Positions 1 through 64,000 of a stretch of 64,000 bases of DNA are shown here, in pieces. Every line of letters starts with the position of its first letter. Within the stretch, counting starts at the first letter, position 1. A program made the position numbers and the translations under genes. Origin of the DNA: Pusillimonas sp. MFBS29 (GTDB lineage Bacteria > Pseudomonadota > Gammaproteobacteria > Burkholderiales > Burkholderiaceae_B); the NCBI RefSeq assembly GCF_020687695.1, contig NZ_JAJEWL010000001.1:62001-126000 (forward strand). The letters are read 5' to 3'. Under the pieces are notes generated by a model. That model worked only from the letters and a program-made list of their open reading frames with translations, did no database searches and was not told the origin of the DNA.

Positions 1-2210
1 ATGCTTCGGGATTCGGCATACGTGCGCTGGCAGCGGCCATCGAGAAGGAAGGTGTCGAGGTGCTGGGGGTTACCAGCTACGGTGACCTGAGTTCCTTTGC
101 TCAACAGCAAAGCCGTGCCAGTGCGTTCATTTTGTCGATCGACGATGAGGAATTCGACGTTGATTCGCCAGAAGACGTGGCCAACGCCATCAAGAATCTG
201 CGCTCGTTTATCGGCGAGCTGCGTTTCCGGAATGAAGAAATTCCGATCTATCTGTATGGCGAAACCCGTACGTCGCAACATATCCCGAACGACATCCTGC
301 GCGAATTGCATGGCTTCATTCATATGTTTGAAGATACGCCGGAGTTCGTGGCCAGGCATATTATTCGCGAGGCGCGCTCCTACCTGGATGGCCTGGCACC
401 GCCCTTTTTTCGCGAGCTCGTGAACTATGCTTCCGATGGTTCATACTCCTGGCATTGCCCCGGGCACTCGGGCGGTGTGGCTTTCCTGAAAAGTCCGGTG
501 GGGCAGATGTTCCACCAGTTTTTTGGTGAGAACATGCTGCGCGCCGACGTGTGCAATGCGGTCGACGAACTCGGTCAGCTGCTGGATCACACCGGGCCGG
601 TCGCCGAGTCTGAGTTGAACGCCGCCCGCATTTTCCATGCGGATCACTGCTTTTTCGTGACCAACGGCACGTCTACCTCGAACAAGATCGTATGGCATGC
701 CAATGTGGCGTCGGATGACGTGGTGGTGGTTGATCGCAACTGTCACAAATCAATATTGCACGCCATCACCATGACGGGCGCCATTCCGGTGTTCCTGCGG
801 CCCACGCGCAATCACCTGGGCATCATCGGGCCCATCCCCCTCGAGGAATTCGAACCCGGGAACATACAAAAGAAGATAGAGGCCAATCCGTTTGCGCGTA
901 ACGCCAAAGACAAAAAGCCACGCATTCTCACCCTGACCCAAAGTACATACGATGGCGTTATCTACAACGTCGAGATGATCAAGGACACGCTGGGTTCCGA
1001 GATCGACACCCTGCACTTTGACGAAGCCTGGCTGCCGCATGCCGCGTTCCACGAGTTCTATCATGGAATGCATGCCATCGGCGCAGGGCGTCCGCGCAGC
1101 AAAGATGCCATGGTGTTTGCGACGCACTCCACGCACAAGCTGCTGGCCGGGTTGTCCCAGGCATCCCAGATCACCGTGCAGGACTCCGAAACACGCAAGC
1201 TGGATCGCAACGTGTTCAACGAAGCCTATCTGATGCATACGTCGACCTCGCCGCAGTACGCCATCATTGCTTCCTGCGATGTGGCTGCTGCCATGATGGA
1301 GCCTCCGGGCGGAACGGCGCTGGTCGAGGAAAGCATTGCCGAAGCGATGGATTTTCGGCGCGCCATGCGCAAGGTTGAGTCCGAGTTCGGCAAGAACGAC
1401 TGGTGGTTCAAGGTCTGGGGTCCGAATCGCCTGGTATCCGACGGTATAGGCCATCGCGACGACTGGCTGCTGGAATCAGGCGACGAATGGCACGGGTTTG
1501 GTGATCTGGCCGAAAACTTCAACATGCTGGACCCGATCAAGGCAACCATCGTGACACCGGGGCTGGATATTTCGGGTACGTTTGCCGAGACCGGCATTCC
1601 GGCCGCGCTGGTATCGAAGTACCTGGCCGAGCATGGTGTCGTCATCGAAAAGACGGGTCTTTATTCCTTTTTTATCCTGTTCACCATAGGTATTACCAAA
1701 GGACGCTGGAATACCTTGCTGACGGCCTTGCAGCAGTTCAAGGACGATTACGATCGCAACCAGCCCATGTGGCGTATCTTGCCCGACTACTGCAAAGAGC
1801 ACCGCCGCTACGAAAAAATGGGTCTGCGCGATTTGTGCCAGCAGATTCACGAAGCCTACCGCAAGTACGACCTGGCCCGTCTGACCACCGAGGTCTACCT
1901 CAGTGATATGGTGCCGGCCATGAAGCCCTCTGACGCATACGCCAAGATGGCTCACCGTGAAGCCGAGCGCGTTGAGATCGACGCGCTGGAAGGGCGCGTC
2001 ACCGGTGTATTGCTGACGCCATATCCTCCGGGCATTCCGCTGTTGATTCCGGGCGAACGGTTCAATCAGCGTATCGTGAATTACCTGAAGTTTGCGCGCG
2101 AATTCAATGCCAAGTTCCCCGGTTTCGAGACCGATGTGCACGGTCTGGCCCGTGATATCGGACCCGATGGCAAAGAGCGGTATTACGTCGATTGCCTGAA
2201 AGAAGACTAA
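1..2210 (+). CDS. Orn/Lys/Arg decarboxylase, 5'-truncated by window edge
   Basis: PLP-dependent decarboxylase of the large bacterial ornithine/lysine/arginine family, which converts a basic amino acid to its polyamine or diamine and CO2 in the cytoplasm. The frame is open from base 3, reading ASGFGIRALAAAIEKEG, so a GTG near base 60 is not the real start and about 20 N-terminal residues lie outside the window. An N-terminal response-regulator-like wing domain is followed by the aminotransferase-fold core. The Schiff-base lysine lies in ATHSTHKLLAG (AAG at 1137-1139). About 735 residues are visible, close to the family norm. Which basic amino acid is used cannot be told from sequence alone. 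Confidence 0.93.
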   Translation, partial: ASGFGIRALAAAIEKEGVEVLGVTSYGDLSSFAQQQSRASAFILSIDDEEFDVDSPEDVANAIKNLRSFIGELRFRNEEIPIYLYGETRTSQHIPNDILRELHGFIHMFEDTPEFVARHIIREARSYLDGLAPPFFRELVNYASDGSYSWHCPGHSGGVAFLKSPVGQMFHQFFGENMLRADVCNAVDELGQLLDHTGPVAESELNAARIFHADHCFFVTNGTSTSNKIVWHANVASDDVVVVDRNCHKSILHAITMTGAIPVFLRPTRNHLGIIGPIPLEEFEPGNIQKKIEANPFARNAKDKKPRILTLTQSTYDGVIYNVEMIKDTLGSEIDTLHFDEAWLPHAAFHEFYHGMHAIGAGRPRSKDAMVFATHSTHKLLAGLSQASQITVQDSETRKLDRNVFNEAYLMHTSTSPQYAIIASCDVAAAMMEPPGGTALVEESIAEAMDFRRAMRKVESEFGKNDWWFKVWGPNRLVSDGIGHRDDWLLESGDEWHGFGDLAENFNMLDPIKATIVTPGLDISGTFAETGIPAALVSKYLAEHGVVIEKTGLYSFFILFTIGITKGRWNTLLTALQQFKDDYDRNQPMWRILPDYCKEHRRYEKMGLRDLCQQIHEAYRKYDLARLTTEVYLSDMVPAMKPSDAYAKMAHREAERVEIDALEGRVTGVLLTPYPPGIPLLIPGERFNQRIVNYLKFAREFNAKFPGFETDVHGLARDIGPDGKERYYVDCLKED

Positions 2211-2226
2211 AGGCTTTCGGCAACTT

Positions 2227-3498
2227 ATGAGTCGACCGGCAGAAGCCAGTTTTGATGTGGCCGTCATCGGCGCCGGTGCAGCCGGCATGATGGCGGCTGC
2301 CGTGGCCGGCCAGCGCGGTCTTCGTGTGGTCCTGATTGATCATGCGCAACGGCTGGCCGAGAAAATCCGCATATCGGGCGGCGGGCGCTGCAATTTCACC
2401 AATATAGGTACCGGGCCAGCCAATTTCCTGTCCCAGAATCCGGATTTTTGCCGCTCGGCCCTGGCGGCCTATACCCCACGGGACTTTATCGAACTGGTCG
2501 AAAGGCATGGCATTGCCTGGCATGAAAAGCACAAGGGCCAGCTGTTCTGCGATGACTCCAGTGCAGACATCGTCAACATGCTCAAGAAGGAGTGTGATGC
2601 TGGTGGCGTGGCGTGGCGCATGCCGTGCAAAGTCGAGAGCATCGATCTAGGTGGCGGCGGATTCAGCTTGAAAACCAGCCAGGGCACGCTGCAGGCCGGG
2701 CAGGTGGTACTGGCAACCGGAGGCATGGCCATCCCCCAGTTGGGAGCGACCGACTACGCCTTGAACATCGCACGACAATTTGGCCTGAAAGTGGTGGAGC
2801 CGCGTCCGGCGCTGGTGCCCCTGACTTTCGATGCCCCGTCCTGGCAGGACTTCGCGGTCTTGAGTGGTGTTGCCCTTGAGGTGCAGGTAAAGGTCTCCGT
2901 CCCGGCCGGAGCAGGGTCTGCCAAGGGTGGCAAGCGTGGCGGCAAGCCCCGTGAGCAGGCCTTTCTGGAAGACCTGCTGTTTACGCACAGAGGCTTGTCG
3001 GGGCCGGCGATATTGCAGATATCCAGTTACTGGAATCCGGGCGAGGCCATACGACTCGACCTGGCCCCCCAGCAAGATCTGGCGCAGGCGCTGCTGCAGG
3101 CCAAGCAGGGCGGTCGCCAGCAGCTGGGTACGGTGCTGGCTGGCCTGTGGCCCAAGCGCCTGGCCGAGCAATGGCTGGCTCACGAAGATTTTTCCGCCTC
3201 CGACCTGGGGTCACACAGGCTCGCCGACGTTCCCGACCGCGTGCTGCGACTATTGGCCGAACGCATACATGACTGGTCGTTGGTTCCCAGCGGTACCGCC
3301 GGCTATAAAAAGGCCGAGGTCATGCGTGGCGGTGTGGACACACGCGGAATAGACCAGAAGACTATGCAGGCGAAGTCGGTGCCCGGCCTGTATTTTGTCG
3401 GAGAAGCCGTGGATGTGACGGGCTGGCTGGGCGGTTACAACTTTCAATGGGCCTGGGCTTCAGGAGTTGCCTGTGGCCGGGCCTTGTCCGCAGGGTAG
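2227..3498 (+). CDS. yhiN: HI0933/YhiN-family FAD-dependent oxidoreductase
   Basis: A 423-residue flavoprotein of the HI0933-like (YhiN, TIGR00275) family. The N-terminal FAD-binding Rossmann motif GAGAAGMM is followed by the family signature SGGGRCNFTN near residue 55. The C-terminal part ends in the typical LYFVGEAVDVTGWLGGYNFQWAWASG, split here as GLYFVGEAVDVTGW and GGYNFQWAWASG. The substrate is not established for this family. The gene starts 16 bp after the decarboxylase stop and may be co-transcribed with it. The Shine-Dalgarno sequence before the ATG is weak. Confidence 0.9.
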   Translation: MSRPAEASFDVAVIGAGAAGMMAAAVAGQRGLRVVLIDHAQRLAEKIRISGGGRCNFTNIGTGPANFLSQNPDFCRSALAAYTPRDFIELVERHGIAWHEKHKGQLFCDDSSADIVNMLKKECDAGGVAWRMPCKVESIDLGGGGFSLKTSQGTLQAGQVVLATGGMAIPQLGATDYALNIARQFGLKVVEPRPALVPLTFDAPSWQDFAVLSGVALEVQVKVSVPAGAGSAKGGKRGGKPREQAFLEDLLFTHRGLSGPAILQISSYWNPGEAIRLDLAPQQDLAQALLQAKQGGRQQLGTVLAGLWPKRLAEQWLAHEDFSASDLGSHRLADVPDRVLRLLAERIHDWSLVPSGTAGYKKAEVMRGGVDTRGIDQKTMQAKSVPGLYFVGEAVDVTGWLGGYNFQWAWASGVACGRALSAG

Positions 3499-3547
3499 CG
3501 GGCGCTCCGGATCCCGACGCAGGATGGGCTTTTTGGCCCACTTTCAC

Positions 3548-3576
3548 TTGGCGAGCCCGGGTTTTCGGGTTATTCT
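3548..3576 (+). promoter_or_regulatory. Candidate sigma70 promoter of the gcv operon
   Basis: TTGGCG (3548-3553) and TATTCT (3571-3576) are separated by 17 bp and would place transcription start near 3584, just ahead of the first glycine aptamer. Each hexamer matches consensus at 4 of 6 positions. Position supports the call more than sequence does. Confidence 0.45.
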
Positions 3577-3597
3577 TTGCGGTTGCTGTCATTACAC

Positions 3598-3815
3598 AGA
3601 GTGGGAGAGTGCCGGTTTTCGGCCACCGAAGGCGCAATTCGCCCAGAATCGCTCAGGTTCCCCGTACCGCTCGTGTATTGTTGTTTCGTTCCTGAAATTG
3701 CAGGGCAGCACTCTGGAGAGACCCGCAATACCTGACAGCATGGTTGGCGGGCGCCGAAGGTGAACACCCGCAAGCTCGGGCTAACTCTCAGGCAAAAGGA
3801 CAGAAGGGCGGTGCT
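3598..3815 (+). promoter_or_regulatory. Tandem glycine riboswitch upstream of gcvT
   Basis: Two consecutive aptamers of the glycine riboswitch class can be read. Aptamer 1 has GGGAGAG (3603-3609), CACCGAAGGCGCAA (3624-3637) and CTCAGGT (3652-3658). The linker ACTCTGGAGAG (3710-3720) is the usual junction between the two aptamers. Aptamer 2 has GGAGAG (3715-3720), GCGCCGAAGG (3751-3760) and CTCTCAGGCAAAAGGACAG (3785-3803). The element fills most of the 371-bp gap between yhiN and gcvT. Members of the class bind glycine and commonly turn on glycine cleavage genes, which fits the position here. Confidence 0.93.
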
Positions 3816-3848
3816 GGCCAGCAATCAATGGCATGCGTCGTCCTTTTT
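3794..3848 (+). promoter_or_regulatory. Putative expression platform of the glycine riboswitch
   Basis: AAAAGGAC (3794-3801), part of the conserved 3' strand of aptamer 2, is perfectly complementary to GTCCTTTT (3840-3847), which runs into a short T tract. Pairing of these strands would compete with the folded aptamer and form a terminator-like hairpin in the absence of glycine. The switch mechanism is an inference from complementarity. Confidence 0.55.
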
Positions 3849-3869
3849 AATTCCCGTTTTGGAGTCCCC

Positions 3870-4964
3870 ATGTCTAGTGCCTTGAAACACACCCGCCTGC
3901 ATCCCATACACCTTGAATCCGGTGCCAAAATGGTCGATTTTGGCGGCTGGGATATGCCGGTTGCCTACGGTTCACAACTTGAAGAACACCACGCCGTTCG
4001 CCAGGATGCCGGCATGTTTGATGTATCGCACATGCTTAATATCGATATCCAGGGCGAGGGTGCCGAAGATTTCCTCAAGCACCTGCTGGCCAATGATGTT
4101 GCCAAGCTTTCCACACCAGGCAAGGCGCTCTATTCATGCATGCTGAACGACGAAGGCGGCGTCATTGACGACCTGATCGTCTATTTTTTCAGCTCCGACG
4201 AATGGCGGCTGATCGTCAATGCAGGTACCGCCGACAAAGACCTTGAATGGATCCAGAACGTTGCCCGCTCCGGCAATTTCGATGTCACGATCACCCCGCG
4301 GCGCGATCTGGCCATGGTGGCTGTGCAAGGGCCCAGCGCCCGCAACAAGTTCTGGGAGGTGCGCCCTGATTGGGAAGCCGCCACTCATGCATTGTCTGCC
4401 TTTACCGGTGCCATGGTCGATGACGACATTCTGGTGGCGCGTACCGGGTATACCGGCGAAGATGGTTTTGAAGTCGTCCTGCCCGGCGATCAGGTCGAAG
4501 CCCTGTGGCGCGATCTGTCCGCCAATGGTGTCCGTGCTTGCGGCCTGGGTGCGCGCGATACCTTGCGCCTGGAAGCCGGTATGAATCTGTACGGTCAGGA
4601 AATGAACGAGCAGGTCAATCCTCTGGTGTCCGGGCTGGCCTGGACGGTATCGCTGAAAGACACCGAGCGTGATTTCATCGGGCGCAAGGCCCTGGAAAAC
4701 CTGACCGTTGACAGCACACTGGTGGGCGTCAAACTGCTCGAGCGCGGCGTTATGCGCGGACACATGAAGGTACGCACCGCGCAAGGCGAGGGCGAGCTCA
4801 CCAGCGGTTCCATGTCGCCAACCATGGGCGTATCCATAGGCATGGCCCGCGTGCCCAAGGGTGCGCAACCCGGCGACCGCATCGAAGTCGAAATTCGCAG
4901 TAAATGGGTGCCAGCCGAAGTGGTGAAAATGCCATTCGTGCGCAATGGCAAGGTGATGGCCTGA
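3870..4964 (+). CDS. gcvT: Aminomethyltransferase (glycine cleavage T protein)
   Basis: T protein of the glycine cleavage system: it transfers the methylene group from the aminomethyl-lipoyl H protein to tetrahydrofolate and releases ammonia. The 364-residue product matches family length. The start is the ATG at 3870, preceded by GGAG at 3861-3864; an upstream in-frame codon lies inside the riboswitch and was rejected. GcvT_N and the C-terminal barrel domain are both recognisable, with [11 protein letters not shown] near the N-terminus and [11 protein letters not shown] in the middle. It is the first gene of gcvT-gcvH-gcvP and is controlled by the glycine riboswitch. Confidence 0.96.
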
Positions 4965-5026
4965 TTCCGGTTGCCGGACTCAGCCATGCATCAACAAACA
5001 ATCACTATTCAATTACAGGGGTAATC

Positions 5027-5407
5027 ATGAGTATTCCTAGCGACCGTAAATATACGACTTCACACGAATGGGTAAAGGCCGAAGGCGACGTCCTGCTGGT
5101 TGGCATTACCGACACTGCCCAGGATCAGCTGGGCGACCTGGTTTTTGTAGGCGATGTCAATCCAGGCGCCGCGCTGGCTGCCGGTGAAACCGCCGGTGTG
5201 GTCGAATCCGTGAAGGCGGCATCCGATATCTACGCACCGGTCGACGGCGAGATCGTTGCCTTTAACGAAGCGCTGAACGACAACCCCGACCTGATCAATC
5301 AGGCGGCTTTCGATACCTGGATCTTCAAGATCAAGCCCAACAACATGTCGGATATCGACGGCCTGCTGGACGCTGCCGGCTACGAGGCACAGGCAGACGC
5401 GAGCTGA
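5027..5407 (+). CDS. gcvH: Glycine cleavage system H protein
   Basis: A 126-residue lipoyl carrier that shuttles the aminomethyl intermediate between the P and T proteins. The lipoylation site is the lysine in GVVESVKAASDIYAP. The start chosen is the ATG at 5027, preceded by AGGGG and giving MSIPSDRKYTTSHEW, the normal N-terminus; a longer in-frame extension would run back into gcvT. It sits 62 bp after gcvT and 3 bp before gcvP, consistent with one transcript. The L protein (lipoamide dehydrogenase) is not in the window. Confidence 0.96.
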   Translation: MSIPSDRKYTTSHEWVKAEGDVLLVGITDTAQDQLGDLVFVGDVNPGAALAAGETAGVVESVKAASDIYAPVDGEIVAFNEALNDNPDLINQAAFDTWIFKIKPNNMSDIDGLLDAAGYEAQADAS

Positions 5408-5410
5408 TTT

Positions 5411-8311
5411 ATGTTACGTGATCTTGACCCTCATTCCGACTTCATAGCCCGGCATGTCGGCCCCTCGCAGGCTGATCAGGCGGCCATGTTGGCCGCCATC
5501 GGCGCGCCCGACATACAAAGCCTCATCAATGAAGTCGTGCCGGCCAGCATTCTGAAGCGCGGTGCGCTGAATCTGCCGGCTTCGCGCAGCGAAGCCGATG
5601 CGCTGGACGACCTGAAAATGGTTGCGTCACGCAACCAGGTGTTCCGTAATTACATAGGCCAGGGCTACTACGGTACCCATGTCCCCAATGTCATCTTGCG
5701 CAACATTCTTGAAAATCCCGCCTGGTATACGGCCTATACGCCGTATCAACCCGAGATTTCCCAGGGGCGTCTGGAAGCATTGCTGAATTACCAGACCATG
5801 GTTGCCGACCTGACCGGGCTGGACATCGCCAATGCCTCTTTGCTGGACGAAGGCACGGCAGCCGCCGAAGCCATGACGCTGGCGCGTCGCGGTTCGCGCG
5901 CCAAGAGCAAGGTTTTCTTTGCGTCCGTGCACTGTCATCCGCAAACGCTGGAAGTGCTGCGTACAAGGGCCAGCGGCCTGGATATCGAAGTGGTGGTGGG
6001 CGACGAGTCGCAAGGTCTGCCCGAATGCTTCGGCGTATTGCTGCAATATCCTCATAGCCTGGGCGGTGTCAGCGACTATCGCGCGTTGACCGAGGCCGCT
6101 CATGCGCAAGGTGCCGTGGTGGCTGTCGCCACCGACTTGCTTGCGCTGGCTGTGCTGGCTGCGCCAGGCGAGTGGGGTGCCGATATCGCCGTCGGGTCAG
6201 CCCAGCGCTTTGGTGTGCCCATGGGCTTTGGCGGCCCGCATGCCGGGTTCATGGCATGCAAAGATGCCTTCAAACGCAATATGCCGGGTCGTCTTGTGGG
6301 CGTGTCCAAAGACAGCCAGGGCGCGCCTGCGCTGCGTCTGGCGCTGCAAACGCGCGAACAGCATATCCGTCGCGAGAAAGCCACGTCGAATATTTGTACG
6401 GCCCAGGTGCTGCTGGCAGTTATGGCCGGCATGTATGCGGTATGGCATGGCCCTGCCGGCATCAAGCGCATAGCCGAACGCGTGGCTTATCTGACCGCCT
6501 TCCTGGCCAACTCGCTGGAAGACCTGGGTTACACCGTTGCCAGCAAGGATTTCTTCGATACACTGTTGCTTGATACCGGTGATCAAACCCATGCAGTCAT
6601 CCAGGCTGCACAGGCGGCGGCCATCAACCTGCGCCAGGTCAATGCCGGTCAGGTGGCAGTGTCGCTCGACGAAACGGTTACCGAGACCGACCTTCACAGC
6701 TTGCTGACTGTGTTTGCCAAGGCTGCCGGCAAATCGTGGGATGCCTCGGCACAGCATGTCTTGCCGGCCCGTCATGGCATACCCGAAAGCGTGCAGCGTC
6801 AGTCGGCCATCCTGACTCATCCGGTTTTCTCGCGCATCCAGTCCGAAACCGACATGCTGCGCTATCTGCGCGCATTGTCCGACAAGGATCTGGCGCTGGA
6901 TCGAACCATGATTCCGCTGGGTTCGTGCACCATGAAGCTGAACGCCACGGCCGAGATGATTCCGATCACCTGGCCCGAGTTCGGCCAGATTCATCCGTTT
7001 GCACCCACTGCTCAAACCCGGGGCTACCAGGAACTGGTCGAGCGGCTGTCGGCGGCGCTGTGTGAAATCACCGGCTACGATTCGGTCAGCCTGCAGCCCA
7101 ATTCGGGCGCCCAGGGTGAGTATGCCGGCTTGCTGGCGATACGTGGCTATCATCGTGCCAATGGTCAGCATCAGCGTAATGTTTGTCTGATTCCGGCTTC
7201 GGCGCATGGCACCAATCCTGCGTCTGCCCAGCTGGCCGGCATGGAAGTGGTTGTGGTGGCCTCCGACAACAACGGTAACGTCGATGTCGAGGATCTGAAA
7301 GCCAAGATCGCCAAAGCGGGTGACAGGCTCGCTGCCCTGATGATCACCTATCCATCCACGCATGGTGTGTTTGAAACGGCGGTCACCGAAATCTGCGAGC
7401 TGGTTCATGCCGCAGGCGGTCAGGTGTACCTTGATGGCGCCAACATGAATGCCATGGTTGGTCTGGCACAGCCCGGCAAGTTCGGCTCCGATGTGTCGCA
7501 CCTGAACCTGCACAAGACCTTCTGCATTCCGCACGGCGGTGGCGGACCCGGCGTGGGCCCGGTGGCAGTGCGCTCGCATCTGGCACCCTATCTGCCAGCC
7601 GTGCTCGACCCCTCGGGCAAGCTGCCTGACCAGGCACAGGTTGGCCCGGTTTCGGCTGCCCCCTATGGCTCGGCCAGCATTCTGCCCATCTCGTACATGT
7701 ATATTGTGCTCATGGGTGCCGAAGGTCTGCTGGAAGCAACCGAAACGGCCATCCTTAACGCCAATTACATCGCGGCCCGTCTGCGCGACCACTATCCCAT
7801 CCTGTATGCGGGTCCCAATGGCCGGGTGGCGCACGAGTGCATACTCGACATCCGTCCCATCAAAGACGCTTGCGGCATCTCCAACGAAGATATTGCCAAG
7901 CGTCTGGTCGATTATGGGTTCCACGCCCCAACCATGAGTTTCCCGGTCGCGGGCACGCTTATGGTTGAACCGACGGAATCGGAAGGCCTGGCCGAACTCG
8001 ATCGCTTTATCGATGCCATGATTTCGATACGCGCCGAGATTGCCCAGGTCGAACGGGGCGAGGTCGATGCCCAGGACAACGTCCTGTGCAATGCGCCACA
8101 CACGGCGCAAATGCTGCTGGCGGCTGAATGGCATCACGATTACACGCGTGAGGCCGCCGCTTATCCCCTGGCCAGTTTGCGTGATGGCAAGTACTGGCCG
8201 CCGGTGGCGCGGGTTGACAATGCCTGGGGCGACCGCAATCTGGTGTGCTCCTGCCCGCCCATGGAAGCCTATGCATCTGAAGGCGAAGTAGCAGAGTCGT
8301 CTGCGGTCTGA
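5411..8311 (+). CDS. gcvP: Glycine dehydrogenase (decarboxylating), P protein
   Basis: A 966-residue PLP enzyme that decarboxylates glycine and loads the aminomethyl group on H protein. It is the homodimeric single-chain form with N- and C-terminal halves of the same fold. The N-terminus reads [14 protein letters not shown], typical for the family. The PLP lysine lies in [19 protein letters not shown] in the C-terminal half. It is the last gene of the gcv operon and is followed by a strong hairpin terminator. Confidence 0.97.
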
Positions 8312-8335
8312 CCGGAATAACGCCGGCCTGAAGCA

Positions 8336-8374
8336 ATGTCGGGTGTCCTTTGCAGGACACCCGGCATTTTCTTT
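8336..8374 (+). terminator. Rho-independent terminator after gcvP
   Basis: A 13-bp stem, ATGTCGGGTGTCC (8336-8348) with GGACACCCGGCAT (8355-8367) including one G-U pair, has a 6-nt loop and is followed by TTTCTTT. It lies between the convergent gcvP and aminotransferase genes; the T tract favours termination of the gcv transcript. Confidence 0.85.
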
Positions 8375-8411
8375 GCAGATCCGGCAGGCGCAGGCCTGAC
8401 CGGACGCAGTA

Positions 8412-9737
8412 TCAATCGACCGTTTTCAGGACATCTTCGATTTTCTGGAAGATCTCGTGGATCTGGCCTTCTTCGATGATGAGCGGTGGCGAAATGGCAA
8501 TGATGTCGCCGGTGTAGCGTACCAGCAGGCCCTGATCAAAGCATTTGGCAAAGACTTCGGCGGCGCGGGCACCCGGGGCGCCTTCACGCGGTTGCAGCTC
8601 GATGCCTGCGACCAGTCCCAGGTTGCGTACGTCGATGACGTGGCGTGCGCCCTGTAGTTTGTGGGCCGCGTTCTCGAAGGTGGGCGACAAGTCTTTGGCG
8701 CGCTCGAACAGGCGATCTTTTTCGTAAATGCCAAGGGTAGCCAGAATGGCTGCCGTGGCCATGGGGTGGGCCGAGTAGGTATAGCCATGGAAGAACTCGA
8801 TGCCGCTGGCCGCAGCACTGACAATGGTGTCGTGAATGTTGCGACGGACCGCCACGGCACCTGCGGGTATGGCGGCGTTGCTGATGCCCTTGGCCATGGT
8901 GATCAGGTCGGGCGTTACGCCGAAGAACTCACTGGCCGTCGAGGCACCCAGGCGACCGAAACCGGTTATGACTTCATCGAAAATCAGCAAGATGCCATGC
9001 TTTTCAGTAATGGCCCGCAGCTGTTCCAGGTAACCCTTGGGAGGAATAAGCACGCCGGTGGAGCCAGCCATGGGCTCGACGATGACGGCAGCGATGGTCG
9101 AGGCATCGTGCAGGGCAATAATGCGTTCGAGTTCGTCGGCAAAGTGCTTGCCCCAGGCGGGTTGGCCACGCGAGTAGGCATTTTTGGAAAGGTCGTGCGT
9201 ATGTGGCAGATGATCGACGCCCGGCAGCAACGCGCCGGAGAATGTCTTGCGGTTGGGCGATATGCCGCCTACCGAAATGCCACCGAAACCCACACCATGG
9301 TAGCCGCGTTCGCGACCGATCAGTCGTGTGCGTTGCCCTTCGCCGCGTGCGCGGTGGTAGGCGAGCGCGATCTTGAGCGAGGTGTCGACGGATTCGGAAC
9401 CGGAATTGGTAAAGAAGATGCGGTCCATGCCTTCGGGCATGAGCTTGGCAATGGCCGACGCTGCGCGGAAGGAATCCACATGCCCCAGCTGGAAGCTGGG
9501 CGCATAATCAAGCTCGGCCGCCTGCTGTGAAATCGCATCGACAATTTCCTGGCGTCCGTGTCCGGCATTGACGCACCACAGGCCAGAGGTGGCATCCAGT
9601 ACCTGCTGGCCGGTACTGGAGGTGTAATACATGCCTTTGGCCTTGGTCAGCAAACGGGGTTGTTCCTTGAACTGACGATTGGCAGTGAAAGGCATCCACA
9701 GGTTTGAAAGGTCAGGGATGTTGGCTTGGCTGGTCAT
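8412..9737 (-). CDS. Class III omega-amino-acid:pyruvate aminotransferase
   Basis: A PLP-dependent class III aminotransferase of 441 residues, closest in character to beta-alanine/omega-amino acid:pyruvate transaminases (LWMPFTANRQFK at the N-terminus, SGLWCVNAGHGR, FTNSGSESVDT). The PLP lysine lies in ITMAKGISNAAIPAG, preceded by the cofactor aspartate in LLIFDEVITGFGR. The start MTSQANIP (9737) was chosen over an upstream ATG because it matches family N-termini and has TGAGG upstream. It is transcribed divergently from a MocR regulator, a common pairing for amino-acid or taurine/GABA-type aminotransferases. The exact donor amine is unresolved. Confidence 0.88.
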   Translation of the reverse strand: MTSQANIPDLSNLWMPFTANRQFKEQPRLLTKAKGMYYTSSTGQQVLDATSGLWCVNAGHGRQEIVDAISQQAAELDYAPSFQLGHVDSFRAASAIAKLMPEGMDRIFFTNSGSESVDTSLKIALAYHRARGEGQRTRLIGRERGYHGVGFGGISVGGISPNRKTFSGALLPGVDHLPHTHDLSKNAYSRGQPAWGKHFADELERIIALHDASTIAAVIVEPMAGSTGVLIPPKGYLEQLRAITEKHGILLIFDEVITGFGRLGASTASEFFGVTPDLITMAKGISNAAIPAGAVAVRRNIHDTIVSAAASGIEFFHGYTYSAHPMATAAILATLGIYEKDRLFERAKDLSPTFENAAHKLQGARHVIDVRNLGLVAGIELQPREGAPGARAAEVFAKCFDQGLLVRYTGDIIAISPPLIIEEGQIHEIFQKIEDVLKTVD

Positions 9738-9819
9738 GATGTAGGCCTCAGGGCAATAAAGTATCGATAAGACAACGGTTTTTCGAGTATTCTCGTCCGG
9801 CTGCCAGGCTAAATACATA

Positions 9820-9848
9820 TACAGTTGAATGAATAATGTAAAACTGTA
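9820..9848. promoter_or_regulatory. Inverted repeat, candidate MocR operator
   Basis: TACAGTT (9820-9826) and AACTGTA (9842-9848) are perfect 7-bp inverted arms, 22 bp centre to centre or about two helical turns, in the 150-bp divergent promoter region. On the minus strand TTTACA and TATGTA with a 17-bp spacer could form a promoter for the aminotransferase within the repeat. Binding by the adjacent MocR protein is inferred from position. Confidence 0.45.
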
Positions 9849-9887
9849 GTGGTAAAATTAGAGTAATCGTATAGATTTTGGTGTCAC

Positions 9888-11318
9888 ATGCAGTTATTCT
9901 TCGAACCCGTGCGTGACCGCAAACAGGCCGTATCCCTGGTGGATCAAACGGTAGAGGCCATAGAGCTGGCCATACGCCAGGGTTTGTTGCGACCCGGCAT
10001 GCCCGTGCCGTCCATACGTCAGTTTGCCAAGAGCCATGGCCTCAGCACCTTTACTGTATCGGCCGCTTATAGCCGGCTGGTGGCAGGCAACCTGCTGACC
10101 GCCCGCCCCGGATCCGGATATCGTGTTGCGCGAACCGCGCGCAACGAGGCGCCTGTGGTGGCCCCCGCAAGCTGGGTTCCGCCGCGCATAGGCGCTTCGT
10201 GGTTATTGGCCGACATCTTTGCTGATCACTCTATTCCCATCAAGTCGGGCTGTGGCTGGTTGCCTGCCGAATGGCTGAACGAAGCCGGCCTGCAGCAGTC
10301 GCTGAAACAGGTGGCCAGGACACCGGTCAACCAGGTTGCAGGCTACGGTCATCCTTACGGTTATCATCCCCTGCGCGAGTATATACAGCTGCGTCTTGAT
10401 CAGCATGGTCTGCCGCTGTCCAGCGATGAGATCCTGCTGACGCAAGGCGCATCGCAAGGTCTGGACATTGTCATCCGTACCTTGCTCAGGCCCGGCGATG
10501 TCATTGCAGTCGAACAGCCTTGTTATGCCAACTTCCTGCAGTTATTGCGTCAGGCCGGACTCAAGGTGCTCAGTGTGCCGCGCGACGGTAATGGTCTGTG
10601 CCTGGATACGCTGGACCGTCTTGCGCGCCAGCACAACATCAAGGCGATGTTCGTCAATACGGTCCTGCAGAATCCTACTGGCACTAGCCTTGGCATGAGC
10701 AATGCCTTCAGGCTGCTGCAACTGGCCGAGCAATATGATTTCCGGGTCATCGAAGACGATGTCTCACGCGATCTGATGCCGGGGCTCGGGCCCATGCTGG
10801 TAGCGCTGGCGGGCACAGGTCGGGTGGTCTATGTATCGGGTTTCTCGAAAAGCATCATGCCGTCCATGAGGGTGGGCTATGTCGTGGCCAATGCCACGCT
10901 GCTCAAGGAGTTTGCAAAAACCAAAATGGCCATGGGGCTTACCAGCCCCGAGATGATGGAACGCATGGTGCATCAGGTGCTCAGCCAGGGGCGGCATCGG
11001 GCCCATTTGCAGCGAGTGCAAGAGCGGCTGCGGCAGGCGCATGATGAATTGGGCCTGCTGATGGACAAACACGGTTTCGAAGTGCTTGATCGTCCACAGG
11101 CCGGATTGTTCCTGTGGGCCCGACCGGGCGGCGGGCAGTGGCGTGAGCAGGGTGCCAGCCGGTTGGCCGAATTGGCGCTCAAGGATGGCATCTGGCTCGC
11201 TCCGGGTTCCTATTTCGATCCCGAGCAAGCCGATACGGGTTGGATACGCTTTAACGTGGCTTACTCGCTGCATCCCGCGCTATGGCGGTTCATGCGCAAG
11301 GCAGGCGCGGCGGCCTGA
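9888..11318 (+). CDS. MocR-family PLP-dependent transcriptional regulator
   Basis: A 476-residue GntR/MocR protein. Residues ~1-80 form a winged helix-turn-helix (IRQGLLRPGMPVPSIRQFAK, LSTFTVSAAYSRL). The rest is an aminotransferase-fold sensor domain with the PLP lysine in VSGFSKSIMPSMRVGYV. MocR regulators sense PLP and an amino compound rather than catalyse transamination. It is divergent from the omega-aminotransferase gene, its probable target. A 7-bp inverted repeat lies between the two genes. Confidence 0.9.
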   Translation: MQLFFEPVRDRKQAVSLVDQTVEAIELAIRQGLLRPGMPVPSIRQFAKSHGLSTFTVSAAYSRLVAGNLLTARPGSGYRVARTARNEAPVVAPASWVPPRIGASWLLADIFADHSIPIKSGCGWLPAEWLNEAGLQQSLKQVARTPVNQVAGYGHPYGYHPLREYIQLRLDQHGLPLSSDEILLTQGASQGLDIVIRTLLRPGDVIAVEQPCYANFLQLLRQAGLKVLSVPRDGNGLCLDTLDRLARQHNIKAMFVNTVLQNPTGTSLGMSNAFRLLQLAEQYDFRVIEDDVSRDLMPGLGPMLVALAGTGRVVYVSGFSKSIMPSMRVGYVVANATLLKEFAKTKMAMGLTSPEMMERMVHQVLSQGRHRAHLQRVQERLRQAHDELGLLMDKHGFEVLDRPQAGLFLWARPGGGQWREQGASRLAELALKDGIWLAPGSYFDPEQADTGWIRFNVAYSLHPALWRFMRKAGAAA

Positions 11319-11346
11319 CGCCGGATCAGGTCCGGCCCGCTCCGTG

Positions 11347-11841
11347 TCAGGCGCGCCGATAAGTCACGAAATCAAAAGCCAGGCCATTTTCTTCCGGCTG
11401 AGGCAGCCTTTCAATTTCCTGCCAGGTATTCGCGTCGAGCGCGGGGAAGTAGGTGTCGCCTTCGATGTCAGACTTGATCTCGGTAGCAATGATTTCATCT
11501 GCCACATCCAGCGCGTGGCGAAACACCTGCTCGCCGCCGATGATGCATATCTTTTCGGCGTTTGTGTTCGCGCAGGCAGCCAGTGCAGCGTTCAGTGATG
11601 GATGCACCGAGGCGCCGTCCGCCCGATATTCGGGGTTGCGGCTGATGACCAGGTTGGGGCGCCCCGGCAGGGGGCGGCCCAACGACAGCCAGGTGTTGCG
11701 TCCCATCACGATGGGATGTCCCAGAGTCACACGCTTGAAATGCGCCAGATCGGATGGCAGGCGCCAGGGCAGGGTGTTGTCGCGCCCGATGACGCGATTT
11801 TTCGAGTAGGCGACGACTAGCTGGACAATAGGAGAGGTCAT
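11347..11841 (-). CDS. folA: Dihydrofolate reductase
   Basis: A 164-residue DHFR that reduces dihydrofolate to tetrahydrofolate with NADPH. Characteristic segments are VVAYSKNRVIGRDNTLPWRLPSD split as VVAYSKNRVIGRD and NTLPWRLPSDLAHFK, VMGRNTWLSLGRPLPGR, and IIGGEQVFRHAL. It is 18 bp downstream of thyA on the minus strand, so the enzyme that consumes methylene-THF and the one that regenerates THF are made together. Confidence 0.96.
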   Translation of the reverse strand: MTSPIVQLVVAYSKNRVIGRDNTLPWRLPSDLAHFKRVTLGHPIVMGRNTWLSLGRPLPGRPNLVISRNPEYRADGASVHPSLNAALAACANTNAEKICIIGGEQVFRHALDVADEIIATEIKSDIEGDTYFPALDANTWQEIERLPQPEENGLAFDFVTYRRA

Positions 11842-11859
11842 GGGCAGCGTGATGAAAAC

Positions 11860-12654
11860 CTAGACGGCAACAGGAGCCTTGATATGAGGGTGTGATTCGT
11901 AGCCCACAATTTCAAAGTCTTCGTAGCGGTAATCGAAAATGGAATCCGGCTTGCGTTTGATGTTCAGCCTGGGGTAGGGATAAGGCTTGCGCGAGAGCTG
12001 CAGTTCGACCTGTTCCATGTGGTTGCTGTACAGGTGGCAATCACCACCCGTCCAGATGAAGTCACCGACCTCAAGATTGCATTGCTGGGCCATCATATGG
12101 GTAAGCAAGGCATAGCTGGCAATATTGAAAGGCACGCCCAGGAATATATCGGCGCTGCGCTGGTACAGCTGGCACGACAGCTTGCCGTCGGCCACATAAA
12201 ACTGAAAGAACGCATGGCACGGAGGCAGCGCCATATTCGGTATTTCGGCCACATTCCAGGCGGAAACGATCAGGCGGCGCGAATCCGGGTTGTCCTGGAT
12301 TTGCTGCATCACTTGCGCGATCTGATCTATGTGCCGGCCGTCGGGTGTAGGCCAGGAGCGCCACTGAACGCCGTAGACCGGCCCAAGGTCGCCGTTCGGA
12401 GCCGCCCATTCGTCCCAGATCGAGACGCCTTGCTCTTGCAGCCAGCGCACATTCGAGTCGCCGCGCAAAAACCACAGCAGCTCGATGAAGATGCTTTTTG
12501 TGTGGAGCTTCTTGCTGGTGACCAGGGGAAACCCGGCTGACAGGTCAAAGCGCATCTGGTGGCCGAAAACAGAGCGGGTGCCAGTGCCGGTTCTATCGGT
12601 TTTTTCTGTGCCGTGCTCGTAGACATGGCGCATGAAATCTTCGTATTGATGCAT
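11860..12654 (-). CDS. thyA: Thymidylate synthase
   Basis: A 264-residue ThyA converting dUMP and methylene-THF to dTMP and DHF. The catalytic cysteine lies in [14 protein letters not shown] and the nucleotide-binding segment in [20 protein letters not shown]. The start [10 protein letters not shown] at 12654 gives the standard 264 residues; a longer in-frame reading to 13122 overlaps osmC in another frame and was rejected. It is 11 bp downstream of osmC and 18 bp upstream of folA. Confidence 0.97.
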
Positions 12655-12665
12655 GTTGGCGAGCC

Positions 12666-13088
12666 TTAGGCTTCCACTACCGTAACGGAATGAGTGATTT
12701 CGGCAGTCTTGGCCAGCATGGCCGATGCCGAGCAGTATTTTTCGTGCGAGAGCTGGACGGCACGCTCGACGGCGGCAACGGGCAGGTCCTTGCCAGTCAC
12801 GGTGAACGAGAAATGAATCCTGGTAAAGACTTTGGGGTCGGTCTCGGCGCGCGTGCTTTCCAGTTTGACCTGGCAGCCGCTTACCTTGTGACGGCCGCGC
12901 TTGAGTATCAGCACCACGTCGTAGGCTGCGCAGCCACCTGTACCGGCCAGCAGCATTTCCATTGGGCGTGGTGCCAGATTGTTTCCGCCACCGTCGGGGG
13001 CGCCATCCATGGCTGTGACATGGCCGCTGCCTGTGCGGGCCACGAACAGCATGCCATCCGGGCCGCCCCAATCTATTGTGCATTTCAT
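12666..13088 (-). CDS. OsmC family protein
   Basis: A 140-residue OsmC/Ohr-superfamily protein. The two cysteines expected for thiol peroxidase activity are visible, in [14 protein letters not shown] and [10 protein letters not shown]. Such proteins reduce organic or lipid hydroperoxides in the cytoplasm, but many YhfA-like members have no proven substrate. It is first in the minus-strand group osmC-thyA-folA and is divergent from the oxidase operon, sharing a 186-bp intergenic region with it. Confidence 0.88.
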
Positions 13089-13197
13089 TATCGCGTTCCT
13101 GCATTTTTCGCTGAAGGCTCAATCATAACCATAAACGGGATTACCAATGTTTGAAGTAGGGACATGCTGAAGGCTCGCCCGCCTGATCGCATAGAAT

Positions 13198-13226
13198 ATG
13201 GCATTTATATCGTTCAACGATATAAT
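13198..13226 (+). promoter_or_regulatory. Promoter of the cbb3-like oxidase operon covered by a perfect dyad
   Basis: TATAAT at 13221-13226 is a consensus -10, with ATGGCA at 13198-13203 as a partial -35 and a 17-bp spacer. A perfect palindrome with 10-bp arms, TTATATCGTT (13205-13214) and AACGATATAA (13216-13225) around a single C, fills the spacer and the -10. This is the geometry expected of a repressor operator. It does not match the FNR consensus, and the regulator is not identified. Confidence 0.65.
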
Positions 13227-13274
13227 TACGGTTTTAGCCCAGGCCATTTTGCGGTTTGTTTCAAGCAGGAAATC

Positions 13275-14945
13275 ATGAATACCATCACGATACTGTTGCT
13301 GACATTCATACTTTCGGTCACCGGATTGTTTGTTTTTATCTGGTCATTGCGAAAGAAGCTCTTTGACGATAATCCGGCAGCTGCCAACGTTATCTTCACG
13401 GAAGGTGAAATAGGCAAGGTGGAAGAGCCCGCCGCGACGCGGGACCAGCACCAGGCCTTGCAGCAGGTGGTTGACGACAGTTACACCGGTACGGTCGATC
13501 CCGAGCGTGATGCCCGTATGAAGGCTGAGCTTGAAGACCGTCTGCGCGCCGATGGGTCGACCAAATATGTCACCTTTGTGTTTCTGTCCTGTGCGGTGGT
13601 GTGGTTGATCTTTGCGTCGACCGCCGGGCTGATCAGTTCCATCAAGCTGCACGAGCCAGACTTCCTTTCCGGATATGCCTGGCTTACCTTTGGGCGCATC
13701 CGCACCTTGCATCTGAATGCGGTGGCCTACGGTTGGGCTCCCATGGCGGCGTTTGGCATTGCCATCTGGACACTGCCGCGATTGCTCAAGACCGAACTCA
13801 TGGGCGGGCGTTTTGCCTTGCTGGGTGCGATGCTGTGGAATGCTGCATTGATCGCCGGTCTGGGCAGTGTTGCGGCGGGATTCAACGACGGGCTTGAGTG
13901 GCTGGAGATTCCCTGGCAGATTGATATTCTGTTTGTTGTAGGCGGCGCTTTGATAGGCCTGCCGCTGGTCTTTACCCTGCAAAACCGCAAGGTCGAGCAC
14001 TTATATGTGTCGATCTGGTACATGGGTGCTGCGCTTTTCTGGTTTCCGGTGCTGTTCCTTATTGGCAATTTGCCGGGCGTGCACTTCGGCGTCGAGGCCG
14101 CCACCATGAACTGGTGGTTCGGGCACAACGTACTGGGCCTGTTCTACACGCCCGTAGCCCTGGCGTCGGTCTATTACTTCTTGCCCAAGATCATAGGTCG
14201 CCCGATACAGTCGTATAACCTGTCGTTGCTGGGTTTCTGGGCGCTTGCATTCTTTTACGGGCAGGTTGGTGGCCATCATCTGGTCGGAGGGCCGATACCG
14301 GGCTGGCTGGTTACTTTGTCTATCGTGCAAAGCATGATGATGATCGTGCCGGTGCTGGCGTTCTCGGTCAATCAGCATCTGACCATGCGTCATCATTTCA
14401 AAACCTTGATCTACTCGCCGACGCTCAGGTTCATAGTGCTGGGCGGCATGATGTACACGCTGAGTTCTGTACAAGGCTCTTTCGAAGCCTTGCGCAGCAT
14501 CAATACCATCACCCACTTCACACATTTCACCGTTGCGCATGCACACCTGGGCCTGTATGGCTTCTTTTCACTGGTCATGTTTGGTGCCATCTATTTTGTG
14601 ATGCCCAGGGTGATGTCCTGGGAGTGGCCGTATCCGAAGCTCATCGCCCTGCATTTCTGGCTGGTGGTGCTGGGCTTTGGTATTTATTTCGTGGGTTTGT
14701 CCATAGGTGGCTGGCTGCAGGGTGTGGCCATGCTGGATGCATCTGTGCCGTTCATGGAGTCTGTGCGGGTGACGATTCCTTATCTTGAAAGCCGTTCGAT
14801 TGGCGGCGCGCTGATGACATTGGGTCACATTGTGTTCGCCATCCACTTTGCAAGCATGACCTTGCGATATGGACGCAAGCGTGTCGGCCCGGCCCTGTTT
14901 CATGGGCGCCGTACCCAGGTGGGCACCGCGAGCGTGGAGGCCTGA
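13275..14945 (+). CDS. ccoN: cbb3-like haem-copper oxidase subunit I with N-terminal CcoS-like segment
   Basis: A 556-residue C-family haem-copper oxygen reductase catalytic subunit in the inner membrane. The low-spin haem histidine lies in RTLHLNAVAYG, the CuB histidines in WWFGHNVLG and YGQVGGHH, and the haem b3/b pair in FTVAHAHLG. The catalytic tyrosine position (FFYGQVGGHH, six residues before the His pair) is kept, arguing for O2 rather than NO reduction. Residues ~1-50 carry one membrane helix followed by KKLFDDNPAAANVIFTEGE, resembling the free assembly protein CcoS. The ATG at 13275 has AGGA upstream and was preferred to a longer start that would include the promoter dyad. Confidence 0.88.
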   Translation: MNTITILLLTFILSVTGLFVFIWSLRKKLFDDNPAAANVIFTEGEIGKVEEPAATRDQHQALQQVVDDSYTGTVDPERDARMKAELEDRLRADGSTKYVTFVFLSCAVVWLIFASTAGLISSIKLHEPDFLSGYAWLTFGRIRTLHLNAVAYGWAPMAAFGIAIWTLPRLLKTELMGGRFALLGAMLWNAALIAGLGSVAAGFNDGLEWLEIPWQIDILFVVGGALIGLPLVFTLQNRKVEHLYVSIWYMGAALFWFPVLFLIGNLPGVHFGVEAATMNWWFGHNVLGLFYTPVALASVYYFLPKIIGRPIQSYNLSLLGFWALAFFYGQVGGHHLVGGPIPGWLVTLSIVQSMMMIVPVLAFSVNQHLTMRHHFKTLIYSPTLRFIVLGGMMYTLSSVQGSFEALRSINTITHFTHFTVAHAHLGLYGFFSLVMFGAIYFVMPRVMSWEWPYPKLIALHFWLVVLGFGIYFVGLSIGGWLQGVAMLDASVPFMESVRVTIPYLESRSIGGALMTLGHIVFAIHFASMTLRYGRKRVGPALFHGRRTQVGTASVEA

Positions 14946-14947
14946 GT

Positions 14948-15541
14948 ATGGAAAACGAATACAAGTTGTTGGGCGGGGCCATGGTCACGCTGGCATTGGC
15001 TACTTCGACGCTGGTGATCGTGCCTTATCTGCAGTTGTCGGACGTTCAGCCGTCTGAAGGTCTGCAGCCTTACACCTCGGCACAGCTGCGCGGTCGACAG
15101 CACTATATAGAAAACGGTTGCGTGTATTGCCATTCCCAGCAACCCAGGGCTCAGTCACAGGCGCCTGATTTCAAGCGCGGCTGGGGGCGTGCGCCGGTTG
15201 CCGGCGACTATTACTACGACAATCCGCATCTGTTGGGCACCATGCGCACGGGTCCCGACCTGCTGAACGTCGGCGCCCGTCAGCCCAGCGTTGACTGGAA
15301 TCTGGGGCATCTGTACCAGCCACGCGCTTATGTGCCGGGCAGCATCATGCCTTCCTATCCGTACATGTTCGAGATCAAGGACAAGGCGCAAGAGGGTGAC
15401 AAGGTCGTCAATCTGCCGCCTGGTTACGCGCCGGTGGGGCAAGTGGTTGTGGCGCGACCCGAGGCGCTGGACCTGGTTGAGTACTTGCTGGCCCTGGATC
15501 GCACTTATCCGGTCAAGCCGCCTCCTGAAGAGGCCCGCTAG
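14948..15541 (+). CDS. ccoO: cbb3-type oxidase cytochrome c subunit II
   Basis: A 197-residue membrane-anchored monohaem cytochrome c that passes electrons to subunit I. An N-terminal membrane helix is followed by the haem site GCVYCHSQQ. RTGPDLLNVGAR and GSIMPSYPYM, with the axial methionine, are typical of CcoO. It starts 2 bp after the ccoN stop. It is slightly shorter than many CcoO proteins. Confidence 0.9.
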   Translation: MENEYKLLGGAMVTLALATSTLVIVPYLQLSDVQPSEGLQPYTSAQLRGRQHYIENGCVYCHSQQPRAQSQAPDFKRGWGRAPVAGDYYYDNPHLLGTMRTGPDLLNVGARQPSVDWNLGHLYQPRAYVPGSIMPSYPYMFEIKDKAQEGDKVVNLPPGYAPVGQVVVARPEALDLVEYLLALDRTYPVKPPPEEAR

Positions 15542-15603
15542 TGTCATGTTGAACAGGAAGGTCTTGAAACCTGAGGCCGGAATAGGCACCGCCGGAGAAC
15601 ACT

Positions 15604-16200
15604 ATGTCTGATCGCAGCAAGCAAAATCAAGCGCAGCAAAGAGAGCAGCCCGAGCCCTACGAGGGCAATCGGCCTGTTCCCTGGCTGGTAATACTTATTG
15701 TCAGTGCCCTGTTTATCTGGGCTGTGGGCTATATCTGGACGACCCATCAAAGCAATCCGCCTGCATACGGTGATCGCCGTACAGCCCAGGATTTCAAGGT
15801 GGCAGCAGCCAGCACCGGGGGCGCGGTTGATGGTGCCCAGATTTACGCAGCCCAGTGCGTGGCCTGTCACCAGGCCAGTGGCCAGGGCTTGCCCGGCGTG
15901 TTTCCGCCGCTGGCCGGATCCGAGTGGGTAAACGGCAAGGCAGCCTTGGCAATCCGGATCGTGCTGCATGGCGTGACCGGTACGCTTACCGTGAAGGGCA
16001 CGCAGTACAACGGAATGATGCCTATGTTCAAGGACAAGCTTAACGATGCCCAGATGGCTGCGCTGATCAGTCATATCCGCACTAATTTTGGAAATAGTGC
16101 AGGGCCGGTGGATGAGGCAACCGTCGCTGCAGAGCGCGAGGCAACGGCTGATCAGGCTGCTCCCTGGAATGGCGATGCAGATCTGGCTGCCATGAAATAG
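15604..16200 (+). CDS. Membrane-anchored monohaem cytochrome c (CcoP position)
   Basis: A 198-residue protein with a cytoplasmic proline/glutamine-rich start, one membrane helix (WLVILIVSALFIWAVGYIW), and one class I cytochrome c domain with CVACHQASGQGLPG and the axial methionine region YNGMMPMF. It sits where the dihaem CcoP is usually encoded but has a single CxxCH, so it is best described as a reduced CcoP-like electron entry subunit. It is 62 bp downstream of ccoO in the same operon. Confidence 0.88.
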   Translation: MSDRSKQNQAQQREQPEPYEGNRPVPWLVILIVSALFIWAVGYIWTTHQSNPPAYGDRRTAQDFKVAAASTGGAVDGAQIYAAQCVACHQASGQGLPGVFPPLAGSEWVNGKAALAIRIVLHGVTGTLTVKGTQYNGMMPMFKDKLNDAQMAALISHIRTNFGNSAGPVDEATVAAEREATADQAAPWNGDADLAAMK

Positions 16201-16220
16201 CCGCTGCAGGGCTGCCAGAC

Positions 16221-16832
16221 ATGCGTATGCTCTTGATGGCGTTATTGGTGGCATGTGCGGGCACGGGGGCGATTTATCTGCAGACCGATGGCTTTACCGT
16301 GCTGACCACCGAGGCGGCTCGTCGGGCAGATGTCCTGCGTGAGCCGCGCAACCTGCCTGATGCGGTGCTGCAGACAGCAGATGGCGGCGCGACGACATTT
16401 CTGCAGGGGCTGCGCAATGATGGCCGCGTGGCGGTTGTCAATTTCATGTACACGCGTTGCTTTACCGTCTGCCTGGCCATGGGTTCCGAGTTCCAGCAGC
16501 TGCAGGCGTCCATCGTGCGGCGCGGGCTGCAGGACAAGGTGTATTTGTTAAGTATCAGCTTTGATCCGTTAGACGGGCCGGCGCAGCTGGCGCGTTATGC
16601 CGCAAGCATGAGTGCCGAGCCATCGGTATGGAAATTTGCTGCCACGCCCGATGCCGCCCGCCGTTCGGCATTGCTGGACGCTTTCGGTATCGTGGTCGTG
16701 CCGGCCCCCATGAAGCAGTTCGTGCATAACGCTGCTTATCATCTGGTGACACCTGATGGCCGTTTGCGGCGAATTGTGGACCTAGGCAGTGCCGATCTGC
16801 TTCTGGAACGCGCAGTGGAGCTTTCCCAATGA
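16221..16832 (+). CDS. SCO1/SenC family copper chaperone-like protein
   Basis: A 203-residue thioredoxin-fold protein with an N-terminal membrane anchor. The copper-binding CxxxC appears in MYTRCFTVCLAMG and the conserved histidine in AAYHLVTPDGRL. SCO proteins deliver copper to haem-copper oxidases, consistent with its place in the oxidase operon. Sequence around the CxxxC is divergent (CFTVC rather than CPxxC). The stop overlaps the next start by 4 bp (ATGA). Confidence 0.85.
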   Translation: MRMLLMALLVACAGTGAIYLQTDGFTVLTTEAARRADVLREPRNLPDAVLQTADGGATTFLQGLRNDGRVAVVNFMYTRCFTVCLAMGSEFQQLQASIVRRGLQDKVYLLSISFDPLDGPAQLARYAASMSAEPSVWKFAATPDAARRSALLDAFGIVVVPAPMKQFVHNAAYHLVTPDGRLRRIVDLGSADLLLERAVELSQ

Positions 16833-17440
16833 GCGGGCCATTGCGTCATTTGCGCGGAAGCCGGGCGTATGCAGGCATGAGCGCCGTCCTGATGGTGCTG
16901 GCGTTGGTGTTCGATGTCGCCCTGACACGCAGCATGGCCACCCATATGCTTCTGCATATTCCCATGATCCTTTTTGCCGGACTGGCGGCAGGGGCGGCCT
17001 GGTGCAGCAGCCGCCAGGCCAGGAGCTGGAAACGAGCGGGGCGGGTCTGGGCCAGATATAACGAGCAAGGTGTTCCGGGCTTATTGCTGGCAGCACTGGT
17101 TTCTGCCTATTGGATGATTCCGAAGTCGCTGGACGACGTCATGCTGTTCCCGATGGTCGCAATGGTGAAGTATGTCGGGCTATTTATTACCGGCGTGGTT
17201 TTGTTTGATGCCCTGCGTCGCGCCAACAGCGTCATTACGCTGTTTTTCCTTGGCAATCTTTCCTGGATGATGGCGGTTGTGGGGCTGATCTACCAGGAAG
17301 ACAACAGCCGCTTGTGCAATGCGTATTTGCTGAGTGACCAGGAAATGGCAGGGCGGGGCCTGGTGGTGCTGGCCGTGGTGGTGCCGGTGGTCTGGCTATG
17401 GACCGAGCGGAACCGGCTGCGGCGTTTAATGTCAAAATAG
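16829..17440 (+). CDS. CtaG-like polytopic membrane protein of the oxidase operon
   Basis: A 203-residue protein with about five or six predicted membrane helices. The segment TRSMATHMLLHIPMILFAG has paired histidines resembling the HMxxHMLL pattern of Caa3_CtaG-type cytochrome oxidase assembly factors. Assignment to that superfamily is tentative because overall similarity is hard to judge by eye. Its position as the last gene of the oxidase operon, overlapping the SCO gene by 4 bp, supports a role in copper insertion or assembly. Confidence 0.6.
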   Translation: MSGPLRHLRGSRAYAGMSAVLMVLALVFDVALTRSMATHMLLHIPMILFAGLAAGAAWCSSRQARSWKRAGRVWARYNEQGVPGLLLAALVSAYWMIPKSLDDVMLFPMVAMVKYVGLFITGVVLFDALRRANSVITLFFLGNLSWMMAVVGLIYQEDNSRLCNAYLLSDQEMAGRGLVVLAVVVPVVWLWTERNRLRRLMSK

Positions 17441-17471
17441 ACCCTGAACGTGCAATATTCAAGGAAGACTT

Positions 17472-18161
17472 ATGAGCAGCCCGAATTCAACTCCGCAAGC
17501 GCCACGATTCACCCGTCGCATGAGCATGCTTGACCGAGCGCTCGCCGAGGCCGGTCGTGCCGTACGGGTGCTCGAAGGTTCGGTGCAGGCCGGCCGCGCC
17601 AATCCGGCAGGCGCCCGTAAGTCACTCACTGACAACGCTGAAGAGCTGACGCCTGCCGAGCAAAAACACGTCGCCGGCCTGATGCGGGTCAATCATGTGG
17701 GTGAAATCTGCGCGCAGGCTTTATACCGCGGGCAGGCCTTGTTTTGTCGCGATGCATCAATCGAGGCTGTGCTGCATCAGGCCGCGGCCGAAGAGGTCGA
17801 TCACCTGGTCTGGTGCCGTGACCGCCTGACCGAGTTGAACAGCCGGCCCAGCCTGCTTAACCCGCTCTGGTATGCCGGCTCCTTCTCGCTGGGGGTGCTG
17901 GCCAGTCGTGCCGGGGTCGGCAGAAATCTGGGGTTCATGGCCGAAACGGAAAGGCAGGTCGAGCAGCATCTGGACAAGCATCTTGCCGAACTGCCCAATG
18001 CTGATGCGCGTTCGCGCAGCATTGTCACGCAAATGCGAGATGACGAAATCACTCATCGCAATACTGCAGAAACCCACGGAGCGGAAACGCTGGCCAGGCC
18101 TGTGCAGCTTGCCATGCGATTCATGTCCAAAATCATGACGACTACCGCCTACCGCATCTGA
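17472..18161 (+). CDS. coq7: 2-polyprenyl-3-methyl-6-methoxy-1,4-benzoquinone monooxygenase
   Basis: A 229-residue di-iron hydroxylase of ubiquinone biosynthesis, which adds the C5 hydroxyl group at the membrane. The di-iron ligands are visible: [30 protein letters not shown] and [16 protein letters not shown]. The length matches bacterial Coq7. It follows the oxidase operon by 31 bp on the same strand, so a respiratory theme continues, though co-transcription is not proven. Confidence 0.95.
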
Positions 18162-18294
18162 TCGCAGGGCAGGAAGTTGTAACAATATGAGGCGCTAGGG
18201 TTAACGATTAAATACGCCGGAGCACTTTTGTGATTGGTAAAGTGCTAAAAAAACGACAAAACATGCTTGGTTACAGTTTTCTTCGACAATTATC
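18162..18294. other. Non-coding stretch with an inverted repeat
   Basis: No coding sequence is seen. AGCACTTT (18221-18228) and AAAGTGCT (18239-18246) form a perfect 8-bp inverted repeat with a 10-nt spacer, followed by seven A residues. In the + direction there is no T tract, so it is not a convincing terminator for coq7; it could be an operator or an A-rich upstream element for the following promoter. Confidence 0.4.
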
Positions 18295-18323
18295 TTGCAA
18301 CGCACCATCTGTTTATATACAAT
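18295..18323 (+). promoter_or_regulatory. Candidate promoter of the small RNA
   Basis: TTGCAA (18295-18300) and TACAAT (18318-18323) are separated by exactly 17 bp, with AT-rich sequence upstream. Transcription would start near 18330, immediately before the structured RNA. Confidence 0.65.
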
Positions 18324-18329
18324 TTAGTT

Positions 18330-18484
18330 ATCGGATGTCGAGACGTGATTGCAAAGGGAAAACCCTTGATCACCCAGGCTCAAGCTTAATCAGCTTTCGT
18401 AGCCCGACATGCCAAGGTTGTCTCCTCCACCCTCCTCCTTTGGTGGATTTAACCCGAGATCTCACGATCTCGGGTTTTTTTTTG
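18330..18484 (+). ncRNA. Candidate structured small RNA with anti-Shine-Dalgarno loop
   Basis: The 155-nt stretch has its own promoter and terminator and no convincing open frame. A closing stem ATGTCG (18335-18340)/CGACAT (18405-18410) encloses two hairpins: GTGAT/ATCAC (18345-18349, 18369-18373) continuing into AAGGG/CCCTT (18354-18358, 18363-18367), and GGCT/AGCC (18377-18380, 18401-18404) continuing into AAGCT/AGCTT (18382-18386, 18392-18396). This forms a three-way junction. A fourth hairpin, TCCACC (18426-18431)/GGTGGA (18442-18447), presents the loop CTCCTCCTTT, complementary to ribosome binding sites. The layout recalls CcsR/cuckoo-type C-rich-loop sRNAs, but identity is not established. 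Confidence 0.7.
18451..18483 (+). terminator. Rho-independent terminator of the small RNA
   Basis: AACCCGAGATC (18451-18461) pairs perfectly with GATCTCGGGTT (18466-18476) around the 4-nt loop TCAC, followed by an uninterrupted T tract to 18483. It is one of the strongest intrinsic terminators in the window and ends the candidate sRNA about 160 bp before the next gene. Confidence 0.95.
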
Positions 18485-18643
18485 CCTTTTTCAGCCTTTC
18501 TATCCTACAGTTGCACATGTGTCGTACGAGTAATTGCTGCGTAGCAAAAAGATACGTCTGACGCAATTGCTTACCGTTATTGGAGCAGTCTGCTTACAGG
18601 CACGGCACATAATATCAATGCATTCATTGTTCATAGGGATCGT

Positions 18644-19783
18644 GTGTTTTCTTCTCCTCTCTGGGAATCGTTTACCTGGTTTTATATTTGTGTCGTAGCG
18701 TTCATGGTGGGCGGGCTGATCGTTGCCTCCGAACGCTGGCACGGGGTATTTACAGGCGACTCTGATTTAAGCAAACCGCAGGCCTCTCACTCGCGGGCAA
18801 CGCCACGCGTGGGTGGGCTGGCTGTTGTGGCCGGCAGCCTTGCCGGGCTGCTGGTGCTCGGGCCCAGCAACATGACCCTGACCTGGCTGTGGCCCGTATT
18901 GTTCATTGCGGCCATGCCGGTATTCGTGGCGGGTTTGCTTGAAGACATCACCAAGGACGTAGGCGCGGGCAAGCGTCTGCTGGCCGCCTTCCTTTCGGCA
19001 GCGATTGCCTGGTGGCTGCTGGGTGGCGTATCGCGTGTGGGTTTGTCGTGGGCCGACACCATCCTGGCATTCTGGCCGGTATCCCTGCTGTTCACCATGA
19101 TCGCAGTGGGTGGCTGTACGCACGCACTGAATATTGTGGACGGCATGAATGGCCTGGCGGGCATGATAGCCACGCTCATGGCCTTGTCCCTGGCGCTGGT
19201 CGCCCTGCAGGTTCAGGATATTCCCATTTTCCTCATTTCAGCGGCATTGGCGTCTGCCACGCTGGGCTTCCTGGTCTGGAATTTCCCCTTCGGACGTGTT
19301 TTTCTGGGTGATGGCGGCGCCTATTTCCTGGGTTTCATGCTGGCTGAGCTTGCGGTGCAGCTGGTGGTGCGCAACCCCAGTGTTTCGCCGTTCTATGCGC
19401 TGGCTGTCTTGTTTTACCCGGTCTTCGAGACTTTGTTTTCCATCTGGCGTCGCCGTTTCAAGCGGGGCACGCCAGTCGACCAACCCGATGCGCTGCATTT
19501 GCATCAACTGGTTTTCCGGCGTCTGGTCCGTGTGACCTTCAGTCGTGACCGACGCCATGCGGTGCCGGCATTGTGTAATGCCATGACTTCACCCTATCTT
19601 TGGGTATTGGCATTGATAGGCCTGGTTCCGGCAACCATCTGGTGGGATAACGCCTGGATACTGTGCGCGAGCCTGGTGGCTTTTTCGTCTGCCTACCTTT
19701 GGCTGTATTCCCGCCTGGTTTCCTGGCGCCGTCCGTCGTGGTTATTGTTGCCCTCGTTAGGGCGAAACGACCACCGCAAATAG
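18644..19783 (+). CDS. WecA/MraY-family undecaprenyl-phosphate sugar-1-phosphate transferase
   Basis: A 379-residue polytopic glycosyltransferase of the GT4 (MraY/WecA) class that transfers a GlcNAc- or related sugar-1-phosphate to undecaprenyl phosphate to begin glycan assembly. Key motifs are TPRVGGLAVV, LLEDITKDVGAGKRL, NIVDGMNGLAG and FLGDGGAYFLG, plus the histidine box DALHLHQLVFRR. A GTG start is used. The 160 bp between the sRNA terminator and this start hold only a small hairpin (18534-18547). It is the first gene of the polysaccharide cluster and the probable initiating enzyme. Confidence 0.88.
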   Translation: MFSSPLWESFTWFYICVVAFMVGGLIVASERWHGVFTGDSDLSKPQASHSRATPRVGGLAVVAGSLAGLLVLGPSNMTLTWLWPVLFIAAMPVFVAGLLEDITKDVGAGKRLLAAFLSAAIAWWLLGGVSRVGLSWADTILAFWPVSLLFTMIAVGGCTHALNIVDGMNGLAGMIATLMALSLALVALQVQDIPIFLISAALASATLGFLVWNFPFGRVFLGDGGAYFLGFMLAELAVQLVVRNPSVSPFYALAVLFYPVFETLFSIWRRRFKRGTPVDQPDALHLHQLVFRRLVRVTFSRDRRHAVPALCNAMTSPYLWVLALIGLVPATIWWDNAWILCASLVAFSSAYLWLYSRLVSWRRPSWLLLPSLGRNDHRK

Positions 19784-19828
19784 TAAAATTAACTTAATCT
19801 TAATAGCGCCTCGCGCGGGAGATTCAAC

Positions 19829-21103
19829 TTGCAGATTCAGGATGTGAAACTTGCAGTAGTCGGCTTGGGCTACGTGGGCCTGCCATTGGCAGTCGAGTTC
19901 GGTAAAAAGCGTACTGTGCTGGGGTTCGACATCAACCCCAGGCGTGTGGCCGAACTAAAAGAAGGGCGTGACCATACGCTCGAGGTAGATGAGGCCGAGC
20001 TTGCTGAAGCAAAGCAACTCAGCTTCAGCAACGAGGCCGAGCACCTGGCCCAGGCCAACGTGTTCATCGTGACCGTGCCTACGCCTATCGATCAGTACAA
20101 GCAGCCCGACCTGACCCCTCTGGTACGCGCCAGCGAAACCATAGGCAAGGTGCTCAAGCGTGGCGATATCGTGATCTATGAGTCCACGGTTTATCCCGGT
20201 GCCACCGAAGAAGATTGCGTGCCTGTACTTGAGCGCGTTTCCGGCCTGCGGTTCAACGAAGACTTTTTCGCCGGCTACAGCCCCGAGCGCATCAATCCCG
20301 GTGACAAGGCGCACCGGGTATCGACCATCAAGAAGGTTACGTCGGGATCCACTCCTGAAATTGCTGACCTGGTCGACGCGCTTTACGGCGAGATCATCGT
20401 GGCCGGTACCCATAAGGCACCGTCCATACGGGTGGCCGAAGCAGCCAAGGTTATTGAAAACACCCAGCGTGACGTCAATATCGCGCTCATCAACGAGCTG
20501 GCACTGATTTTCAACAAGATGGGTATCGACACCCAGGCTGTCCTTGAGGCGGCAGGAACCAAATGGAATTTTCTGCCGTTCCGTCCAGGTCTGGTCGGAG
20601 GCCACTGCATAGGCGTGGATCCCTACTATCTGACTCACAAGGCGCAATCCATCGGCTATCACCCCGAAATCATTCTGGCCGGTCGCAGGCTGAACGATTC
20701 CATGGGCGGCTATGTGGTGTCGCAGCTGGTCAAGGGCATGACGCAGCGCTGCATACAGGTGCAGGGCTCGCGAGTACTGCTCATGGGTCTGGCCTTCAAG
20801 GAAAACTGCCCCGACCTGCGCAATACGCGTATTGTCGATATCGTCCGGGAATTGGGCGAATACAGCATAGCGGTCGATGTGTACGACCCATGGGTCGATC
20901 CCCAGGAAGCACAGCATGAGTACGGCATAGAGCTGGTTTCCAGCCCGGCACAGGGCGCATACGATGCCATTATCCTGGCCGTCGCACACGAGCAGTTTGT
21001 CGCCATGGGCAGTCAGGCCATTCATGCGCTGGGCAAGCCAGAGCACGTGTTGTACGACCTTAAGTATGTACTGAAAGCCGACGAGGCTGACTTGCGCCTG
21101 TAA
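19829..21103 (+). CDS. tviB: UDP-N-acetyl-D-glucosamine 6-dehydrogenase (WbpO/TviB type)
   Basis: A 424-residue nucleotide-sugar dehydrogenase that oxidises C6 of UDP-GlcNAc or UDP-GalNAc with two NAD+ to give the uronic acid. The Rossmann motif [12 protein letters not shown] starts at residue ~9, followed by [11 protein letters not shown], and the catalytic cysteine lies in [24 protein letters not shown] start with GGGAG upstream is used. It pairs with the following C4 epimerase exactly as WbpO/WbpP or TviB/TviC do. Distinction from UDP-glucose dehydrogenase rests on the [22 protein letters not shown]-type segment ([16 protein letters not shown] here) and on context. Confidence 0.9.
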
Positions 21104-21143
21104 GGCGCCGCACATACTGGTTTTTGAATTACGAGGGGTACAT

Positions 21144-22169
21144 ATGAGCACACGATATCAGGAAATCACGGCAGGTCTGCAATCCGAGCCCAAGGTGTGG
21201 CTGGTTACCGGATGCGCGGGTTTCATTGGGTCCAACCTGCTTGAGGCACTTTTGATGCTGGGGCAGAAGGTAGTGGGCCTGGATAACTTCGCCACGGGCC
21301 ATCGCTATAACCTCGAGGAAGTCCAGAAAACGGTCAGCGCTGAACAATGGAGCAACTTCACGCTTATCGAAGGCGATATTCGCGATGCCGAAGTTTGCCG
21401 CCAGGTCACCGAAGGGGTGGATTACGTCCTGCATCAGGCTGCATTGGGCTCGGTTCCCCGTTCGCTCAAAGACCCTGTCACCACCAACAGCGTGAATATT
21501 GGTGGTTTTCTGAACATGCTGGTGGCTGCGCGTGATGCCGGAGTCAAGTCCTTTGTCTATGCTGCGTCCAGCTCTACTTATGGCGATCACGAGGCCTTGC
21601 CCAAGGTCGAGGACCGCATCGGACGGCCATTGTCGCCGTATGCCGTGACCAAGTACGTGAACGAGCTGTATGCCGATGTATTCCAGCGTTCCTATGGTTT
21701 TGGCAGTGTCGGCCTGCGCTACTTCAACGTATTCGGCAAGCGTCAGGATCCCAACGGAGCTTATGCCGCCGTTATTCCAAAGTGGATCGCTGCCATGATC
21801 CGTGGCGACGATGTGGTGGTGAACGGAGACGGCGAAACCAGTCGCGATTTCTGCTTTATCGAAAACGTGGTGCAGGCAAATATTCTTGCTGCACTGGCGC
21901 AGCCCGAAGGTGTCAATCAGGTCTACAACGTGGCCGTCAATGCCCGTACCAGCCTGAACGAGCTGTTCGAGTACCTGGCGCAAGCATTGGGCAACAACGG
22001 TATCGTGTACGACAAGCAGCCGGTCTATGCCGACTTCCGGGCGGGCGACGTGCGTCACTCCCAGGCCGACATCAGCAAGGCCAGGCAACTGCTGGGCTAC
22101 GAGCCGATGCATACCATCGTGCAGGGGCTGGAAGTCTCCATGCCTTGGTATACGCAGTTCCTGCGTTAA
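21144..22169 (+). CDS. wbpP: UDP-N-acetylglucosamine 4-epimerase (WbpP/TviC type)
   Basis: A 341-residue extended short-chain dehydrogenase/reductase. The NAD motif is [13 protein letters not shown] and the catalytic [13 protein letters not shown] carries the Yxxx[13 protein letters not shown] supplies the serine. The sequence resembles WbpP, which interconverts UDP-GlcNAc(A) and UDP-GalNAc(A). It lies 40 bp after the dehydrogenase gene with AGGGG before its ATG, so the two likely supply UDP-GalNAcA for the glycan made by this cluster. Confidence 0.9.
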
Positions 22170-22170
22170 T

Positions 22171-23520
22171 TTGAAAACGTTCAGGCAGCGTCTGGCCGGG
22201 CTGCACTCTGACCACAAGCGCATCGCCCAGGGGGCGATGCGTGTTGCTTTCTTCCTGTTGCTGGGCAAGGCTGCGGGTGCGTTCAAGGAAATGGCGGTGG
22301 CCTACCGCTATGGCGTCAGCGATGCGGTCGATGCCTACCAGTTCACCATGGTCATGGCGAACTGGCTGCCGGTCACTATCGTGGGGGCACTGTCGGTAGT
22401 CCTCATTCCGGTGCTGGTCCGTACACGCAGGGAAGACCGTGCGGCGCGCAGGCTTTTCATGGGTGAGCTGCAAGCCTGGCTGATTGCCGGCGGAACGGTG
22501 CTGGCCGTCGGTACCTATGTTGCATGGCCCTGGGTACTGGAATGGGCTGGAATGGGTTTGCCCGAACAAGCACGGCGTATGAGCGGCGAGCTGATGTTCG
22601 CATTTGCGCCGGCAGCCCTGCTCACACTTATGACTGGTCTGAGCGCAGCACGCTTGCGTGCCCATGAGCGCCATATCAACACTTTGCTGGACAGCGTGCC
22701 GGCCATTGTCATACTGATTTGGGTGCTGCTGGCAGCGACGGTCAATGACGTCGGCCCGTTGATGTGGGGCACATTGGTCGGCTACATGATTCAGTCGGCA
22801 TGGCTGTTGTGGCTGGCTGCCAGAGCCGACGGCATGTGGGGCAGGCCACGCTGGAGCCTGAATGCGCATCAGTGGCCTGACCTGGTCAAGGCTGCAGGCA
22901 TCATGCTCGTGGGGCAGGTGGCCATGAGCTTTGTCGGCCCTATCGATCAATACACGGCTGCGGGACTGGATGGCAATGCCAACGCCACGCTGGGCTACGC
23001 CAGCCGTCTGCTATCGTTGTTGCTGGGTGTGGGCGCGGCGTCGGTGGGACGTGCAGCCCTGCCTGTTCTGGCGGATATCCAGGCACGGGGGGATCAGCAC
23101 AGGGCGCGCGCCACGGCGTTGAAATGGTCGGCGCTGATGCTGTTGGCAGGTATCGGCGTGGTTCTGGCAGGCTGGGTGCTGGCCCCATGGGGGGTGGCGC
23201 TGCTGTTCGAACGAGGCGAGTTCACTGCAGAAAATACACTGCAAGTAGCCCATGTGTTGCGTTGGGGGCTGCTGCAAATGCCTTTTTATTTTGGCGTGCT
23301 GATACTGGTGCAATTGCTGGCCAGCCAGAACCGCTATCGCATCATGGCAGCCATTGCGGTGGCCAATTTCCTGATGAAGGCCCTGATGAATTATCTGTGG
23401 GCTCCCGTCATGGGACCTGCGGGCATCATGCTGGCGACCAGCATCATGTACGCTTCTTCTTACGTTTGTTATGTGATGGTGGCGCTGCGGCCCGTTGCCG
23501 GCAATGCGCCATCCCGCTAG
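22171..23520 (+). CDS. MurJ/MviN-like lipid-linked oligosaccharide flippase
   Basis: A roughly 449-residue polytopic membrane protein of the MOP superfamily. Features such as FKEMAVAYRYGVSDAVDAYQ at the N-terminus and ALLFERGEFTAENT in the second half are typical of MurJ-like proteins. It probably moves the undecaprenyl-linked glycan across the inner membrane. A TTG at 22171, one base after the wbpP stop, is the likeliest start; an ATG at 22237 is possible but too close to its G-rich upstream tract. Its place in the cluster suggests a glycan flippase rather than the essential MurJ. Confidence 0.82.
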   Translation: MKTFRQRLAGLHSDHKRIAQGAMRVAFFLLLGKAAGAFKEMAVAYRYGVSDAVDAYQFTMVMANWLPVTIVGALSVVLIPVLVRTRREDRAARRLFMGELQAWLIAGGTVLAVGTYVAWPWVLEWAGMGLPEQARRMSGELMFAFAPAALLTLMTGLSAARLRAHERHINTLLDSVPAIVILIWVLLAATVNDVGPLMWGTLVGYMIQSAWLLWLAARADGMWGRPRWSLNAHQWPDLVKAAGIMLVGQVAMSFVGPIDQYTAAGLDGNANATLGYASRLLSLLLGVGAASVGRAALPVLADIQARGDQHRARATALKWSALMLLAGIGVVLAGWVLAPWGVALLFERGEFTAENTLQVAHVLRWGLLQMPFYFGVLILVQLLASQNRYRIMAAIAVANFLMKALMNYLWAPVMGPAGIMLATSIMYASSYVCYVMVALRPVAGNAPSR

Positions 23521-23530
23521 AAGGTTTGTT

Positions 23531-24655
23531 TTGAGTCAATCATCCGTTCAACCGCATTTGCTGATAGTTATTCACTCACTGGGCGGAGGTGGGGCAGAGC
23601 GGGTTGCAGCCGATCTGAGCGCCTACTGGGTGCAGCGTGGCTACCGCGTCACCGTTGTCACGCAGGCCGATGCCGGCACCGATGCTTATGCGCTGCATCC
23701 CAAGGTCCGGCGGCACGCGCTGGGCACCGCTTCGGCCAGCACGGGCAAGCTGGGTGCCGTATTGCTTAACATTCGCCGTGTCTGGAGCCTGCGTCGCATT
23801 ATCCGGCGCGAGCGGCCGACCGTGGTGCTGGGCATGATGACGACCTCTTCCATACTGGCCGTGATTGCCGCCCGGGGCGTGCCTTGTCGTGTGATTGCTA
23901 CCGAGCATACCCATCCGCCTTCCCAAACGCTGTCGAATATGTGGTTGCGCTTGCGACGCTGGGCTTATCCGCAAGCGGCGGCGGTGGTGGCGTTGACCTC
24001 GGGCACGGCGCAATGGCTGGAGGAGCATGTGCCGGGGTCGCGCCTGACCGTCATCCCCAATGCGGTGCGCTGGCCTCTGGAAAGCATAGAGCCCGTCATC
24101 GAGCCACCTCCGCGGCAAGGACGCTATCGTATTCTGGCGGTTGGGCGCCTGCACCCGCACAAAGGTTTTGATTTGCTGATACGGGCGTTCGAGGAGATTG
24201 CGGGTCACTTCCCGGACTGGGATCTGGTCATACTGGGCGAGGGTGACTGTCGCGAAGCATTGCAGGCTCAGATAGATGAGGCCGGGCTCTCGGAGCGCAT
24301 CAGCATGCCGGGCAGGGTGGGCAATGTGGCCGACTGGTATGTGCAGTCTGATCTTTATGCGCTCAGCTCAAGAGTCGAGGGCTTGTCCAACACACTGCTG
24401 GAATCCATGGCCAGCGGCCTGACGCCGGTTGCCTACGACTGCGAGACAGGGCCGCGCGAAATCGTACGCAACGGCATAGATGGTGTGCTGGTCAGCCCGG
24501 CCGACGATACCGAGGCGCTGGCTGCGCACCTGTCCGACATGATGGCGCATCCTGAACAGCGCGAAGCCTATGCACGTCGTGCCGTCGATGTGCGTGACCG
24601 GTTTTCCACGACCCGGGTCATGGCATTGTGGAGCAACCTATTTGAAGCGCGCTGA
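23531..24655 (+). CDS. Glycosyltransferase family 4 protein
   Basis: A roughly 374-residue GT-B fold, retaining GT4 glycosyltransferase. The N-terminal acceptor domain has IHSLGGGGAERVAADLS; the donor site includes LAVGRLHPHKGFDLLIRAF and the E(x7)E motif in RVEGLSNTLLESMASG. It probably adds one sugar to the lipid-linked intermediate at the cytoplasmic face. The start chosen is TTG at 23531 with AAGG at 23521-23524, giving MSQSSVQPH; an upstream codon overlaps the flippase gene. Sugar specificity is unknown. Confidence 0.87.
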   Translation: MSQSSVQPHLLIVIHSLGGGGAERVAADLSAYWVQRGYRVTVVTQADAGTDAYALHPKVRRHALGTASASTGKLGAVLLNIRRVWSLRRIIRRERPTVVLGMMTTSSILAVIAARGVPCRVIATEHTHPPSQTLSNMWLRLRRWAYPQAAAVVALTSGTAQWLEEHVPGSRLTVIPNAVRWPLESIEPVIEPPPRQGRYRILAVGRLHPHKGFDLLIRAFEEIAGHFPDWDLVILGEGDCREALQAQIDEAGLSERISMPGRVGNVADWYVQSDLYALSSRVEGLSNTLLESMASGLTPVAYDCETGPREIVRNGIDGVLVSPADDTEALAAHLSDMMAHPEQREAYARRAVDVRDRFSTTRVMALWSNLFEAR

Positions 24656-24691
24656 CGCACCTTGAGGTGCGTGCGCGAAGGTGAGCAGACT

Positions 24692-26611
24692 ATGTGTGGA
24701 ATTGTTGGAATCTGGGGCGGTCTTGCCGACAAGCGTACGGCAATCGAAGTGGGCTGCCGCCGCATGCGTCATCGTGGTCCCGATAGCCATGGCTATTGGT
24801 CAGACGATGCTGCCGGCCTGGCGCTGGGGCATGTCAGGCTGGCTATCCAGGATCTGACCGAAGCCGGCCATCAGCCCATGATCTCTGCATGTGGTCGCTA
24901 TGTGCTGGTACTGAACGGCGAAATATACAATCATCCGGACATGCGTGCGCGACTTGAGGCGCAAGCAAAGGCGCCCGCCTGGCGAGGGCATTCGGATACC
25001 GAGACGATACTGGCTTGTCTGGTTGCCTGGGGTATTCAGGCAACGCTGCAGGCAGCTACCGGTATGTTTGCCCTGGCATTGTGGGACAGGCAGACGGGCA
25101 GGCTGGCACTAGCTCGCGATCGTATGGGTGAAAAGCCTTTGTACATGGGCTACGCTGGCGGAAACTTTGTTTTCGCTTCGGAGCTCAAGGCCATTGCAGG
25201 CATACCCGGATTCGACAAGCAGATAGATCGCAGGGCTTTGTCCTTGCTCATGCGGCATAACTATATCCCGGCGCCGTTCAGCATCTACCAGGGCATAGGC
25301 AAGCTGTTGCCCGGCACCTGGCTGGAGCTGTCGGCGCAAGACCTGCAACAGGCCAGCTTGCCGGCGGCTCAAACTTATTGGTCGGCACAGCTGGTAAGCC
25401 GGCAGGCGCAGGACCATCCCTTGTCGTTTGAGTCTGACCTTCAAGCCGTCGATGCGCTGGAAGCCTTGCTGGGCCAGGCGGTTAAGGGGCAGATGATTTC
25501 CGATGTGGCCCTGGGTGCTTTCTTATCCGGAGGCGTGGACTCGTCGATGGTGGTGGCCTTGATGCAGAACCAGAGCGCCCGGCCCGTCCAGACGTTCTCC
25601 ATAGGGTTTGATGATCCCGCTTTCAACGAGGCCGAATATGCCAGGGCAGTGGCGGCGCATCTGGGCACCACGCATACCGAGCTGTATGTCAGTGCCGCCG
25701 ATGCGCTGAACGTGGTGCCCGACTTGCCGGATCTTTATGACGAGCCATTTGCAGACTCGTCGCAGATTCCTACTACGCTGGTTGCGCGCATGACACGTCA
25801 GCACGTAACCGTGGCCTTGTCGGGTGACGGTGGTGATGAACTGTTTGGTGGCTACTCGCGCTACGTTCGGGCCCAGCGATGGTGGGACAGAAGGCAGGCC
25901 GTACCGGCTGTCTTGCGCGCGCCTTTGGGTGCGCTGGCCCGTGCGGGAGCCGGTTTGCTGCCGGCCGGACACCAGCGTGAGCAGTTCGAGAAGCTTGCCG
26001 ATGTGCTGGGCGCCGCGCACGAAGGGGCCTTCTACCGGCAGTTCGTGTCGTACTGGAAAGATCCCGCACTAGCGGTGATCGGAGCCGAGTTGCCTGCCAC
26101 GCCCTTTGATGAGCCTTCCGACTCCGGCTTGTTTGAGCGGATGATGTTGCTTGATGCACTCACCTATCTGCCTGACGATATCCTGGTCAAGGTCGATCGT
26201 GCAGCCATGGCGTCCAGCCTGGAAACCCGTGTGCCCATGCTGGACCACCGGATATTCGAGTTCGCGCAGCGCCTGCCTTCGTCCTATAAAAGACGGGACG
26301 GACAGGGCAAGTGGCTGCTGCGCCAGGTTCTGTATCGCCATGTGCCGCGTGAAATGATGGATCGTCCCAAGAAGGGATTTTCGGTTCCCATGGCGGCATG
26401 GCTGCGAGGCCCCCTGAAAGACTGGGGAGCAGCGCTGCTGGACCCTGCAAGGCTGAAAAGCGATGGCTTGTTCCATGCAGGCTCCATCAGGCAGAAATGG
26501 CTCGAGCATCAGTCTGGCAAACGCGACTGGAGTACCCATTTGTGGAGTGTGCTCATGACGCAGGCCTGGCTTGACAAGGCCGATACCAATACGGATACAG
26601 GCTCGCCATGA
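24692..26611 (+). CDS. asnB: Glutamine-hydrolysing asparagine synthase-type amidotransferase
   Basis: A 639-residue protein with an N-terminal class II glutamine amidotransferase domain beginning at the catalytic Cys2 (MCGIVGIWGG; RHRGPDSHG follows) and a C-terminal synthetase domain with the ATP loop GAFLSGGVDSSMVVALM. The ATG at 24692 was chosen because the nucleophilic cysteine must follow the initiator methionine. In a polysaccharide cluster beside UDP-GalNAcA-forming enzymes, it more likely amidates a uronic acid (as P. aeruginosa WbpS does) than makes asparagine; this is an inference. It overlaps the next gene by 4 bp. Confidence 0.92.
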   Translation: MCGIVGIWGGLADKRTAIEVGCRRMRHRGPDSHGYWSDDAAGLALGHVRLAIQDLTEAGHQPMISACGRYVLVLNGEIYNHPDMRARLEAQAKAPAWRGHSDTETILACLVAWGIQATLQAATGMFALALWDRQTGRLALARDRMGEKPLYMGYAGGNFVFASELKAIAGIPGFDKQIDRRALSLLMRHNYIPAPFSIYQGIGKLLPGTWLELSAQDLQQASLPAAQTYWSAQLVSRQAQDHPLSFESDLQAVDALEALLGQAVKGQMISDVALGAFLSGGVDSSMVVALMQNQSARPVQTFSIGFDDPAFNEAEYARAVAAHLGTTHTELYVSAADALNVVPDLPDLYDEPFADSSQIPTTLVARMTRQHVTVALSGDGGDELFGGYSRYVRAQRWWDRRQAVPAVLRAPLGALARAGAGLLPAGHQREQFEKLADVLGAAHEGAFYRQFVSYWKDPALAVIGAELPATPFDEPSDSGLFERMMLLDALTYLPDDILVKVDRAAMASSLETRVPMLDHRIFEFAQRLPSSYKRRDGQGKWLLRQVLYRHVPREMMDRPKKGFSVPMAAWLRGPLKDWGAALLDPARLKSDGLFHAGSIRQKWLEHQSGKRDWSTHLWSVLMTQAWLDKADTNTDTGSP

Positions 26612-27738
26612 AGATACTTTTTTTTGTCAGTTCCATGCATGCAGGAGGAGCAGAACGTGTAGCGGCCACTTTGGCCAGCGCCTGGGCCAAACGGGGCGAT
26701 ACCGTTACCCTGGTGCCGACTTATACCGGCAAGGGCAGCTGTTTCTATCCGCTGGACCCGGCCGTGCGCCTGGAGTGGCTGGCTGATCGCATGGGTGGCT
26801 TCGGCCGCAAGGCCTTGCCGCCACTCGGCAAACCAGGCGCCATTCGCAATCTTGTGCGCGAGGTTCAGCCGGATGTCATCGTTTCGTTTCTGACCAATGT
26901 CAATGTCATGGTGCTGCTGGCGACCAAGGGCATGGGTGTGCCGGTAATCGTCTGCGAGCGCACCAATCCGGCTTTCAGCAGCAGCGCGGGCAAGGTATTG
27001 CAGTTCCTTAGACGCAAGACTTATCCGTGGGCTGCCAAAGTGCTCATGCAGTCACAGGATGGCGTGCAGGCTCTGAAGAAGATGGTGCCGGGGGTAGAGC
27101 AACTTGGCGTCATTCCCAATCCGCTGCCACCTGATCTCGAGGTGTGGCCCGGTAAGGCAAGGGCACTGACAGAACGCAAGCAAATAATGGCCATGGGGCG
27201 TATGGTTCCGTTCAAGCGTTTTGATGCGTTGATTGCCGCGTTTGCTGCGCTGGCTCACGACTACCCGGACTGGGATCTGACCATCTGGGGAGACGGCCCG
27301 CTGCGCAGTGAACTCGAACAACAGGTGCGCGATACCGGCCTGGAGTCGCGTATAACGCTGCCCGGACGAACCAGCCAGCCCTGGCAGGAGCTGGCCAGGG
27401 CCGATGTTTTTGCGCTCACTTCTCAGGTCGAAGGCTTTCCCAACGTGTTGCTTGAGGCGATGGCACTGGGCTGCGCCTGCGTCACGGTGGATTGTCCCAG
27501 CGGGCCTAGGGAAATGAGTCAGGACGGCAGAGATGCCGTGCTGATTCCGCTGGATGATCACGGCGCGCTGGTTGCCGGGCTGCGGCAACTGATTGATGAT
27601 GACGTGCTGCGCGGCACGCTCGGCCAGCGTGCTGCCGCCAGCGTGAGGGCACGCTATGGCCTGGAGCAAGTCCTGGCCTTATGGGATGCTGTATTTGCCT
27701 CGACAGGAGTGCCTGCCAGGCAGGATGGACGCGTATGA
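26608..27738 (+). CDS. Glycosyltransferase family 4 protein
   Basis: A 376-residue GT-B enzyme of GT4/GalNAc-transferase type. The N-terminus FVSSMHAGGAERVAATLAS and the donor-site motif SQVEGFPNVLLEAMALG are clear, with AMGRMVPFKRFDALIAAFA in between. It is similar in plan to the GT at 23531 but not a close duplicate. ATGA overlaps on both sides (with asnB and with the following fusion gene) indicate translational coupling. Donor and acceptor are unknown. Confidence 0.88.
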   Translation: MKILFFVSSMHAGGAERVAATLASAWAKRGDTVTLVPTYTGKGSCFYPLDPAVRLEWLADRMGGFGRKALPPLGKPGAIRNLVREVQPDVIVSFLTNVNVMVLLATKGMGVPVIVCERTNPAFSSSAGKVLQFLRRKTYPWAAKVLMQSQDGVQALKKMVPGVEQLGVIPNPLPPDLEVWPGKARALTERKQIMAMGRMVPFKRFDALIAAFAALAHDYPDWDLTIWGDGPLRSELEQQVRDTGLESRITLPGRTSQPWQELARADVFALTSQVEGFPNVLLEAMALGCACVTVDCPSGPREMSQDGRDAVLIPLDDHGALVAGLRQLIDDDVLRGTLGQRAAASVRARYGLEQVLALWDAVFASTGVPARQDGRV

Positions 27739-30047
27739 AACAGGTTACCGATACTGCGCCGCTGCATGTTGTCCACATTATCTCGGGGTTAGGCCAGGGC
27801 GGGGCGGAAACGGTGTTGTTCCGCCTGGCAACGGCGCCCGGGCAGGCCGGCGTCCGGCATAGCGTCATCTCTATGGGTGACGCCGGCGTGTTTGGCCCAC
27901 GCCTGGTTCAGGCCGGCATTCCGGTTCACACCCTGGACATGAAGACTCCGGTTGGCTTGCTCAAGGGCGCCTGGCGCATGCATGGCTTGTTGCGTTCCTT
28001 GCAGCCCGACGTGGTTCAGACCTGGATGTACCATGCCGACCTGCTGGGCGGTTTGATTGCGCGTATGGCGGGTATCCGCCCGGTTTGCTGGGGGATACGC
28101 AATTCCGGCGCCGACTTGCACAAAAGCAGTTTGTCGGCGCGTGCGTTTTCTTGGCTTTGCGCACGCAGTTCTGCGTTGATACCGGCAGTCATTGTTTCTT
28201 GCGCCGAAAGTGCGGCGCTACGCCATCAGTCATGGGGTTATCGTGCCGACCGCATGCAGGTCATTCCCAATGGTTATGACCTGTCGCGCTGGCAGGCCGA
28301 TGCGCAGGCACGGCAGCAGGTGCGTGCGCAGTGGGGTGTGACCGATGATACGCCGGTGATAGGCAGTGTGGCACGCTGGAACCCGCTGAAGGATCACGAC
28401 AATCTGCTGGCTGCGCTGGCGCTCAGCTTGCGTACCCATCCCGCCGTACGATGTGTGCTGATCGGGCACGGAATGGAAGCCTCCAATCCCGAATTGGCGG
28501 CGTTGCTGAACCGCTACGGCGTTGCGGAGCAGGTTATTTTGCTGGGTCGTCGCGATGACGTGCCCGTACTGATGAATGGGCTGGACATCCATGTGTTGTC
28601 CAGCCGTGCCGAAGGCTTCCCCAACGTGGTGGCCGAGGCGATGGCCAGCGGTGTGGCCTGCGTGGTTACCGACGTGGGTGATGCGGCAATGATGGTCGAT
28701 GATCCGCGCGTGGTGGCACCCGCGCAAAACCCTCAGGCATTAGCTGTCGCGATTGATGGCGTGGTAAGCCTGCTCGGTACCCCCGAACACGATGAGCGAG
28801 TGCGGCGCGGGCGTGAGCGGGTGGGGCGGCTGTTCAGCCTGGATGCCATGGTGCATAACTATCATGAGGTTTGGCGCAGCGTGACTATCCCCAAAAAAGC
28901 CGGCAATCAGAAACGCCTGTTGTTCGTGGTGAACAATCCGGCCTTTTTCCTTTCGCACCGTTTGCCGTTGGCCATCGCGGCCAGAGATGCCGGCTTTGAC
29001 GTGCATGTGGCGACCATGGACGGGCCTTCAGTGCCTGACATCGTGGCTCATGGCCTGGTGCATCATGTGGTTCCGATGTCGCGCAGCGGCAAGAACCCAC
29101 TGGAAGAAATAAAAAGCATCCATGCCTTGTGGCAATTGTTTCGCCGGCTGCAGCCCGACGTCGTGCATGCCGCGACAATCAAACCTGTGCTGTACGGGGG
29201 AATAGCGGCAAGGCTGGCAGGTGTGCCTGGTTATCTTGCCGCCGTCTCGGGCCTGGGTTTCATTTTTACCCGGCCTGCGCAGCGGTTTGATTTTTTGCGC
29301 TTGGCCGCGACGACGCTCTACCGGCTGGCACTGGGCCATCGCAACAGCCGCGTAATTTTTCAGAACGGCAATGATCGTGATGTCTTGCGCAAGGCTGGTG
29401 TGGTGCGGTCGGAGCAAGTGGTGATGATACGAGGCTCGGGTGCTGATCTGGATGTGTTCCGGTTTATGCCCGAGCCCGACGGGCCGCCCATTGCCATTAT
29501 GGCAGCACGTTTGTTGACCGACAAAGGTGTGCTGGAGTTTGTCGAGGCCGCGCGCATGACTGCAAATGACCCGAGCGGGCTGCGCTGGCAGCTGGTGGGC
29601 AGCCCCGATCCGGGCAATCCGGCCAGCATTACGTCAGATCAGCTCGAGCAGTGGAAGAGGGATGGCCTGGTGAAGTGTCTGGGGGAACGCACGGATGTGG
29701 CCAGGCTTTATCAGCAAGCCCATATCGTGGTGCTGCCGTCTTATCGCGAAGGCTTGCCGAAGTCACTGGTCGAGGCGGCCGCTTGCGGGCGTGCCGTGAT
29801 CACGACCGATGTGCCTGGTTGCCGCGATGCCATTACGCCTGACGTTACGGGTCTGCTTGTACCGGTGCGCGATGCGCGTGCATTGGCCGACGCGGTGGTC
29901 TCCCTGGCGCACGATGATGCCCGCCGTCAGGCCATGGGCCGCGCCGGTCGCGAGCTGGCTGAAAGCGAGTTCGATATCAACAAGGTTGCCCAGATGCATC
30001 TGGACCTCTATGTTCAGCTTTCGGGGCAGGGCAGGCAGCCGGCATAA
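27735..30047 (+). CDS. Two-domain fused glycosyltransferase (GT4-GT4)
   Basis: A single 770-residue frame containing two complete GT4 enzymes. Domain 1 (about residues 1-385) has HIISGLGQGGAETVLFRLA, VARWNPLKDHDNLLAALA and SSRAEGFPNVVAEAMASG. Domain 2 (from about residue 392) begins KRLLFVVNNPAFFLSHRLPL, as free-standing relatives do, and has AARLLTDKGVLEFVEAA and PSYREGLPKSLVEAAACG. No stop or frameshift separates them. The ATG at 27735 overlaps the preceding stop. Two successive sugar additions by one polypeptide are plausible. A 6-bp hairpin at 30038-30054 spans the stop without a T tract. Confidence 0.9.
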   Translation: MKQVTDTAPLHVVHIISGLGQGGAETVLFRLATAPGQAGVRHSVISMGDAGVFGPRLVQAGIPVHTLDMKTPVGLLKGAWRMHGLLRSLQPDVVQTWMYHADLLGGLIARMAGIRPVCWGIRNSGADLHKSSLSARAFSWLCARSSALIPAVIVSCAESAALRHQSWGYRADRMQVIPNGYDLSRWQADAQARQQVRAQWGVTDDTPVIGSVARWNPLKDHDNLLAALALSLRTHPAVRCVLIGHGMEASNPELAALLNRYGVAEQVILLGRRDDVPVLMNGLDIHVLSSRAEGFPNVVAEAMASGVACVVTDVGDAAMMVDDPRVVAPAQNPQALAVAIDGVVSLLGTPEHDERVRRGRERVGRLFSLDAMVHNYHEVWRSVTIPKKAGNQKRLLFVVNNPAFFLSHRLPLAIAARDAGFDVHVATMDGPSVPDIVAHGLVHHVVPMSRSGKNPLEEIKSIHALWQLFRRLQPDVVHAATIKPVLYGGIAARLAGVPGYLAAVSGLGFIFTRPAQRFDFLRLAATTLYRLALGHRNSRVIFQNGNDRDVLRKAGVVRSEQVVMIRGSGADLDVFRFMPEPDGPPIAIMAARLLTDKGVLEFVEAARMTANDPSGLRWQLVGSPDPGNPASITSDQLEQWKRDGLVKCLGERTDVARLYQQAHIVVLPSYREGLPKSLVEAAACGRAVITTDVPGCRDAITPDVTGLLVPVRDARALADAVVSLAHDDARRQAMGRAGRELAESEFDINKVAQMHLDLYVQLSGQGRQPA

Positions 30048-30075
30048 AGCCGGCCCCTTCTGAAATCGACCTGGC

Positions 30076-31467
30076 TTAAAACGGCAGTGAAAGGTCGGGG
30101 TCGAGCGCGATGAGTGCCTGACGAAACTCTTCCTTGATGCGTTCGATGTCTTGCTCTGTGTCGCCTTCGAAGCGCAGCACAACAACCGGTGTGGTATTGG
30201 AGGCACGTGCCAGGCCGAAGCCGTCGGCATACTCGGCGCGTACGCCGTCTATGGTGCTGATGCTGGTTGCCGTGGGGAATTTGCCGTCTTGCTGCAAGCG
30301 GGCGACCAGGGCATGGGGCTGCCCTTCCGCCATGTTCAGCTTGATTTCCGGTGTGGAGATGTCTTTGGGCAGCTCTTCAAGTATTGCCGAGGCGTCTTCG
30401 TGTGCGGACACTATTTCAAGCAACCGTGCGCCGGCATACAGGCCGTCGTCAAAGCCGTACCAGCGCTCTTTGAAGAATATGTGCCCGCTCATTTCTCCGG
30501 CGAGCGGTGCGCCTGTTTCAGCCAGTTTTGCCTTGATCAAAGAGTGTCCTGTTTGCCACATCTGTGGCTTGCCGCCCGCATGCTTGATGGCTCGGGCCAC
30601 ATGGCGGCTGCACTTGACGTCAAAGATGATGGTGGAGCCGGGTACACGCTGCAGTACATCCTGGGCGAACAGGATGAGCTGGCGATCGGGCCAGATAATT
30701 TCACCCGATTTGGTGACGACACCGAGGCGGTCGGCATCGCCGTCGAATGCCAGACCCAGTTCGCAATCGCTGGTCTGGACGTGATGGATGAGATCCTGAA
30801 GGTTGGCCGGATCAGCCGGATCGGGATGATGATTCGGAAAGCTGCCATCTACCTGGCAATACAATTCGTCGACCGAGCAGCCCAGGGCCTGGTACAGCTT
30901 CGAGGCCACCACGCCACCCACGCCATTGCCGCAGTCGATGGCAATTTTCATGGGGCGCTGCGGCAGGACTGTGCTGCTGATTTCGTTTACATAAGCGTCG
31001 AGCAGGTCGAGCCTGGTGCTGCTGCCTTGCTCGATGCCGTCTGTGGGATCGAGTGCAGTCATCATCTGGCCCAGCTTCTGAATGTCGGCACCGTGCAGTG
31101 TGCGACCGGCCATCATGATCTTGAAGCCGTTGTAGTTCGACGGGTTGTGGCTGCCGGTAATGGCAACAGCCGAACCGGTGTGCTGGGTGTAAGCGCCGTA
31201 GTAGACGACCGGTGTTGGAACCATGCCCAGGTCTATGGTGTTGATGCCGCCCTGATTAAGCCCATGTTGCAGGGCCTGTGCCAGCTCGGGGCTGCTCAGT
31301 CGGCCATCGTAGCCCACGACCAGTGTGTTGACGGATTCGGCACGGGCTTGCTGGGCAAGGGCCAGGCCCAGCAGGCGGGCAAATTCGGCATTGAGCTGCT
31401 CGGGTACGGTACCGCGGATATCGTAGGCTTTGAAAACGTCTGCAGGCAGGTTAACGGTGTTCGTCAC
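30076..31467 (-). CDS. algC: Phosphomannomutase/phosphoglucomutase
   Basis: A 463-residue alpha-D-phosphohexomutase that interconverts hexose 6- and 1-phosphates for nucleotide-sugar supply. The phosphoserine loop is AITGSHNPSNYNGFK, the metal loop AFDGDADRLGVV and the sugar loop AGEMSGHIFF. It is convergent with the glycosyltransferase fusion (28 bp gap) and closes the polysaccharide region, though it is not in the same transcript. AlgC/ManB-type bifunctionality is assumed from family membership. Confidence 0.92.
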   Translation of the reverse strand: MTNTVNLPADVFKAYDIRGTVPEQLNAEFARLLGLALAQQARAESVNTLVVGYDGRLSSPELAQALQHGLNQGGINTIDLGMVPTPVVYYGAYTQHTGSAVAITGSHNPSNYNGFKIMMAGRTLHGADIQKLGQMMTALDPTDGIEQGSSTRLDLLDAYVNEISSTVLPQRPMKIAIDCGNGVGGVVASKLYQALGCSVDELYCQVDGSFPNHHPDPADPANLQDLIHHVQTSDCELGLAFDGDADRLGVVTKSGEIIWPDRQLILFAQDVLQRVPGSTIIFDVKCSRHVARAIKHAGGKPQMWQTGHSLIKAKLAETGAPLAGEMSGHIFFKERWYGFDDGLYAGARLLEIVSAHEDASAILEELPKDISTPEIKLNMAEGQPHALVARLQQDGKFPTATSISTIDGVRAEYADGFGLARASNTTPVVVLRFEGDTEQDIERIKEEFRQALIALDPDLSLPF

Positions 31468-31709
31468 AAGACTTCCTTAACTTGGTGTGGGCACAGAAGG
31501 GAGGCTGGGCACCATGAGCACGCCGTGCAATGGCGGGTTTTCAGCAATCCTCCAACCGTGATTATCCCGATTCCCGGGGGGATCGTCCAATGGGCGGATT
31601 CAGCTCGTTTGCAGGCGCTTCAGAGTGTATCCGCATGCTTGGCTGGCTGCTCGCCAATTGCCTTAAAATATCCCCCGAGTATGTTTATTTTGCATAAAAG
31701 AAGGCAAGC

Positions 31710-33140
31710 ATGAATCGTATTGAGGAACTGGTCCAGATAGTAGGTCAACAGCATGTCCTGACAGGTGCGGATACCGAGTCCTATACGCTAGATTGGCGTG
31801 GCCGCTACAGCGGCTCGGCTCTGGCTGTCGTACGGCCGGGTTCGGTCGACGAAGTTGCTCAAATCATGCGCTGGTGCAACAGCAATCGGGTTCCCGTCGT
31901 GCCGCAAGGCGGCAATACCGGCCTGTGTGGTGGCGCAACCCCTGATAACAGCGGCAGTGCCATCGTGTTGTCGCTGACCCGTCTGAATGCGGTGCGCAGT
32001 ATCGATACCGATAACGACACCATGGTCGTGGAAGCGGGCTGCATACTGCAGGCCGTGCAGCAGGCGGCGCGCGACGCTGATCGCTTGTTTCCCCTTAGCC
32101 TGGCCGCAGAAGGCAGCTGCACGTTGGGCGGTAACCTGGCAACCAATGCGGGCGGCACACAAGTGCTGCGTTATGGCAATGCCCGCGACCTGGTGCTGGG
32201 TCTTGAGGTCGTGACGCCGCAAGGCGAGATCTGGCACGGGCTGCGAGGCTTGCGCAAAGACAACACCGGCTACGATCTGCGCAATCTGTACATGGGCAGC
32301 GAGGGTACGCTGGGCATCATTACGGCTGCCACGCTCAAGCTTTTTCCTTTGCCGGTCGCTCAGTGCACCGCCTTGCTGGCGCTGGAATCGGTCGATGATG
32401 CGGTCAAGGTTCTGTCGGCGGCACGCAAGGGCTTTGGCGCGGCACTGACGGGGTTCGAGCTGATCGCCGGTAATTGCCTGCAGGGTGTTGTGACGTGTTA
32501 TCCGCAGCAGCGTATTCCGTTTGAAGGCCCGTCAGCTGATATGCCCTGGTATGCCTTGCTGGAGCTGTCTGACAGTGAAAGTGCAGAGCATGCCCGCGAA
32601 CGCTTCGAAACGGTGGTGGGCGAAACCATAGAGGACGGGCTTGTGGCTGATGCCGTCATTGCCGAGAACATTACGCAAAGCAAGGCGTTGTGGCACTTGC
32701 GTGAAAGCATACCGCTGGCCGAAAAAGCATTCGGTAAAAGCATCAAGCACGATGTTTCGATACCGGTTTCCCTGATTGCCGAGTTCGTAAATACCACGAA
32801 CGTGGCGCTGCAGGCCAGTTTCCCTGGCATCGAGAACGTTACCTTCGGGCACCTGGGTGATGGCAACCTGCATTACAACGTGGCCCGCGGGCAGGCATTT
32901 ACCGAAGAAGAGTTGCTGGCGCGGCAGGCTGATATTTACGAACTGGTGCATGAAAGCGTGCACAAGTTCCACGGATCCATCAGTGCCGAGCATGGTGTGG
33001 GGCAGCTTAAGCGCGATGTTCTGCCCCGTTATAAAGACCCCGTCGAGATTGCCTTGATGCACAGCATCAAGCAGGCGCTTGATCCGCTGGGCATCATGAA
33101 TCCTGGCAAGGTATTGGTTGCGTCAAACCCTGGCGGGTAG
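31710..33140 (+). CDS. FAD-binding oxidoreductase, GlcD/D-2-hydroxyacid dehydrogenase type
   Basis: A 476-residue VAO/PCMH-family flavoprotein. The FAD-binding half shows VVPQGGNTGLCGGATP and GCTLGGN-like GSCTLGGNLATNAGG; the C-terminal FAD-oxidase domain has FGHLGDGNLHYNV and ISAEHGVGQLKR, the metal-ligand region of D-lactate and D-2-hydroxyglutarate dehydrogenases. It probably oxidises a D-2-hydroxy acid. The 242-bp divergent region upstream of it and of algC holds no gene. Its 3' end overlaps the convergent fahA by 18 bp. Confidence 0.88.
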   Translation: MNRIEELVQIVGQQHVLTGADTESYTLDWRGRYSGSALAVVRPGSVDEVAQIMRWCNSNRVPVVPQGGNTGLCGGATPDNSGSAIVLSLTRLNAVRSIDTDNDTMVVEAGCILQAVQQAARDADRLFPLSLAAEGSCTLGGNLATNAGGTQVLRYGNARDLVLGLEVVTPQGEIWHGLRGLRKDNTGYDLRNLYMGSEGTLGIITAATLKLFPLPVAQCTALLALESVDDAVKVLSAARKGFGAALTGFELIAGNCLQGVVTCYPQQRIPFEGPSADMPWYALLELSDSESAEHARERFETVVGETIEDGLVADAVIAENITQSKALWHLRESIPLAEKAFGKSIKHDVSIPVSLIAEFVNTTNVALQASFPGIENVTFGHLGDGNLHYNVARGQAFTEEELLARQADIYELVHESVHKFHGSISAEHGVGQLKRDVLPRYKDPVEIALMHSIKQALDPLGIMNPGKVLVASNPGG

Positions 33141-34439
33141 CACAGTGCCTGAGGCTTGCCCCAGGCTGATGGTTGGATAGCCATCTTTGTGGCATGCCGC
33201 AAGCAGGATGACTTCATCGTAATCCTGCAGGAACAGGCGTTCTTCGCCCCAGGGCAGTTTTACGGCCTGTTTGCCGCCCTGGTTCAATTCCAGCAAAGAG
33301 CCTTCCTGACCCTGATCGGGGCCGGATAGCGTGCCGGTACCCAGCAGGTCGCCGGCCTGGAGGTTGCAGCCGTTAACCGTGTGATGGGCCAGCAACTGGG
33401 CAATATTCCAGTAAGCTTCCTTGAAATTCGACGTCGAGAGCAATGCGGGTTCGGCCTGAGCCGCGCGCGAAGTCTGCGTGCTCAGGAAAACCTGCAAGTC
33501 TATGTCGAAGGCGCCGTATTCCTGGTTTTGCGCCGAACTGAGATAAGGCAGCGGCTGCGGGTCGTTCGCGTCGCGTTCGAAGGGGATGCGGAACGGCGCC
33601 AGTGCTTCCAGTGTGACGATCCAGGGTGAAATGGTGCTGGCAAAGTTCTTGGCCAGAAAAGGGCCCAGGGGCTGGTATTCCCAGGCCTGCAGGTCTCGGG
33701 CCGACCAGTCATTCAAAATACACAGACCGAACACGTGTGCATCGGCGTCGTCGAGCGCAATGCGCTCACCTTGCGCGTTGCCCTGGCCCACGAATATGCC
33801 CAGCTCGAGTTCGTAATCAAGGCGCTGGCAGGGGCCGAAGCCGGGCGTACCGCCTTCGGATGCAGGCCGGGTCTGGCCTACAGGGCGGGGGAAGGAATGG
33901 CCTGTTGCCTGGATGCTGGAAGCGCGTCCGTGATAGCCGATGGGTATCCACTTGTAGTTGGGCAGCAGCGGATTGTCGGGGCGAAATTGCTTGCCCACGG
34001 CAGTTGCATGATGGGCCGAGATGTAGAAGTCGGTGTAGTCGCCTATGCGGGCCGGCAAGCCCATTTCGACCTGGTCGGCACCGACAAGCAGAGGTTCGAG
34101 CACGGCCTGCTGTGCTGACCCTTGACGCAATGCCCGTGACAGCGCCAGACGCAAGGCGGACCAGTGTGGCTGGCCCAGGCCCATCAGGGCGTTCAGGGAG
34201 TCGCCCTGGCAGGCCTCCAGGGCTTGCGCAGCCTGACCGGTGAAGGGCTGTACCCCTGCCAGGGCAGCCAGATCGAGTACCTGGTTGCCGATGGCGATAC
34301 CGGGGCGGAAGTTCGGGCTGCCTTGTGGACGAAACACCCCGAAAGGCAGGTTCTGTATGGGGAAACCGTTATCGGGCACGTTGGCCGAAACCACCCAGCT
34401 TTGCATTGAGGGATCGTGGGTTTCGTTAAGGTAAGACAT
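33123..34439 (-). CDS. fahA: Fumarylacetoacetase
   Basis: A 438-residue fumarylacetoacetate hydrolase, which cleaves fumarylacetoacetate to fumarate and acetoacetate, the last step of homogentisate catabolism. It has the FAH N-terminal domain (GFPIQNLPFGVFR) and the catalytic domain with YKWIPIGYHGRASSI, DYELELGIFVGQGN and NDWSARDLQAWEY. It is the last gene of the minus-strand homogentisate operon, 20 bp after hmgA. Confidence 0.97.
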   Translation of the reverse strand: MSYLNETHDPSMQSWVVSANVPDNGFPIQNLPFGVFRPQGSPNFRPGIAIGNQVLDLAALAGVQPFTGQAAQALEACQGDSLNALMGLGQPHWSALRLALSRALRQGSAQQAVLEPLLVGADQVEMGLPARIGDYTDFYISAHHATAVGKQFRPDNPLLPNYKWIPIGYHGRASSIQATGHSFPRPVGQTRPASEGGTPGFGPCQRLDYELELGIFVGQGNAQGERIALDDADAHVFGLCILNDWSARDLQAWEYQPLGPFLAKNFASTISPWIVTLEALAPFRIPFERDANDPQPLPYLSSAQNQEYGAFDIDLQVFLSTQTSRAAQAEPALLSTSNFKEAYWNIAQLLAHHTVNGCNLQAGDLLGTGTLSGPDQGQEGSLLELNQGGKQAVKLPWGEERLFLQDYDEVILLAACHKDGYPTISLGQASGTVLPARV

Positions 34440-34459
34440 CGTTGGTTTTGGTCCTTGCT

Positions 34460-35761
34460 TTAAGGTTTGTTCGGATCGAAGTGCTTTTTCAGGCCTGCCC
34501 AGGCATCGTCGTAACCGCTTTGCAGTGTGGCCGACGACATGGCGGCATCGGTGGGCCGAATGATGCGCCGGGTTTCAAACATGAAGGCCATGGTGTCACG
34601 AATATAGTCTGGCTGGCTCAGATCGGCGACCGATGCTTTTTCAAAGGTTTGTGCGTCGGGCCCATGCGGCGTCATGCAATTGTGCAAACTGGAACCGCCC
34701 GGCGAAAACCCGTCTGCCTTGGCATCGTACACCCCCTGGATCAAACCCATGAACTCGCCGGCGATGTTGCGGTGGAACCAGGGTGGGCGGAAGGTGTCTT
34801 GCATGGCCAGGATGCGCGGCGGGAAAATGGCGAAATCGAGGTTTGCCGCACCCGGGGTATCGGATGGTGAAGTCAGAACCGTGAAGATGCAAGGGTCCGG
34901 GTGGTCGTAGCTGATGGAGCCTATGGTATTGAAGCGGCGCAGGTCATATTTGTATGGCGCGTTGGTGCCTTGCCAGGCCACGACATCCAGCGGCGAGTGA
35001 GACAGCATGGTGCGCCACATGCCGCCCGTGAATTTGGCAATCAGCTCGAATTCGCCTTCAATGTCTTCATACCAGGCGACGGGTATCTGAAAGTCGCGTG
35101 CATTGGCCAGACCGTTCGAACCGATGGGCCCCAGCTCGGGCAGCCGCAAGGCGGCACCGTAGTTTTCCAGCATGTAGCCGCGTGCCGTTCCATCAGGCAG
35201 CTCTGCGCGAAACCGTACACCCCGCGGAATAACGGCTATTTCGCAAGGCTCCAGGTCAATCAGGCCAAGTTCCGTGGCCAGGCGCAGGCGGCCTTCCTGG
35301 GGCACGATGAGCATTTCGCCGTCGGCGTTATAGAAGACACGGTTTTGCATGGACTGGTTGGCGACATACAAATTGATGCTGACGCCGCTTAGGTCATCAC
35401 TGTGACCGTTGCCGGCCCATGTGTGCATGCCGTCGATGAAGTCGGTGGCGGCCTCGGGCATGGGCAGCGGGTTCCAGCGCAGGCGATTGGGGCTGACGGG
35501 CCCTTGTCCGAACTGGCTGGACCAGCCCTTTGCGCCCTGATAGGGCTCAAAGGCCTTTTGCACGGCGGCCGGGCGTATACGGTATAGCCACGAGCGGCGA
35601 TTTTCGGCGCGTGGCACGGTGAAGGCGGTACCGGAAAGCTGTTCGGCATACAGGCCATACGGGCAGACCTGTGGCGAGTTGCGCCCGACGGGCAGGGCGC
35701 CGGGCAGCGCTTCGGTGGCGCAGCTGTTGCCAAAGCCCGATTGGTAGGTGAGCGTGGTCAT
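34460..35761 (-). CDS. hmgA: Homogentisate 1,2-dioxygenase
   Basis: A 433-residue ring-cleaving Fe(II) dioxygenase that converts homogentisate to maleylacetoacetate. Typical segments are [34 protein letters not shown] and the iron-ligand region [20 protein letters not shown], followed by [14 protein letters not shown]. It lies between the DUF2783 gene and fahA with 21- and 20-bp gaps. Maleylacetoacetate isomerase is not encoded nearby. Confidence 0.97.
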
Positions 35762-35782
35762 GTTGCGGATTTCCTGAAGTAG

Positions 35783-35983
35783 TTAGGGCTCGACGGTGGC
35801 GCGAGCCTGGGAAAAGGCCTGGCTTACGACTTCGAGATCGCCAATATGATTCGACAGCAGCAGTACCAGCGCTGCATTCATGGCGTGGCTCTGCTCAAGA
35901 CTGAGGTCGCGATGCGCCTCGATCAGACGTTCGTAAAAGTCGTCGGGTGACGGGAATTGTGATTGGGTGTTCAAGTGACTCAT
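35783..35983 (-). CDS. DUF2783 small protein
   Basis: A 66-residue acidic protein of unknown function. The sequence pattern (PSPDDFYERLIEAHRDLS and ALVLLLSNHIGDLEVV) fits DUF2783, which in Burkholderiales is regularly found next to flavin-dependent hydroxylases. It has no membrane segment or metal motif. The ATG overlaps the stop of the hydroxylase gene by 4 bp, so the two are translationally coupled and may form a functional pair. Confidence 0.8.
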   Translation of the reverse strand: MSHLNTQSQFPSPDDFYERLIEAHRDLSLEQSHAMNAALVLLLSNHIGDLEVVSQAFSQARATVEP

Positions 35984-37650
35984 GGTGTCTCCTGGCCGCA
36001 GGCGCGTCGCAGGGCGGCTGCAATGCGTGTTGCATCGGGTTTGCGCCAGCGGGCGGCGATATGCTGGTCGGGCCGGATGAGGTAGCAGGCGCCCTCGAGC
36101 GCGTCATAGCGGCGCGCAAGCGTCATTTGGTGGTCTTGTACCCAGGCGGTATTGGCCGGTGCCCTGAGCGCCAGTCCGGGCGCAAGCACGAGTATCACCT
36201 TGAGCCGGGGTTCCTTTTCCTGCAACCGCGCCAGGTCTTGCAGCACGCTGTCGTCGGGCAGCTTGTCGTTGCAGAACACGGCCGCAGTGAACTCGTTGGC
36301 AAGCCGGCCCAGCCACCAGTCTTTTTGTCCGTCTACTGTAACGGGGCCGTCCGGAGCGACCGAACCGGGCAGCAGGTCTGTGGTGAAAGCATCGCTGTCT
36401 GCGGTGTTCAGGCTGGATCCGACGTAGGCAGTGGGGGTCGACAGGCGCCCGCTATTGACCAGCTTGCGGGCGAAATCGTGATGCTTGGCCAGCTTCAGGA
36501 CCGTGTTGCGGAACAACAGGCTCATCTCGCTTTTGGGTGTGATGAAATCAGTGGAGCGCGACGAGTTCAGAATGTTTTCGTCTGCGGCCAGTTCGCGTTC
36601 GACTGCGTAGCTGTCGAGCAGCGCTTCGGGCGCGCTCCCTTGAGCCACCAGGGCCAGCTTCCAGCCCAGGTTGTCTATGTCCTGAACACCGCTGTTGGCG
36701 CCGCGTGCACCGAAAGGCGATACCCGATGCGCCGCATCGCCGGCAAAGAGTATGCGTTGATGCCGGAATTGGTCCATGCGTTCGCAGGCAAAGGTATAGA
36801 TGCTGACCCATTCGAGTTCGAACTCTGCCTTGGGACCCAGCAGTGCACGTATGCGCGGTATGACATTTTCGGGTTTGACCTCTTCGACCGGATCGGCATC
36901 CCAGCCCAGCTGAAAGTCTATGCGCCATACGTTGTCGGGCTGGCTGTGCAACAGAACCGATAGTCCCGGATGAAACGGCGGATCGAACCAGAACCAGCGC
37001 TCTGTGGGATAGTCGGCCTGCATGCGCACGTCGGCAATAAGGAAGCGGTCGCGAAAGCTGCGCCCGTGACTTTCCTGGCCCAGCATTTTTCGCAGGGGTG
37101 AACGGGCGCCGTCGCAAGCGACCAGCCAGTCGGCCGTGAGCGTATAAGAGCCGTTCGGGGACTCGACCGTGACGTTTACGCCGTTGGGCAGTGACTCGAT
37201 AGCGGCGGCCTTGTGTTTCCAGCGCAGCTCAATATCGGGGTGGCCGGCCACCTGCTCGTACAGGAAGCCTTCGCAATAATATTGCTGCAGATTGATGAAG
37301 GCCGGCCGCCTGTGACCCTGTTCGGGCAGCAGGTCGAAGCGCCAGACTTCTTCATCCTGAAAGTAAACCCGCCCGACGTTCCAGGAAATGCCCTTTTTGA
37401 CCATGCGTTCGCCTATGCCCAGCCTGTCCCAGATATCCAGGGTACGCTTGGCGAAGCAGATGGCGCGCGATCCGGTGGACAGGCGGTAATCGTCGTCGAT
37501 GATCAGGACCTTCAGGCCACGCTGCGCCAGGTCCAGCGCCATGGACAGGCCCACGGGCCCGGCGCCGACGACCAGAACAGGGTGATGCTTGTGGCTTTGC
37601 TCTGCCGGCTGATGGTCGAACTCCAGAGCTTGATAATTGATGTCTCCCAC
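35980..37650 (-). CDS. FAD-dependent aromatic hydroxylase (PheA/TfdB/MhpA type)
   Basis: A 556-residue class A flavoprotein monooxygenase. The FAD motif VVGAGPVGLSMALDLA, the DG motif WLVACDGARSPLRKMLG and the GD motif ILFAGDAAHRVSPFGARG are all present, with a C-terminal thioredoxin-like domain. A GTG start at 37650 with AGGAG 7 nt upstream was chosen over an in-frame start that lacks a good ribosome site. Its position ahead of hmgA-fahA suggests it makes homogentisate or a precursor, for example by ring hydroxylation of 3-hydroxyphenylacetate; the substrate is not established. Confidence 0.87.
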   Translation of the reverse strand: MGDINYQALEFDHQPAEQSHKHHPVLVVGAGPVGLSMALDLAQRGLKVLIIDDDYRLSTGSRAICFAKRTLDIWDRLGIGERMVKKGISWNVGRVYFQDEEVWRFDLLPEQGHRRPAFINLQQYYCEGFLYEQVAGHPDIELRWKHKAAAIESLPNGVNVTVESPNGSYTLTADWLVACDGARSPLRKMLGQESHGRSFRDRFLIADVRMQADYPTERWFWFDPPFHPGLSVLLHSQPDNVWRIDFQLGWDADPVEEVKPENVIPRIRALLGPKAEFELEWVSIYTFACERMDQFRHQRILFAGDAAHRVSPFGARGANSGVQDIDNLGWKLALVAQGSAPEALLDSYAVERELAADENILNSSRSTDFITPKSEMSLLFRNTVLKLAKHHDFARKLVNSGRLSTPTAYVGSSLNTADSDAFTTDLLPGSVAPDGPVTVDGQKDWWLGRLANEFTAAVFCNDKLPDDSVLQDLARLQEKEPRLKVILVLAPGLALRAPANTAWVQDHQMTLARRYDALEGACYLIRPDQHIAARWRKPDATRIAAALRRACGQETP

Positions 37651-37676
37651 ACCTGTGCTCCTTGTTTGTTCTGACC

Positions 37677-38630
37677 TTAGCCTTCGAGCTGCTTCCACAT
37701 TTCGATGTCGCGTTCGGCGGTCCAGATACGGGGATCGTCGTAGCCCGTGGCTTCATCGTAGGCCCGCGATACATCGAACGGCATGCAATGATCGAAAATC
37801 ACCCAGTCGGCATAGCGCGGCTTCATGAAATCATAGGTTTCGCGATAGATGGTTTTCAGGTCTTTGCCATCGGCCACACCGTTGTTCACGCAGGTGTACA
37901 GGTCTGTCAGGAAGGCGCGAGTACCGGCCAGGCCTTTGCGCACTTCATTGGCGGATTTCAAGGCCGGCCCGCGGCCGGGCACCATTTTTTCGGCGTCGAA
38001 TTCGGCCAGGGTGTCCAGCGTGTGCGGCCATTCGCGGAAGTAGCAGTCACCGGCATAGGGGGTGGACTGATACTCGACCAGGTCGCCTGCAAAGAGAATG
38101 CGTTGTTCAGGCAGCCAGGCAATGGTGTCGCCTTTGGTGTGGCCGCGGCCGACCTGAAGGATCTGTACCTCGAGATTGCCCAGGTTGACCGTCATTTCGC
38201 CATCAAAGGTGATGGTGGGCCAGGTCAGGCCGGGTGGTACTGATTCGACGTTGCGGAACAGTCGGGGAAAGCGGCCGATTTCGCTGGCCTTGTCTTCTTC
38301 GCCGCGTTCGACTATCAGGTCGTAAGTGTCGCGGCTGGCGATGATTTCCTGGGCGTTATAGGCTGAGGCGCCCAGAACCCGAACGGCGTGATAGTGCGAC
38401 AGCAGGATGTATTTGATGGGTTTGTCGGTGACTTCCCTGACGCGCCGGATAACGTCTTGTGCCATGACCGGGGTGGCCTGGGTATCGATGACCATGACGG
38501 CGTCGTCGCCGATGATGATGCCGGTGTTGGGATCGCCTTCGGCCGTATAGGCATAGGCGTTATCTGACAGCTTCTCGAATGAAACGACCTTGTCTTCCAG
38601 GTCGGCGTGTGATGCGAATTGTTTGCTCAT
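37677..38630 (-). CDS. MBL-fold metallo-hydrolase with atypical metal motif
   Basis: A 317-residue metallo-beta-lactamase-fold protein. The usual HxHxDH motif reads SHYHAVRVLGA: the first two histidines are present, but the aspartate and third histidine are replaced by Val and Arg. Later ligands look intact (GRGHTKGDT, LFAGDLVE, FDHCMPFD). It may bind one metal or use different chemistry. It is first in the homogentisate operon and 26 bp before the hydroxylase, so an associated thioester or lactone substrate is possible but unproven. Confidence 0.85.
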   Translation of the reverse strand: MSKQFASHADLEDKVVSFEKLSDNAYAYTAEGDPNTGIIIGDDAVMVIDTQATPVMAQDVIRRVREVTDKPIKYILLSHYHAVRVLGASAYNAQEIIASRDTYDLIVERGEEDKASEIGRFPRLFRNVESVPPGLTWPTITFDGEMTVNLGNLEVQILQVGRGHTKGDTIAWLPEQRILFAGDLVEYQSTPYAGDCYFREWPHTLDTLAEFDAEKMVPGRGPALKSANEVRKGLAGTRAFLTDLYTCVNNGVADGKDLKTIYRETYDFMKPRYADWVIFDHCMPFDVSRAYDEATGYDDPRIWTAERDIEMWKQLEG

Positions 38631-38668
38631 CAGGGTGTGTCTCCGGTTGGTCTTTCAAACATAGATCA

Positions 38669-38720
38669 AATATAGAAGATAATTCGTCTATATGCAATGT
38701 ATTTGATATAAACGAATATC
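38669..38720 (-). promoter_or_regulatory. Promoter and overlapping dyads of the homogentisate operon
   Basis: On the minus strand TTGCAT (38692-38697) and TATATT (38669-38674) with a 17-bp spacer form a good sigma70 promoter, placing +1 near 38662. A dyad TATAGA-N10-TCTATA (38671-38692) spans the spacer and -10, and a second dyad GATAT-N6-ATATC (38705-38720) lies just upstream. No regulator gene lies beside the operon. Confidence 0.55.
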
Positions 38721-38722
38721 AA

Positions 38723-39550
38723 CTAGCGGCGTTGGCATTTCGGGCAAAAGTAAGTGGCGCGCTGGCCCTGGACGATGCGTCTTATGGGCGTACTGCATAT
38801 CGAGCAGGGTTTGCCGGATTTTTCATACACCGACGAGTGCAGGGCAAAATAAGCGCCGGGCTCGCCGGTGGCATTGACATAGTCGCGCAATGTGCTGCCG
38901 CCCGATTCCAGGGCGTGGCCCAGAGTGGTCAGGATGGCTTGCACCAGCGTATGGCAGCGCGCCCGGGACAGGCTGCCTGCCGCAGTTTTTGGATTGATGC
39001 GGGCCAGAAACAAGGCTTCCGATGCATAGATGTTGCCCACTCCAACCACGATGTCACCTGCCAGCAGTGCCTGTTTGATGGCTTGTGACTTGCCGCGCAG
39101 ACGCTGGTACAGATAGTCAGCTGTGAATAGCGGGTCGAAGGGCTCGATACCCAGTTTGGCCAGCAGTGGATGATCGGCAACCGGACCTGCGGCGGCATCG
39201 TGCCACAGGACGGCACCGAACCGGCGTGGATCGTGCAGCAGGAAGCGTGCGTCGTCGAACAGCCACTCGGCATGATCGTGTTTGCGTCGTTCCTCGGACA
39301 TCGGTGCGCGTCGCAAGGAACCCGACATGCCCAGGTGGACGATCTGCGTGCCGTGTCTGAAATTGATCAGCAGGTATTTGCCACGACGCTCGCAGGACAG
39401 CACGGTGTGTCCGCTGATGGTTGCGGGCAGCTCAGCCGGTATGGGCCAGCGCATACGAGGCTCGTAAACAACGAAGCGTTCAAGCACCTTGCCGGTCATA
39501 ATCGTCGCAATTCCGCGACGTGTGGTCTCGACTTCTGGTAGTTCGGGCAT
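38723..39550 (-). CDS. mutM: Formamidopyrimidine-DNA glycosylase
   Basis: A 275-residue base-excision repair enzyme that removes 8-oxoguanine and FaPy lesions and nicks the abasic site. The catalytic N-terminus MPELPEVETTRRG, the lysine in GKYLLINFRHG, the helix-two-turn-helix region VGVGNIYASEALF, and a C-terminal zinc finger (CSIC...CPKC, with a 16-residue spacer) are present. It is divergent from the TPR protein gene. Confidence 0.97.
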   Translation of the reverse strand: MPELPEVETTRRGIATIMTGKVLERFVVYEPRMRWPIPAELPATISGHTVLSCERRGKYLLINFRHGTQIVHLGMSGSLRRAPMSEERRKHDHAEWLFDDARFLLHDPRRFGAVLWHDAAAGPVADHPLLAKLGIEPFDPLFTADYLYQRLRGKSQAIKQALLAGDIVVGVGNIYASEALFLARINPKTAAGSLSRARCHTLVQAILTTLGHALESGGSTLRDYVNATGEPGAYFALHSSVYEKSGKPCSICSTPIRRIVQGQRATYFCPKCQRR

Positions 39551-39634
39551 AAGGGGGTGATAACATCCTAGATCTGATTATGTAATTTTGCCACCTGACG
39601 CTGCACGTAGGCGCAGCGGCGCTGGTTCTCCTGA

Positions 39635-41413
39635 ATGAAATTCTCCATTCCTTTGCTGCTTGCGGTGTTTGCTTCGGTTTGCGCAGCCTGGTCCTCCCCT
39701 TCAATGGCGGCCAAGGACGATAACGGGCGAGAACAGGCCGAACAAATCCGCTTGAGGGCGGGCGAACTGCCGGCGGTCAAGCTTACCGCCGATATTCTGT
39801 ACCGATTGGTGGCTGCCGAGTTATCGGCTACTCGTGGTGGCTACGATATGGCCAGCCAGACCTTGCTCGAACTGGCGCGTGAAACCTCCGATCCGCGTCT
39901 GGCCAAGCGGGCCTTCCAGTTTTCCATGGTCGCGCGCGACTTGTCGCGGGCGCTGGCTTCTGCGCGGCTATGGGCGATGCTCTCTCCTCAGGATCCGGAA
40001 GCGGTTGCATCGTCGCTCGCCTTGTCTGCCTCGAATGGCCAGACAGCCGGGCTGGCCGCGGCGCTGAACGCCCGCATAGAAAAGGCCGACAACAAAGAGC
40101 AGGCAATCGCACAGGCCTCGGCCATCGTCAACAAGATGTCCGACAAGCGTCTGGCGCTCGAGGTCATGGAGCAGGCCCTGCCCGCGGCACAACGCAAGCT
40201 GCCGGTGGCGCACCTGGCCTTGTCCGATGCTGCCTGGGCCGCCATGGATGCGGGGCGTGCGCTGAGCGAGGCCCAGCAGGCGCAGCGTCTGGATCCCGAG
40301 TCTGAAGATGCCGCCCAGCGCGTGCTTGAGTATGGCCTCAAGGTTGATCCCGAGGCAGCCATTAGCCAGACCCGAGCGTATCTGGCCAAAAATCCCGAGC
40401 GTCGGCGCTTGCAGATGATGCTGATCAACCGGCTGGTCGAGCGGCGCGAATACGATGCTGCGCTGGAGCAGGTTGCAGCCATGCGCCGCTACGCTCCGGA
40501 AGATTTTGATCTGATTTACTCCGAGGCCGAGGTTAATATTCGTGCCGGCAATTACGACAAGGCACAAGTGCTGCTGTACGACTATATCAACGTGCAGACT
40601 CAGCGCAGGCAGTCCATCAACGACAAGGCCAGTAGTGCCGTGGCCGATGCCTCTGACGCGCGCCTGTTGCTGGTGCAGATAGCAGAAAAGCAGAACAGGC
40701 TGGACGACGCGATCAAGCAGCTGGATCTGATAGACGATAGCTCACTGCGTTTTCAGGCGCAGATACACAAGGCTGTCCTGCAGGCGCGTCAGGGAGACCT
40801 GGTCAAGGCCAAGGCGACTATCGATTCCCTGAAGCCCCAGGATGTGCACGAGCGTACGGTGTCAGCCCTGACGATGGCATCCATTTATCGTGAGGCCGGT
40901 CGCACGGATACCGCTGTCGAGATACTGGAAAGGGCTGACAAAAACATCCCCGACTCAGCCGAGATCAAGTACGACCTGGCCATGCTGCAGGAACGTCAGG
41001 GCAACATCGAGGGATTCGAGACCCTGATGAAACGGGTGATAGAAATCGACCCTGAAAATGCCAATGCCTACAATGCACTGGGCTATACCTATGCCGATCA
41101 GGATCGCTTGCTGGACGAAGCTGAAGACTTGCTGGAACGTGCCCTCGATCTGGATCCTGACAATCCGTATATCCTGGATAGTGTTGGCTGGTATCTGTTC
41201 CGGGTTGGCGATAATGAAGCGGCCGTAGAGTATCTGCAGCGCTCCTATCGACAACTGCCGTCGGCCGACGTGGCCGCCCACCTTGGCGAAGTGCTGTGGG
41301 TCAGCGAGCGTCAGGATGAAGCCAGGAAAGTCTGGAAAGAGGGGGTGGGACTTGATCCCCAGAATGAAACGCTGCTCAAGACCCTGAAAAGATTAGGAGT
41401 GACCCTGAAATGA
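39635..41413 (+). CDS. Periplasmic tetratricopeptide repeat protein
   Basis: A 592-residue exported protein with an N-terminal signal peptide (MKFSIPLLLAVFASVCAAWS, cleavage near SMA-AK). The body is helical with degenerate TPRs and at least three clear TPR units near the C-terminus, for example NAYNALGYTYADQDRLLDEA and DNEAAVEYLQRSYRQLPSAD. Function is unknown. It overlaps lolB by 4 bp, and this pairing upstream of lolB-ispE is common in related bacteria, hinting at an outer-membrane or lipoprotein role. Confidence 0.88.
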   Translation: MKFSIPLLLAVFASVCAAWSSPSMAAKDDNGREQAEQIRLRAGELPAVKLTADILYRLVAAELSATRGGYDMASQTLLELARETSDPRLAKRAFQFSMVARDLSRALASARLWAMLSPQDPEAVASSLALSASNGQTAGLAAALNARIEKADNKEQAIAQASAIVNKMSDKRLALEVMEQALPAAQRKLPVAHLALSDAAWAAMDAGRALSEAQQAQRLDPESEDAAQRVLEYGLKVDPEAAISQTRAYLAKNPERRRLQMMLINRLVERREYDAALEQVAAMRRYAPEDFDLIYSEAEVNIRAGNYDKAQVLLYDYINVQTQRRQSINDKASSAVADASDARLLLVQIAEKQNRLDDAIKQLDLIDDSSLRFQAQIHKAVLQARQGDLVKAKATIDSLKPQDVHERTVSALTMASIYREAGRTDTAVEILERADKNIPDSAEIKYDLAMLQERQGNIEGFETLMKRVIEIDPENANAYNALGYTYADQDRLLDEAEDLLERALDLDPDNPYILDSVGWYLFRVGDNEAAVEYLQRSYRQLPSADVAAHLGEVLWVSERQDEARKVWKEGVGLDPQNETLLKTLKRLGVTLK

Positions 41414-41991
41414 CGGGTATGTGGCTGAAACGCTGTCGCCTGTGGTGGTGCGCAGCCTTTGTCGGGTTCCTGCTGACAGCCTGTGCCACGCCGCAGCGCA
41501 TAGGTGGCGTCAATGCAGATACCTTTGAGCGCACCGGACGGTTTGCGCTGAATGTCCTGTATATCGATGGCAAGCGAGACGCGGTTCAGGGCGGGTTTGC
41601 CTGGCAAGACGACGGCAACAATCTCAGGCTCGATCTGGCCAATCCGCTGGGCAGCACCTTGGCGCGTGTCGATGTGTCGCCTGGCCAGGCCGTGCTGACG
41701 CACAGTGATGGCCACCAAGAGCGGGCGCGGCATGCAGATGATCTGGTCGAACTGGTGCTGGGCAGCCCCATGCCGGTGGCGGGCTTGCGGGATTGGCTGC
41801 AAGGCGAAACGGGTCGTGATCAGACCGATGGCCTGCAGAGGAATGAATCCGGTCAGATCACCGAGTTCAGCCAGAATGGCTGGCGTGTGCGGCTTTCGCG
41901 TTACGACAGCCACGGTCCGCGCCTGCTGCAGTTGAATCGCAAAGACAGCAATCGCGACATCAGTCTGAGGCTGGTTGTCGACGGCGACTGA
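41410..41991 (+). CDS. lolB: Outer membrane lipoprotein receptor LolB
   Basis: A 193-residue lipoprotein that accepts lipoproteins from LolA and inserts them in the outer membrane. The lipobox LLTACA follows a short signal sequence. The LolB core shows RTGRFALNVLYIDGKRDAVQ, FAWQDDGNNLRLDLANPLG and VAGLRDWLQGE. The start overlaps the TPR gene stop (ATGA). ispE follows after 29 bp, an arrangement common to many proteobacteria. Confidence 0.93.
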   Translation: MTGMWLKRCRLWWCAAFVGFLLTACATPQRIGGVNADTFERTGRFALNVLYIDGKRDAVQGGFAWQDDGNNLRLDLANPLGSTLARVDVSPGQAVLTHSDGHQERARHADDLVELVLGSPMPVAGLRDWLQGETGRDQTDGLQRNESGQITEFSQNGWRVRLSRYDSHGPRLLQLNRKDSNRDISLRLVVDGD

Positions 41992-42020
41992 CGCAGCCTT
42001 TGATACAAAGGAAAGCATAA

Positions 42021-42944
42021 GTGGCTTTGTACGATGTGCCCGCGCCGGCCAAAATCAATCTTTTTCTGCACGTTACCGGTCGACGAGCCGACGGCTACCA
42101 CACGCTGGAAACTGTCTTCAGATTCATTGACCTGTGTGACAGCCTGAGTTTTGACTTGCGTCGTGACGGGCAAATCGAACGTGATGAAGATGCCGGGTTG
42201 CCCGGACTGGCGCCGCAGGATGATCTGGTACTGCGCGCCGCGCACGCTCTTCAGAAAGCGACCGGCACCAGGCAGGGTGTCCAGATACGCTACGAGAAGC
42301 ACATTCCTGCCGGAGGAGGGCTGGGTGGAGGATCCAGTGATGCCGCCACGACGCTGATTGCGCTGAACCGGCTCTGGCAGACTGGCTTAAGCCGCGATGA
42401 GCTGATGGCTCTGGCACGACCGCTGGGCGCCGACGTGCCGGTCTTTATCTTCGGCCGCCCGGCATTTGCCCGGGGCATAGGCGACGTCCTTGAGCCGGTG
42501 GAATTGCCCGAGCGGTCCTATCTTGTTGTGCATCCGCCGCAGCATGTGCCAACTGCAGCTGTTTTTTCCGCCCCTGATTTGACAAGAAATACAGAATCAG
42601 TCAGAATAACGGTCTTTGCTGATTGGCAAAAAATCAATGCACCAAAGAACGGCCTTATTGAAGGTGGTTTATTTGGAAGCAACGATCTTGAGCCAGTTGT
42701 TTTTGCGAAGTACCCTAAGGTTGAGCAGGCTGCCAAGTGGCTGTACGATCGAGGGTTCAGCGCAAGAATGAGCGGGTCGGGCGCTTGTATTTTTGTTGAG
42801 TTTGTAACTTTGCAACAGGCCCGGATGTCGCAGCAGCAAATTATTAGTAAAATATCTGGTGTACACGGTAATGCGTTTATTCAAGAAAGCTGGGCTTGTC
42901 CGGGCTTGATTGATCATCCGCTTCTGCACTGGGTAAGCAGTTAA
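42021..42944 (+). CDS. ispE: 4-(cytidine 5'-diphospho)-2-C-methyl-D-erythritol kinase
   Basis: A 307-residue GHMP kinase of the MEP isoprenoid pathway. The N-terminus VPAPAKINLFLHVTGRRADGYH is typical (written here as PAKINLFLHVTGRRADGYH) and the ATP loop is PAGGGLGGGSSDAATT; MSGSGACIF closes the active site. A GTG start preceded by AAAGGAAAG is used. From about 42540 the gene drops to roughly 45% GC by hand count against about 60% before, unlike its neighbours. It ends 2 bp before tRNA-Gln. Confidence 0.95.
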   Translation: MALYDVPAPAKINLFLHVTGRRADGYHTLETVFRFIDLCDSLSFDLRRDGQIERDEDAGLPGLAPQDDLVLRAAHALQKATGTRQGVQIRYEKHIPAGGGLGGGSSDAATTLIALNRLWQTGLSRDELMALARPLGADVPVFIFGRPAFARGIGDVLEPVELPERSYLVVHPPQHVPTAAVFSAPDLTRNTESVRITVFADWQKINAPKNGLIEGGLFGSNDLEPVVFAKYPKVEQAAKWLYDRGFSARMSGSGACIFVEFVTLQQARMSQQQIISKISGVHGNAFIQESWACPGLIDHPLLHWVSS

Positions 42945-42946
42945 AT

Positions 42947-43023
42947 TGGGGAATCGCCAAGCTGGTTAAGGCACTGGATTTTGATTCCAGCATGCGAAGG
43001 TTCGAATCCTTCTTCCCCAGCCA
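42947..43023 (+). tRNA. tRNA-Gln (anticodon TTG)
   Basis: A 7-bp acceptor stem TGGGGAA (42947-42953) pairs with TTCCCCA (43013-43019), with discriminator G and an encoded CCA (43021-43023). The D arm, anticodon stem CTGGA/TCCAG with loop TTTTGAT giving anticodon TTG, and the T arm GAAGGTTCGAATCCTTC are all visible. It lies between ispE and prs and may be on the same transcript. Confidence 0.97.
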
Positions 43024-43031
43024 CTTCTTTT

Positions 43032-43115
43032 CAAGCCGCAAGGCTTGTGCAGTTAACGTAAAGCTGTTGAGTCGGCCCCTAACGGCGGTGCTGGTCAACA
43101 GCTTTGTTGTTTAAC
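43032..43115 (+). promoter_or_regulatory. Two hairpins between tRNA-Gln and prs
   Basis: CAAGCC-GCAA-GGCTTG (43032-43047) is a 6-bp hairpin with a GNRA-type loop. A longer dyad follows: GTTAA (43052-43056) with TTAAC (43111-43115), and AAAGCTGTTGA (43060-43070) with TCAACAGCTTT (43095-43105), around a 24-nt interior. The structure could be a tRNA 3' processing/termination element or a leader controlling prs. There is no long T tract. Confidence 0.55.
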
Positions 43116-43136
43116 GCTACGCATACTATCTCCGCC

Positions 43137-44087
43137 ATGGCAAACGACAGATTCATGATTTTTACCGGCACGGCTAACACTCGTTTAGCGGTCGATGTTG
43201 CAAATCACTTAGACATGTCGCTTGGGAAAATGACCGTTGGCCGTTTCTCCGACGGCGAAGTCATGGTGGAAATCAACGAGAACGTGCGCGGCAAAGATGT
43301 TTTCGTCCTGCAGCCAACCTGTGCACCCACGAACGATAATCTCATGGAAATCATGGTGATGGTCGATGCGTTGCGCCGTGCCTCGGCAGGGAAAATCACC
43401 GCCGCCATTCCGTATTTTGGCTACGCCCGCCAGGATCGACGCCCACGCTCCGCCCGTGTGTCCATATCGGCCAAGGTCGTTGCCAACATGCTGCAGGTAG
43501 TGGGTGTTGATCGCGTCATGACCATGGACCTGCATGCCGATCAAATCCAGGGCTTCTTTGATATCCCTGTCGATAACATCTATGCAGGCCCGATTTTGCT
43601 GGGCGATATCTGGCGTCGCAACTATCAGAACCTGGTCGTGGTGTCACCCGACATCGGTGGTGTGGTGCGGGCCCGTGCGCTGGCCAAACAACTTGAAGCC
43701 GACCTGGCCATCATCGACAAGCGTCGACCGCGTGCCAATGTGTCGGAAGTCATGAATATCATCGGCGAAGTCGATGGCCGTACCTGCATCATCATGGATG
43801 ACATGGTCGATACGGCCGGTACGCTTTGCAAGGCTGCGCAAGCGCTCAAGGAACGCGGCGCAACCACGGTTTATGCCTATTGCACCCATCCGGTATTGTC
43901 GGGTGGCGCGGTGCAACGCATTATGGAATCAGAGCTCGACGAGCTGGTCGTGACTGATACGATTCCCTTGTCGGAATCCGCACGTGACTGCAAGAAGATT
44001 CGTCAGCTTTCTTGCGCTTCGCTGTTGGGCGAAACCATGCTGCGAATTTCGAACGCCGAATCGGTCAGTTCCCTTTTCGTCGATTAG
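43137..44087 (+). CDS. prs: Ribose-phosphate pyrophosphokinase (PRPP synthetase)
   Basis: A 316-residue enzyme making PRPP from ribose 5-phosphate and ATP, feeding nucleotide, His and Trp synthesis. Motifs are [47 protein letters not shown] and the PRPP loop [13 protein letters not shown]. The start MANDRFMIF at 43137 gives the usual length; an upstream in-frame ATG falls in the leader hairpin and was rejected. Confidence 0.96.
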
Positions 44088-44094
44088 TACACTC

Positions 44095-44191
44095 GTTGCC
44101 TGCTGGTCGCGGCAGGCAACAGTCGTTCGCGGCGCAATATCGCGCCGCGTTTACCAACTGGGTCTGCGCCGTCTTTACAGACTGTGCAGAC
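44095..44191 (+). promoter_or_regulatory. Three consecutive hairpins upstream of rplY
   Basis: GTTGCCTGC (44095-44103)/GCAGGCAAC (44112-44120), CGCGGCGC (44128-44135)/GCGCCGCG (44142-44149), and GTCTGC (44162-44167)/GCAGAC (44186-44191) enclosing GTCT/AGAC (44171-44174, 44179-44182) fill the 126-bp gap between prs and rplY. The last has a symmetric 3x3 internal loop and ends about 10 nt before the ribosome binding site. A ribosomal-protein autoregulatory leader is possible. Confidence 0.5.
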
Positions 44192-44213
44192 TTAAATGCA
44201 ACTGGAGTTCTTC

Positions 44214-44837
44214 ATGAAATTCAACGCCACTTCGCGTAGCGATAAGGGTACGAGTGCGAGCCGCCGCCTGCGCCACGCTGGCCGTGTTCCCGCCATCGTT
44301 TACGGCGGCAAAGCCGATCCCCTGAGCATCGAGCTTGACCACAACGAAATTTTCCATGCCCTGCGCAAGGAAGCCTTCCACGCATCCATTCTCGACATGG
44401 AACTGGACGGCAAGAGCCAGCAAGTATTGCTGCGCGCCGTTCAATGGCACCCCTACAAGCAGCAGGTCCTGCACGTTGACTTCCAGCGCGTTGACGCCAA
44501 GCAGACCATCACCACCAAGGTGCCCCTGCACTACGTCAACGGTGAAGCTTCGCCCGCAGTCAAGATCCATGGCCAGATCATCAGCCACGTCATGACCGAA
44601 CTCGAAGTGACCTGCCTGCCTGCAGACCTGCCCCAAGCCATTGAGGTTGACCTCAGCGAGCTGGAAGGCGGTGCCAACATCTACCTGTCCAACATCACTC
44701 TGCCCGCAGGCGTGGTGCACACCGTACACGGCGCTGAAGGCGACCTGGTACTGGCAGCTGCCCTGGCCAAGCGTGGCGGTGACACCGCTGAAGAAGCCGG
44801 TGACGATGCCGAAGGCACTCAGGAAGCCGCTGAATAA
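44214..44837 (+). CDS. rplY: 50S ribosomal protein L25/general stress protein Ctc
   Basis: A 207-residue two-domain L25 (CTC) protein that binds 5S rRNA. The N-terminal L25 domain has [20 protein letters not shown] and [10 protein letters not shown]; the C-terminal TL5 beta domain has [19 protein letters not shown]; an acidic tail ends [15 protein letters not shown]. The start at 44214 is preceded by TGGAG. It is followed by an intrinsic terminator and pth, the classical order. Confidence 0.96.
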
Positions 44838-44861
44838 GGGCTTATCCCATCAGCCTTCCAG

Positions 44862-44896
44862 CCCCTGCCTGGCTTTATGCCGGCGGGGGTTTTTCT
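44862..44896 (+). terminator. Rho-independent terminator after rplY
   Basis: CCCCTGCC (44862-44869) pairs with GGCGGGGG (44882-44889), with one G-U pair and a 12-nt loop, followed by TTTTTCTT. It sits 25 bp after the rplY stop and before pth. Confidence 0.8.
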
Positions 44897-44912
44897 TGTG
44901 TAGACTCTGCTC

Positions 44913-45509
44913 ATGACTCTTCCTATACGCCTGATCATCGGCCTGGGTAACCCCGGCCCTGAATACGAGACTACCCGCCACAATGCCGGTTTCTGGCTCG
45001 CAGACCATTTGGCTGACGACCTGAAGACGTCCTTCAGCATGGAAAAGGGCTTTTCGGCATGGGTGGCCAAGGGCCGTCACGACGGCGAGGCAGTCATCCT
45101 TGCCAAGCCCGCCACGTTCATGAATCGCTCGGGTCAGGCTGCAGGGGCTTTGCTGCGCTTTTACAAGCTGGTTCCCGAGCAGGTGCTGGTTCTGCACGAC
45201 GAACTCGACCTTATGCCTGGTCAGGTCAAGCTCAAGCAAGGCGGCGGACATGCCGGCCATAACGGTCTGAAGGACATACAGAGTGCGTTTTCGAATCCGG
45301 GGTTCTGGCGTCTGCGCCTGGGCATAGGGCATCCGCGCACATTGGGACTGGCCCAGCAGGTTGCCGCGTTTGTCCTGAACCCTCCGCGTCGGGAAGAATT
45401 AACGCAGATAGAAGGTGTGATAGATCGTTGCCGGGCCATCTTTCCAGCGCTGTTGCGCGGCGAATTCACACAAGCCACGAACCAGCTGCACGAGGCCAAT
45501 CGTGGCTGA
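44913..45509 (+). CDS. pth: Peptidyl-tRNA hydrolase
   Basis: A 198-residue Pth that recycles peptidyl-tRNA dropped by stalled ribosomes. [19 protein letters not shown] carries the catalytic histidine; [25 protein letters not shown] and [13 protein letters not shown] are the other conserved blocks. Its 3' end overlaps the following membrane protease gene by 8 bp. Confidence 0.97.
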
Positions 45510-46278
45510 CGGCCGCCCGGCGGATATGCGGTTTCGTGATGAGCTGCGTGATTTCTTCCGCTTTATAGTGCGCCCCCGTCTGGGGCCGCGCCTGCCTGGC
45601 CGTCATGCCACCCGTGGATGGTGGGAAGACTGGTTCCCTGCATTGTCGGTAGGGCGGCTGCTGAAGTGGGCTTTGTTTCTCTGGAGCATAAATCTGGTGT
45701 TCCTCGGGCCAATTGCCGTGGCGGCCGCGACGGCAGGGGGCGCTACGCACAGGCTGAATATTCACGATATACCCTGGATGGCCGCACTCCTGTGGGCACC
45801 GATAGTGGAAGAGCTGCTGTTCCGCTACAGCATGCGTCGGCCAGGTGGCTTGTGGTGGCTGGTGCCGGCAGCGGTAGCCGCCCTGCTGATGGGGCCGGGA
45901 TGGAGTGGCGCCTTGCTGGTTGCCGCTATTTTGCTGATTTGCTGGCTGCCCCACCTGGTGGGTCCGTCGTGTGCCAGCCGGCCATTGCCGTGGCGCTATC
46001 GCCTGGCGTTTCGCCGTGCCTTCCCCTGGGTTTTCCACGCGGCTTCGTTATTGTTTGCGGCTGTGCATTTGTATAACTTCCAGCTGCACAACACGCCGTG
46101 GTGGTTGTTGCCGCTGCTGGTGCTGCCCCAATGGCTGACGGGTCTGGTCCTGGGCTGGCTGCGGGTCAAGCGAGGCATAGGTGCGTCCATGCTGCTGCAC
46201 GGCATCTTCAACGGCGGGCCGCTGGTGGTGGTCTGGATGTTGATGCAGTGGGCGCCCGACATGGTCAATGCCTTGTAG
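45502..46278 (+). CDS. CPBP family intramembrane glutamic endopeptidase
   Basis: A 258-residue polytopic membrane protein. The CPBP/Abi signature is present: glutamates in [16 protein letters not shown] (EExxxR), a histidine in [10 protein letters not shown], and [12 protein letters not shown]. Related proteins include CAAX-type proteases and bacteriocin-immunity factors; the substrate here is unknown. A GTG at 45502 overlaps the end of pth; an ATG 24 bases later is an alternative start. It sits between two universally conserved genes, pth and ychF. Confidence 0.82.
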
Positions 46279-46347
46279 CGGGCGCTGGCGTCATCATCGC
46301 CTACAATACGTTTACTTTCGATTTCATCTTTAAATTTCAGGATTCTC

Positions 46348-47439
46348 ATGGCTTTGCAATGTGGCATTGTTGGTTTACCCAACGTCGGAAAATCAACCCT
46401 TTTCAATGCGTTGACCAAGGCGGGTATCGCAGCAGAAAATTACCCCTTTTGCACCATAGAGCCCAACGTTGGGGTCGTCGAGGTGCCCGACGAGCGCCTG
46501 AATGCGCTGGCTGACATCGTCAAGCCCGAACGCGTGTTGCCGGCTGTGGTCGAATTCGTCGATATCGCAGGCCTGGTCGCGGGTGCGTCCAAGGGCGAGG
46601 GTCTGGGCAACCAGTTCCTGGCCAATATCCGTGAAACCGACGCCATCGTGCATGTTGTGCGCTGCTTTGAAGACGAGAACGTGGTTCACGTTGCCGGCCG
46701 CATTGATCCCATTTCCGATATTGAAGTCATCAATACCGAACTGGCCCTGGCCGACCTGGCGTCAGCCGAAAAAGCCCTGCAGCGCAACCAGAAAACGGCC
46801 CGGGCGGGTGACAAGGAAGCCATCAAAATGGTGGCGCTGCTGGAAAAAATCATTCCTGTGCTGAACGAGGCCCGCCCGATACGCTCCATGGGTCTGGATG
46901 AAGACGACCTGGCACTGATCAAGTCGTTCTGCTTCATCACCGCCAAGCGTTGCATGTATGTGGCCAACGTCAAGGAAGACGGTTTCGAGAACAACGAATA
47001 TCTGGCTGCGGTTCAGGAGTATGCCAAAGCCGAAAACGCGCCCGTCGTGGCTGTATGCGCGGCTGTCGAAGCTGAAATTGCCGAGCTCGATGACGAAGAC
47101 AAGACCGAGTTCCTGGCCGATATGGGCATGACCGAACCCGGCCTTAACCGTGTGATTCGCGCCGCCTACACTCTGTTGGGCCTGCAGACTTATTTCACTG
47201 CCGGCGTAAAGGAAGTGCGCGCCTGGACCATACTGATAGGCGATACCGCTCCCCGTGCGGCCGGCGTCATTCACACCGACTTCGAACGCGGCTTCATCCG
47301 TGCGCAAACCATAGCCTACGATGATTTCGTCGCCTGCAAGGGCGAGCAGGGCGCCAAGGAAGCCGGCAAGATGCGCGCCGAGGGCAAGGAATATGTGGTG
47401 AAGGACGGAGACGTCTTGAATTTCTTGTTCAACGTGTGA
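46348..47439 (+). CDS. ychF: Redox-regulated ATPase YchF
   Basis: A 363-residue OBG-family P-loop protein that hydrolyses ATP and associates with ribosomes and stress responses. The Walker [25 protein letters not shown], the switch [17 protein letters not shown] and a C-terminal TGS domain ending [16 protein letters not shown] are present. The length is standard. It is convergent with the MFS transporter gene. Confidence 0.97.
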
Positions 47440-47463
47440 TCCGGCTATCGACCGCAATACGCA

Positions 47464-48744
47464 CTAACGTCCGCCGGCAGCAGCCGGTGTGGCCAGGCTG
47501 TATCCCTGCCTGGGCAGCGTGATCGATATGAGGGCGGCAATCAGCAGCAGCACGCCGGCGCTGCCGAATGCCACCCAGTGGGTGCCGAAGGTTTCATAGC
47601 CCCATCCGCCCAGCCAGGAACTGATGGTGCCGCCTATCTGGTGGCCCAGGTAGGCCCAGCCGTAAAGTACACCCACCAGGCGCACGCCATAGACGTCGGC
47701 CAGTATGGCCGATGACAATGCCACGCTGCCGGCCCACACTATGCCGCCTATGGTGGCGGCCAGGTACAGCTCCCATTGCGTACCCACCATGACCAGGGCA
47801 AAGAATCCCAGGCCGCGTATCAGGTAGATGGCGGTCAGTATGTTCTTGCGCGGGATGATATCTGACAGGCGCCCAAGCACCAGGGTGCTGAAGATGGCGG
47901 AAAAGCCTATCAGCCCGATGCCGAATGCGCCGGTCATGTGGTCGAAACCGTGGTCCACCAGCATGGGTACGCCGTGGGCACCCAGCAGGTTCATGCTGTA
48001 GCCACAGGCGAACAGACCGTACGCGACTTTCCAGAACGGAACCGAATGGAAGGCATCATGCGCCTTGATGTTGGCATAGGCCGGCGCGCCTGGCATTGCG
48101 CGTGCCGACCGTCCTGATGCCTGGTCGGTGTCGTCCGGAAGGACGTCGGTTTGAGGCGGGGCTTCGTCACGAATGACCAGGAATGCAAGCGGCAAGGTGA
48201 CCAGCGTCAGAAATATGGCAAAGCCCAGCAAGGTTGTGCGCCACCCCATGGTGTCGATCAGGAAGCTCAGTACGGGTGTCAGGATGGCGATGCCTGCCAT
48301 GGCGCCGGTGGACAGGAAGAACAGGGCCATGCCGCGCCGGCGCGTAAACCAGGCACTTAGCACGGGAGTCAGGGTGACCGGGCTGACAAAAGCCAGGCCT
48401 ATTGATAGCAGGACGCCGAACGACAGCATGAAACTGATGGGGCCGGTTGCAACGGTGGCCCATGCTGATGACAGCAATACGAAGATCATGCCCAGCAGAA
48501 GTACGAAACGTGTGCTGCGCGCGGCAACCAGGTGCCCGGCCACCGGCATGGCCAGGCCGTAGAACAGCATGCCCACCGCCACGATGGTGGCCAACATGCT
48601 GCGACTGAAGTCGAGGTCGTCTGCGATGGGCAGAAAGAAGGGGCCTATGCTCATGCGCAGCCCAACCGTCAACATGGTCAGGAACGCGGCGCCGGCAACG
48701 ATATTCCAGCCAAAATACCAACTGCCCATGCGATTTTGTGCCAC
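47464..48744 (-). CDS. MFS transporter
   Basis: A 426-residue major facilitator protein with about 12 predicted membrane helices and an intracellular loop of ~45 residues between helices 6 and 7. The conserved loop AWFTRRRGMALFFLSTG resembles monocarboxylate-type (MCT/OFA-like) carriers. Substrate is unknown. It follows the LysR gene by 42 bp on the same strand, so LysR and MFS are likely co-transcribed, and the divergent GGT-family enzyme may act on the imported compound. Confidence 0.88.
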   Translation of the reverse strand: MAQNRMGSWYFGWNIVAGAAFLTMLTVGLRMSIGPFFLPIADDLDFSRSMLATIVAVGMLFYGLAMPVAGHLVAARSTRFVLLLGMIFVLLSSAWATVATGPISFMLSFGVLLSIGLAFVSPVTLTPVLSAWFTRRRGMALFFLSTGAMAGIAILTPVLSFLIDTMGWRTTLLGFAIFLTLVTLPLAFLVIRDEAPPQTDVLPDDTDQASGRSARAMPGAPAYANIKAHDAFHSVPFWKVAYGLFACGYSMNLLGAHGVPMLVDHGFDHMTGAFGIGLIGFSAIFSTLVLGRLSDIIPRKNILTAIYLIRGLGFFALVMVGTQWELYLAATIGGIVWAGSVALSSAILADVYGVRLVGVLYGWAYLGHQIGGTISSWLGGWGYETFGTHWVAFGSAGVLLLIAALISITLPRQGYSLATPAAAGGR

Positions 48745-48786
48745 TTCAACTGTCTCCGGTCGTATGCTTGCTTTTGAACCCTGATT

Positions 48787-49668
48787 CTACTTGAGTACCA
48801 AAGTCTTGTAGCGTGCGTACAGTTCCCGGGTAATGGCTTGTCTGGGGTTGTTGCGCTTTTCGATCAGGCCGATATCGCGAGTGGGCGCGCCCAGTTCGGC
48901 GGGCAGTGGCAGCACCCTGAGACCATCGAGCTCGGCATCCTGCAGGGAATGCAACAGCGGCAGCAGGGCTACTCCCACTTCGCGCCTTATCAGGCCCAGC
49001 AGCTGCTCCAGCGTGTTGAGTTCCAGAAAGTCCTCGGTTACCACGGCCATTTGCTGAAGCACGCGGTCTATCTGGTGGCCCGTGTGCTGGCTGCGGTCGA
49101 AGCGCAAGTAGGGGTGTTTGGCCAGAATGGCATAGGGGTCGTTGTCGGTAAGGGATGCATGCGTGACCAGGCAGATCGGTTCCTGATACAGCATGGTCCA
49201 GTGTGTGCCAGGGTGACGTCTGCCCGTTCCCACCACAAATGCGGCGTCAATCTCGCCATGCACCACCTTGTGCGTCAGTTCGCTGGACTTGCCCGATATC
49301 AGGCGGATGCCCAGCTGTTTGTGTTCTTTCTTCAGCTGTGACACGACTTTAGCCAGTATGCCCATGCTGGATACGATGGCGCCTACGGTCAGCTGCCCGA
49401 TGAACTGGCCGGCCGGTGGCTTGGGCTGACGTAGTCGGTCGTAGTGCTCAAGCAGGGCCGTGATCTCGGGCAGCAACTCCTGGCCCGCTGTATTGAGCAC
49501 CGCCAGACGACCACTGCGATCAAACAGAGCACGGCCAAACTCCTCTTCCAGCGAGCGCATTTGCAGGCTGACGGCGGCCTGGGTCAGGCCGACGGCTTCG
49601 GCTGCTTCGGAAAATGACCCCAGTCGTGCGATGGCCAGGAAGGTGCGCATGTAGCGGATATTACTCAT
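48787..49668 (-). CDS. LysR-family transcriptional regulator
   Basis: A 293-residue LTTR with the N-terminal helix-turn-helix (FLAIARLGSFSEAAEAVGLT followed by QAAVSLQMRSLEEEFG) and a C-terminal periplasmic-binding-like effector domain. It is divergent from the GGT-family gene across a 100-bp AT-rich region and upstream of the MFS gene. By the usual LysR arrangement it probably controls both. The inducer is unknown. Confidence 0.9.
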   Translation of the reverse strand: MSNIRYMRTFLAIARLGSFSEAAEAVGLTQAAVSLQMRSLEEEFGRALFDRSGRLAVLNTAGQELLPEITALLEHYDRLRQPKPPAGQFIGQLTVGAIVSSMGILAKVVSQLKKEHKQLGIRLISGKSSELTHKVVHGEIDAAFVVGTGRRHPGTHWTMLYQEPICLVTHASLTDNDPYAILAKHPYLRFDRSQHTGHQIDRVLQQMAVVTEDFLELNTLEQLLGLIRREVGVALLPLLHSLQDAELDGLRVLPLPAELGAPTRDIGLIEKRNNPRQAITRELYARYKTLVLK

Positions 49669-49768
49669 AAGAAATTCTTGTGAGTTGATTAATAATCTAA
49701 ATTGATTTAATGAAAGAATGATAGTAGCTTATGTGCTTTGATACTGCTTCTGTTCCTGGTGTTTACAA

Positions 49769-51397
49769 ATGAAAAACTTCGACTGGGCCAACCCCTATCC
49801 TTCAATCCGCACGCCGTTGTTTGCACGCAATGTGGTGTCCACTTCGCATCCGCTGGCAGCGCAGGCCGGCTTGCGCATCATGCTCAAGGGCGGTAACGCA
49901 GTTGATGCGGCCATTGCTGCGGCGGCAACGATCACCCTGGTCGAGCCGGTGTCTTGCGGCCTGGGCGGCGATTGCTTTGCCATATTGTGGGACGGGCAAA
50001 AGCTGCACGGCCTAAACTCTTCCGGCCCGGCACCCGCTGCCTGGAATGTCGAGTATTTCAAACGCAAATACGGCACCGATGGCGCCGGCCTGGCAAAGCA
50101 GCCCAAGCGGGGCTGGGATACCGTTACGGTGCCGGGCGTGGTGGCCGGCTGGGCGGCATTGCATGAAAAGTTCGGCAAGCTGCCATTTGAAGATTTGTTT
50201 GAGCCTGCCCTTGAGGTTGCCGAGCGTGGCTATACCGTGCCGCCGGTTGTGGCGGGAAAATGGGCGCGTGCAGCCGAAGAACTGAAAGATCAGCCCGGCT
50301 ATGCTGCTGCCTTTATGCCCAATGGTCGTGCGCCGACTACCGGCGAGCAGTTCCGCCTTGCAGGTGCTGCCGAAACACTCAGGCGTATCGCCCAGACCCG
50401 GGGGCGCGACATGTACGAAGGCGAGCTTGCTGAAAAGATCATTGCTTTCAGTCGGGAATGTGGCGGCGCCATGACGCTGGAAGACCTGCGCAACTACCGG
50501 CCCGAGTGGGTAGAGCCCATTGCAAAAGACTACCACGGGTACACGCTGCACGAGATTCCGCCCAATGGGCAGGGGATAGCGGCACTGATCGCGCTGGGTA
50601 TTGCCGAGCGCTTTGATCTGCACAACATACCGGTCGACTCGGTACGTTCGCAGCACATACAAATAGAAGCCATGAAGCTGGCATTTGCCGATATCTACCG
50701 CTATGTATCGGATCCGTCCAGCATGCAGGTAACGCCCGGGCAGATGCTTGATGACAACTACCTGGACAGCCGCGCCAAGCTGATACGGCTCGACCGGGCG
50801 GTGCAGCACGAGGCGGGGCGCCCCCACGCGGGAGGCACCATTTACCTGTCGGCGGCCGACGAAAGCGGCATGATGATTTCCTTCATTCAGTCCAATTACA
50901 TGGGTTTCGGTTCCGGTGTGGTGGTGCCCGATACAGGCATCAGTCTGCAGAACCGTGGCGTGGGCTTCAGCATGGATCCGGCGTCACCCAATGTGGTCCA
51001 GGGTGGAAAGCGTCCCTTCCATACCATCATTCCCGGTTTCGTTACCCGTCAGGGCAAGCCCGTGATGAGCTTTGGCGTGATGGGTGGCGACATGCAGCCG
51101 CAAGGACACCTGCAGACGCTGGTGCGTATGGTCGACTACGACCAGCAGCCGCAGGCAGCCTGCTGCGCACCGCGCTGGAAGGTCAATCGAGACTTCACAC
51201 TCGATCTTGAGCACACCATGCCGGCTGCGGTCGCCGAAGGCCTGACTGCGTTGGGCCACAAGCTGCAGTCGGTGAATGATCCCTATATGGACTTTGGTGC
51301 CGGCCAGTTTATCTGGCGGCTCTCGGAAGACAACAACGAGCACGGCTATGTGGCGGCCAGCGATGCGCGGCGCGACGGGCAGGCGGTTGGATACTAA
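49769..51397 (+). CDS. Gamma-glutamyltransferase family Ntn-hydrolase
   Basis: A 542-residue member of the GGT family, whose precursors cleave themselves before a catalytic threonine. The candidate nucleophile is in PHAGGTIYLSAADESG, preceded by typical GGNAVDAAIAAAATITLVEP and GLGGDCFAI segments. There is no signal peptide, so the enzyme is probably cytoplasmic, unlike classical periplasmic GGT. Relatives include acylases and oxamate amidohydrolase; gamma-glutamyl substrates should not be assumed. It is divergent from LysR and 93 bp upstream of serA. Confidence 0.85.
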   Translation: MKNFDWANPYPSIRTPLFARNVVSTSHPLAAQAGLRIMLKGGNAVDAAIAAAATITLVEPVSCGLGGDCFAILWDGQKLHGLNSSGPAPAAWNVEYFKRKYGTDGAGLAKQPKRGWDTVTVPGVVAGWAALHEKFGKLPFEDLFEPALEVAERGYTVPPVVAGKWARAAEELKDQPGYAAAFMPNGRAPTTGEQFRLAGAAETLRRIAQTRGRDMYEGELAEKIIAFSRECGGAMTLEDLRNYRPEWVEPIAKDYHGYTLHEIPPNGQGIAALIALGIAERFDLHNIPVDSVRSQHIQIEAMKLAFADIYRYVSDPSSMQVTPGQMLDDNYLDSRAKLIRLDRAVQHEAGRPHAGGTIYLSAADESGMMISFIQSNYMGFGSGVVVPDTGISLQNRGVGFSMDPASPNVVQGGKRPFHTIIPGFVTRQGKPVMSFGVMGGDMQPQGHLQTLVRMVDYDQQPQAACCAPRWKVNRDFTLDLEHTMPAAVAEGLTALGHKLQSVNDPYMDFGAGQFIWRLSEDNNEHGYVAASDARRDGQAVGY

Positions 51398-51490
51398 ATA
51401 GTTGGGGTCGACTCGGGGTTTTCCCGGCATTCAGGCCTAAAATAGTCCACAATGATTATTTATGCCTTAATGTTCCGGAGCCCCTGATTC

Positions 51491-52690
51491 ATGAGCCGTG
51501 TCGTCCTTTTTGAAAATATCCATCCCAGCGCCAAAGAAGTCTTTGTCAATGCAGGCATGGACGAAGTCATCACCCATGCCGCATCGTTGCCTCCCGGCGA
51601 ACTGCAGGAAGCCCTGAGCGGTGCCCATTTTGTGGGCATACGTTCACGCACACATCTTGACGCCGCTTTGTTGTCCAACGCCCCCGACCTTCGGGCCGTA
51701 GGTTGTTTTTGTATAGGCACCAATCAGGTTGACCTGGACGCAGCCATGTTGCATGGCATACCGGTCTTCAATGCTCCCTTTTCCAATACCCGGTCGGTTG
51801 CCGAACTGGTCCTGGGTGAAGCCATTTTGCTGCTGCGGCGCATTCCTGAAAAGAATGCGCGTGTGCATCAAGGGCACTGGGATAAAACGGCTACCGGCGC
51901 CTTCGAGGCGCGTGGCAAGACGCTGGGCATCATAGGCTACGGCAATATTGGTTCCCAGGTAGGAACCCTGGCCGAAGCGGCCGGTATGCGTGTCATCTTT
52001 CACGATGTAGAAGCCAAGCTGCCGCTGGGCAATGCCCGTGCCACTACCTCGCTGAAAAAATTGCTGGCTCAGGCCGATGTTGTCACCCTGCACGTGCCGG
52101 GCGGGAAAAGTACCGCCAATATCATTAATGCGGCTGCCCTGGCTGCAATGAAACCCGGTGCCATACTTATCAATGCCTCGCGCGGTACGGTGGTCGATAT
52201 TGACGCCCTGCACGCTGCCTTGCAGTCGGGCCATTTGTCGGGTGCGGCGCTTGATGTATTCCCTTCCGAGCCCAAGAGCACCGATGAACCGTTGAACAGC
52301 CCTCTTATAGGTATGCACAACGTCATTCTGACGCCTCATATCGGCGGCAGCACCCAGGAATCGCAGGAAAATATCGGCCGCGAGGTTGCTGAAAAGCTGG
52401 TTCGCTTCGGGCTGAGCGGTACCACCAAGGGGGCAGTCAATTTCCCCGAGATTGCCTATCAGGAAGCCCTGGGCGCCGCCCGCATTCTGCATGTGCATCG
52501 CAACCTGCCGGGCGCCATGGGTACGCTCAGCAACATGATGGCCGAGCACGGCCTGAATATTGTCAGTCAGCAGTTGCAGACGCGTGGGCAGATCGGCTAT
52601 GTAATTTCCGATGTCGAGGGCAAGGTCGATGACACCGTTATGTCGGTATTGCGATCCCACCCCATTACCGTACGCTGCGACTTGGTGTAG
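51491..52690 (+). CDS. serA: D-3-phosphoglycerate dehydrogenase
   Basis: A 399-residue enzyme for the first step of serine synthesis, oxidising 3-phosphoglycerate with NAD+. The NAD motif LGIIGYGNIGSQVG, the catalytic arginine in INASRGTVVDIDAL, the glutamate in FPSEPKS and the histidine in ILTPHIGGSTQES are present. A C-terminal ACT domain (LPGAMGTLSNMMAEHGLNIV) gives likely serine feedback. It resembles the E. coli-type SerA in length. Confidence 0.93.
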   Translation: MSRVVLFENIHPSAKEVFVNAGMDEVITHAASLPPGELQEALSGAHFVGIRSRTHLDAALLSNAPDLRAVGCFCIGTNQVDLDAAMLHGIPVFNAPFSNTRSVAELVLGEAILLLRRIPEKNARVHQGHWDKTATGAFEARGKTLGIIGYGNIGSQVGTLAEAAGMRVIFHDVEAKLPLGNARATTSLKKLLAQADVVTLHVPGGKSTANIINAAALAAMKPGAILINASRGTVVDIDALHAALQSGHLSGAALDVFPSEPKSTDEPLNSPLIGMHNVILTPHIGGSTQESQENIGREVAEKLVRFGLSGTTKGAVNFPEIAYQEALGAARILHVHRNLPGAMGTLSNMMAEHGLNIVSQQLQTRGQIGYVISDVEGKVDDTVMSVLRSHPITVRCDLV

Positions 52691-52731
52691 CATCATCGTG
52701 TCTTGAACCAGATGCCCTGCATACAAGTAGC

Positions 52732-53175
52732 ATGACGACCGCAAAGCCCGACAACTGCGCAAGTAACGGCCCCACCCAGGCCGACTACCAGACATTGGCA
52801 CAATTTCGCCTGACGTTGCGGCGGTTTTATGCGTTCAGCGAGGCGGCTGCCCTGCAAGAAGGGCTGAAGCCGCAGCAGCATCAGGCACTGCTGGCGATCA
52901 AGGGCATCAGCGGCACGTCCCTGCCTAGTGTGGGCGACGTGGCCGAGCAAATGTTAATACGCCACCACAGTGCGGTAGAGCTCATCAACCGGCTCGAGCA
53001 AATGAATCTGGTGAAGCGTCTGGCTGATCCCGAAGACGGGCGCAAGGTGCGGGTGGCTTTAACGCCCAAGGCCGAAGAAACGCTGGCGATGCTCTCGGTT
53101 GCGCACATGAAAGAGCTTGATTCCCTGCGCCCCTTGCTGATGAAATTATTGCGGAATCTTCACAAGCCCGGCTGA
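52732..53175 (+). CDS. MarR-family transcriptional regulator
   Basis: A 147-residue winged-helix regulator. The MarR core is visible in PSVGDVAEQMLIRHHSAVEL followed by INRLEQMNLVKRLADPEDGRK and VRVALTPKAEETL. It is 41 bp downstream of serA on the same strand and convergent with nsrR. Target and ligand are unknown; there is no obvious dyad immediately ahead of it. Confidence 0.87.
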   Translation: MTTAKPDNCASNGPTQADYQTLAQFRLTLRRFYAFSEAAALQEGLKPQQHQALLAIKGISGTSLPSVGDVAEQMLIRHHSAVELINRLEQMNLVKRLADPEDGRKVRVALTPKAEETLAMLSVAHMKELDSLRPLLMKLLRNLHKPG

Positions 53176-53223
53176 ACGCCAGGCAGGCGCATTAAACCAA
53201 CCTTGCTGCCGTGGCGCAGCGCG

Positions 53224-53685
53224 CTACAGGCTTTCTTCAGCAGCCCGGGGGTTGTGAATAAATACCGGCTGCGACGCTTTCGGACATGGCTGCGGAATGA
53301 TGTCGGCCAGCGTGTACTGATCTATGTGCTGCATGAATTTTTGCAACGCGCCTTCTATGATGGCGGTCAGGTTGCATTGTCCGCTAAGAGTGCAGCTGCT
53401 GCCCTCCAGAAAACACTCCACCAGAGCCAGATCGTTTTCAGTATCCCTTACGACGGCGCCCAGATTGATTTCTTCAGGCGGATGCGCCAGACGCATGCCG
53501 CCATTCTTGCCGCGTATGGTTTCCAGCCAGCCGCGTTGGGCCAGCCGGTGAGTGATTTTCATCAGATGCGGTTCGGATATGCCGTAAGCCTGGGCGACCT
53601 CGGCAATAGTGCAGAGACGCTCAGGATGGCGGCCCACATACATGAGCAGACGCATTGCATAATCGGTCATCGTCGTCAGGCGCAT
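53224..53685 (-). CDS. nsrR: Nitric-oxide-sensing Rrf2-family repressor NsrR
   Basis: A 153-residue Rrf2 regulator. The N-terminus MRLTTMTDYAMRLLMYVG is typical, as is the helix-turn-helix GISEPHLMKITHRLAQRG. Three cysteines, in ECFLEGSSCTLSGQCNL, match the NsrR iron-sulfur ligand pattern. The start at 53685 removes an upstream stretch that overlaps nnrS. It is last in the haemoglobin-nnrS-nsrR operon, so it probably represses its own operon through the 55362-55384 site. Confidence 0.9.
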   Translation of the reverse strand: MRLTTMTDYAMRLLMYVGRHPERLCTIAEVAQAYGISEPHLMKITHRLAQRGWLETIRGKNGGMRLAHPPEEINLGAVVRDTENDLALVECFLEGSSCTLSGQCNLTAIIEGALQKFMQHIDQYTLADIIPQPCPKASQPVFIHNPRAAEESL

Positions 53686-53698
53686 GATGGAATCCCGT

Positions 53699-54898
53699 TC
53701 AGGATGCGCGAGGACGTATGAGCATGGGCACAAAGCGCCACAGATACAGTGCCATGGCAGCAATCCAGGTCAGGGCGCTGGCTTGCAGCAGCAGCTGGCT
53801 GAAATTGCCCGGCCAGAGCGCGGCAAGTCTGAAGGCGACGGCGGCCATCGTCAGGTAGTAGCTGAGCAGCATGCTGCCATCGAGTTTCAGGGGGCGTCCA
53901 AGGTGTCCCAGGGCTGTGCGTGTAAGCATGCCGATGATCAGGATCATGAAGCCACCCATGCCTATGATATGCACATGCACGGCAGCACGGGCCAGCACGC
54001 CGGAGGCCAGCCCGCTTGCATGCCAGGCCGCGAACAGCAATCCGACACCCATGGCGATATAGCCCAGATACAGTATCCACAACATGGGTTTGTGCAGTAC
54101 GGCCAGTGGTTTCCAGAGCAAAGTCTGCCACAGGCTGATGACGCCGATGATGGCCAGCGCCACCGCCATCAGCTGGACCTGGCCGATAATGCCCAGGATA
54201 ATTGCCAGCACACTAACGACCATTTGCACATGACCGCTGCGTACCTGCATGGGTAGTTCCAGCCCCTGTACCATGCGCATGGAAAAGAAGGGAATGACCC
54301 GGCGGGCAATGAGCAGGGCAATGACCGTCATGCAGATCAGGCCCAGGTCGAAGCGCTGCATGAGCAGCAGATAGTCGCCGCCCAGCGCGGCACGCAGATA
54401 AAGCGCGTCGGCTACACCCAGCCCCAGTACCAGCAGGGGCAGGCCATAGTTGCGGCGACTTCTTCCCTTGATCATGACGCGCATGAGGCAGATGGCACTG
54501 ATGCCGAAAAAGGCAAGCTCGCTGGCGCACGCGACATGCGTGGCAACATCGCCGCCGATCAGAAAGCCAATGCGCGCGACGACCCATAGCAGACATACCA
54601 GGCCCAGGGGTGTGCCCTTCAGGGGATTGAAGCCCGTCCAGGTGGCGCTGGCGGTAAGCAGAAACGCGACCGCGATGGTGGCAATAAAGCCCCACAGCAT
54701 TTCGTGAGCGTGCCAGGCCATACCGACCAGTGGCGGGTTAAGCCACTGTGGCGCGAATATCCAGATTGCTATGGAGATCAGTGCCCAGCTGCCGCCGGCA
54801 ATGTACAGGGGCCTGAAGCCCAGGCTGAGAAAGGCCTGCATGTTGGGACGGCTGGGACTTGCTTGGGAAGGCGAGGTAGGTTGCAAGACTTCAGCCAT
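53699..54898 (-). CDS. nnrS: NnrS family haem-copper membrane protein
   Basis: A 399-residue protein with about 12 membrane helices. The N-terminal LSLGFRPLYIAGGSWALI and internal GMAWHAHEMLWGFIATIAVAF, divided here as GMAWHAHEMLWG and FIATIAVAFLLT, together with VHVHIIGMGGFMILIIGML, are hallmarks of NnrS, which relieves nitrosative stress. It overlaps the haemoglobin gene by 8 bp and precedes nsrR by 13 bp. Confidence 0.94.
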   Translation of the reverse strand: MAEVLQPTSPSQASPSRPNMQAFLSLGFRPLYIAGGSWALISIAIWIFAPQWLNPPLVGMAWHAHEMLWGFIATIAVAFLLTASATWTGFNPLKGTPLGLVCLLWVVARIGFLIGGDVATHVACASELAFFGISAICLMRVMIKGRSRRNYGLPLLVLGLGVADALYLRAALGGDYLLLMQRFDLGLICMTVIALLIARRVIPFFSMRMVQGLELPMQVRSGHVQMVVSVLAIILGIIGQVQLMAVALAIIGVISLWQTLLWKPLAVLHKPMLWILYLGYIAMGVGLLFAAWHASGLASGVLARAAVHVHIIGMGGFMILIIGMLTRTALGHLGRPLKLDGSMLLSYYLTMAAVAFRLAALWPGNFSQLLLQASALTWIAAMALYLWRFVPMLIRPRAS

Positions 54899-55295
54899 GA
54901 TTGATCTCCGTCAGAGGCTGGTTGGGATTGTTGTTCAGCTGGTATCCGTACCACAGACTGCGCGCGATGCGTTGGGCATATTCGTTGGCGCGTTCGGCCA
55001 GAGCCCGATTTGGCAGTTCTTGTGTGGTCAGGTCAAACAGGGCCAGCCAATGCGAGAACATATTGGCTTTCAGGTCGGGAAGCGCAACGTGCTTGGGCAT
55101 GGGGGTGCCTTCGTAGGTACCGGCGCCCAGCAACATGGAAGACCAGAACCGGACCATGATTGCCAGGTGTTCGTCCCAGTCATCAATGTGAGCATTGAAA
55201 ATGGGGCCCAGCAGTGCATCTGCGCGGATGCGGTCATAAAAGTTGTGGACCAGCGTGGTGATTTCTTCTTCGGTGCAGAGTTCGCCTCTAGCCAT
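54891..55295 (-). CDS. Group III truncated haemoglobin
   Basis: A 134-residue haem protein of the trHb3 type. The helical core has VHNFYDRIRADALLGPIFNA and WDEHLAIMVRFWSSMLLG, and the proximal histidine is likely that in MFSHWLALFDLT. Such proteins are linked to nitric oxide and low-oxygen chemistry. It is the first gene of the NO-response operon, directly downstream of an NsrR-type operator. Confidence 0.93.
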   Translation of the reverse strand: MARGELCTEEEITTLVHNFYDRIRADALLGPIFNAHIDDWDEHLAIMVRFWSSMLLGAGTYEGTPMPKHVALPDLKANMFSHWLALFDLTTQELPNRALAERANEYAQRIARSLWYGYQLNNNPNQPLTEINHG

Positions 55296-55361
55296 GTGAT
55301 TTCCAGCAGGGGAGGTTAAAAAGAAAGGACGCGATTGCGGTGATAATGCGTCTTTTTCTTA

Positions 55362-55408
55362 AAGATTCATTTGATAGTAATCTTATAAAAAATATGCCTG
55401 GCCGTCAA
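55362..55408 (-). promoter_or_regulatory. NO-response promoter with NsrR-type operator
   Basis: On the minus strand TTGACG (55403-55408) and TAAGAT (55380-55385) with a 17-bp spacer give a strong promoter, +1 near 55373. AAGATT (55362-55367) and AATCTT (55379-55384) with an 11-bp spacer form a 23-bp dyad overlapping -10 and +1; the half AAGATTCATTT closely matches the published NsrR half-site AAGATGCATTT. The repressor is encoded at the end of the operon. Confidence 0.78.
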
Positions 55409-55463
55409 TGAGGAAGGGCGCCATTTTGTGCATGGCGCGAATCTGGCGATACCTGCTGATGGC

Positions 55464-56078
55464 CTATTTTTCGGGCGGTTGCGACGGCAAATCGTTGGGT
55501 AAGGTAGTGCTGCCTGCGCCCAGGGCACGCTGCATGAATACAACATCAATCCATTGCCTGAACTTGAATCCCGTTGCCGGCTGCGTGCCGGCATGTGCAA
55601 AGCCCAGGCGGCGGTGCAGCCCTATGGATGCCAGGTTGTTGTTGCCCGCAATGACAGCGATCATTTGCCGCCACGGCCCCGATTCACAACGCGTTATCAG
55701 TGTCTGCAGCAAGGCGGTACCCAGGCCCTGGCCCGACAGGCCGTCAGCCAGGTAAATGGAGTCTTCCAGCGTGTAGCGGTAGGCGCTGCGCGGGCGGTAC
55801 GGAGCGGCATAACAATAGCCGGCCACCTGGCCATCGACTTCGGCCAGCAGATAGGGCAGGTGCAAGGCCACGATGCGGGCACGGCGCTCCTGCATTTCGG
55901 AGGTGGACGGCGGGATTTCCTCGAAGGTTGCTGTGCTTTGCAGCACGTGCCGGGCGTAAATTGCCTGTACTGCGTCCATGTCGCCTGGCGTGGCGTCGCG
56001 TATTATGATGTTGTTTATGGTAGCCCTGCTGGTGGCTGGGTCGGGGTGAAGGGCTTGCGCGTGACTGGCGTCGACCAT
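55464..56078 (-). CDS. GNAT family N-acetyltransferase (phosphinothricin acetyltransferase-like)
   Basis: A 204-residue acetyltransferase. The GNAT fold is seen in IIIRDATPGDMDAVQAIYAR, YRPRSAYRYTLEDSIYLAD and the acetyl-CoA loop GLSGQGLGTALLQTL. The RSAYRYTxEDSIYL segment is characteristic of PAT/BAR-type and methionine-sulfone/sulfoximine acetyltransferases. Substrate is likely an amino-acid analogue; this is family inference. Its first 20 or so residues are not conserved-looking and the start could be shorter. Confidence 0.85.
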   Translation of the reverse strand: MVDASHAQALHPDPATSRATINNIIIRDATPGDMDAVQAIYARHVLQSTATFEEIPPSTSEMQERRARIVALHLPYLLAEVDGQVAGYCYAAPYRPRSAYRYTLEDSIYLADGLSGQGLGTALLQTLITRCESGPWRQMIAVIAGNNNLASIGLHRRLGFAHAGTQPATGFKFRQWIDVVFMQRALGAGSTTLPNDLPSQPPEK

Positions 56079-56141
56079 ACTATTTGTTCAGGCAAAATGA
56101 GGGGTACACTGTCTTAACAGTATATACATCCGGAGGTCATC

Positions 56142-56483
56142 ATGTCTGTTCCCATCAACGCACTTACCGAAGATTTTGCTGTAGCGCCACAGCTTGCCCC
56201 TGAAGACATGCAGGCGGTGGCCGATGCCGGATTCCGAAGCGTCATTATTAATCGTCCCGATATGGAAGGCGGACCTGATCAGCCCTTGTCCAGCGAAGTC
56301 ATGGCGGCGGCACACGTTGCCGGACTTGAAGTGGTCTACCAGCCGGTTGTCAGTGGCGCCATGACGGCTGACGACGTTGTGCTGTTCGCAAAAAACCTGA
56401 AGTCGCTTCCAGCGCCCGTTCTTGCTTTTTGCCGTACAGGTACCCGTTGTACTTATTTGTTTCAGGCAGCCAGTGCTTTGTGA
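56142..56483 (+). CDS. DUF442/TIGR01244 sulfur transferase or phosphatase-like protein
   Basis: A 113-residue cytoplasmic protein with a dual-specificity-phosphatase-like fold. AFCRTGTRCTYLF gives a Cys-x5-Arg-type signature (CRTGTR lacks one residue of the usual CX5R spacing, then C follows). The family includes the N-terminal domain of Blh-type persulfide hydrolases. The start has CGGAGG upstream. It is 102 bp before uspA, which has its own FNR-box promoter. Confidence 0.8.
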   Translation: MSVPINALTEDFAVAPQLAPEDMQAVADAGFRSVIINRPDMEGGPDQPLSSEVMAAAHVAGLEVVYQPVVSGAMTADDVVLFAKNLKSLPAPVLAFCRTGTRCTYLFQAASAL

Positions 56484-56488
56484 CGCAC

Positions 56489-56529
56489 TTGATCCCGATC
56501 AATAAGGCAGTGTATATACCAGTTATATT
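56489..56529 (+). promoter_or_regulatory. FNR/Anr box and -10 of the uspA promoter
   Basis: TTGAT-CCCG-ATCAA (56489-56502) is a perfect match to the FNR/Anr consensus TTGAT-N4-ATCAA. TATATT at 56524-56529 is a suitable -10, which puts +1 near 56536 and the box centre at about -41, the class II activator position. Confidence 0.85.
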
Positions 56530-56585
56530 TACCATACGGTTGCGGTTAAGCTTGGCCTCATCGATTATTCACGGGGGTAAATGCC

Positions 56586-57050
56586 ATGTTCAAGAAAATA
56601 CTTATTCCAACAGATGGTTCCAAGCTGTCGGCTCAGGCAGCTAACAAGGGTGTATGTTTTGCACGCCAGATCGGCGCCGAAGTGGTCGCCTTGTATGTTA
56701 CACAACCGTTTGCGGCTACGGTCGGTTTCGACGGCATGGCGGCAGCCTATGCCATCACCGATGAAGATTACGACAAAACCGCCCAGCAGCAGGCCGAAAA
56801 ATACCTGAAAGCGGTGCTTGATCGCGCTGAAACCGCAGGCGTCAAGGCCAGTGGCAAGGCCGTATCCAATTTCAATGTGGCCGATGGCCTGGTGCAGGCC
56901 GCCGACGAAGAAGGCTGCGACCTTATATTCATCGGCAGTCATGGCCGCAGCGGCCTGTCGCGTTTGTTGCTGGGCAGCGTCACCATCAAGGTGCTTAGCC
57001 TGGCTAAAACGGCCGTATTGGTTTATCGCGTAAAAGAAAGCAACGACTAA
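56586..57050 (+). CDS. Universal stress protein UspA family
   Basis: A 154-residue single-domain Usp. The ATP-binding loop GSHGRSGLSRLLLGSVT (G-2x-G-9x-G-S/T) is intact, so it is probably an ATP-binding type. The N-terminus MFKKILIPTDGSKLS is typical. A perfect FNR box at the class II position upstream implies induction under low oxygen. A strong terminator follows. Confidence 0.93.
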   Translation: MFKKILIPTDGSKLSAQAANKGVCFARQIGAEVVALYVTQPFAATVGFDGMAAAYAITDEDYDKTAQQQAEKYLKAVLDRAETAGVKASGKAVSNFNVADGLVQAADEEGCDLIFIGSHGRSGLSRLLLGSVTIKVLSLAKTAVLVYRVKESND

Positions 57051-57075
57051 TCAAACAGTCTGGCACCTGCCAGAA

Positions 57076-57115
57076 AACAAGCCCGGTGAACTACTGTTGC
57101 ACCGGGCTTGTTTTT
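57076..57115 (+). terminator. Rho-independent terminator after uspA
   Basis: AACAAGCCCGGTG (57076-57088) pairs perfectly with CACCGGGCTTGTT (57100-57112) around an 11-nt loop and continues into T residues to 57115. AAAA flanks the other side, so it may also stop the convergent transporter transcript. Confidence 0.93.
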
Positions 57116-57117
57116 GC

Positions 57118-57258
57118 CTAGTTGAATAAGGCGCCTGCCTTAAGCAGGGTTTCCCACATGCCGAGTGCCAGCGGGATACCGACATACAGCCAGAAAAGTA
57201 CGAGCAAGACCGGCGAGGTTGCGCTGCCTTGTGCGACGGATACGGTATTTTGTTGCAT
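57118..57258 (-). CDS. Small membrane protein, MFS transporter small subunit type
   Basis: A 46-residue protein encoded just downstream of the oxalate/formate-type MFS gene (12-bp gap), with AAAGGAGA before its ATG. It begins MQQNTVSVAQGSATSPVLLV and contains one membrane helix (VLLVLFWLYVGIPLALGMW) and ends ETLLKAGALFN. Similar short proteins accompany OFA-family carriers in Burkholderiales and are named small subunits, though function is unproven. Confidence 0.75.
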   Translation of the reverse strand: MQQNTVSVAQGSATSPVLLVLFWLYVGIPLALGMWETLLKAGALFN

Positions 57259-57270
57259 GCTGAGTCTCCT

Positions 57271-58668
57271 TTATTTGGCGGCCATGGCGGGCGTCATGCC
57301 CGGTTGTTCGTTGCTCATGTGGTGGCGTGTGGCGACCGGTCGCACCAGCATGTTGCAGATAAAGCCAATAACCAGCAAACCGGCCATCAGGTACATGGTG
57401 ACGGTATACGACTGTGCGGCCGGGATACCCTGGTCAACCTGGAATTGGCGTATGTAATTGACCAGCACGGGGCCGAATACGCCTGCGGCAGCCCATGCGG
57501 TCAGCAAGCGTCCGTGTATGCCACCGACATAGCGGGTGCCGAACAGGTCTGCCAAATAAGCCGGTACGGTCGAGAATCCGCCGCCGTACATGGACATGAT
57601 GATGGCGTAGAACAGTACAAACAGCGCAACATTGCCGGCCGAGCCCATGCCGGGTACCAGGAAATACAGCACGGCGCCCAGGACAAAGAAGGTGTAGTAG
57701 GTATTCTTGCGTCCGATATAGTCAGACACTGACGACCAGAAGAAGCGGCCCAGCATGTTGGCCAGCGACAGCACGCCGACGAAGCCGGCGGCAGCTGCGG
57801 GGGTAATGGCGCCCTTGAAGCTTTCCTGAATCATGACCGAGGCCTGGCCCAGAACGCCTATGCCTGCCGTGACGTTCAGGCACAAGGCCCACCAGAGCAG
57901 CCAGAACTGGGGCGTTTTGATGGCCTGGTCAATATGCACGTGGTTGCGCGAGATCATGACATTCTGTGTGGCGGGAGGCGTCCAGCCATCGGGTTTCCAG
58001 TCAGCGGCCGGAATGCGAATGGCGAATGCGCCTATCATCATGGAAATGAAGTACACGGTGCCCAGGACGACAAAGGTTTCGGCCACCCCCGCCGATGTGG
58101 GCGACTTGAAATAGTTCATCAGCGAGACCGACAACGGCGATGCGATGAAGGCGCCGCCCCCGAAGCCCATGATGGCCATGCCGGTGGCCATGCCACGTTT
58201 GTCGGGAAACCATTTGATCAGGGTGGACACCGGCGATACATAGCCTATGCCCAGCCCTATGCCTCCGAGCACGCCGTACCCAAGGTACACCAGCCAGATC
58301 TGGTGCAGTGAAATGCCTGCCGCCGCCACCATGAAGCCCCCGCCAAAGCAGCAGGCGGCCACGAACATGGCTTTGCGCGGACCGACCTCTTCGAGCCACT
58401 TTCCGGCAAAAGCCGCCGACAAACCCAGAAATACAATGGCCAGGCTGAAAATCCAGCCCAGGGTGGGCAGATCCCAGTCGCCCGCCGTGGATTCGGTGAT
58501 GCCCAGCAATTTGGTCATGGGGTTGTTGAACACCGAGAAGGCGTAGGCTTGCCCTATGCACAAGTGCACGGCCAGGGCGGCGGGTGGAATCATCCAGCGG
58601 TTGAAGCCAGGTGCAGCTGTGATGCGCTCCTTGCTGAAGAAACCGTTGTCTTTTGAAGCTATGCTCAT
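57271..58668 (-). CDS. OFA-family MFS transporter (oxalate/formate antiporter type)
   Basis: A 465-residue 12-helix MFS carrier. GFNRWMIPPAALAVHLCIGQ near the N-terminus (split from its flanks), AYAFSVFNNPMT, and KWFPDKRGMATGMAIMGFGGG are signatures of the oxalate:formate antiporter family. The start MSIASKDNG at 58668 with AGGAGA upstream was chosen over a longer start. Proximity to the formate dehydrogenase operon suggests a formate, oxalate or related monocarboxylate substrate; this is inference. Confidence 0.9.
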   Translation of the reverse strand: MSIASKDNGFFSKERITAAPGFNRWMIPPAALAVHLCIGQAYAFSVFNNPMTKLLGITESTAGDWDLPTLGWIFSLAIVFLGLSAAFAGKWLEEVGPRKAMFVAACCFGGGFMVAAAGISLHQIWLVYLGYGVLGGIGLGIGYVSPVSTLIKWFPDKRGMATGMAIMGFGGGAFIASPLSVSLMNYFKSPTSAGVAETFVVLGTVYFISMMIGAFAIRIPAADWKPDGWTPPATQNVMISRNHVHIDQAIKTPQFWLLWWALCLNVTAGIGVLGQASVMIQESFKGAITPAAAAGFVGVLSLANMLGRFFWSSVSDYIGRKNTYYTFFVLGAVLYFLVPGMGSAGNVALFVLFYAIIMSMYGGGFSTVPAYLADLFGTRYVGGIHGRLLTAWAAAGVFGPVLVNYIRQFQVDQGIPAAQSYTVTMYLMAGLLVIGFICNMLVRPVATRHHMSNEQPGMTPAMAAK

Positions 58669-58723
58669 GTTGTGTCTCCTAGTGGCTACTTCTGTAGAGG
58701 CCTTTGTTACTGATATGAGGAAG

Positions 58724-58757
58724 CAAAAAATCCCCCGCAACGGCTCGAAAGTCGTTG
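58724..58757 (-). terminator. Possible terminator after fdsD
   Basis: On the minus strand CAACG (58753-58757) pairs with CGTTG (58738-58742), with a short extension closing a TTCG loop, and CGGGGGA then TTTTTT follows. The T tract is several bases from the stem, so this is a weak intrinsic terminator candidate between fdsD and the MFS gene. Confidence 0.4.
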
Positions 58758-58785
58758 TGTGTGGAGTGCTGCAGGGATGGGTGGA

Positions 58786-59049
58786 TCAGGGCGTGGTACG
58801 GGTCTTGGGAGTCAGTTGTTCCTTGTTTCGGATTATGGCCTGCAGGGCAATATCGCTGAGGGCGATATTGCTGGTCTGGCCATCCGGCTGGTGTTCCAGG
58901 AAATCCAGCATGGCAATGCGCATGCGCGGTTCCCAGAATTTCTGTATATGGTTGGCTATGCCGGCCAGACCTTCTTCGCGATCCGGCATGGCTTCAAAAA
59001 AATCGCCGATGCGGTTGGCCAGTTTTATGAGGTGGTCGATGTTGTTCAA
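58786..59049 (-). CDS. fdsD: NAD-dependent formate dehydrogenase delta subunit
   Basis: An 87-residue small subunit typical of Fds-type soluble formate dehydrogenases. Recognisable segments are LIKLANRIGDFFEAMPDREEGL (given in two parts: LIKLANRIGDFF and EAMPDREEGLAGIANHI) and HIQKFWEPRMRIAML. It is needed for assembly or stability in related enzymes. Its start overlaps the fdhD stop by 4 bp and it closes the fds operon. Confidence 0.93.
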   Translation of the reverse strand: MNNIDHLIKLANRIGDFFEAMPDREEGLAGIANHIQKFWEPRMRIAMLDFLEHQPDGQTSNIALSDIALQAIIRNKEQLTPKTRTTP

Positions 59050-59918
59050 GAGGCGCTCCCGCTATCCAGGTATTCGTGGTGGCTGTATACGGTAAAGAGG
59101 CTGCCGCGCGCGAAACCCGCCAGCATGACGTTCAGTTGATTCGCCATGTCGATGGCGTAGGAAGTGGGAGCCGATACGGCAACCAGGGTGGAAATGCCCG
59201 CCGAGGCGGCCTTCTGAACCATTTCGAAGCTGGCGCGGCTGGAAATCACCGCAAACCCGGCGTCGTTGGCCGCTGTTTCCTGCGGCGACAGGCGCAGGCG
59301 ATGGCCTATGAGCTTATCCAGGGCGTTGTGGCGGCCAACGTCTTCACGCACGTATTCAATATCGCCGGCGCTGTTGGCCCATCCGGCTGCGTGGGTGGCG
59401 CCTGTGGTCTGATGCAGCGCCTGCATGGAGCGCAGTTGCTCTACCGCCTTTGCGATGGCCTGCGTGGTATACCGCCCGGGTTGCGGGGGTAACGGATCAA
59501 GCTGACGCTGTACTTCATCAAGGCTTTCGATGCCGCATAATCCGCAGCCGGTGCGTCCGGCCAGGTTGCGTCGGCGCAGTTTCAGTTCGTTCAGGCAGGC
59601 ACTGGCGATGGTGACTTCCACCACCAGACCCTGCGGGCGCTCGACGATTTCCAGGTCGTAGACGTCGCGGGCGTTGCGGATAATGCCTTCCGTGTAGGCG
59701 AACCCGACGGCAAAGTCTTCAAGGTTGGCAGGTGTCAGCAGCAAGGTGGCATGGCTGATGCCGTTGAACTCCAGCGCCACGGGGACTTCCCGGGCGATCT
59801 GGTCGTCTTCCGCCAGCATGGGTTTGCCGGCGCCCGTACGCCAGACTGTGTAGGGTGTGTGGCCAGCCGACACCGTTGTGGTGTCGGGCTGATCGTTGCT
59901 TGTTATGGTACTGGTCAT
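59046..59918 (-). CDS. fdhD: Formate dehydrogenase accessory sulfurtransferase
   Basis: A 290-residue FdhD that passes sulfur from the IscS desulfurase to the molybdenum cofactor of formate dehydrogenase. The redox cysteines lie in RTGCGLCGIESLDEV and the conserved DVGRHNALDKLIG is present. It sits between fdsA (1-bp gap) and fdsD (4-bp overlap). Confidence 0.95.
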   Translation of the reverse strand: MTSTITSNDQPDTTTVSAGHTPYTVWRTGAGKPMLAEDDQIAREVPVALEFNGISHATLLLTPANLEDFAVGFAYTEGIIRNARDVYDLEIVERPQGLVVEVTIASACLNELKLRRRNLAGRTGCGLCGIESLDEVQRQLDPLPPQPGRYTTQAIAKAVEQLRSMQALHQTTGATHAAGWANSAGDIEYVREDVGRHNALDKLIGHRLRLSPQETAANDAGFAVISSRASFEMVQKAASAGISTLVAVSAPTSYAIDMANQLNVMLAGFARGSLFTVYSHHEYLDSGSAS

Positions 59919-59919
59919 G

Positions 59920-62859
59920 CTATTGGGCGGGAGTTAAAGTTTTAGCCGTAGCCTCGATGGGATCGGCCGGTGCCTTGGGCCGTTCGGGTTCAGCGGCGGC
60001 TGCCGCTTCCTGCTTGCGCTGCTCCAGAAGCTCCATCTGGATGTCGCTGAAGCGCGACCACCGGGCCTGCCACTGTGAAGGTTCGGTGACCAGCCTGGCC
60101 TGCACGGCGGTCACCTTGTATTCGGGGCAATCGGTGGCCCAATCGGTGCTGTCGGTGGTGACGACGTTGGCGCCCGATTCCGGGAAGTGGAAGGTGGTGT
60201 AAAGCACGCCTGGCTGTACACGGGTTGTGACATCGGCCCGCAAGACGGTTTCGCCCGAACGGCTTTGTATGGCCACCATGTCGCCCGGGCGTATGCCGCG
60301 GTCTTCGGCGTCGGAAGGGTGTATTTCAAGAAGGTCTTCGTTGTGCCACAAGACGTTGGGGGTACGCCGGGTCTGTGCGCCGACGTTGTACTGCGAGAGT
60401 ATGCGCCCGGTGGTAAGCAACAGCGGGAAGCGACGTGTGCTGCGTTCGTCGCTGGGGATGTACTTGGTGATCATGAACCTGCCTTTGCCGCGCACGAACT
60501 CGTCGACGTGCATGGTGGGCGTACCATCCGGGGCGGCGTCGTTGCAAGGCCACTGCACGCTGCCGCCCAGTTCATCGATTTTCTTGAACGAGACGCCCTG
60601 GAAGGTGGGTGTCAGGCGGGCGATTTCATCCATGATCTCGCTGGGATGGTTGTAGTGCATGGGGTAGCCCAGCGCGTTGGAGAGCGCGCAGGTTGCTTCC
60701 CAGTCGGCCATGCCGGCCTTGGGTTCCATGACCTTGCGCACGCGTGAGACGCGCCGCTCGGCGTTGGTGAACGTACCGTCTTTTTCAAGAAAGGACGAAC
60801 CCGGCAGGAAGACATGGGCGTACTTGGCCGTTTCGTTCAGGAAAATATCATGGACGATGATGCATTCCATGGAGGCCAGCGCCGCGGCGACGTGCTGGGT
60901 GTCGGGGTCGGACTGCACGATGTCTTCGCCCTGGCAGTAAAGCGCCTTGAACGAGCCGCTGATGGCGGCATCAAACATATTGGGAATACGCAGGCCCGGC
61001 TCGGGCTGCAGCGTGACACCCCATTCGCGCTCGAACTGGCCGCGCACGACGTCGTCGGAAATGTGGCGGTAGCCGGGCAGCTCGTGAGGGAAGGAGCCCA
61101 TGTCGCAGGACCCTTGCACATTGTTCTGGCCCCGCAGGGGGTTCACGCCCACGCCTTCGCGCCCCAGGTTGCCGGTGGCCATGGCCAGGTTGGCGATGGC
61201 CATGACGGTAGTGGAGCCCTGGCTGTGCTCGGTGACGCCCAGGCCATAGTAAATGGCGCCATTGCCGTGTGTGGCATACAGTCGGGCGGCGCCGCGCAGG
61301 TCGGCGGCCGGCACGCCGGTTTCGGCTTCCATGGCCTCGGGCGAGTTTTCGGGCAACGAGACAAAGTCGCGCCATTGCTGGAAGGCCGCTGTTTCGCAGC
61401 GTTCGGCGACATAGGTTTCGTCGATCAGACCTTCGGTGGCGATGACGTGCGCCATGCTGGTCAGGACAGCGGTATTGGTGCCGGGACGCACAGGCAGGTG
61501 ATAGTCGGCCTTGATGTGGGGAGAGTCGACCAGTTCGATCTGGCGCGGGTCGATGACGATAAGCCGGGCGCCTTCGCGCAGGCGCCGCTTCAGGCGCGAG
61601 GCAAATACCGGGTGGGCTGCGCTGGGGTTGGCGCCCATGACGATGACGACGTCGGAATGCATGACTGAGTCGAAGGTCTGGGTACCGGCCGATTCGCCCA
61701 GCGTGGTTTTCAGGCCGTAGCCGGTGGGCGAGTGACAGACCCGGGCGCAGGTATCGACGTTGTTCGTGCCGAAGGCGGCGCGCACCAGTTTTTGAACCAG
61801 ATAGGTTTCTTCGTTGGTGCAACGCGAGGAGGTCAGGCCGCCCACCGAGTTCTGGCCGTACTTGGCCTGTATGCGCTTGATTTCCGATGCGGCATGGTTC
61901 AGGGCTTCGTCCCAGCTGACTTCCTGCCATGGATCGCTGATGCTGGCGCGTATCATGGGCTTGAGCATGCGGTCTTCGTGGGTGGCATAGCCCCAGGCGA
62001 AGCGCCCTTTCACGCAGGAATGGCCGCGATTGGCCTGGCCGTCTTTCCAGGGCACCATGCGTACGACTTCCTGGCCTTTCATTTCAGCCTTGAAGGAGCA
62101 GCCCACACCGCAATAGGCGCAGGTGGTTATTACCGAGTGCTCGGCCTGGCCCATATCGATGACGGATTTTTCAATCAGCGAAGAGGTCGGGCAGGCCTGC
62201 ACGCAGGCGCCACAGGAGACGCAATCGCTGTCCAGGAAAGAATCATGCTGGCCGGCTGTGATGCGCGAATCGAAGCCCTTGCCTGTGATGGTCAGGGCGA
62301 AAGTGCCCTGGACCTCGTCGCAGGCGCGCACGCAGCGGCTGCAGACTATGCATTTGCTGGGGTCATAGGTGAAGTAGGGGTTGGACTCATCTGCCGTGTC
62401 GTTCAGGTGGTTCTCGCCGTCGAATCCGTAACGCACGTTGCGCAAGCCCACCACGCCGGCCATGTCCTGCAGTTCGCAATCGCCGTTGGCCGGGCAGGTC
62501 AGGCAGTCGAGCGGGTGGTCGGAAATATACAGTTCCATTACGTTGCGGCGCAGTTCGTGCAGCTTGGGCGTTTCCGTTGTGATGACCATGCCGTGTTCGA
62601 CCGGTGTGGTGCACGATGCCAGATAGCCGCGCCGGCCTTCGATTTGCACCAGGCAAAGGCGGCATGATCCAAAGGCCTCGAGATTGTCGGACGCGCACAG
62701 CTTGGGGATGTTGATGCCGGCTTCGGCAGCGGCGCGCATCACTGAAGTACCTGCAGGTACGTCGATTTCGGTGCCGTCTATGGTTAGCGTAACGGTTTCG
62801 CTGCTGGTCGAGGCTGGAGTGCCGTAATCCCGTTCACGTTTGGCGATGGTCTCTAGCAT
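59920..62859 (-). CDS. fdsA: NAD-dependent formate dehydrogenase alpha subunit
   Basis: A 979-residue molybdenum enzyme that oxidises formate to CO2. In order: an N-terminal [2Fe-2S] ferredoxin domain (CASDNLEAFGSCRLC), a NuoG-like Cys/His cluster (DHPLDCLTCPANGDCELQ), two [4Fe-4S] motifs (CIVCSRCVRACDE, CVSCGACVQACP), the catalytic-domain cluster (CAYCGVGCSF), and bis-MGD domains with the Mo-ligand cysteine in TCARVCHSPTGYG. It is a cysteine, not selenocysteine, enzyme. A MopB-type C-terminal domain follows. Confidence 0.97.
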   Translation of the reverse strand: MLETIAKRERDYGTPASTSSETVTLTIDGTEIDVPAGTSVMRAAAEAGINIPKLCASDNLEAFGSCRLCLVQIEGRRGYLASCTTPVEHGMVITTETPKLHELRRNVMELYISDHPLDCLTCPANGDCELQDMAGVVGLRNVRYGFDGENHLNDTADESNPYFTYDPSKCIVCSRCVRACDEVQGTFALTITGKGFDSRITAGQHDSFLDSDCVSCGACVQACPTSSLIEKSVIDMGQAEHSVITTCAYCGVGCSFKAEMKGQEVVRMVPWKDGQANRGHSCVKGRFAWGYATHEDRMLKPMIRASISDPWQEVSWDEALNHAASEIKRIQAKYGQNSVGGLTSSRCTNEETYLVQKLVRAAFGTNNVDTCARVCHSPTGYGLKTTLGESAGTQTFDSVMHSDVVIVMGANPSAAHPVFASRLKRRLREGARLIVIDPRQIELVDSPHIKADYHLPVRPGTNTAVLTSMAHVIATEGLIDETYVAERCETAAFQQWRDFVSLPENSPEAMEAETGVPAADLRGAARLYATHGNGAIYYGLGVTEHSQGSTTVMAIANLAMATGNLGREGVGVNPLRGQNNVQGSCDMGSFPHELPGYRHISDDVVRGQFEREWGVTLQPEPGLRIPNMFDAAISGSFKALYCQGEDIVQSDPDTQHVAAALASMECIIVHDIFLNETAKYAHVFLPGSSFLEKDGTFTNAERRVSRVRKVMEPKAGMADWEATCALSNALGYPMHYNHPSEIMDEIARLTPTFQGVSFKKIDELGGSVQWPCNDAAPDGTPTMHVDEFVRGKGRFMITKYIPSDERSTRRFPLLLTTGRILSQYNVGAQTRRTPNVLWHNEDLLEIHPSDAEDRGIRPGDMVAIQSRSGETVLRADVTTRVQPGVLYTTFHFPESGANVVTTDSTDWATDCPEYKVTAVQARLVTEPSQWQARWSRFSDIQMELLEQRKQEAAAAAEPERPKAPADPIEATAKTLTPAQ

Positions 62860-62869
62860 GGGGGCTCCG

Positions 62870-64000
62870 TCAGGCGACTTGCGCGTTGGTGGTGGTGGAA
62901 GAAGGCAGGCCGAAGTCTTCAGGAAAGTGCTCGAGCGCAGACAGGACGGGGTAGGGCGTCATGCCGCCCAATGCGCACAGGGAGCCGGCCAGCATGGTGT
63001 CGCACAGGTCGCGCAGCAAGACGACCTGTGCTTCACGCTGTTCGTTGCGGCGTATTTTTGCAATGACTTCGGTGCCGCGCACGGCGCCGATACGACAGGG
63101 CGTGCATTTGCCACAGGACTCGATGGCACAGAACTCCATGGCGTATTCAGCCAGGGCGGACATGTCGGCGGTTTCGTCGAAGGCAACCAGGCCGCCGTGG
63201 CCGACCATGGCCTGCATGGCTGTGTAGGCCTCGTAGTCTATGGGGGTGTCCCACTGCGATCGGGGCAGGTAGGCGCCCAGAGGCCCGCCAACCTGCACGG
63301 CCCGCAAGGGCTTGCCGCTGGCGCTTCCGCCACCGAAGTCGTGCAGCAGTTCGTTCAGCGTGATGCCAAACGCCTTTTCAACCAGGCCGCCTTGTTTCAG
63401 ATTGCCGGCCAACTGGAAAGGCAGGGTTCCGGTGGAGCGGCCCATGCCGTAATCGCGGTAGAAGCTGGCGCCGCGGGCGAGGATGATGGGCACCGAAGCC
63501 AGCGATATGACGTTGTTAATGACCGTGGGTTTGCCGAAGAGGCCGCTTATGGCCGGCAGTGGCGGCTTGGCCCGAACCAGGCCACGCTTGCCTTCCAGGC
63601 TTTCAAGCAAAGAGGTTTCTTCGCCGCAGATATAGGCGCCGGCGGCGGTGCGGACTTCCAGGTCGAACGCCCGCCCGCTGTTGCGGATACTGCTGCCCAG
63701 CCAGCCGGCATCGCGCGCGCGGCCGATGGCGGCTTCCAGGGCCGCGATGGCGTACGGATATTCTGACCGTACATAGATATAACCATAGGTAGCTTCGGTG
63801 GCCAGGCCCGCGATGGTCATGCCTTCTATGAGTGCGTAGGGATCGCCTTCCATGAGCATGCGATCGGAAAACGTGCCCGAGTCGCCTTCGTCGGCGTTGC
63901 AGACTATGTACTTCTGGTCGGCCGGAGTAGCCAGCACGGTTTTCCATTTGATGCCGGTGGGAAAGGCGGCGCCGCCGCGCCCGCGCAAGCCCGATGCGGT
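62870..64000 (-). CDS. fdsB: NAD-dependent formate dehydrogenase beta subunit, 5'-truncated by window edge
   Basis: NuoF-like diaphorase subunit that takes electrons from FdsA to NAD+. Visible are the FMN loop LRGRGGAAFPTGIKW, the NADH site GEETSLLESLEGKRGLVR and the [4Fe-4S] motif ESCGKCTPCRIG with its distant cysteine in SLCALGG. The frame stays open to base 64000, so about 377 residues are seen and roughly 140 N-terminal residues are outside. The fdsG subunit would be expected further upstream on the minus strand. The stop is 10 bp before fdsA. Confidence 0.95.
   Translation of the reverse strand, partial: TASGLRGRGGAAFPTGIKWKTVLATPADQKYIVCNADEGDSGTFSDRMLMEGDPYALIEGMTIAGLATEATYGYIYVRSEYPYAIAALEAAIGRARDAGWLGSSIRNSGRAFDLEVRTAAGAYICGEETSLLESLEGKRGLVRAKPPLPAISGLFGKPTVINNVISLASVPIILARGASFYRDYGMGRSTGTLPFQLAGNLKQGGLVEKAFGITLNELLHDFGGGSASGKPLRAVQVGGPLGAYLPRSQWDTPIDYEAYTAMQAMVGHGGLVAFDETADMSALAEYAMEFCAIESCGKCTPCRIGAVRGTEVIAKIRRNEQREAQVVLLRDLCDTMLAGSLCALGGMTPYPVLSALEHFPEDFGLPSSTTTNAQVA

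Follow-up and report, generated by a model that had tools for sequence, protein, structure and literature searches.

Organization of the locus

The window (the whole 64,000-nt stretch of Pusillimonas sp. MFBS29 DNA that was analysed) contains, between coq7 and a gene for a WecA-like glycosyltransferase that matches the NCBIfam wecA model only below its cut-off, a compact intergenic element (Table 1). An earlier note, made from the sequence alone, had described a promoter, a three-way junction, a C-rich hairpin, and a terminator; all four are present in the sequence, at 18295-18483, and folding agrees. In particular, a sigma-70-type promoter is followed by a three-way junction that folds at 18330-18413 with two hairpins inside its closing stem, by a C-rich hairpin having the loop CTCCTCCTTT (18432-18441), and by a terminator comprising an 11-bp stem (18451-18476) and a run of nine T (18475-18483). 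The length of the predicted transcript, 154 nt, fits the ~155 nt that the note had anticipated.

Folding of 18330-18486 (157 nt) yields −54.4 kcal/mol, with a z of −4.5 and none of 200 shuffles equal; the 5′ domain folded alone yields a z of −2.2, with 2 of 200 shuffles equal. The match to Rfam family RF02278 (E 1.8e-11 for the whole window) and the junction pairs that covary across relatives, both described below, place the structure beyond chance.

Two other RNA features were identified in the window: tandem glycine riboswitch aptamers at 3592-3813 (55.9 and 53.1 bits), located where an ORF encoding glycine-cleavage T-protein domains begins, and a tRNA gene at 42947-43020 (63.6 bits).

Table 1. 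Features of the coq7-glycosyltransferase intergenic region and its neighbours (window coordinates).
Feature	Position	Strand	Basis or remark
coq7, upstream neighbour, synteny marker	17472..18161	+	NF033656, 293 bits; PF03232
Putative PhaR/PhbF-type operator TC-TTGC-AAC-GCA-CCA	18293..18307	+	Overlaps −35; exact motif and matrix score
Promoter TTGCAA-N17-TACAAT	18295..18323	+	Layout as in mapped S17 promoter TTGCAT-N17-TACTAT
sRNA gene, 154 nt, S17L-like full-length	18330..18483	+	Start placed by analogy (S17 starts 7 bp after −10)
5′ three-way-junction domain	18330..18418	+	Folding, covariance model R1, pair counts
Junction stem P1	18333-18340/18405-18413	+	
Junction stem P2	18345-18350/18368-18373, inner 18354-18358/18363-18367	+	
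Junction stem P3	18377-18386/18392-18404	+	
Expected RNase E cleavage region, giving short form	18418..18419	+	Homology to S17S
Seed UUGUCUCC (S17 Site 1)	18418..18425	+	S17 literature; own-genome start-site matches
RF02278 Betaproteobacteria toxic sRNA, double-hairpin short form	18419..18483	+	67.6 bits, model 1-64/64
Hairpin with anti-Shine-Dalgarno loop CUCCUCCUUU (S17 Site 2)	18426..18447	+	Sequence, fold, RF02278
Intrinsic terminator, 11-bp stem and nine T	18451..18483	+	
WecA-like glycosyltransferase family 4, downstream neighbour	18644..19783	+	PF00953, 103 bits

The sRNA is a member of RF02278 and an ortholog of S17/CT_433

A search of Rfam with Infernal, proposed in the earlier note as a check, matches the 3′ half of the element to RF02278 and the 5′ half to nothing. 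Specifically, cmscan aligns 18419-18483 with the full model, at a score well above the gathering cut-off of 50 bits, while weak matches to NmsRb, anti-hemB, SorY, and ncS16 are all under their cut-offs; NmsRb (RcoF1) of Neisseria, which has a similar layout, reaches 35.4 bits against a family cut-off of 52. The proposal of an independent sRNA having an anti-Shine-Dalgarno loop is supported by RF02278 and the fold. The sRNA is a member of RF02278 and an ortholog of Bordetella pertussis S17/CT_433, so it is not the new small RNA that had been suggested.

According to the portions of the S17/CT_433 reports covered here (PMC11722255, PMC12235514), S17 lies between coq7 and a glycosyltransferase gene, its promoter is TTGCAT-N17-TACTAT with transcription starting 7 bp downstream, and a stem followed by nine T forms its 3′ end. 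The RNA is described as Hfq-dependent, and RNase E shortens it from 190 nt to 67 nt. The full-length form is short-lived, with the short form the stronger repressor of the two, BP2158 is repressed through Site 1 pairing, and S17S is barely toxic in E. coli BL21. CT_433 is the same RNA as S17 and one of two hubs of the B. pertussis Hfq interactome (PMC11722255, PMC12235514). The window sRNA occupies the corresponding position between coq7 and a glycosyltransferase gene, and its sigma-A promoter, its probable start 7 bp on, its seed, loop, and terminator all align with the published description of S17. The two RNAs share the locus, the promoter hexamers with their spacing, a seed and a loop rich in C/U, nine T at the terminator, a short form akin to RF02278, and, as predicted for the window sRNA, the target classes (transporters, paa, mmsB); they differ in the leader, which is 89 nt in the window sRNA and 123 nt in S17.

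RF02278 is present in 139 of the 151 genomes sampled from the window's family, and 118 of 138 family loci have a coq7-type motif upstream by a crude motif search. At the level of the order, 128 of 200 genomes have a match at E up to 0.001, which is above the cut-off in 75 of the 200. DNA similarity to 18290-18486 was found in 41 of 61 relatives overall and, within the family, in 35 of 37. The window genome has one RF02278 copy, in contrast to four in Burkholderia cenocepacia (ncS03, ncS05, ncS27, and ncS62), which share the 64-position RF02278 model, the two hairpins, and the anti-Shine-Dalgarno loop, and of which ncS27 is reported to be likewise processed; the 5′ junction of the window sRNA lies outside the Rfam model. 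Four genomes of other families of the order (G042, G204, G323, and G266) have six to nine matches with E no higher than 0.001, some of them below the score cut-off, a lineage-specific expansion. Within the family, G016 has two extra RF02278 copies elsewhere in its genome, the flanks of which are nearly identical, and G036 has one (L151, L152, and L154); these have no PhaR-type site and may be duplicated or mobile copies that are subject to different control.

The 5′ three-way junction is a conserved RNA domain

The sequence comparisons indicate that the 5′ junction is a conserved RNA domain that is absent from Rfam and appears to be new; the earlier note had not recognised a known family in this portion, and conservation and covariation are now added. 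RNAalifold detected almost no structure in an unguided alignment of 63 five-prime domains, the arms of which vary in length, and we therefore turned to a subset of 23 sequences, the window's own among them, and built a covariance model, R1, from it. In a plain MAFFT alignment of the 23 relatives (A1), 95.9% of cells are paired, and two-sided changes occur in 16 cells, versus 4.6 in shuffles (0 of 500 as high). These changes fall in P3 and one P2 pair, with none in the closing stem, and further pair types are no higher than in shuffles (225 of 500 as high).

When R1 was applied to the window together with 99 of 157 family loci, 85 of the 100 matched at E up to 0.05 (62 of 77 without the 23 training sequences), and the RF02278 core lies directly 3′ of the junction in all 85; the window domain, itself a training sequence, scores 93.5 bits. 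In the alignment of the 85 matches (A2), two-sided changes occur in 21 of 25 junction pairs, including four of the eight in the closing stem, which bears out the stem covariation in relatives that the earlier note had wished to see examined. The two-sided cells number 230, versus 59.8 (sd 6.6) in shuffles, and 95.0% of cells are paired, versus 34-54% with the partners slid; A2 was built to fit the structure and is biased in its favour, hence the slid controls and A1 alongside. The same outer stem closes in 10 of 10 sequences folded, the window's own included (z −3.1 to −0.1, only some individually significant), and is re-paired as UU/AA in three loci, two of them from Achromobacter, and as CC/GG in a fourth (L411). 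In the covered portions of the literature on CT_433 (PMC11722255, PMC12235514), one report describes only the 3′ region as well conserved beyond the closest species. The likeliest role of the junction would be to hold the 5′ end and to present the RNase E site.

The junction could instead be an active sensor, riboswitch-like or RNase E-gated, with a nearly constitutive promoter and control exerted at processing. Such a role would accord with a junction that is conserved with covariation despite variable arm lengths, with the instability and weaker repression reported for the full-length form of S17, and with persistence of the domain in a PhaR-less genome (L130, 42.3 bits on R1). However, outside the stems only AAACG after P1, a GGGAAAA loop, and CUC/UAG of P3 are alike, the latter two change in more distant relatives, and in seven copies outside the family (L220, L221, L226, L232, L238, L242, and L244) the PhaR-type site precedes the core by only 25-62 nt, which allows little space for a leader. 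We consider a sensor unlikely; it can coexist with control by PhaR.

The promoter overlaps a putative PhaR/PhbF operator

The earlier note had taken TTGCAA for a plain −35 element; the hexamer stands as part of the promoter, but a PhaR-type operator that contains it had been overlooked. Specifically, the −35 element lies within TTGCAACGCACCA (18295-18307), the exact reverse complement of the PhbF motif TG[N]TGC[N]3GCAA. PhbF, a repressor of PHB synthesis in Herbaspirillum, is reported to protect a 24-bp site with this motif and to bind PHB granules; Sinorhizobium PhaR is reported to read YGCRNYGCR, and one of its phaP1 sites holds the identical 11-mer TTGCAACGCAC. The window genome encodes its own PhaR (TIGR01848, 160 bits versus a cut-off of 109) and has sites of the same kind upstream of its phasin gene, where TGTTGCGTCGCAACA and TTGTGCGATGCAGCA flank what, by eye, appears to be the promoter.

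Among 30 phasin upstream regions of 450 nt, taken from relatives in the family and the order, 29 contain TGCNNNGCA, versus 1 of 30 for a reversed control word, and 21 contain two such words 54-58 nt apart. We derived a scoring matrix solely from phasin promoters, using 57 TGCNNNGCA words selected for a typical flank, and set its threshold at the 99th percentile of one shuffle per locus. The window site scores 17.0, and 134 of 143 distinct family sRNA loci pass, compared with 17 of 143 control regions located 300-600 nt upstream and 7 of 142 located downstream. The nine loci under the threshold are the loci of three PhaR-lacking genomes, L151, L152, L154, L134, L091, and L150, of which the last two do contain TTGCNNNGCA yet score low. 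The word TCTTGC-RNY-GCA recurs at the −35 position even though the distance to the core ranges from ~60 to 245 nt. Outside the family, the site is present in 19 of the 25 best-scoring RF02278 copies, compared with 5 of 25 for the region farther upstream and 2 of 25 for the region downstream.

Three loci (L031, L033, and L095) have a second TTGCNNNGCA 55-57 nt upstream of the first, the spacing of the paired phasin sites. A second exact match to the PhbF motif in the window, TGCTGCGTAGCAA at 18536-18548, between the sRNA terminator and the wecA-like gene, was treated as chance, since downstream sequence passes the matrix in so few loci. A scan of named genomes returned at least 118 stretches, mostly chance matches, of which 8 of 118 carry an sRNA core nearby, two of them from Achromobacter; B. 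pertussis is absent from the 80 matches listed of the at least 118. The "common upstream motif" mentioned in the covered part of PMC5688073 may be the same operator.

The operator-type site is absent from sRNA loci of genomes lacking PhaR

PhaR (PF07879) is present in 137 of the 151 family genomes. The operator-type site is present in 132 of 134 PhaR-containing genomes (133 of 135 counting locus L149), a count that requires enough upstream sequence and leaves out one truncated locus and six extra-copy loci, and is present in none of the three sRNA-bearing genomes that lack PhaR (G082, G130, and G142; Fisher 2.4e-5, a value that rests on three events and ignores phylogeny). The three genomes represent three genera, each with other sampled members having both PhaR and the site, and one of these genera has two further members with neither PhaR nor the sRNA. 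Two of the three PhaR-lacking genomes keep the TCTTGC half of the site and have lost only the GCA half. The domain of the PHB synthase PhaC is also missing in G130 and G142, and is kept in G082; G142 is a 91%-complete draft, so that a gap in the assembly could account for the absence of PhaR. The exceptions among PhaR-containing genomes are G148, with one mismatch, and G110, with an intact site at −227 instead. PhaR is also absent from 11 of the 12 genomes without the sRNA, a joint absence that by itself says little because many of these are reduced genomes and six belong to one genus.

It is improbable, in our assessment, that this S17/RF02278 sRNA has its −35 motif read by another regulator with a similar palindrome, leaving PHB uninvolved. 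The sRNA sites read TCTTGC, with C before TTGC, whereas phasin sites usually read TGTTGC, with G there, and the known input in Bordetella is Bvg. Against another regulator are the derivation of the matrix from phasin promoters alone, the loss of the motif in the three PhaR-lacking genomes with TCTTGC retained in two, and the fit to the PhaR consensus: in 51 distinct strict promoters, the unselected positions agree with YGCRNYGCR, R and Y each being found in all 51.

Predicted targets are carbon importers and catabolic enzymes

In the window genome, the pattern GGAGACAAN{0,8}ATG (the reverse complement of the seed, followed by a start codon) occurs 37 times, versus 4 times for the pattern read backwards; part of this excess is expected, since GGAGACAA is itself a Shine-Dalgarno-like word. 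We examined 30 of the 37 places: 25 open an ORF of 90 aa, and five do not, one of these being the antisense of the sRNA itself. By Pfam search (E up to 1e-5), fifteen of the 25 ORFs encode solute-binding proteins (six TctC, three DctP, three Peripla_BP_6, and one each of NMT1_2, SBP_bac_3, and SBP_bac_5), all of which also pass E 1e-10; two encode a transporter and a permease; one has no Pfam match; and the remaining seven encode catabolic or related proteins (PaaB, an AMP-binding_C_2-containing AMP-binding protein, an acyl-CoA dehydrogenase, a protein of hydroxyisobutyrate-dehydrogenase type, an AMP ligase, a thiolase, and a hexapeptide protein). Control ORFs, 20 of the 44 long ORFs from places returned by an operator-pattern search of the same genome and not randomly drawn, include one solute-binding protein in 20, three uptake proteins in all, and five ORFs without a match (E up to 1e-10).

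Published S17 targets include 32 transporter-related genes or operons, paa genes, and mmsB (PMC11722255, PMC12235514, in part), and the targets predicted here are of the same classes. Surface-glycan or respiratory mRNAs, which the earlier note had suggested from the neighbouring genes, give way to transporters and catabolic genes as the predicted targets.

Discussion

Our analysis reveals an S17/CT_433 ortholog of family RF02278 that is, with good probability, controlled by the PHB-sensing repressor PhaR. When PHB is low, PhaR would sit on TTGCAACGCACCA over the −35 element and block RNA polymerase; under carbon excess, PHB granules would titrate PhaR, and the 154-nt RNA would be made. By comparison with relatives, this RNA would start with the conserved three-way junction, just after which RNase E, as published for S17, would cut to yield a stable ~65-nt double-hairpin form. 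With Hfq, again as published for S17, the seed UUGUCUCC and the C-rich loop would then cover GGAGACAA-type ribosome-binding sites and block translation. The seed matches point to solute-binding proteins of carboxylate, amino-acid, and peptide transporters and to enzymes of phenylacetate, valine, and acyl-CoA catabolism as the targets. The net effect would be a negative feedback, in which full carbon stores inhibit carbon import, and suggests that cells cease importing carbon once their stores are full.

Published observations bear on this model in both directions. The S17 promoter, PS17, is independent of BvgA, and its authors postulate an unknown repressor (PMC11722255, PMC12235514, in part), with which the model agrees; counting against it, S17 responds to the Bvg system, with no known PHB link. 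Burkholderia double-hairpin RNAs are reported to rise in glucose medium (ncS03 8.0 fold and ncS05 6.9 fold, each the highest value given for that RNA; ncS27 4.3 fold), all three of the homologues measured, and ncS27 is reported to rise more in biofilm (9.7 fold). A precedent is MmgR (alpha-r8) of Sinorhizobium meliloti, described as an Hfq-dependent sRNA with a PhaR (AniA) site at its promoter and repressed by PhaR; unlike the window sRNA, it is alphaproteobacterial, and the effect described for it concerns phasins and the amount of PHB rather than carbon import, the likeness being one of description. No link of RF02278 or S17 to PhaR was found in the covered portions of PMC11722255, PMC12542648, PMC5688073, PMC4603805, and PMC7011215 or, likewise, in those of PMC10987360, PMC8401924, PMC12235514, PMC11332829, and PMC3206438, the broader PhaR literature being covered in part.

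Two further readings concern the nature of the RNA itself. A dual-function RNA with a small protein encoded in its 5′ part is suggested by the ORF noted in S17 (32 residues, in the portion of the literature covered) and by GGATG, which opens an MS(K/R)RDCKGK-like frame in many relatives; however, the phases from ATG to core are distributed 22/19/29 among 70 sequences, the stops are scattered, and the 5-nt leader ATCGG before the ATG has no Shine-Dalgarno sequence. The reading frame is not kept, and we reject the small protein as very unlikely. In the window, 18335-18361 reads MSRRDCKGK, many relatives have MSKRDCKGK-like sequences, and the frame is lost further on.

CCUCC in a C-rich loop, which is present here, is a hallmark of the CcsR/cuckoo group, but the comparison made with that group is not borne out and is very unlikely to hold: RF02278 spans the whole 3′ half at 67.6 bits, and none of the 8 Rfam families matched at E up to 5 bears that name.

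What merits attention is the control of this sRNA and its leader, the sRNA itself being of known type. The leader conservation, the PhaR-type operator, and the seed matches at start sites of carbon uptake and catabolism genes appear to be new here; the covered portions of the S17/CT_433 literature (PMC11722255, PMC12235514) name neither a PhaR site nor a conserved junction. S17/CT_433 is described, in the reports as covered, as a central B. pertussis regulatory hub with stress control still to be determined, and the literature covered names no transcriptional regulator of the "toxic" RF02278 RNAs. The putative PhaR operator offers RF02278 promoters a concrete signal, carbon storage, which would explain the list of importer and catabolic-enzyme targets. 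The parallel with PhaR and MmgR in rhizobia suggests that control of sRNAs by the storage repressor recurs. In bioplastic producers, if the model is true, this sRNA would put a brake on carbon uptake. Across Burkholderiales, it seems likely that the PHB-storage regulon has its RNA arm in the RF02278 sRNAs: titration of PhaR by PHB granules would free an sRNA that silences import and catabolism, PhaR would be the missing repressor of S17, and the window's family would deliver this RNA through a conserved junction leader.
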